A stretch of DNA of 20,874 bases from a virus. The position numbers and the translations under genes are program-made. The stretch is from positions 1-20,874 of IMG/VR virus record IMGVR_UViG_3300012936_000231; one strand, given 5' to 3'. A model generated the notes under the pieces. The model worked only from the letters and a program-made list of their open reading frames with translations, had not been told where the DNA came from and did no database searches. This document shows, piece after piece, positions 1-20,874 of the stretch (the first letter of the stretch is position 1; every line of letters begins with the position of its first letter).

Positions 1-1174
1 CTAATAAACAACTTTTTATAGTACCGTATTCAAACTGATTAAATTCTCCACCAGCACTAATTTTATTACTTAAACCTTGTAAGTAGTTGGATAAAGTTTC
101 GTCTTTTGCACTATAGCCTAACATACTTACCTGATGTCCAAGTCTTGCATTAGGATTTTCGAAATCCATAATGTCTTGCTCTGCTAAATTTTCTTTTAAA
201 TCAGCAAAGTTTTCTGACTCAATTGCTTTAGTTATTTTGCTCTCAAAACTTTTCTTTCTGGAAATTAAGTTTTTTAAACTGTCAGTAACATTAGCAACTT
301 TATCATCAAAATGTGTTTCAGTAAATTTACTTTCAATATCTATATCGTCTGTTAGTAAGTCTACTGAACTAAAATCTTCTATTCCTTCAACTGCGTTAGC
401 ATAAGTTTTTACGCCACTTAGTCTTTTAAAATGTGTTCTAATTTCGTTAATATTTTCTACTGCAAGTTGAACAATCTCTTGATTATCTTCATTAATTAGT
501 TTTGCTGACTTTACATATCTTACAAACTCGCGGAGTTGTTTGTAATCTTTAGCCATACTTGTAATTGCTTCTCCTACAGTATCATGCATTTCGCCACCAT
601 TGTACATATGACGTGCCATTGCTCTGGCGGCTTGCAGATTATTTTCTGCCATTTTAAATCTTTCATCGCCACGTTGAATAAATATACTATGTATGTTTCT
701 GCTTCTTGCTCCACGTACTTCTTCATTTACTGCTTTCTTATGACGCACAACCAACTTTACATTTTCTAGTGGTTGGTAACTAGTTTTACTACTACCAGTC
801 ATTCTACCTAAACTGGCTTCCATAACATCTGCCATGTCTCTCTCCGCATTCTTTTTAACATCTATTTGTTCGCCTTTTGGCTTAATTTTTCTATTAAATA
901 TTTTGTAGTCAAAATTCATAAGATAATCTTGTGCTAAATGTTTTACCATATCTCTTACAGGTTCTTCTGATAAATCTTCACTTGTTGCTAACATAATTGT
1001 TTTTTCTGGAAGATTAATTCTTGCTAAAAGATTAGGCTCTGCAACTGCAAATCTAGTTGCTTCTTGTGGGTTTAACACTAAATCACCATCTTTATTAAAA
1101 CTTTTTACTTCGTAACCAAATCCCTTTAGTATATTAAAAAGTTTTTCTGATACTATGTCTATATTAACTGCCAT
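1..1174 (-). CDS. Large marine T4-like virion structural protein (partial, runs off left edge)
   Basis: This reading frame opens at an ATG (1172-1174) and stays open for 391 codons to the window edge, so the C-terminus is missing. The start reads MAVNIDIVSEKLFNILKGFG. That opening, and the charged helical middle with an R-rich stretch (VRGARSRNIHSIFIQRGDER), resemble a large structural protein conserved in marine T4-like cyanophages and pelagiphages; I recall this from family knowledge and have not searched. No enzymatic motif, signal peptide or membrane segment is visible. There is no Shine-Dalgarno. A late-promoter box (GATAAATA, 1180-1187) ends five bases before the ATG, so the transcript may be leaderless. 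The upstream gene stops at 1179, leaving four bases between the two coding regions. The reading frame is certain. The structural role is inferred from family resemblance and from its place beside terminase. Confidence 0.8.
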   Translation of the reverse strand, partial: MAVNIDIVSEKLFNILKGFGYEVKSFNKDGDLVLNPQEATRFAVAEPNLLARINLPEKTIMLATSEDLSEEPVRDMVKHLAQDYLMNFDYKIFNRKIKPKGEQIDVKKNAERDMADVMEASLGRMTGSSKTSYQPLENVKLVVRHKKAVNEEVRGARSRNIHSIFIQRGDERFKMAENNLQAARAMARHMYNGGEMHDTVGEAITSMAKDYKQLREFVRYVKSAKLINEDNQEIVQLAVENINEIRTHFKRLSGVKTYANAVEGIEDFSSVDLLTDDIDIESKFTETHFDDKVANVTDSLKNLISRKKSFESKITKAIESENFADLKENLAEQDIMDFENPNARLGHQVSMLGYSAKDETLSNYLQGLSNKISAGGEFNQFEYGTIKSCLL

Positions 1175-1178
1175 GTAA

Positions 1179-2465
1179 CTATTTATCGTTTTTGGCTACA
1201 AAATCGGCAATATATTTTTCTAAGTCTTTAAGATACTCCACTTGAGTATGTATTCTGTAATAGGTGTAATAATTTTGTGTAAGTATAGAACTCATTTCCT
1301 TAAGTGTGGTACACCATTTGTCATGACTCCAATTACTTAATTCTAAAAATAAACTGTTTAATTTTTCTGTTTTTTCATCAGGATTATTTACAGTATCATA
1401 ACTTTCGTCCCACCACTTATCAAATGTTTTAAATCCATAACTTTTTAATACTTCTAAACTACCTGATGTACCTGCTATAACAAATGGATTTAAATGTTTT
1501 AAAGATCTATTAATTTTTTCTGTAAGTAATACTCCTCTTTCTTGAGGTTCAAACTCTGTTTCATAAACAAACTCGCAGTATCCTTTATTATAAAGTTTAT
1601 AGTCTATAAAATTACCCCATAAAGTGTTTATATTTTGTGGCTCTCCATTTGGGTTTTCTATTTTATTGTGCCAAGGTAAAGTTTTCTTAAAAGTATAATT
1701 ATTATTAAAATTAAAATCGTTTACATCCTTTTCAGTACTATTAAAAGATATAATATTTTCTTCTAGTAAATTATTTTTGTAAACAAATTCTGCAAAATCA
1801 CATCTGTGCTTTCTAGGTCTGCTATTAGTAGCAATTAATTTATATGGTCTATGCTGTGGGTCTTGTAAATTTTTTACATTTTCATGATACTTTTCCATAT
1901 CATTTTCGTAAAATTCTACACCTAAAGATAAGTTACATGCTACTGTATCTATATCAAAAACTTTAGGCGGGTTATAATTATTTACATTTAATAACATACT
2001 TTTAGTATTTAAATTATATTTTTTAATAGTATTATCTAATACTTTGTAAAATATTTTACAGGTAATATTTTTAGTTTCTTTTAATGGATATGTATGCTCA
2101 TATACATTATCTATAATAATTAAACATTTATTTGTTTGATTGTCTTGTATAACATCATCAGGAATAAAAAAGGTATCATTTTCTGTTAATATTTTTGTAT
2201 TAAATACTCTAGGTGCTACTAAAATAGGAAATGCATATACATTTGTATCAGTTTGCTCATAAATTTTTAATTTATTTGTAGGCAATTTATATAATGGCAT
2301 TTCATGTAAATTAAAAATTTTTACATAATCATTATTTTTTATAATTTTAAGTATTTGCTCTTCTGTATATCCATAAGGACATAATACTTTTTTACCACGT
2401 ACTTTAATATACTTTTCAGGATATAATCTGATTTTGGGTTTATGTGTTTGTATTTTATATTCCAT
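1179..2465 (-). CDS. Glycosyltransferase-like phage protein, paralogue of the protein at 19134-20363
   Basis: A 428-residue soluble protein with no signal peptide or membrane segment. The C-terminal part carries TEK (315-317), NPFVI (326-330), YGFKTF (343-348) and WWDESYD (351-357). The same ordered motif set with nearly the same spacing occurs in the protein at 19134-20363. Upstream lies an Arg/His cluster (SRPRKHR, about 215-221). The arrangement of a late TEK followed by a hydrophobic NPF segment and G-x-K-T/S-F recalls nucleotide-sugar-binding C-terminal lobes of glycosyltransferases such as the GT10 fucosyltransferase 'TEK' region. Function is therefore a guess: glycosylation of a virion or host surface molecule. 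The ATG overlaps the gp17 stop by one base (TAATG) with no clear ribosome site, which suggests translational coupling to terminase. Base composition is even more AT-rich than the neighbouring structural genes, consistent with accessory status. Confidence 0.6.
   Translation of the reverse strand: MEYKIQTHKPKIRLYPEKYIKVRGKKVLCPYGYTEEQILKIIKNNDYVKIFNLHEMPLYKLPTNKLKIYEQTDTNVYAFPILVAPRVFNTKILTENDTFFIPDDVIQDNQTNKCLIIIDNVYEHTYPLKETKNITCKIFYKVLDNTIKKYNLNTKSMLLNVNNYNPPKVFDIDTVACNLSLGVEFYENDMEKYHENVKNLQDPQHRPYKLIATNSRPRKHRCDFAEFVYKNNLLEENIISFNSTEKDVNDFNFNNNYTFKKTLPWHNKIENPNGEPQNINTLWGNFIDYKLYNKGYCEFVYETEFEPQERGVLLTEKINRSLKHLNPFVIAGTSGSLEVLKSYGFKTFDKWWDESYDTVNNPDEKTEKLNSLFLELSNWSHDKWCTTLKEMSSILTQNYYTYYRIHTQVEYLKDLEKYIADFVAKNDK
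1180..1187 (-). promoter_or_regulatory. T4-type late promoter box GATAAATA (leaderless class)
   Basis: GATAAATA on the minus strand matches the T4 late consensus TATAAATA except at the first base. It ends five bases (GTTAC) before the ATG at 1174. The TAG stop of the preceding gene (1179-1181) overlaps its downstream end. With T4 spacing, +1 would be the A of the ATG. Confidence 0.75.
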
Positions 2466-4048
2466 TAAATTACTGGTAAAGGTTGATCATAATTATCATC
2501 ATCATCGTCATCGAACTCGTAACCAAGTCCACTACTTACAGCACTATATACGTCTTCTTCAAAACTGCTTATATAATCTATCATTCTCAGTCCTAAAACT
2601 AAACTCATAACTAAATCATCTGTTTGTCCTGGTTTTGCTTTAAAACTATTTGCATTTGAAACAAAATTCTTTAATTCACTTATTAAAGGTTTACTTAATA
2701 GGTGTAACTTATCTTGTTCTATAAGTCTTTTAAGAGTCAAACATGATTCTATTTTGCTTTTGTGTGTTGTATGATATCCTCTTCTTCCTTTTTTACCTTG
2801 TATCCTTTTAGGCTCATGAAGCATTTCTCCAGGAAAATTTTCTTCTCCTGTATCTCTTATAACTACTAAAGCCGCCTCTCCTATTGCATTATTTTCAACA
2901 GTCCAATAAGTCATTGCTCCATTTGTTTCTTCTCTGATGTAATGCAGTATTTCCATCATGACTTTCATTTGTCCTTCTATTGGTGTTTTATTGTGACACC
3001 ATTCTGCTACTTGTTGCATACTAGGTACTTCTAAAACTTGTATAGCCGCGTTATCGCCTCCAGTACCAGTTGCAGGATCTAAAGATACTACATACATATT
3101 ATCTGGTTTAGGGTGCTTGTACCAACGTACTTGGCCACTTCTCAATAAAGGATCTACACCAGTAAGTTCTAAAAGTTTTAAAGGATCTACAAGTGTTTCA
3201 TCATAAATTACAAATTCACATTCATGTTCACGTCTAAATCTTTCCTCTCCAATTCTGCCACGTTCTTCTTTTGCCCAATCCTGATCTCTATCAGGATGTT
3301 CGTCCCATGTAGCAAGTAAAGGTTTAAATCCATTTATACCTACTTCTTGTTCATTGCCATGTTGATCAAACAGTTTATTTGCCTGTCGCCAAATCATAGC
3401 AAAAGTATCTTCGTCACTGTTAGGCGTACTTGTAATAATACACTTACCACCTGTTGCTAGTGTAGGTGATAATGCTGTCCAAAATTCGGCCGCAATACGT
3501 TGAGGTACAAAAGCAAACTCGTCCAAGTACACTAGGGTAAGTGACATACCCCTACCTGTATTTTCTGTTGTAGTGGCGGCAACAATTCTGCTACCATTAT
3601 CAAAACTAATACTGCCTTTGTTGTATTCTGTAACACCTGCCCTTATATGATCTGGTACACTTTCGTATGCATATCTAATACGTTGCATAATTTCCTGAGC
3701 ACCTGCTTGTTTATGAGCCGCAACAAGTATTGTACTGTCAGGCTTAAACATAGCATACCACAACAAGTATCCTGCCGCCACAGTAGTTTTACCCATCTGT
3801 CTACCCAGCATATTGATACTGTATCTGTGATTGTTATAATTTTCTATAAGATTTAACTGATAACTAAAAGGATTAAAATCTATACCTCCCTGAGTAGGAT
3901 GTTGTATTTTTACATGATTAGTCATAAAATACAGAGGACCTGTGTCTGTATTTGCACAGTTTTTAAAATCTTCAAGGGTATCTGGTGTATATGCTACTTT
4001 GCTGTAGCCTGGTTTAACCAGACTGGTATCTGCTGTTCCTCTTGCCAT
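2465..4048 (-). CDS. 17: Terminase large subunit (gp17-like packaging ATPase/nuclease)
   Basis: This is the motor that pumps DNA into proheads and cuts the concatemer; at 527 residues it is a little shorter than T4 gp17 (610). The N-terminal ATPase has Walker A GRQMGKTT (82-89), Walker B LTLVYLDEFAF (170-180) with catalytic D176/E177, and the coupling motif TSTPN (206-210). The C-terminal RNase H-like nuclease has its metal-binding acidic residues at SLDPATG (D324), VENN (E385) and TDDLVM (D477/D478). A run of six Asp (513-518) sits in the flexible C-terminal tail. The ATG has no Shine-Dalgarno. A late box (AATAAATA) ends five bases upstream, and the stop of the SGNH-like gene lies in that box. 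In T4, genes 16 and 17 are adjacent; here three genes separate them. Identification is secure. Confidence 0.97.
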   Translation of the reverse strand: MARGTADTSLVKPGYSKVAYTPDTLEDFKNCANTDTGPLYFMTNHVKIQHPTQGGIDFNPFSYQLNLIENYNNHRYSINMLGRQMGKTTVAAGYLLWYAMFKPDSTILVAAHKQAGAQEIMQRIRYAYESVPDHIRAGVTEYNKGSISFDNGSRIVAATTTENTGRGMSLTLVYLDEFAFVPQRIAAEFWTALSPTLATGGKCIITSTPNSDEDTFAMIWRQANKLFDQHGNEQEVGINGFKPLLATWDEHPDRDQDWAKEERGRIGEERFRREHECEFVIYDETLVDPLKLLELTGVDPLLRSGQVRWYKHPKPDNMYVVSLDPATGTGGDNAAIQVLEVPSMQQVAEWCHNKTPIEGQMKVMMEILHYIREETNGAMTYWTVENNAIGEAALVVIRDTGEENFPGEMLHEPKRIQGKKGRRGYHTTHKSKIESCLTLKRLIEQDKLHLLSKPLISELKNFVSNANSFKAKPGQTDDLVMSLVLGLRMIDYISSFEEDVYSAVSSGLGYEFDDDDDDNYDQPLPVI

Positions 4049-4053
4049 AATAC

Positions 4054-4061
4054 TATTTATT
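4054..4061 (-). promoter_or_regulatory. T4-type late promoter box AATAAATA (leaderless class) for gp17
   Basis: AATAAATA on the minus strand ends five bases (GTATT) before the gp17 ATG. The TAA stop of the upstream SGNH-like gene (4060-4062) overlaps the upstream end of the box. No ribosome site is visible between box and start. Confidence 0.75.
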
Positions 4062-4917
4062 AGATAATAATTGAGGGGTTTGGTTTTTCTGTAAGATTAT
4101 GTTTTGTAACGTAATCGAATAGCCATGTTGCTATTGCTTTGTGTCCTGTTTTGTCTGGATGTTCTCTAAATGTTTCAAGCGATGTAATTTTTCCTAATTG
4201 AGCGCCTGTCATTTCTTTAAGAGGAATAAACCTGTTGTCTTTAGTTAAGTTTCTAAATGCAAAATCTATTGCGTCTCTATATGGATTTTTATCTGTAACA
4301 GCACTAGAATATATCATGTAAGGAATATTTCTTTGATGTAAAAACTGTTTTAAGTAGTTTACGTTTTCATATGCAAAGGTCATATGCTCTGCAAATCTCC
4401 TAGGTCTTTCGTTCATCCATTGTTCTGCAAGTTTTTCTGTTCTGGCTACATCATTTTGATCTAATTGTTGCCTACTAATAGTTGTGTAAAGTGGCTCTTT
4501 TGGACTTAAGAAATCACCAGATCTTCTTACATAATGTATTAAATATTCAAGAGTATCTAGTTTTGTCCATTTAGACATAATTATAGGATATGCTGTCTCT
4601 CCTTTAAAATTATTGTCCCGAATTGTAATATTAGTTAAAATTCTATACCACACAAAAGGTATTTCTACAATTACAAACAGTCTTTCAAAACTATTATATT
4701 TTTTAAAATATTCATTGCAAAAATTTACTACGTCATACTTTTGCATTTCTATAGGTTTTGCTACTAAAGAATGGTTCCAAACATTTTCACAGTTAGATAA
4801 GTCTGCAAAGTAATCTACCCAGGAGTCGAAACCGGGTTGCTTGGATATTGATCTTTCTAAACCTCTTCCCCATCCAGAGGCATAACTATTTCCATCTACG
4901 TATAGATCATCTATCAT
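4060..4917 (-). CDS. SGNH/GDSL-hydrolase-like protein
   Basis: A 285-residue protein that begins MIDDLYVDGNSYASGWG. The DGNS block (8-11) looks like block I of SGNH/GDSL hydrolases with S11 as nucleophile. The C-terminus has FREHPDKTGHKAIA (250-263), which resembles block V (H-P-x-x-x-G-H), with H253 as candidate catalytic His. The Asp expected about three residues before that His is not seen (F250 is there and E252 is next to the His), so the triad is not certain. Family members are esterases or acetylhydrolases acting on polysaccharides or lipids. In a phage, a virion-associated deacetylase is possible, but there is no signal peptide and no tail-fibre repeat. It lies between the duplicated-repeat protein and gp17, and has its own perfect late box TATAAATA five bases before the ATG. 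Only moderately sure of the family. Confidence 0.6.
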   Translation of the reverse strand: MIDDLYVDGNSYASGWGRGLERSISKQPGFDSWVDYFADLSNCENVWNHSLVAKPIEMQKYDVVNFCNEYFKKYNSFERLFVIVEIPFVWYRILTNITIRDNNFKGETAYPIIMSKWTKLDTLEYLIHYVRRSGDFLSPKEPLYTTISRQQLDQNDVARTEKLAEQWMNERPRRFAEHMTFAYENVNYLKQFLHQRNIPYMIYSSAVTDKNPYRDAIDFAFRNLTKDNRFIPLKEMTGAQLGKITSLETFREHPDKTGHKAIATWLFDYVTKHNLTEKPNPSIII

Positions 4918-4922
4918 AACAC

Positions 4923-4930
4923 TATTTATA
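4923..4930 (-). promoter_or_regulatory. Perfect T4 late promoter box TATAAATA (leaderless class)
   Basis: An exact TATAAATA on the minus strand, ending five bases (GTGTT) before the ATG at 4917. There is no Shine-Dalgarno. It lies in the short gap after the stop of the gene at 4942. Confidence 0.8.
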
Positions 4931-4941
4931 AGTGGATTTAT

Positions 4942-6030
4942 TTAGGAAAGGCTTTTTTTAAGTTTATCTTTTAAATAGTTTGTTAAAACTTCTTTATCTG
5001 TAGACATTGAAGCATCTGCAGGAGATATTACCATGACTTTGTCCATATCATCTTTTGGTTCCATATCTGGCTTTTCATGATCATCATGGTCTTTGTGATC
5101 TGGTGTATGGTCTACTTCTCCGCTTTTTTCAAAATCTATTCCTGCAAGCCTTAAAATGTCATGTAATTCGTCCATGCTGTCAGCATTTGCACTAACAGTA
5201 ACACTTGCATCACCTTGTTTTTTAGTTTTACTATAACTTACTCTTTCTGATTCTTCATCTTGGCTAGGCATAGCATAAGCCATACTCTCATATTGCTTAC
5301 TATTGTTTAATAAAGGTAAAGGCTCTGGTTGTTGTTTACCTACACCACCTGCTTTTGGTTGTTGCTTATCTATACCACCTGCTTTTGCTTGTTGCTTGAC
5401 CATGTCCTGCCCTCTTTTTGTTTGAGCAGTACCTAGTTGTATTTGAATACCTATACTGTTTTGAATAAGTTCATTAATTGCTGGAATTGTGTCTGTTGGA
5501 GGATTCTTACCTTGTTGTATCCTGGCCATTGCTCTGATAATGTCATTTACTTTCTGATTATCAGGAACAATTTGCTTAATTGCAACACGATCTTGTCCTG
5601 TAATTTCTTCTTGAATACTTTCTCCCTGAATTCTTCCTACCTGATCATCTAATTCAGGTGTTGTGGGAGTTTTGTCAGGCTGTGTGCCTTGTACTTTTCC
5701 AGCCGCTTGGGATTGTTGCTTAACAAGTTCTTGACTTCTTTTTGTTTGAGCAGTACCTAGTTGTATTTGAATACCTATACTATTCATTATAAGTTCGTAT
5801 AAAGAACTGGCAAAATTGGCTGGAACACCTCTGCCTTGCTTCATAAAGTCCATTGCTCTAATCACTTCTGAAACTTTTTGCTGGTCGCCTAAAATCATAT
5901 TTAAAGCCACTCTATGTTTACCACTAAAGTCTTTTTCTCCAGATGGTACAGGATTGTCTTCCTGACCAGGTTGAGGTCTTTGTCCCATGTCAACTTCTTG
6001 TTCTTTTAAAATTAAATCTGATAAATTCAT
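4942..6030 (-). CDS. Phage protein with tandem internal duplication (function unknown)
   Basis: A 362-residue, Gln-rich protein of unknown function. Two copies of a unit of about 70 residues lie at about 39-111 and 147-219, exactly 108 residues apart. Each has (H/D)RVA...QKV..(V/I)IRAM, then NSIGIQIQLGTAQTKR, then a KQQ-rich end. After copy 2 come three short KQQ..KAGG-like repeats (213-236). A DELHDILRLAGI helix is at 287-298, followed by a His/Asp-rich stretch (307-329) and a Lys-rich C-terminus. The layout of helical pairs, low-complexity linkers and acidic tail would suit a scaffold or internal virion protein, but nothing shows this directly. The ATG overlaps the stop of the upstream gene by one base (TAATG), behind a GGGGGAATT stretch that can serve as ribosome site. 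No late box precedes it, so it depends on the promoter at 6775. Confidence 0.75.
   Translation of the reverse strand: MNLSDLILKEQEVDMGQRPQPGQEDNPVPSGEKDFSGKHRVALNMILGDQQKVSEVIRAMDFMKQGRGVPANFASSLYELIMNSIGIQIQLGTAQTKRSQELVKQQSQAAGKVQGTQPDKTPTTPELDDQVGRIQGESIQEEITGQDRVAIKQIVPDNQKVNDIIRAMARIQQGKNPPTDTIPAINELIQNSIGIQIQLGTAQTKRGQDMVKQQAKAGGIDKQQPKAGGVGKQQPEPLPLLNNSKQYESMAYAMPSQDEESERVSYSKTKKQGDASVTVSANADSMDELHDILRLAGIDFEKSGEVDHTPDHKDHDDHEKPDMEPKDDMDKVMVISPADASMSTDKEVLTNYLKDKLKKSLS
5414..5457. repeat. 44-bp direct repeat, copy 1 (inside the duplicated gene)
   Basis: This 44-bp stretch is identical to 5738-5781, exactly 324 bp (108 codons) away and in frame. It encodes the SIGIQIQLGTAQTKR core of the second protein repeat. 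The flanking parts of the two repeats have diverged. Confidence 0.9.
5738..5781. repeat. 44-bp direct repeat, copy 2 (inside the duplicated gene)
   Basis: Perfect partner of 5414-5457. It encodes the same SIGIQIQLGTAQTKR core in the first protein repeat. Confidence 0.9.
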
Positions 6031-6749
6031 TATACAATTCCCCCAGCACCTCTGGATTGTGATACTCTGGAAACTTCTTTAGAACTTTCACTACCTTTAC
6101 CCATATTAACACCTTTATTAAGATCATCATATGTTGGTAGTAGATCGTTACCCATTAATTCATCTTTAGTAGGATATCTACGGAAGTAGTCTGCACCTTT
6201 TTCTGCTTTAATTTTTTGTAACTCGTCTAAAAACTTTTTATTATACTCTTCACCAAATAATGCTTCATTAAAATCAAGGTCTTGATTTTCCATTTCATAA
6301 TGTTCAAATGCATCGTCGCCATCTTTTAAATCTATATTTTCAGGATCTATATCAACAACTCTGTCTTCATTATTTGCCATTCTTTCTGCTTGGATATCTG
6401 CTTCTAATCTTCTTGGTTCTTTAACACCATAACATAAAACTCTTTCATGATCTAAACCAAGATTAACTGCTAACCAAACTTCAAGAATTCTTTCATTGAC
6501 TGGATATTTTAAAACAACATCTGAACTGCATACTTCTGATGTAAATTGTACACCTTTAGCACGGTAAAATTCCATTGGATTTTCTTCTATTGGAGTTCTT
6601 TTAAAAGGTGTAGCACTAACTAAATTGTATTTTGCTAAACACTTCTCGATAATATCCATATGATCTGACCCACAGTCAGACGCAATTTTAACTCTGTATC
6701 CGTACTCTTTACTAAATGCTTCTGCGATGTATTGTTTTAATTCTGTCAT
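6030..6749 (-). CDS. Conserved-looking phage protein, function unknown
   Basis: A 239-residue protein starting MTELKQYIAEAFSKEYGYR. It looks like a globular alpha/beta N-terminal domain (about 1-115, including SSDVVLKYPVNERILEVW and HERVLCYGVKEPRR), then an acidic segment rich in Asp/Glu (about 125-165). It ends with a helix and a Gly/Ser-rich tail (SQSRGAGGIV). I recognise no catalytic motif, and the combination suggests a structural or assembly role at most. A GGAG ribosome site (6758-6761) lies eight bases before the ATG, and a late box GATAAATA (6775-6782) lies 25 bases upstream, giving a predicted leader of about 20 nt. It sits between gp16 and the duplicated-repeat protein, so it is probably co-expressed with packaging genes. 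Confidence 0.75.
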   Translation of the reverse strand: MTELKQYIAEAFSKEYGYRVKIASDCGSDHMDIIEKCLAKYNLVSATPFKRTPIEENPMEFYRAKGVQFTSEVCSSDVVLKYPVNERILEVWLAVNLGLDHERVLCYGVKEPRRLEADIQAERMANNEDRVVDIDPENIDLKDGDDAFEHYEMENQDLDFNEALFGEEYNKKFLDELQKIKAEKGADYFRRYPTKDELMGNDLLPTYDDLNKGVNMGKGSESSKEVSRVSQSRGAGGIV

Positions 6750-6774
6750 TTCGAAAACTCCAAATATACATTGT

Positions 6775-6782
6775 TATTTATC
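6775..6782 (-). promoter_or_regulatory. T4-type late promoter box GATAAATA (leadered class)
   Basis: GATAAATA on the minus strand, 25 bases before the ATG at 6749, with a GGAG ribosome site in between. The TGA stop of gp16 (6781-6783) overlaps the upstream edge of the box. Confidence 0.7.
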
Positions 6783-7263
6783 ATTTCTTGTCATTTTCGC
6801 CTTTTATTATTTTTAATAGATCGTTGCGATCAAATACTGTGGCAGAAACTCCCTCTGTTTCCCCTGAACCTTTGTCACTAAATTTGTCTATTCTTGCCTT
6901 TTTAAGCATGAGATCTATTTGTTGTAACTTGGCTTTTGTTTTGGCATCACTGGCATCTAAGGCTATTTTAAGCATATTACTTGCTTCTGCAAACACTTTG
7001 CCTGCCGCCATATCGCTTACGTTCATACCTAGTTGCATTAACTGTTCATAACTTTCAACAGCCATTTTAGCAATATCATTCATTTCACCTTCATGATCCT
7101 CAAGACCTTTTATTTCCTTAAAGGCGGCATTTATTTTTTCACTAACACTTAATGCGTTTTGAGTTTCTTCTATTTCTGATTCTGTTTCAACTATAGTTGG
7201 TTCTGTTTTAGTAACCTCTTCTATAGGGGGCAGATTAAACTCTTCTTCTAGTTTCTTTGTCAT
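6781..7263 (-). CDS. 16: Terminase small subunit (gp16-like)
   Basis: A 160-residue protein, close to the 164 of T4 gp16, the ring-forming DNA-recognition subunit that stimulates the gp17 motor. The N-terminal 40 residues are acidic and probably disordered. The centre is a helical pair typical of T4-like gp16: SYEQLMQLGMNVSDMAAGKV (71-90), then FAEASNMLKIALDASDAKTK (91-110), then QIDLMLKKARID (115-126). The C-terminal part (130-160) is likely the flexible segment that contacts gp17. There is no Shine-Dalgarno; a late box AATAAATA ends five bases before the ATG. The assignment rests on the central helical motif, length and place in a packaging block. It is unusual that three genes lie between it and gp17. 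Confidence 0.82.
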   Translation of the reverse strand: MTKKLEEEFNLPPIEEVTKTEPTIVETESEIEETQNALSVSEKINAAFKEIKGLEDHEGEMNDIAKMAVESYEQLMQLGMNVSDMAAGKVFAEASNMLKIALDASDAKTKAKLQQIDLMLKKARIDKFSDKGSGETEGVSATVFDRNDLLKIIKGENDKK

Positions 7264-7268
7264 AACTG

Positions 7269-7276
7269 TATTTATT
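7269..7276 (-). promoter_or_regulatory. T4-type late promoter box AATAAATA (leaderless class) for gp16
   Basis: AATAAATA on the minus strand ends five bases (CAGTT) before the gp16 ATG. The TAA stop of the gp4-like gene (7275-7277) overlaps the upstream end of the box. Confidence 0.75.
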
Positions 7277-7742
7277 ACTTGCGTTTTGGAGCAACACGTT
7301 GTTTAGGCTTACGTGGTTTGTTATTTCTGAAAATTTGATCTTCGTTTATTACTTTAAAGCGAATGCCTTTGCGTTGACACCATTCTTGAGCCGCTGTCCA
7401 CTTTGCGGCATTTAAGGCCGTTTGCATAGCATCTCCACGGCTTCTGGCGTTTTTAAGGCTGGTTTGAGTGCTAGGTTTAATCTCTATAAGTTCCACATGT
7501 TGAGAACCATTTTTGTCTGTATATTGCACCATAAAGTCAGGTACATAATTATGATATTTTCCATCTAATGGACTTCTGTAAGGTATTTTTACATTTTCAC
7601 TTGCCCATTTAGTAATGTTAGGATGATTGTCGCACATACGCATAAAAGCAAGTTCCCAACTACTCCTGTATGTGGGTTCTTTTTTTCCTACGTATTTTGT
7701 TGCCTCTTGAACGACATATTTACCCTGCATAAACTTTTTCAT
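7275..7742 (-). CDS. 4: Head completion protein, gp4-like (nuclease fold)
   Basis: A 155-residue protein, matching T4 gp4 (150), which acts on filled heads before tail joining. The hallmark pattern is intact: YRSSWELAFM (25-34), SENVKIPYRSPLDGKYHNYV (48-67), PDF (68-70) and ELIEIKP (84-90). E30, D69 and E87-x-K89 form a PD-(D/E)xK-type nuclease site, as in TnsA-like enzymes. The C-terminus is strongly basic (RKPKQRVAPKRK), suited to DNA contact. The start (ATG 7740-7742) follows directly on the stop of the upstream gene at 7744. An AAGG about ten bases upstream is a weak ribosome site, so translational coupling is likely. Family assignment is solid. Whether it cuts DNA during head completion is not settled by the sequence. 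Confidence 0.88.
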   Translation of the reverse strand: MKKFMQGKYVVQEATKYVGKKEPTYRSSWELAFMRMCDNHPNITKWASENVKIPYRSPLDGKYHNYVPDFMVQYTDKNGSQHVELIEIKPSTQTSLKNARSRGDAMQTALNAAKWTAAQEWCQRKGIRFKVINEDQIFRNNKPRKPKQRVAPKRK

Positions 7743-7743
7743 G

Positions 7744-8184
7744 TTATGCCTTAATAATGTCTTTTGCTCTGCTGTTTGAATTTTTTAGTGGTGCTACTAA
7801 ATTTACTCTGTTACCTGCAGGTCTAAGAGCATTAATGGCCTCATAGGCTTCTTTAGTAATTTTTAGTGTATTAGTTGATAGTTCAAAAAATTCAAAAGGA
7901 TGAATATTTTGTTGCTCTGCAACCTGTAAAAGTACAATTCCTAATGCATTTGCATTTGCTTGACTAAATCCTGAACTTAGGAGTCTCATTTTAACTTGTT
8001 CTAGTAATGGGCCATTAATATGTTCTACTAAATTATCATCGTTAAAACTGCCTAATATTTGAGAAGATGCTTGAGGTAATGGAAAATCTACTGTACTATT
8101 TTTTAAAAAAATAGTCAGCATTTCATTTAATACTGTAATACTTCTTTCGTTTCCAAATGTTTCATATAAACTCTGACTGCTCAT
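7744..8184 (-). CDS. Small phage protein of unknown function
   Basis: A 146-residue, mostly helical protein starting MSSQSLYETFGNERSITVLN. It contains a Pro-containing segment (DFPLPQASSQILGSF) and ends in a basic tail (SRAKDIIKA). There is no signal peptide, membrane segment or catalytic motif I can name. The ATG overlaps the stop of the upstream gene by one base (TAATG), after a GAGGGT ribosome site. Its position between a tube-fold-like tail protein and the gp4-like head completion protein suggests a virion or assembly role. That is inference from context only. Confidence 0.7.
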   Translation of the reverse strand: MSSQSLYETFGNERSITVLNEMLTIFLKNSTVDFPLPQASSQILGSFNDDNLVEHINGPLLEQVKMRLLSSGFSQANANALGIVLLQVAEQQNIHPFEFFELSTNTLKITKEAYEAINALRPAGNRVNLVAPLKNSNSRAKDIIKA

Positions 8185-9473
8185 TATGTACCCTCATCTT
8201 CCTCTTCACTTCCAGAATCAACACGTTTTCCTTTACCCTTTAAAGGATCTTTAGGTCTTGGATTTTCTATTGCCTGTGTAATTTCATTAAAAATACCTCC
8301 TGTTAAAGCATCTTCAATATCTCCACCATGAACTGCGGCACTAAGTCCTCTGTCTAAGATTCTTCCAAAAGGATTATCAGAAAAGAAATCGCTAGTTTTT
8401 TCTAATATACTTCTAGTATCAGTACGTTTTTTAAACTCTTTGTAAGTTTCACCAGTATTATCATCTTTACCATCTTCGTCTTCATCTACAAATTGCTCAG
8501 GACCAGGTCTTAATTTATACGATGATGGTGCTTCGTCGGCAGTTAATAAATTTTTACCTGCGTTAAAATCTTCACCACCTTCAAATTGAGTTAAAATTTG
8601 TGGCTCTCTACCTCTGCCCATTATACCGTCCATTTTTGTTGGAGTTGTAATAGCAATTGGTTTTTTAATTTCTTTACCAAACAAACTTGGAAGATCAACA
8701 CCTTCCATATTTTCAAACCTTGCAAGATCCTGTTCACTTAATTGGAAATTAAGTTCATTAAATACTGAAAAATATTCATATTGTAATTGTATTTGAATAT
8801 CTTTTAATCCACTATCTGCATAATCTAAATCTCCAAATTGTATATTTGTAATAATTGGATTTGCTAAACTATACTGGATACCGGTATCACCGTGGTAAAG
8901 TATTATATCTATTCTTTCAAAGAAATAAGGTGTTTGTCTTTGTGTAAAGCCAAATGCATTACTATCGTAACCTTTAGTTGTATTGTCTTCAGTAAATTTT
9001 GCAGGACTTTCACTGTTATACTTATTTACATTTTTTGTAAGAACAGCAATATCTAAATCTCTACCACTTGCTTCTGTCCCTGAAAATTTATTAGCCGAGT
9101 CTGCAAATTGATATGTATAATATTTCATTAACATTGTAAGCCATTCATTTTGAATTGTATCGAATAAAGTTAAACCTATAGGGGAATATTCTCTGCCTGT
9201 AGTAACAATTTTTTTCTCATTAAATGAATTTACAATCTGGGTTTGTATTTGTACTTCTGGTAGTTGTGCTGTTCTTACTAACGAACCTAATCTAGTTCTA
9301 AGTTGTAAACTATCTTCTCCCAAAAGTTGACCCAAAAGGGCTCTGTTAGGTATAAAATTTACATATCCTTGAAACTTTTGTCGCGGTGGGGCGACATCTG
9401 GTCTGAATTGATAGGCGTTGCGGAAGTCCTTTAAATAGAAATTCCGCCCGCCTCCGAATTTAAGAAACTGCAC
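8184..9473 (-). CDS. Tail-tube-fold-like structural protein (possible gp48/gp54-type tube initiator)
   Basis: A 429-residue protein. Residues about 34-250 look like a diverged tail-tube domain: FQGYVNFIPN (34-43), TAQLPEVQIQTQIVNSFNEKK (68-88), GREYSPIGLTLFDTIQNEWL (93-112) and later DIQIQLQYEYFSVFNEL. These parallel the gp19-like order of a binding loop, a strand ending in N-x-x-N/K, and an 'x-P-I-T-L-T-x-x-D' segment. In T4 the baseplate proteins gp48 and gp54 share the tube fold and nucleate the tube, so one of those is the best guess. An extra 170 residues at the C-terminus are polar, Gly-rich and end very acidic (SEEEDEGT). The start is a GTG (9471-9473) with GGAG upstream; no in-frame ATG fits better. 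It follows gp19 by about 20 bp and probably shares its transcript. Confidence 0.6.
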   Translation of the reverse strand: MQFLKFGGGRNFYLKDFRNAYQFRPDVAPPRQKFQGYVNFIPNRALLGQLLGEDSLQLRTRLGSLVRTAQLPEVQIQTQIVNSFNEKKIVTTGREYSPIGLTLFDTIQNEWLTMLMKYYTYQFADSANKFSGTEASGRDLDIAVLTKNVNKYNSESPAKFTEDNTTKGYDSNAFGFTQRQTPYFFERIDIILYHGDTGIQYSLANPIITNIQFGDLDYADSGLKDIQIQLQYEYFSVFNELNFQLSEQDLARFENMEGVDLPSLFGKEIKKPIAITTPTKMDGIMGRGREPQILTQFEGGEDFNAGKNLLTADEAPSSYKLRPGPEQFVDEDEDGKDDNTGETYKEFKKRTDTRSILEKTSDFFSDNPFGRILDRGLSAAVHGGDIEDALTGGIFNEITQAIENPRPKDPLKGKGKRVDSGSEEEDEGT

Positions 9474-9493
9474 TACGCACTCCTAACCTAGGA

Positions 9494-10132
9494 TTAACCT
9501 AATGTTGTTGAGCCTACGTCTACTGTTTCTGGGAATGGGTTTCCACCTACAGTTCTACCATTAACATCGTTATCACCTTCAAAGTGTACGGCGTTATCGT
9601 ATCTGATCTGCATGATCACCTGTACTGGATCACTTGCTGAATAATCTGAGTCACTGTAGTCTACGTTTGTTAAGAAACAACCTTCAAGGAACCAAACTTC
9701 CGATGCACCTGCGTTGACACCATCTAAAACTTCGATTTGGCAATCGAATTTGTAATCACTACCTGAAGCAGGAGTGGTTTGTTGGAAATGGTTCAATTGT
9801 CTTTGGACTTGGGCACCAACAAGTTTTGTTACTTGGTTTTGTATATCATCCCTTACAGTAAGAGTAATTTGTTCCCATGCATGTTTTCCTTGAATATAAA
9901 CTCTTGAGTTGTAACTATCAATAATTTGCTCTTCGTAACTGATTTTAGGTCTACTTACGTTTTGCACATTTTGAGTAAGTACTTTAGTTTCATTACTTCC
10001 ACCAAAGTTGTTAAGCAAACTCACACGGAATCTATATTTAAGTTTTGGCATAAGTACGCCAGAACCAGTATTACCGGTTAAGGGTACACCAAATTTACTT
10101 TTAGTTTCTGTTGTTGCACTATCTACTGCCAT
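9494..10132 (-). CDS. 19: Tail tube protein (gp19-like)
   Basis: The hexameric inner tube protein of the contractile tail, 212 residues against 163 in T4. MPKLKYRFRVSLLNNFG (28-44) is the first tube strand. VSRPKISYEEQIIDSYNSRVYIQGK (59-83) is the loop and hairpin typical of the family, followed by WEQITLTVRDDIQNQV (86-101). EVWFLEGCFLTNVDYSDSDY (145-164) matches the usual 'E.W.L.G.ai..vd.g..dY' signature. The last 25 residues are a Gly/Val-rich extension. It is preceded by a good AGGAG ribosome site and a leader of about 44 nt from a late box at 10182, and is separated from the sheath gene by an intrinsic terminator. Confidence in the family is high. Confidence 0.93.
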   Translation of the reverse strand: MAVDSATTETKSKFGVPLTGNTGSGVLMPKLKYRFRVSLLNNFGGSNETKVLTQNVQNVSRPKISYEEQIIDSYNSRVYIQGKHAWEQITLTVRDDIQNQVTKLVGAQVQRQLNHFQQTTPASGSDYKFDCQIEVLDGVNAGASEVWFLEGCFLTNVDYSDSDYSASDPVQVIMQIRYDNAVHFEGDNDVNGRTVGGNPFPETVDVGSTTLG

Positions 10133-10135
10133 GTT

Positions 10136-10148
10136 GTTCTCCTAGAAC
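10136..10148 (-). promoter_or_regulatory. Hairpin holding the gp19 ribosome binding site
   Basis: On the minus strand GTTCT-AGG-AGAAC forms a 5-bp stem with a 3-base loop, and the AGGAGA ribosome site lies in its loop and 3' arm. Three bases separate it from the ATG. The stem is short, so any effect on translation is inference. Confidence 0.45.
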
Positions 10149-10155
10149 TTAATTA

Positions 10156-10174
10156 ATTAAAGTTCGACTTTAAT
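10156..10174 (-). promoter_or_regulatory. 8-bp inverted repeat near the 5' end of the predicted gp19 leader
   Basis: ATTAAAGT-CGA-ACTTTAAT is a perfect 8-bp stem with a 3-base loop. With T4 late-promoter spacing the transcript would begin near 10176, which places this hairpin at the very 5' end of the gp19 mRNA. Terminal hairpins can protect mRNA from decay; that role here is inference. Confidence 0.5.
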
Positions 10175-10181
10175 ATACGAA

Positions 10182-10189
10182 TATTTATC
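10182..10189 (-). promoter_or_regulatory. T4-type late promoter box GATAAATA (leadered class) for gp19
   Basis: GATAAATA on the minus strand, 49 bases before the gp19 ATG. It lies between the sheath terminator and the tube gene, so the tube has its own start of transcription. Confidence 0.8.
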
Positions 10190-10232
10190 TGATCTTAGTA
10201 AAAAATATTAACTATAGTTTTAATTCTTTCAC

Positions 10233-10256
10233 AAAAAAGGGCGGAAAAACCGCCCT
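10233..10256 (-). terminator. Intrinsic terminator after the tail sheath gene
   Basis: On the minus strand AGGGCGG-TTTTT-CCGCCCT is a perfect 7-bp GC-rich stem with a 5-base loop, running into six T. It lies 22 bases after the sheath stop codon and upstream of the gp19 late box, so it separates sheath from tube transcription. It is one of the few GC-rich patches in the window. Confidence 0.92.
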
Positions 10257-10277
10257 CTTATGTAGTTAAATTACTGT

Positions 10278-13082
10278 TTAACCAGTTTGACCCAATGTGT
10301 TTTGGATTCTGATAGGTATGTAAATGAACTCTACTGCTTTGACTGGCTGTATCGCTATGTCAATGTGTAATTCATTTCTATCAATTCTTGCTGGTGTATT
10401 GTTTGTTGTATCACATACTGTAATAAAGTCAAACAATCCTCTCTGTGCAACAAGTTCGCCAAGTAGTCTATCAACTACTGTTTTTGCGTTTGCTCTTGTT
10501 ACTTCATCGTTTGGTTCAAACAAGAATGGTTTCACTGCATCATCTAATTGTTCACGTAGGTAAACTACTAGTCTTGCAACGTTAATTCTATCCAATGCAC
10601 TTGATACAGGATTTAGTGTTTTTTGTCCAAATACTGCTAATCCTCTTCCTGGGAAATTCCCAATTGGATTAACTTTATTTGAATATAAACTATCTCTTTG
10701 TCCTTCACTTAATGCTACTGGTTCAAACTCACTTGTTGTTGCGTTTAAGAAACCTACTGATGTTGCATTATTAACAAGTCCTCTTTGGAACCCTGCTGGT
10801 GCAAACCATGGGAAAGCCACTTGGTCATTAAATGCTAACGTTCTTAGTGCCATATGTGATGCTGGAACCATTACACTTGTACCATCTAGGTTTGTTGTTA
10901 AACCATGTGGATAGTAAACAGCCGCATAAGGATCACTTGATACTAATCCGTCTTCACCGTTCTCACCTGCATTATTACTGTTTGTTGCCCAATTTTTTGT
11001 ACTTGTGGCATCTGAAGCCAATCTAAATGGAGCATCTATCACATTAAATACAGTATTTTTTCTATCTGTACCTACAGTAATCATTTCGTCTGCAAGTTCT
11101 GGATATCCAGGAACTGCCATAATATTGAAACGATTTGTTTCATTTCTGATTTCTTGATTACTAGAAATTACTGATGCTAATGCATTAACAATGACACGTC
11201 TTTGTGCTTTTCTAAGCATAAATGGTGATCCGTCAGTTTTATTACCACTCTCATCTTGCCATAAGCCAGTTGTAGTATTATACTTTTTAACATTACCTGA
11301 ACTTAACAATTTGTTCCATGCTAAAATATTTGCAGGGAAACTTGCTGTTGGCGGTGCAGTAGAAATTAATGTGTTACTTGAACTTGAATTTCTAAAATCT
11401 GCAAACACAATACCATCTGGACTATGCTGATCAGCATTGTCTAATAGTACCCAAGCACCAGAGGCTCTTTTGTAAATTCTAGGATAGTTTTCTAGATCAC
11501 TACCATCTACCCAAATATCGCCGTCAACTAATGAACTTACGCCATCTGATTGTAAAGTTGGTGCTGAACCTTTAACTTGTACATCCTTGTCGTAAGGTTC
11601 CCAACCTGTTGTAGGATGGTTATATAAAATATCTACGTTTTCTGTGCTTATAGAACTGTTGTACCATAATGTTCCGTCTGCTAATGTTCCTGTAATAGCA
11701 TTTGAACTTGCAGTAAAACTTAATTTTTCAAAGTTACTGTAAGGTGCTGAACTATCTAAAGCAAGATTAGCCGCTGTGAAACCAGATACATTACCATCTA
11801 TAACTAGTATATCTGTACCAGCACTATTAACTAGTTGAATTTTACCTGAATTGTTTGAAGCAACCACTGTATTTGCAAAAGTTAATGATGAGTTAGAAGC
11901 GGTTAAGGCCGCATTTATATCTTGTACCATGTCATCAACACTTGCATTACCGTCTGCATCTCCATCTGTACTAAATGTAACATCTACATTTGAACCACTG
12001 TTGATTCTTAATGAGATACTAATTTTACCACTATGTGGTGCAACTGCTACTGCTGTATCACTAACAACTGCATTACCTAATGCTGTAACACTTGATCCGC
12101 CATTATGACGTTTTGGTGAAATACTTGCTGTACCATCAGCCTCATTTGCTCCTTCTCCAGAAACATCAAAATAAATGTCTCCAAGTTGAGGATTTGCAGT
12201 ATGTCTAGCAGGTGAAAATGCTGAAGACATTAATACACCTGATTCAACTGTTTGTGCAGTAAATTGTGCTGTTGAACTATTGTATAGTTTTAGTGAAAAG
12301 TCTGATCCATTACTTACTGAATTTAATTGTAAGAATAAATCTCCTGACTGTAAAGCACCACCACCTTGTCTTGTAGCAGGTAATTGTGCGTTTGACCCTA
12401 TTTGGAAATCTGCTGAAGATGTTCTTGTTGACCATCCTGTACTTCCAATTAAGTCCCAATTATTTGCTGTTGTTTTTTGATAAACTTTAAATGTTGCTAA
12501 AGTATTTCCTGAAACATCGAAATAAACTACAGCATAGTCGCCGTCTTGTCCATAACCTGTTTTTGGTGTGCCGTCAGATGCTAAATCTGTACTTGCTGGA
12601 ACTTTTACTGTTTGTCTAACATAGTTAGCACCATCGTATTTTTTAATTCCAATTATTGTACTTGCAGTATCTAACCAATATGATCCGTTTGCTGGAGCAG
12701 TTGTAGGTGCTGTCGCAGTAGCCGTTAAGGCATTTAAGTCTACATTTGCTCTTAAAACGTATGCACTATTGGCTACACCAAGGAAACTATAAGCCGCAAG
12801 TAGTCCATATTCATTTTGTTCGTTACCATGTAACTGAGTTCCTCCACTACTTTTAAACACAGGATTACCATACTGTTGTAATAGTTCTCTCTGGCTAGAA
12901 ATCTTGTAGAGTCTGTCTGATTTTGCTAGAGATGTGTAACCAGCAGTACCAGAACCGTCTGGACTCGTTTTGTCTTGAGCCGTTGCGATTACTATAAGTG
13001 GTACTGAACCTGCACCAGCAGGAGCATAAAAACTCTCATCTGATACACTTACACTAACTCCAGGTGAAACTAATGTTGCCAT
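10278..13082 (-). CDS. 18: Tail sheath protein (gp18-like) with a long repeat-bearing insertion
   Basis: The contractile sheath subunit, 934 residues against 659 in T4. The N-terminus (MATLVSPGVSVSVSDESFYA) and the C-terminal 300 residues are classic gp18, including NVARLVVYLREQLDDAVKPF (834-853), EPNDEVTRANAKTVVDRLL (856-874) and HIDIAIQPVKAVEFIYIPIR (906-925). Between about 120 and 620 lies a Ser/Thr/Ala/Gly-rich region with diverged modules of the form (D)G-x-x-W/F-x-D...Y...W. Examples are near 131-156, 180-212, 469-496, 520-546 and 596-609. Such insertions form the surface domains of the sheath. It has an AGGAGA ribosome site and a late box (GATAAATA, then CTATT) 33 bases before the ATG. 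An intrinsic terminator follows, so it is probably made mostly from a monocistronic mRNA. Confidence 0.96.
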   Translation of the reverse strand: MATLVSPGVSVSVSDESFYAPAGAGSVPLIVIATAQDKTSPDGSGTAGYTSLAKSDRLYKISSQRELLQQYGNPVFKSSGGTQLHGNEQNEYGLLAAYSFLGVANSAYVLRANVDLNALTATATAPTTAPANGSYWLDTASTIIGIKKYDGANYVRQTVKVPASTDLASDGTPKTGYGQDGDYAVVYFDVSGNTLATFKVYQKTTANNWDLIGSTGWSTRTSSADFQIGSNAQLPATRQGGGALQSGDLFLQLNSVSNGSDFSLKLYNSSTAQFTAQTVESGVLMSSAFSPARHTANPQLGDIYFDVSGEGANEADGTASISPKRHNGGSSVTALGNAVVSDTAVAVAPHSGKISISLRINSGSNVDVTFSTDGDADGNASVDDMVQDINAALTASNSSLTFANTVVASNNSGKIQLVNSAGTDILVIDGNVSGFTAANLALDSSAPYSNFEKLSFTASSNAITGTLADGTLWYNSSISTENVDILYNHPTTGWEPYDKDVQVKGSAPTLQSDGVSSLVDGDIWVDGSDLENYPRIYKRASGAWVLLDNADQHSPDGIVFADFRNSSSSNTLISTAPPTASFPANILAWNKLLSSGNVKKYNTTTGLWQDESGNKTDGSPFMLRKAQRRVIVNALASVISSNQEIRNETNRFNIMAVPGYPELADEMITVGTDRKNTVFNVIDAPFRLASDATSTKNWATNSNNAGENGEDGLVSSDPYAAVYYPHGLTTNLDGTSVMVPASHMALRTLAFNDQVAFPWFAPAGFQRGLVNNATSVGFLNATTSEFEPVALSEGQRDSLYSNKVNPIGNFPGRGLAVFGQKTLNPVSSALDRINVARLVVYLREQLDDAVKPFLFEPNDEVTRANAKTVVDRLLGELVAQRGLFDFITVCDTTNNTPARIDRNELHIDIAIQPVKAVEFIYIPIRIQNTLGQTG

Positions 13083-13115
13083 ATTTTTCTCCTAATATTA
13101 AGATTTTCTTAATAG

Positions 13116-13123
13116 TATTTATC
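13116..13123 (-). promoter_or_regulatory. T4-type late promoter box GATAAATA (leadered class) for gp18
   Basis: GATAAATA followed by CTATT on the minus strand differs from the T4 late consensus TATAAATACTATT only at the first base. It lies 33 bases before the sheath ATG with AGGAGA in between. An 8-bp inverted repeat (13096-13103 with 13107-13114, TTT loop) adjoins it. The predicted +1 near 13110 falls inside that repeat, so only read-through RNA would carry the whole hairpin. Confidence 0.85.
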
Positions 13124-13173
13124 TTTTTTTAGGATTATAGTGTATTTAAGGAATTAAGACGTATTAGGCAGTA

Positions 13174-13836
13174 TTATACAATTTTAAGATGTTCTTTAAA
13201 TTTTCCAGTTTTCCAATCTCTGATATCATCAACTTGCTTTGCTAAATCTTCTAAAGTGCCATTATTATCAATTATATAGTCTACAGGATATCCTGCCCAG
13301 TTCCATTCGCTTTCATGTACGTCTCTGTACTTTGTTTCCATGATTTTTCTGTTTACAACATTTTCATGAGCAGTTTTGGCTACTTCAAACCATTCAGGTA
13401 ACTCTCCACGTTGTACCCAAATAACAACTCCTCCCATACTTTTTATAAGATCTAACTCATTTCTAAATCTTGCATCACTTATTACAGTACAAGGTGCATT
13501 ATTATTTTGCTTTCTAATCCTGTATTCTAAACTATTAATCCAAATATCAGGTGCAAAATGATTACGCATTACTTCAGTACCCATTAATTGTAATGCTAGT
13601 CTTGGAGTAAAATTAGGAACTCCTAATTTTTTTGTCCAAAACATATCAGGTATTTCGCGGAAATCTCTGCTTTCAACAGTATCTCCTTCAAGCATGTCTC
13701 TAGGCCAGCCAAATATACTAGCACATACATCTTTTACTGGGGAGGCGAAACTATCATGGGAACATCCACGTTCTACAAACATATTGGCTACTGTATCTTT
13801 GCCACTGCCTATAAAACCCGTTATTCCTATTAGCAT
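13174..13836 (-). CDS. 1: Deoxynucleoside monophosphate kinase (gp1-like)
   Basis: Phosphorylates dNMPs to dNDPs for phage DNA synthesis; 220 residues against 241 in T4 gp1. The P-loop GFIGSGKDT (7-15) is intact. HDSFASPVKDVCASIFGW (27-44) follows with the DNMP-kinase type 'F..P.K......FG' signature. ESRDFREIPDMFW (55-67) and PRLALQLMGTEVMRNHF (78-94) match the substrate-binding part. VISDARFRNELDLIKSMGGVVIWVQR lies near 118-143, with D120/R122 in the 'SDvRF.nE' motif of this family. A T4-type nucleotide gene among virion genes is normal, since T4 gene 1 also lies beside structural genes. The start ATG is one base from the gp13 stop, with AGGAT upstream, so it is probably co-transcribed with gp13. 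Confidence 0.92.
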   Translation of the reverse strand: MLIGITGFIGSGKDTVANMFVERGCSHDSFASPVKDVCASIFGWPRDMLEGDTVESRDFREIPDMFWTKKLGVPNFTPRLALQLMGTEVMRNHFAPDIWINSLEYRIRKQNNNAPCTVISDARFRNELDLIKSMGGVVIWVQRGELPEWFEVAKTAHENVVNRKIMETKYRDVHESEWNWAGYPVDYIIDNNGTLEDLAKQVDDIRDWKTGKFKEHLKIV

Positions 13837-13837
13837 A

Positions 13838-14599
13838 TTATCCTATAACGAAATTAAGAGGAATGTTGCCCTCTTCCATATTGTGAATACTATCTCTGAA
13901 ACTTTGCATTTCTTGTTGTGCTTCTGATTTAAGTGCCTCACCATTTAACTGTATGGCTCCACCGGCACCAGGTAGTCCTGATTGGTACTTGCTTCTTGCT
14001 TCTCCAAGCATATATTTAGACTGTGATAAAGCATATCCTGATAACCAGTTTGCGGCATAAACATCTGTAAGTAATATTGATTCTGGAATAAACATGTAAA
14101 CACCTACTGCAATATCTTCTTCATGTCTAACATTTCTTAATATTTTTAATTGTTTTGTATTTCTATTCCAAATAAAATTGTATTCACTACCAAAAATTCT
14201 ACCAATAGTTTCTTTGTATTGAGCAAAGGCATCAAATACTGCAAGTCCACCTATCTGTCCTGCTTGTAGCATATACATATTATTAAATGCTACATCAAAT
14301 GGATCGAAGTTAGTACCGCCACCACTATTGGTTCCAATACCTCTCCTGTAAAGACGTCTAACTTCCATAACTTCATCAGGTAAAGTATATTCTGTTACAT
14401 CTGTTTTTGTTTGGAAAAATATAACACTTTCCTCTACACTACCAGCACTTAACTGTCTGTATAGAGCAATAGCCTTATCTATAGCAACATCATAATGTTC
14501 TCTGTCTAATTCGACATCAATTATTCCGTCGCCTAGACGAATTTGCATCTCCTTTATGAGTTCTTCTCGGCTTTTATATCCTATTTGATCTTTTGGCAT
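13838..14599 (-). CDS. 13: Neck protein gp13-like (head-tail connector)
   Basis: Closes the filled head and provides the tail-joining surface; 253 residues against 309 in T4. The N-terminal ELIKEMQIRLGDGIIDVELD (13-32) parallels T4 gp13 'RRLGAPIINVELT', followed by a helix with AIALYRQL. The C-terminal signature is well conserved in order: LSGYALSQSKYMLGEARSKY (186-205), LPGAGGAIQLNGEALKSEAQ (209-228), then a helix and a hydrophobic end (NFVIG), like the T4 'LPGGVTIDGQRLIEEA ... ILVG' end. The middle is shorter than in T4. There is no Shine-Dalgarno; a late box GATAAATA ends five bases before the ATG. Confidence 0.87.
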   Translation of the reverse strand: MPKDQIGYKSREELIKEMQIRLGDGIIDVELDREHYDVAIDKAIALYRQLSAGSVEESVIFFQTKTDVTEYTLPDEVMEVRRLYRRGIGTNSGGGTNFDPFDVAFNNMYMLQAGQIGGLAVFDAFAQYKETIGRIFGSEYNFIWNRNTKQLKILRNVRHEEDIAVGVYMFIPESILLTDVYAANWLSGYALSQSKYMLGEARSKYQSGLPGAGGAIQLNGEALKSEAQQEMQSFRDSIHNMEEGNIPLNFVIG

Positions 14600-14604
14600 A
14601 CTAC

Positions 14605-14612
14605 TATTTATC
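14605..14612 (-). promoter_or_regulatory. T4-type late promoter box GATAAATA (leaderless class) for gp13
   Basis: GATAAATA on the minus strand ends five bases (GTAGT) before the gp13 ATG, with no ribosome site visible. Confidence 0.75.
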
Positions 14613-14622
14613 GTTTTTTAAA

Positions 14623-15777
14623 TTAAAATGCCTTAAGAATGATGGTATTATCGTTTAACCTCCCATTCATTTTAATAGGTGTAGTTTTTAATTCATCAAA
14701 TGCTTTTTGAAATTTAGTTTTTGCTTTACCTGTCCAATTAGATATTTGCTCTTTAGGTTTTCTTAATGTTTTTTGTAAACTTTGCTCTTGATCAAAATCT
14801 TGTATAGTAGTGCCTTTCACCATTAATCCGTCTCTACCCATACCTCTAGGGTCTTTACTTAGAGCATGATATACACCTAATTTTCTAGTTTTAGTATTGT
14901 ACACCCAAAGTTCATTTGCATGGACAACATCTGTAGGATGAATACTTGCAACACCTAAATCGCTATCATTAAGTTGGTATTTTAATTTTTTAACAATAGT
15001 TTCTTTAGAACGTGCTCTTGGTTTGCGAGCCTTCCTAGTTGTTTTTTTAGTTTCTATAATTGTATCACAAGCAGTATTAATTTTTTCAAAAAATCCTACA
15101 AACTCTTTCCTCATTTTTGCATCAAAGTGACTGTATGCTTCTTTTATGTCTGGATCTTTCCAATCTTTAACTTCTAATGCTTCTTGATATTCGTTATGAA
15201 ATTCTTCTTTTATAATTTTTGCATGATTGGCCTTAATTTCAGGTCTGTAAACAATCATATCTTTATATGGTTCAAAGTCTGCTAAAGTAAATGTTTTGTC
15301 TGTAAGACAATCTAATTTATACTCCCATTCTCCACATAAAGTTTCTACCTGCTGTTTCATCCTATCCTGAATACTAATAACTTTTTTAGGTTTTTCTTCT
15401 GCCTTTCTTTCTTTTTCTTTTATTGTTTCTTTGCCACGTTTGAGCCATTCCTCTTTGCGTTTTTCGTAATGCCCTCTAGTTGATTCAGGCATGTAACCAA
15501 GTTTATATTCTACATACAAAGCAATACCTGAGGCCGCAAATGCCCAATCTGGATTTGTTAAAATAATTTTTATCTCTTCTTTAGTCCATCCTGATTTTTC
15601 TTTTACCCAATGCTTTGCGGCATTGACCATTTTCTTTCTAGATATTTCTGTGCGAACAAAATATTCGCAACTATGAAAAGCCTTTTCTTGTTGCTCAGGA
15701 TCTGTATAAGCCTGTAAAGTTTTCCAATCAGGCTCTTTGGTAATGTATATGCTTCTTTCTTTCTTTTTACGTGGCAT
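14623..15777 (-). CDS. Charged protein of unknown function upstream of gp13
   Basis: The frame is open from 15822, but the ATG at 15777 is preferred. It gives MPRKKKERSIYITKEPDW, lies seven bases after the stop of the preceding gene, and avoids a 37-base overlap. The ribosome site is weak (GAG about eight bases upstream). The product is about 384 residues, very rich in Lys/Glu. A coiled-coil-like charged segment (KRKEEWLKRGKETIKEKERKA region) lies in the first half and a basic KKTTRKARKPRARSK stretch near the middle. It also has a beta-rich part with ELWVYNTKTRKLGVYHA and a C-terminal part ending MNGRLNDNTIILKAF. The basic stretch suggests nucleic-acid contact, but I recognise no family. Its place just before gp13 hints at a head or neck role. 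Confidence 0.7.
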   Translation of the reverse strand: MPRKKKERSIYITKEPDWKTLQAYTDPEQQEKAFHSCEYFVRTEISRKKMVNAAKHWVKEKSGWTKEEIKIILTNPDWAFAASGIALYVEYKLGYMPESTRGHYEKRKEEWLKRGKETIKEKERKAEEKPKKVISIQDRMKQQVETLCGEWEYKLDCLTDKTFTLADFEPYKDMIVYRPEIKANHAKIIKEEFHNEYQEALEVKDWKDPDIKEAYSHFDAKMRKEFVGFFEKINTACDTIIETKKTTRKARKPRARSKETIVKKLKYQLNDSDLGVASIHPTDVVHANELWVYNTKTRKLGVYHALSKDPRGMGRDGLMVKGTTIQDFDQEQSLQKTLRKPKEQISNWTGKAKTKFQKAFDELKTTPIKMNGRLNDNTIILKAF

Positions 15778-15784
15778 CTGTGTC

Positions 15785-16015
15785 TCAGTCTTCAAACAAT
15801 GTATCAGGATCTGGCGACTCATACAATGCTTGTAATGGTTTAGGCCAATTTTTAAATCCTATTATACTGTTTTTATCTTTTAATGCATTTTTTTGCTTAA
15901 AGAACTGAATAATACTTATCATTCCGTTAAATTTACCTGCTTTTTCACCTGCTTTATACATAAAATATGAGTTTGCAAGTATAAAAAGTAAAAAATATAA
16001 GGTCATTGAATCCAT
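15785..16015 (-). CDS. Small membrane protein
   Basis: A 76-residue protein with one N-terminal membrane segment (about residues 4-20, MTLYFLLFILANSYFMY) followed by Lys residues, and a soluble C-terminus ending in acidic residues (PDPDTLFED). Small single-pass proteins of this kind are common in T4-like phages, but I cannot assign a role. Its ATG follows a strong GGAGGA ribosome site, with a near-consensus sigma70-type promoter just upstream. It is therefore the first gene of a unit that host RNA polymerase could transcribe early. Confidence 0.75.
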   Translation of the reverse strand: MDSMTLYFLLFILANSYFMYKAGEKAGKFNGMISIIQFFKQKNALKDKNSIIGFKNWPKPLQALYESPDPDTLFED

Positions 16016-16034
16016 AATAATCCTCCAAAAATAG

Positions 16035-16062
16035 AGTATAACATCTATTTTTTATATGTCAA
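16035..16062 (-). promoter_or_regulatory. Near-consensus sigma70-type promoter
   Basis: On the minus strand TTGACA (16057-16062), 16 bases, then TATACT (16035-16040). The -35 is perfect and the -10 differs by one base from TATAAT. It lies between the stop of the epimerase gene (16071) and the ribosome site of the small membrane protein, and does not match the late box. It implies early or host-type transcription into the 16015-to-gp13 unit. Confidence 0.75.
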
Positions 16063-16070
16063 TAAGATTA

Positions 16071-17027
16071 TTACTTACCTTTTGAAAATCTTTTGTCTAT
16101 ATTATGTGGTAATTCGTTTTCTAAAATATTTTTCCAAACAGTAATAGTTCTATCAAGTCCTTCACTGAGTTCAACTTTTGGAAACCAACCAAGTCTAGTT
16201 GTTATTTTATGATTTGTGCTATTAAGTAGATATATTTCTCCAGGACGTTTTGGTTTTGTGTTCCAATTAACATGCCCTTCCCAACCTATTTTATCAGCAA
16301 TTAGTTTTACATAGTCTTTAATTTTGATTGCATTGTCAGGACCTATGCAAAATATTTCACCTGCACATTTTTCAGGATTGTTTATAACAGTTTCCCATGC
16401 ATCTAATAAATCATCAATGTAAATAAAGTTTCTGTATGGCTCGCCATATCCTAAATTTATTTCTTTTGGATTTTTAAGCATTTGTGTAATAATTTGTTCT
16501 GTTACAAAAAAGTCGTTATCCTTTCTGCCATATGCATTTGTTTGACGAATTGCTGTAAAAGGTAATCCATAACTTCTGTGAGCATATTCCAAATATTTTT
16601 CACAGCCATACTTTGCAACGGCATAGGGGGCATTTGGATTTGGAGGTGTGGCTTCATTAAATGCAATTATTCCTTCCTCTTTTCCATCTCTAATTAAATC
16701 ACTTATTGGTTGCCAGCCATAAACTTCCATTGTACTTGCAAACACAAAGTTTTTTAAGTTTTTAAGTTTAGAGGCTATTTCAATTAAATTAACTGTACCT
16801 GTATAATTTATATCACTAAAAGTGATTTGCTCATAAAAACTTTGCTCTACTTCAGTTCTAGCCGCCAAGTGTACAATTATTTCAGGATCAAATGTAGAAA
16901 TCTGCATAGCAACTTTGGAATGGTCTCTTAAATCTTCTGATAAAAATCCAAGTTCATGATTGTCTTTTAATCTTTGAACCATGTGTTGGCCTATAAATCC
17001 GTCTGCTCCTGTTATAAATATTCTCAT
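16071..17027 (-). CDS. NAD-dependent sugar epimerase/dehydratase (extended SDR)
   Basis: A 318-residue extended short-chain dehydrogenase/reductase, the usual length for nucleotide-sugar epimerases and dehydratases. The NAD-binding GADGFIG (7-13) follows the first strand, and VHLAARTEV (52-60) is the typical 'HlAA' loop. The catalytic set is S98/T99 (FAST) and Y135-x-x-x-K139 (YAVAK). NAYGRKDN (164-171) and FIYIDDLLDA (201-210) are the substrate-domain 'N.YGp....' and 'f.yvdD' motifs. This points to a UDP-, GDP- or dTDP-sugar as substrate; which one cannot be told. The ATG overlaps the stop of the upstream oxygenase-like gene in an ATGA, with AGAGGA as ribosome site. It is the last gene of the metabolic cassette. 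Confidence 0.9.
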   Translation of the reverse strand: MRIFITGADGFIGQHMVQRLKDNHELGFLSEDLRDHSKVAMQISTFDPEIIVHLAARTEVEQSFYEQITFSDINYTGTVNLIEIASKLKNLKNFVFASTMEVYGWQPISDLIRDGKEEGIIAFNEATPPNPNAPYAVAKYGCEKYLEYAHRSYGLPFTAIRQTNAYGRKDNDFFVTEQIITQMLKNPKEINLGYGEPYRNFIYIDDLLDAWETVINNPEKCAGEIFCIGPDNAIKIKDYVKLIADKIGWEGHVNWNTKPKRPGEIYLLNSTNHKITTRLGWFPKVELSEGLDRTITVWKNILENELPHNIDKRFSKGK

Positions 17028-17566
17028 GTTAAATCCTCTGTTTTTGCAAATCCTGTTACTTGTAAAGTATATCTGTTAAAATTACTTACATTACTAAGAC
17101 AATGTGCTTTATCTTTTAAAATGTATGTGTAATCACCTTTTTTATAATCTGTAAACGAATGTTCTTCTATTTCTAAAAAATGTCCCATAATTTTATCTTG
17201 TAAAAAAACATTTACTCTTACAGGCACTTTATTTTTTATGTCCCAATTATTTTGTTTTGCTATATCATATAATCTATAAAATTTATCTACATGCGGTCCT
17301 GTAAATCTTCCAGGCTTTATGCAATTTACTGTAACTAATGGATGTTCTACAAATGGAAACATTTCTTTAATTTTATGAGCCCATCTAGGTGCAAACTCAT
17401 CATATGTTTGTAAAACTATAGGCCCGTCTTGAGGATAATCAGGAACAGGCATATTATTATCTTTCCAGTATCCACTACACCAAATACTATTTGATTCTTC
17501 TACAAATTTAGTAAGATATAATTCTCTTTCATCTAACCAGGATAGATCAATATGTCCTTTTATCAT
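17024..17566 (-). CDS. HxD...H oxygenase-like protein, copy 2 of a tandem pair
   Basis: A 180-residue protein with a double-stranded beta-helix (cupin-like) layout resembling 2-oxoglutarate/Fe(II) dioxygenases of the aspartyl/asparaginyl hydroxylase type. Candidate iron ligands are H92 and D94 (GPHVDK) and H155 (KAHCLSN). Basic residues at R117 (VRVNVFLQD) and R165 (NRYTLQV) could bind the 2-oxoglutarate carboxylate. GHFLEIEEHSFTDYKKGD (128-145) aligns with the neighbouring gene's product. The ATG overlaps the TGA of that neighbour in an ATGA. The substrate is unknown. The iron/2-oxoglutarate role is family inference, and the protein is short for a full hydroxylase but normal for a single-domain one. 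Confidence 0.68.
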   Translation of the reverse strand: MIKGHIDLSWLDERELYLTKFVEESNSIWCSGYWKDNNMPVPDYPQDGPIVLQTYDEFAPRWAHKIKEMFPFVEHPLVTVNCIKPGRFTGPHVDKFYRLYDIAKQNNWDIKNKVPVRVNVFLQDKIMGHFLEIEEHSFTDYKKGDYTYILKDKAHCLSNVSNFNRYTLQVTGFAKTEDLT

Positions 17567-18051
17567 TTGTATAATACCGTAACCTGTGCTGAGTAAAACG
17601 GTGCATCTCCCATATTACCTGCTATATGCCAATCATCACTACCAAATTTTACCCAATCTCCTTTACGCCATTTTGTAAAAGGTTGGTCATGTATTTCATA
17701 GTAATGTCCTCTTTTCCAATCTTCCAAAAAGATTAGATATCTGTAGCCTTCTCCGTCACCATGTTCTTGTTTTAATTTAAAATGTTTATCTACATGATGT
17801 GGAATTGTATTGCCTGGTAATACTTTTATAACACTTACAACATGATGGTCAAAGCCTTGAGGTATCTTGTGTGCCAAATTATGCACCCATTCTGGAGACT
17901 CCTCAAACATTTGCCAAATACTGCTATTATGTTCATTATAATATTCTTCTAATTCTTCGTACTGCTGATAGCATTGGAAGTAATCATCAAATCTTATATT
18001 CTCAAGTTGAGCATGAGGTATATCGATATTAATATTACCGTATTCAATCAC
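17563..18051 (-). CDS. HxD...H oxygenase-like protein, copy 1 of a tandem pair
   Basis: A 162-residue paralogue of the protein encoded at 17024-17566. Shared blocks are PHHVDKHF (84-91, iron ligands H86 and D88), YRYLIFLEDWKRGHYYEI (103-120), FTKWRKGDWV (125-134) and DWHIAGN (140-146, distal ligand H142). The likely class is a 2-oxoglutarate/Fe(II) hydroxylase of the aspartyl/asparaginyl hydroxylase type. The start is a GTG (18049-18051) that overlaps the amidinotransferase stop by eight bases, with a GAG-type ribosome site inside that gene. Translational coupling in this order suggests the two enzymes act in one pathway. The substrate is unknown. Confidence 0.7.
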   Translation of the reverse strand: MIEYGNINIDIPHAQLENIRFDDYFQCYQQYEELEEYYNEHNSSIWQMFEESPEWVHNLAHKIPQGFDHHVVSVIKVLPGNTIPHHVDKHFKLKQEHGDGEGYRYLIFLEDWKRGHYYEIHDQPFTKWRKGDWVKFGSDDWHIAGNMGDAPFYSAQVTVLYK

Positions 18052-19105
18052 AGTAACTCTCTAATGTACCTTTACGTCTTAGGTCTAATGTAGCACAATG
18101 TATGCCGCCAGAGAGCGTCATAGAGTGCCTAAACTGTACTGGCACACTATCTATACCGTACTTGTCAAGTTCCCTCATTAGAGGTTCTTGTGCAGAGTCT
18201 AAGATTACAGTATTTTCGTTTACACTTAGTAAATTCATTCCAATATAAGGTGAGCATGGTGCAATATATCCTTGCTCTGAAAGTTTACTGCCCTGTACAA
18301 CACAATCATCAAACCATATCTTATCCCACTTTTTAAACATTTCAGGACAATTTTCAGGTGTGACCCTACTGCTATTCATTAAAACAAGTCCAGGTCTAAG
18401 TGGTACAATAGTGCTATCAAAATGTGCAAAACTATAAAGTTCACTATAATGTAACTTATAACCCATAGGCTCTAATAATCTTTTCAGCCATTTGTAACCT
18501 TTCATATTTCCTGAGTTACTGACTTGATACAACAAGTCTGTTCCTACTCTTACAATGTTTGGTGCATCGAAACAAATTTCATGATCTAGTAATGTTGCAA
18601 CATCTAAATTATCAAACTGATACATATCGTCATGTAATTTAGGTTTAGGTGCTTCTAACCATAAGGCACCATCTTCAAATGCTTCATACATTATATCTTC
18701 GTATAAATGTTTTGCTTCAAAATACCTTGCTCTAACAGGAGTAGGTGTTTCTATTAACATATCTCCTAAAGGTAATATTAAATCTCTTGGACACCAACTG
18801 TACCAGCCTTTGGTGTTCCAACCTTGTCCTATATCATAATTTAAATTTTCCCAATCAACTATTTTAGGGCGGTGTACAATTACACCCATGTCTGCTAAAA
18901 CTTTTGCAAGTCCATCTGCATCTTCATTTGCTTCATCTATTACCCATTGAGGATATACTCCCTCTAATGGTTTAATTTGTTCTTCTGGGTAAGGTGCGTA
19001 ACTGAAACTTCTTGCTGAAATATCAGTTGCTATTCTGCTGTGGTGGGCATGTCCAACGATTATTTCCTCTAATTGGTCCCAATCGTTGTGGGAATTAACT
19101 ATCAT
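18044..19105 (-). CDS. Glycine-amidinotransferase-like enzyme
   Basis: A 353-residue enzyme of the guanidino-group-modifying family (AGAT, inosamine-phosphate amidinotransferase), which moves the amidino group of arginine to an amine. The full set of active-site landmarks is present: CPRD (105-108), CFDAPNIVRVGTDLLYQVSN (178-197) with D180, AHFDST (227-232) with H228 and D230, NLLSV (291-295) and GGIHCATLDLRR (333-344) with nucleophile C337. These parallel Asp254/His303/Cys407 of human AGAT. The acceptor amine cannot be read from sequence. An AGGAGA ribosome site precedes the ATG, and a late box lies 25 bases upstream, so this gene starts a late transcript that runs through the oxygenase pair and the epimerase. 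Confidence 0.88.
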   Translation of the reverse strand: MIVNSHNDWDQLEEIIVGHAHHSRIATDISARSFSYAPYPEEQIKPLEGVYPQWVIDEANEDADGLAKVLADMGVIVHRPKIVDWENLNYDIGQGWNTKGWYSWCPRDLILPLGDMLIETPTPVRARYFEAKHLYEDIMYEAFEDGALWLEAPKPKLHDDMYQFDNLDVATLLDHEICFDAPNIVRVGTDLLYQVSNSGNMKGYKWLKRLLEPMGYKLHYSELYSFAHFDSTIVPLRPGLVLMNSSRVTPENCPEMFKKWDKIWFDDCVVQGSKLSEQGYIAPCSPYIGMNLLSVNENTVILDSAQEPLMRELDKYGIDSVPVQFRHSMTLSGGIHCATLDLRRKGTLESYCD

Positions 19106-19130
19106 TATGTCTCCTGTAAATGTGTAATAC

Positions 19131-19138
19131 TATTTATT
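19131..19138 (-). promoter_or_regulatory. T4-type late promoter box AATAAATA (leadered class) for the amidinotransferase operon
   Basis: AATAAATA on the minus strand followed by GTATT, 25 bases before the ATG at 19105 with AGGAGA between. The TAA stop of the glycosyltransferase-like gene (19134-19136) is inside the box. It puts a metabolic operon under late-gene control. Confidence 0.75.
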
Positions 19139-20363
19139 GGAAATAGTTTTTATGTTTTACAGTTTCTGACATAATATTAAAATTGTGTTCACATATAGGT
19201 TTTACATTTTGTAAAAAAATCTTTTTATCATTATCTGACATATTTTGTATTTTTATCAATTCTTGTATTGCTGTATAATATCTTTCTATATCATCTTCTA
19301 TATCGTCGTAACTTTCATCTATCCAGGGGGAAAATGATTTATAACCAAATAATTTTTTCATGTTTTTTAAAAAATGCTGATTGTTAAAAATAATAAAAGG
19401 ATTTTTAAAATACATATTGTAATATGTTTTTTCAGTTACAAAATTAGTTTTAGGAACCACATAACATTGATTATTATGTGCTGTAAGATTATCTTCTATC
19501 ACTACACCTAATAAAGATTTTCTATATGTATCAACATAAGTTTTTCCCAATTTAAAGTTAAAATACTTATTTCCCACATATAATTTTTGACTATCGTCTG
19601 AAGTATGGCCAAATACATTATTAATATAAGTAGAGTCAATTTCATGTTCAAAACATTCTCTAAGCAAATCTATACTTTTGTGATTTTTATAAAAATTTAA
19701 TACTAGTTTTTTAAGATTAGGAGTAACTAATTTTCCATAACTATACTTTCCCTCTTGTAGTAAGTTAAAATGTTTAAGCATGTGCATTACAATTAATTTA
19801 GTGCCTCTTACTGCATTTGCATTTATTTGAAAATTATTTGTAATGTCTAGTTTAGTATTATCAACATTATTAATTATTTTAAGAGCATAAGGAAGAAATA
19901 ATTGAGAATGTATAATATTAATTTCTTCTTGCTCAATATCTATGTTAGAAGTTAAAAAGTAAATTTGTTTATGGAGTTGTTGTGGGAAATAATTTTTTAT
20001 TAAAGGTGTATAATTTATGTTTTCCATAAATTCACTAATTACTAATTTATTTGAAGGATCTGCAAGTAAATGCCTAATTAAAAATTTTAATGTTATTTTA
20101 TTACTTAAAATATCCTCAAATTTATCTTTATCAGATCTTATAAATCCTAAATTTATAATTATAGATTCTTTTGTAATTTTTTTAGATATTAAATTTTTAG
20201 ATAAATTATTAATAGAAATGTATTCAGTAGTTGTATATTCAGGATAGACATCAAAATATTTTTTTAAGGCTATTGTAAATTCATTTTCAATAAGATAATA
20301 AAAATCTTCTTCTTTTTGATTTTCATTTGCTACAATTATATTTTGAAAATGCTTAACAGTCAT
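19134..20363 (-). CDS. Glycosyltransferase-like phage protein, paralogue of the protein at 1179-2465
   Basis: A 409-residue, very AT-rich and Asn/Lys/Ile-rich protein with no membrane segment. Its C-terminal part has TEK (310-312), NPFII (321-325), FGYKSF (339-344) and WIDESYDDIEDDIERY (347-362). This is the same motif order and near-identical spacing as in the protein encoded at 1179-2465, while the N-terminal 300 residues are not obviously alike. The shared block recalls a nucleotide-sugar-binding lobe, so glycosyltransferase is a tentative call. The ATG lies 11 bases inside the end of the PLP-enzyme gene, with no strong ribosome site, so the two are probably coupled. Its stop codon lies inside the late box of the next gene. 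Confidence 0.6.
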   Translation of the reverse strand: MTVKHFQNIIVANENQKEEDFYYLIENEFTIALKKYFDVYPEYTTTEYISINNLSKNLISKKITKESIIINLGFIRSDKDKFEDILSNKITLKFLIRHLLADPSNKLVISEFMENINYTPLIKNYFPQQLHKQIYFLTSNIDIEQEEINIIHSQLFLPYALKIINNVDNTKLDITNNFQINANAVRGTKLIVMHMLKHFNLLQEGKYSYGKLVTPNLKKLVLNFYKNHKSIDLLRECFEHEIDSTYINNVFGHTSDDSQKLYVGNKYFNFKLGKTYVDTYRKSLLGVVIEDNLTAHNNQCYVVPKTNFVTEKTYYNMYFKNPFIIFNNQHFLKNMKKLFGYKSFSPWIDESYDDIEDDIERYYTAIQELIKIQNMSDNDKKIFLQNVKPICEHNFNIMSETVKHKNYFQ

Positions 20364-20874
20364 TTAACCATTCGCTAACACAAACTCTGTAATTACCGCT
20401 TACACCTCTGCTAAAATTTTTATGTCTGATATCATCTCCAAGACCAAAAATTACAGTATCAGTCCATACTAAGTCTTGCTCATGACAAATATTTTGATAT
20501 AAATCTATATATTTGTCCCAATTATAATCTGGGCCAAAATTTTTCATATACTCTACACCCAATGCCATACTATAATTATTAGCCATTTTGACTTCATTAA
20601 GCATACTAATACCATCATCTACATAATCTTTTGTAAACCTAATACCAACTCTGTGGTTTTCCAGAGTAAAGAATGGTTTGCTTAAACTACATGTAACTTC
20701 TTTTATACAAGGAAAAGCATCTAAATTTATGTGTACATGCTTTGCAATACCCCAATATGCTAAGTCTAAGCACACAGGTATATTATGTGCTACACAGATA
20801 CGCATTATGTGTTCAAAATCTGGATGTATGCAACCAAAATCACTAAATGGTGCACTTATAAGTAATGCATGTAA
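20353..20874 (-). CDS. PLP-dependent aminotransferase-like enzyme (partial, runs in from right edge)
   Basis: The frame is open from the right edge of the window to the stop at 20353, about 173 codons. An internal ATG at 20805 is not the real start, because coding-like sequence (LISAPFSDFGCIHPDFEHIM) continues upstream of it. The visible part is the core of a fold-type I PLP enzyme: IPVCLDLAYWG with the Asp that holds the pyridine nitrogen and a following Tyr, then TCSLSKPFF with the SxSK lysine that would bind PLP, then HRVGIRF, like the 'R.G' phosphate-contact motif of class I/II aminotransferases. The N-terminus is outside the window. It is coupled to the glycosyltransferase-like gene by an 11-bp overlap. 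The substrate is unknown; the SxSK form is not the usual one of DegT-type sugar aminotransferases. Confidence 0.78.
   Translation of the reverse strand, partial: LHALLISAPFSDFGCIHPDFEHIMRICVAHNIPVCLDLAYWGIAKHVHINLDAFPCIKEVTCSLSKPFFTLENHRVGIRFTKDYVDDGISMLNEVKMANNYSMALGVEYMKNFGPDYNWDKYIDLYQNICHEQDLVWTDTVIFGLGDDIRHKNFSRGVSGNYRVCVSEWLNDC

Follow-up and report, generated by a model that had tools for sequence, protein, structure and literature searches.

The closest solved relative of the amidinotransferase (AMT) described here is StrB1 of the streptomycin pathway (PDB 1bwd), a pathway in which a PLP-dependent aminotransferase is also a partner. Human AGAT belongs to the same family and has the same catalytic residues; small-molecule amines are, to our knowledge, the only acceptors of AGAT/StrB1 enzymes. 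Among phages, marine T4-like genomes carry sugar islands with epimerase, aminotransferase and glycosyltransferase genes, to which a role in surface or virion sugars is ascribed, mostly by inference. Synechococcus phage S-SCSM2R encodes an annotated inosamine amidinotransferase, with an adjoining oxygenase gene and with an aminotransferase relative and glycosyltransferases close by. Campylobacter phages CP220 and CPt10 also possess phage-borne clusters of this kind, in the form of exchangeable amidinotransferase/radical SAM modules (PMC2853527), and CP220 additionally encodes nucleotide-diphospho-sugar transferase-like proteins.

The locus analysed here, from a 20,874-nt stretch of viral DNA (the window; IMG/VR record IMGVR_UViG_3300012936_000231), differs from each of these phage systems. 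The CP220 and CPt10 amidinotransferases are merely 24-29% identical to the window AMT and belong to a module centred on five radical SAM genes, and no set of PLP enzyme, oxygenase and short-chain dehydrogenase/reductase (SDR) is annotated next to the amidinotransferase of CP220. The S-SCSM2R enzyme is about 37% identical, its partner is a short DegT-like aminotransferase rather than the class I/II-like enzyme of the window, and the SDR lies outside the fixed set. What sets the window block apart from the sugar islands is a conserved AMT core, a late element, and its loss almost as a unit from a single site.

The six genes listed in the first-pass annotation are present as ORFs exactly where it placed them, all on the minus strand (Table 1). 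As it also described, most junctions overlap (by 11, 8, 4 and 4 bp), the one exception being a 28-nt gap upstream of AMT. Because nearly all genes of the window share the same reading direction, the common strand is weak evidence by itself. The six ORFs are real genes: they show conservation across about 80 viral contigs, and dN/dS values are 0.02-0.22 for the five core genes and 0.15-0.45 for the GT-like gene. The block ends at position 16071; regions of virion genes lie on both flanks, and no sugar genes are found immediately beyond that boundary.

Table 1. Features of the amidinotransferase block in the window.
Feature	Position	Strand	Description
PLP-dependent enzyme	20353..20874	-	fold type I, 290-aa short form; 5' end truncated by contig end
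GT-like protein	19134..20363	-	probable GT-B fold; variable slot, non-core
Late-promoter-like element AATAAATA	19131..19138	-	upstream of AMT, start of late run
Amidinotransferase (AMT)	18044..19105	-	AGAT/StrB1 family
OXb	17563..18051	-	small double-stranded beta-helix, 2OG-Fe(II) oxygenase-like (HxD...H)
OXa	17024..17566	-	2OG-Fe(II) oxygenase, aspartyl/asparaginyl hydroxylase-like, HxD...H...R
SDR	16071..17027	-	nucleotide-sugar epimerase/dehydratase-type

In one clade of aquatic jumbo phages, all uncultured (lineage A), five genes form a core of fixed order, PLP-(slot)-AMT-OXb-OXa-SDR. The PLP enzyme, oxygenase and epimerase genes each adjoin AMT in all 60 well-flanked loci, typical overlaps within the block are -8/-8/-4, and the OXb-AMT overlap is exactly 8 nt in 69/69 adjoining pairs. 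The proposed six-gene set thus holds for its five core members and not for the GT-like gene, which occupies a variable slot and has 13 matches among about 80 loci, mostly at 35-48% identity; the block therefore has no fixed transferase. Within lineage A the block sits at one site, between virion genes, from which it is cleanly missing in three contigs (L384, L436 and L443), while a fourth (L420) retains the SDR gene alone. Placed on the tree, these absences require two or more separate losses.

Other phage lineages bring together similar sets. In lineage B, AMT is accompanied by the PLP enzyme in 21 of 23 loci and by an oxygenase in 22, amid different genes that include radical SAM and oxygenase genes and, in one locus (L181), an Mtd_N fibre protein; SDR is absent from this lineage. 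In lineage C, of the cyanophage S-SCSM2R type, AMT is never paired with the PLP family that lineages A and B share. Its partner is instead an unrelated short relative of the DegT-type sugar aminotransferases (66/69), with an oxygenase in 55/69; SDR is rare. Glycan genes near the lineage C AMT encode family-25-like glycosyltransferases (from annotation and sequence), a nucleotide-sugar dehydrogenase and a NodU-like carbamoyltransferase. Co-occurrence of the genes in other phages had been set beforehand as the check on a shared function, and it is what we find. One could still suppose that the genes are neighbours through common descent alone and serve no single pathway, given that synteny is inherited within lineage A and that marine phages are rich in 2OG oxygenases. 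We consider this improbable, as the block was lost as a near-unit on at least two branches and as PLP enzyme, AMT and oxygenase are found together amid other surroundings, even with an unrelated PLP family. The earlier idea that the enzymes work as a unit is thus borne out by fixed synteny, translational coupling, whole-block loss and recurrence.

No functional name is obtained for the PLP enzyme, AMT, OXb or the GT-like protein from single-sequence comparison with Pfam, NCBIfam and PHROGs; AMT matches one PHROG, to which no function is assigned there. Against solved structures, residues 2-351 of AMT align end to end with StrB1 (282 bits, E 6e-83), more than 100 bits above AGAT, SxtG and HsvA (167-176 bits, about 170 for AGAT). 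The catalytic Cys, His and Asp and the arginine-binding Asp residues are all intact: C337, H228, D180, D108 and D230 align with C332, H227, D179, D108 and D229 of 1bwd. On the acceptor side, AMT possesses SGN and a small residue preceding the catalytic His (A227), as does StrB1 (SGN and T226), and the VTN and NPM motifs of AGAT are absent. The aligned residues indicate that the AMT pocket resembles that of StrB1 and not that of a glycine amidinotransferase. In the AMT tree, however, phage sequences do not group with streptomycete StrB1 but form clades of their own, with the two phage groups separate from each other, and the phage genes lack adjoining kinases or inosose enzymes; no sugar or cyclitol kinase of the streptomycin type was noticed. 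AMT is under the strongest constraint among the genes tested (dN/dS 0.02-0.04 vs 0.12-0.15 for tail sheath).

Aquatic viral contigs often carry amidinotransferase genes (93, 562 and 330 confirmed relatives in three overlapping scans), which may be read as creatine-type metabolic genes or left unnamed. An ocean-virus survey that treats creatine biosynthesis (GATM, GAMT) reports GAMT to be enriched in viruses (PMC11360552). This enrichment, together with the ornithine that amidino transfer would release, is consistent with an auxiliary metabolic role in which arginine of the host is channelled into guanidinoacetate/creatine, ornithine or polyamine metabolism in support of replication. Such a role appears quite unlikely here, as AMT lacks the AGAT-type pocket residues, the block contains no methyltransferase, its control is apparently late rather than early, and the oxygenases and glycosyltransferases would be left unexplained.

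The PLP gene, incomplete in the window, is full length in two relatives (L080 and L077). Its structure model (pLDDT 93.3) retrieves aminotransferases with Foldseek (E about 1e-11); the model alignment left out one row coming from a phage record. Five residues are invariant among 34 relatives, D154, Y157, K183, R192 and R280, which we read as D222, Y225, K258, R266 and R386 of aspartate aminotransferase (AAT). The modelled fold and this catalytic Lys/Asp/Tyr/Arg set place the enzyme in the fold type I, aspartate aminotransferase superfamily. A scan for PLP relatives returned mostly members of the same clade and so does not gauge how often the gene occurs without AMT; a relative in Pelagibacter phage Mosig sits in a cluster without an annotated amidinotransferase.

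OXa has the HxD...H metal triad and a 2OG-binding Arg about 10 residues further on in 80/80 relatives, and Pfam Asp_Arg_Hydrox is matched by 6 of 20 relatives (best E 2e-4). In OXb, HxD and H are invariant across the alignment of relatives, no Arg stands at the usual position and R104 is invariant instead. Profile searches of the PDB gave no matches for the OXa and GT-like alignments and insignificant ones for OXb. Free amino acids are also among the substrates of the Asp/Asn hydroxylase family. In lineages A and B the class I/II PLP enzyme apparently keeps R280, which we read as the Arg that binds the carboxylate in amino-acid aminotransferases; its substrate could therefore be an amino acid and not a sugar. 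Considered together with the resemblance of OXa to Asp/Asn hydroxylases and with the natural-product pathways served by SxtG and HsvA, these features would suit a cassette whose product is a free guanidino amino acid, or a small natural product with a guanidino group, that the oxygenases hydroxylate and that acts in or around the infected cell. We regard this as unlikely, given the nucleotide-sugar SDR in the block, the sugar-type aminotransferase relative and glycosyltransferases of lineage C, and the lack of any peptide synthetase or exporter seen adjoining the block.

The SDR matches Pfam Epimerase (E 1.2e-40, 140 bits), has UDP-glucose 4-epimerase 4zrm as its nearest PDB entry and contains TGxxGxxG and YxxxK, which identify it by sequence as an extended SDR of the NDP-sugar epimerase type. 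Its STMEVYG and YAVAK motifs are present in 75/75 relatives, and STMEVYG lacks the Asp of the canonical 4,6-dehydratase (S)TDExYG with its catalytic Asp-Glu pair; the scores also fall far below all NCBIfam equivalog cut-offs. The enzyme classes assigned in the first-pass annotation are supported, but sugar dehydration by the SDR is not. The GT-like model (pLDDT 88) has the GT-B enzyme T4 alpha-glucosyltransferase (1xv5, E 1.9e-4) as its best PDB match. A base glycosyltransferase in a cassette that hypermodifies phage DNA might be read from this match and from a QueE-like gene (a sequence reading, with a weak radical SAM match) elsewhere in a related 250-kb contig. This seems very unlikely: the match is remote (TM only 0.39), the GT-like gene is absent from most relatives, and the block lies among tail genes.

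Late control had been proposed for the middle part of the block, and comparison among relatives supports it for the AMT-OXb-OXa-SDR run. NATAAATA is found upstream of AMT in 59/75 relatives, upstream of tail sheath in 49/49 and of tail tube in 30/30, against a background of 1.7% per 60 nt. AMT is thus preceded by what its sequence marks as a T4-type late TATAAATA-like element, common to virion genes. The claim rests on this comparison because exact TATAAATA turns up in the window no more often than expected by chance (2 occurrences vs 4.8 expected); a window-only count was dropped as misleading promoter evidence. Upstream of the AMT genes of lineages B and C, no late element was seen. Late control together with tail genes would also fit direct modification of virion proteins, through side-chain hydroxylation and amidination of protein amines, as Asp_Arg_Hydrox relatives act on proteins and radical SAM enzymes occur in relatives. 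We find this highly improbable, since neither SDR nor aminotransferase would be required and the AGAT/StrB1 family is not known to act on anything other than small-molecule amines.

The reading we prefer, at a probability of roughly 45%, is that the block serves to make, late in infection, a sugar or amino compound with a guanidino modification, which probably goes into a glycan of the virion or surface. The SDR would process a nucleotide-sugar or similar precursor and the PLP enzyme would add an amine; AMT would then transfer the amidino group of host arginine to that amine, with release of ornithine. OXa and OXb may hydroxylate the product or the acceptor, and exchangeable glycosyltransferases could attach the guanidino-bearing unit to a late-made glycan, for which the virion or tail is the likeliest location and the host surface the alternative. 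Several points weigh against this reading: the retained R280 of the PLP enzyme, the absence of SDR from lineage B and its rarity in lineage C, the variable GT-like gene, the streptomycin-type kinases that were looked for in vain among the neighbours, and the late element not seen in lineages B and C. Most of the assignments are drawn from sequence and gene order. The StrB1-like pocket and the sugar-aminotransferase partner in lineage C favour an amino sugar or aminocyclitol-type acceptor, which sharpens the amidino-bearing sugar or amino-acid pathway first proposed, while its final substrate and the decoration of virions are still proposals. More tentatively, and on balance doubtfully, several aquatic phage lineages may have converged through unrelated aminotransferases on a late guanidino, and hence cationic, sugar or cyclitol displayed on virions or fibres; we know of no report of such a viral glycan. 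That viral amidinotransferases belong to a late cassette, tied to tail genes, inherited or lost nearly as a unit and including aminotransferase and oxygenase partners, shifts the question toward the chemistry of virions or surfaces. A virion glycan with positive charge, if present, would matter for how abundant aquatic phages adsorb, which hosts they infect and how they evade defences.

Among bacterial amidinotransferase loci, for which ORF calls in high-GC contigs are crude, we found no operon with the same set. Two copies occur in bacterial assemblies, possibly as stray phage contigs. One is the cassette on a 3.7-kb contig assigned to Synechococcus lacustris (L085), the other a lineage B copy in a Puniceispirillum MAG (L086).

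Among named phages, members of the PA5oct jumbo-phage group come closest to the window's terminase (58% identity) and tail sheath (40%). Because of this kinship, and because the same region lies on a 250,519-base IMG/VR contig (L077/G001) whose amidinotransferase (AMT) is 98% identical to the window's, we read this 20.9-kb virus record as part of the genome of an uncultured jumbo myovirus of aquatic origin. All six ORFs of the cassette that the first-pass annotation had listed were found where it placed them. Four of the five junctions overlap (by 11, 8, 4 and 4 nt), while the fifth, directly before AMT, is a 28-nt gap. A 3,736-base contig (L085) in a Synechococcus lacustris Tous assembly is made up of the phage cassette, with an AMT identity of 88%; it may point to the host or be phage DNA that strayed into the assembly.

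Features of the window and the flanks of the cassette
Feature	Position	Strand	Remark
PLP-dependent enzyme (PLP)	20353-20874	-	5' end cut by contig
GT-like protein	19134-20363	-	variable slot
Late-promoter-like element AATAAATA	19138-19131	-	before AMT
AMT	18044-19105	-
Oxygenase-like OXb	17563-18051	-
Oxygenase OXa	17024-17566	-
Nucleotide-sugar enzyme (SDR)	16071-17027	-
Conserved gene	13838-14599		query for cassette-free sites
GT-like paralogue	1179-2465
Cassette flank, one side			virion structural protein and tail sheath stabiliser
Cassette flank, other side			two function-unknown genes, a further conserved gene, a nucleotide-kinase-like gene, tail sheath, tube

Within the window's clade (lineage A), the cassette behaves as a unit. 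The gene run PLP-(variable slot)-AMT-OXb-OXa-SDR is set between virion genes on about 80 viral contigs. All 60 loci that have three or more genes on each side contain PLP, an oxygenase and SDR. Here and in the lineages below, counts do not represent independent events, as contigs of one lineage are mutually related. Each lineage was sampled as its best 80 matches and read with a simple ORF caller. Wherever AMT and OXb are adjacent (69 pairs), their genes overlap by exactly 8 nt. A search with the conserved gene listed in the table found clean absence of the cassette on three contigs (L384, L436 and L443) and a fourth, L420, that retains SDR alone; on the tree of this gene, at least two losses are needed to explain these four, and the remaining inspected loci without AMT are on contigs that end within the cassette. 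AMT is under the strongest constraint among the compared genes, with a dN/dS of 0.02-0.04 as compared with 0.12-0.15 for the tail sheath and 0.07-0.10 for the tail tube. Past the tail sheath stabiliser gene, a conserved phage gene (cluster c15; L077:2523-4592 and 36 further members) encodes a membrane protein that combines CHASE2 and adenylate/guanylate cyclase domains; along its whole length the protein matches a PHROG without an assigned function.

The alignment of AMT with StrB1, the inosamine-phosphate amidinotransferase of the streptomycin pathway (PDB 1bwd), runs from end to end and scores 282 bits, clearly above SxtG, L-arginine:glycine amidinotransferase (AGAT) and HsvA (167-176 bits). 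AMT retains the catalytic residues, and its motifs on the acceptor side are those of the StrB1 rather than the AGAT type. Sequence searches with the PLP enzyme gave no usable match; its model (pLDDT 93.3) has its matches among aminotransferases of class I/II, with E about 1e-11, and retains the invariant D/Y/K/R/R set. Given this predicted class, the substrate may be of an amino-acid type. OXa is an Asp/Asn-hydroxylase-like 2OG oxygenase, OXb has the HxD...H motif and lacks the usual Arg, and SDR is an NDP-sugar epimerase-type enzyme without the dehydratase Asp. The GT-like protein is probably a GT-B, T4 alpha-glucosyltransferase being the closest match to its model (E 1.9e-4, with a TM of only 0.39). 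A distant paralogue of it (19% identity) is encoded directly ahead of the terminase gene.

Late control of the middle part of the cassette, as the first-pass annotation had proposed, is supported by an element that AMT has in common with the tail sheath and tube genes. NATAAATA occurs within 70 nt upstream of the sheath gene in 49/49 relatives, of the tube gene in 30/30 and of AMT in 59/75, against a background frequency of 1.7% per 60 nt, and in none of the relatives does it occur within this distance upstream of OXb or OXa. Since the element precedes sheath, tube and AMT but not OXb or OXa, AMT, OXb, OXa and SDR most likely form one late unit beginning just before AMT, with promoter function inferred from T4. 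Exact TATAAATA is nearly absent before the lineage A tail genes that use NATAAATA (sheath 1/49, tube 0/30), and is found upstream of AMT in 23/75.

AMT recurs in two further phage lineages. In the second (L081, L174-L200), it is mostly 53-63% identical and its surroundings differ, with PLP nearby in 21 and an oxygenase in 22 of the 23 well-flanked loci; radical SAM and GT-like genes are often close, and SDR is absent from the AMT loci of this lineage. A fibre-like RRGT protein lies within about 7 kb in 10 of 20 longer loci, and in the one searched against Pfam an Mtd_N domain was identified. In the third lineage (S-SCSM2R type; L269-L348), AMT is about 37% identical and the window's PLP family is found in none of 69 loci. 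Instead, a relative of the DegT-type nucleotide-sugar aminotransferases, ~196 aa long and bearing an SF..K..xxGxGG motif, lies at most seven genes from AMT in 66/69, as does an oxygenase in 55/69. These DegT-like relatives are half the usual length with the Lys motif kept, and may be catalytic in this short form. Among the usual neighbours are proteins that read as family-25 glycosyltransferases; genes for nucleotide-sugar dehydrogenase and for NodU-like carbamoyltransferase also occur. The two phage groups separate in the AMT tree. In bacterial loci from unrelated phyla (L116, L119, L120, L127, L139 and similar), an ORF of ~1,400 aa repeatedly follows the amidinotransferase gene.

That AMT is paired with aminotransferases of two unrelated families argues most strongly for the module's probable purpose, to make an amine and then amidinate it. 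The PLP enzyme would form the amine, AMT would move an amidino group onto it from arginine, OXa and OXb would hydroxylate, and exchangeable glycosyltransferases would attach the product to a glycan; in the window's clade, SDR would provide or modify a sugar precursor. Decoration of the virion or surface is suggested by the late control and by the location amid tail genes. Phage amidinotransferases are already known: one accompanies a radical SAM module in Campylobacter phages (PMC2853527), the creatine pathway has been discussed for ocean viruses (PMC11360552), and cyanophage genes annotated as amidinotransferase are on record. The PLP-AMT-oxygenase module, its late control, the block loss and the aminotransferase replacement appear to be new, as we found no account of them in the literature searched.

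Elsewhere on the 250-kb contig, at about 88.7-93.1 kb (L357:8694-13079), CsgG and CsgF curli-pore genes lie alongside genes for a FecR-domain protein and for two small, secreted, repeat-like proteins that contain a few QxGxxN motifs and may be secreted fibre subunits; csgGF without csgA has already been described in phages (PMC9004378). A second large sugar/tailoring-like region (about 157-183 kb; L360-L362) encodes several consecutive proteins whose cysteine patterns are SPASM/radical SAM-like (two of the proteins were run against Pfam), together with a UDP-glucose dehydrogenase-type gene and a carbamoyltransferase gene.
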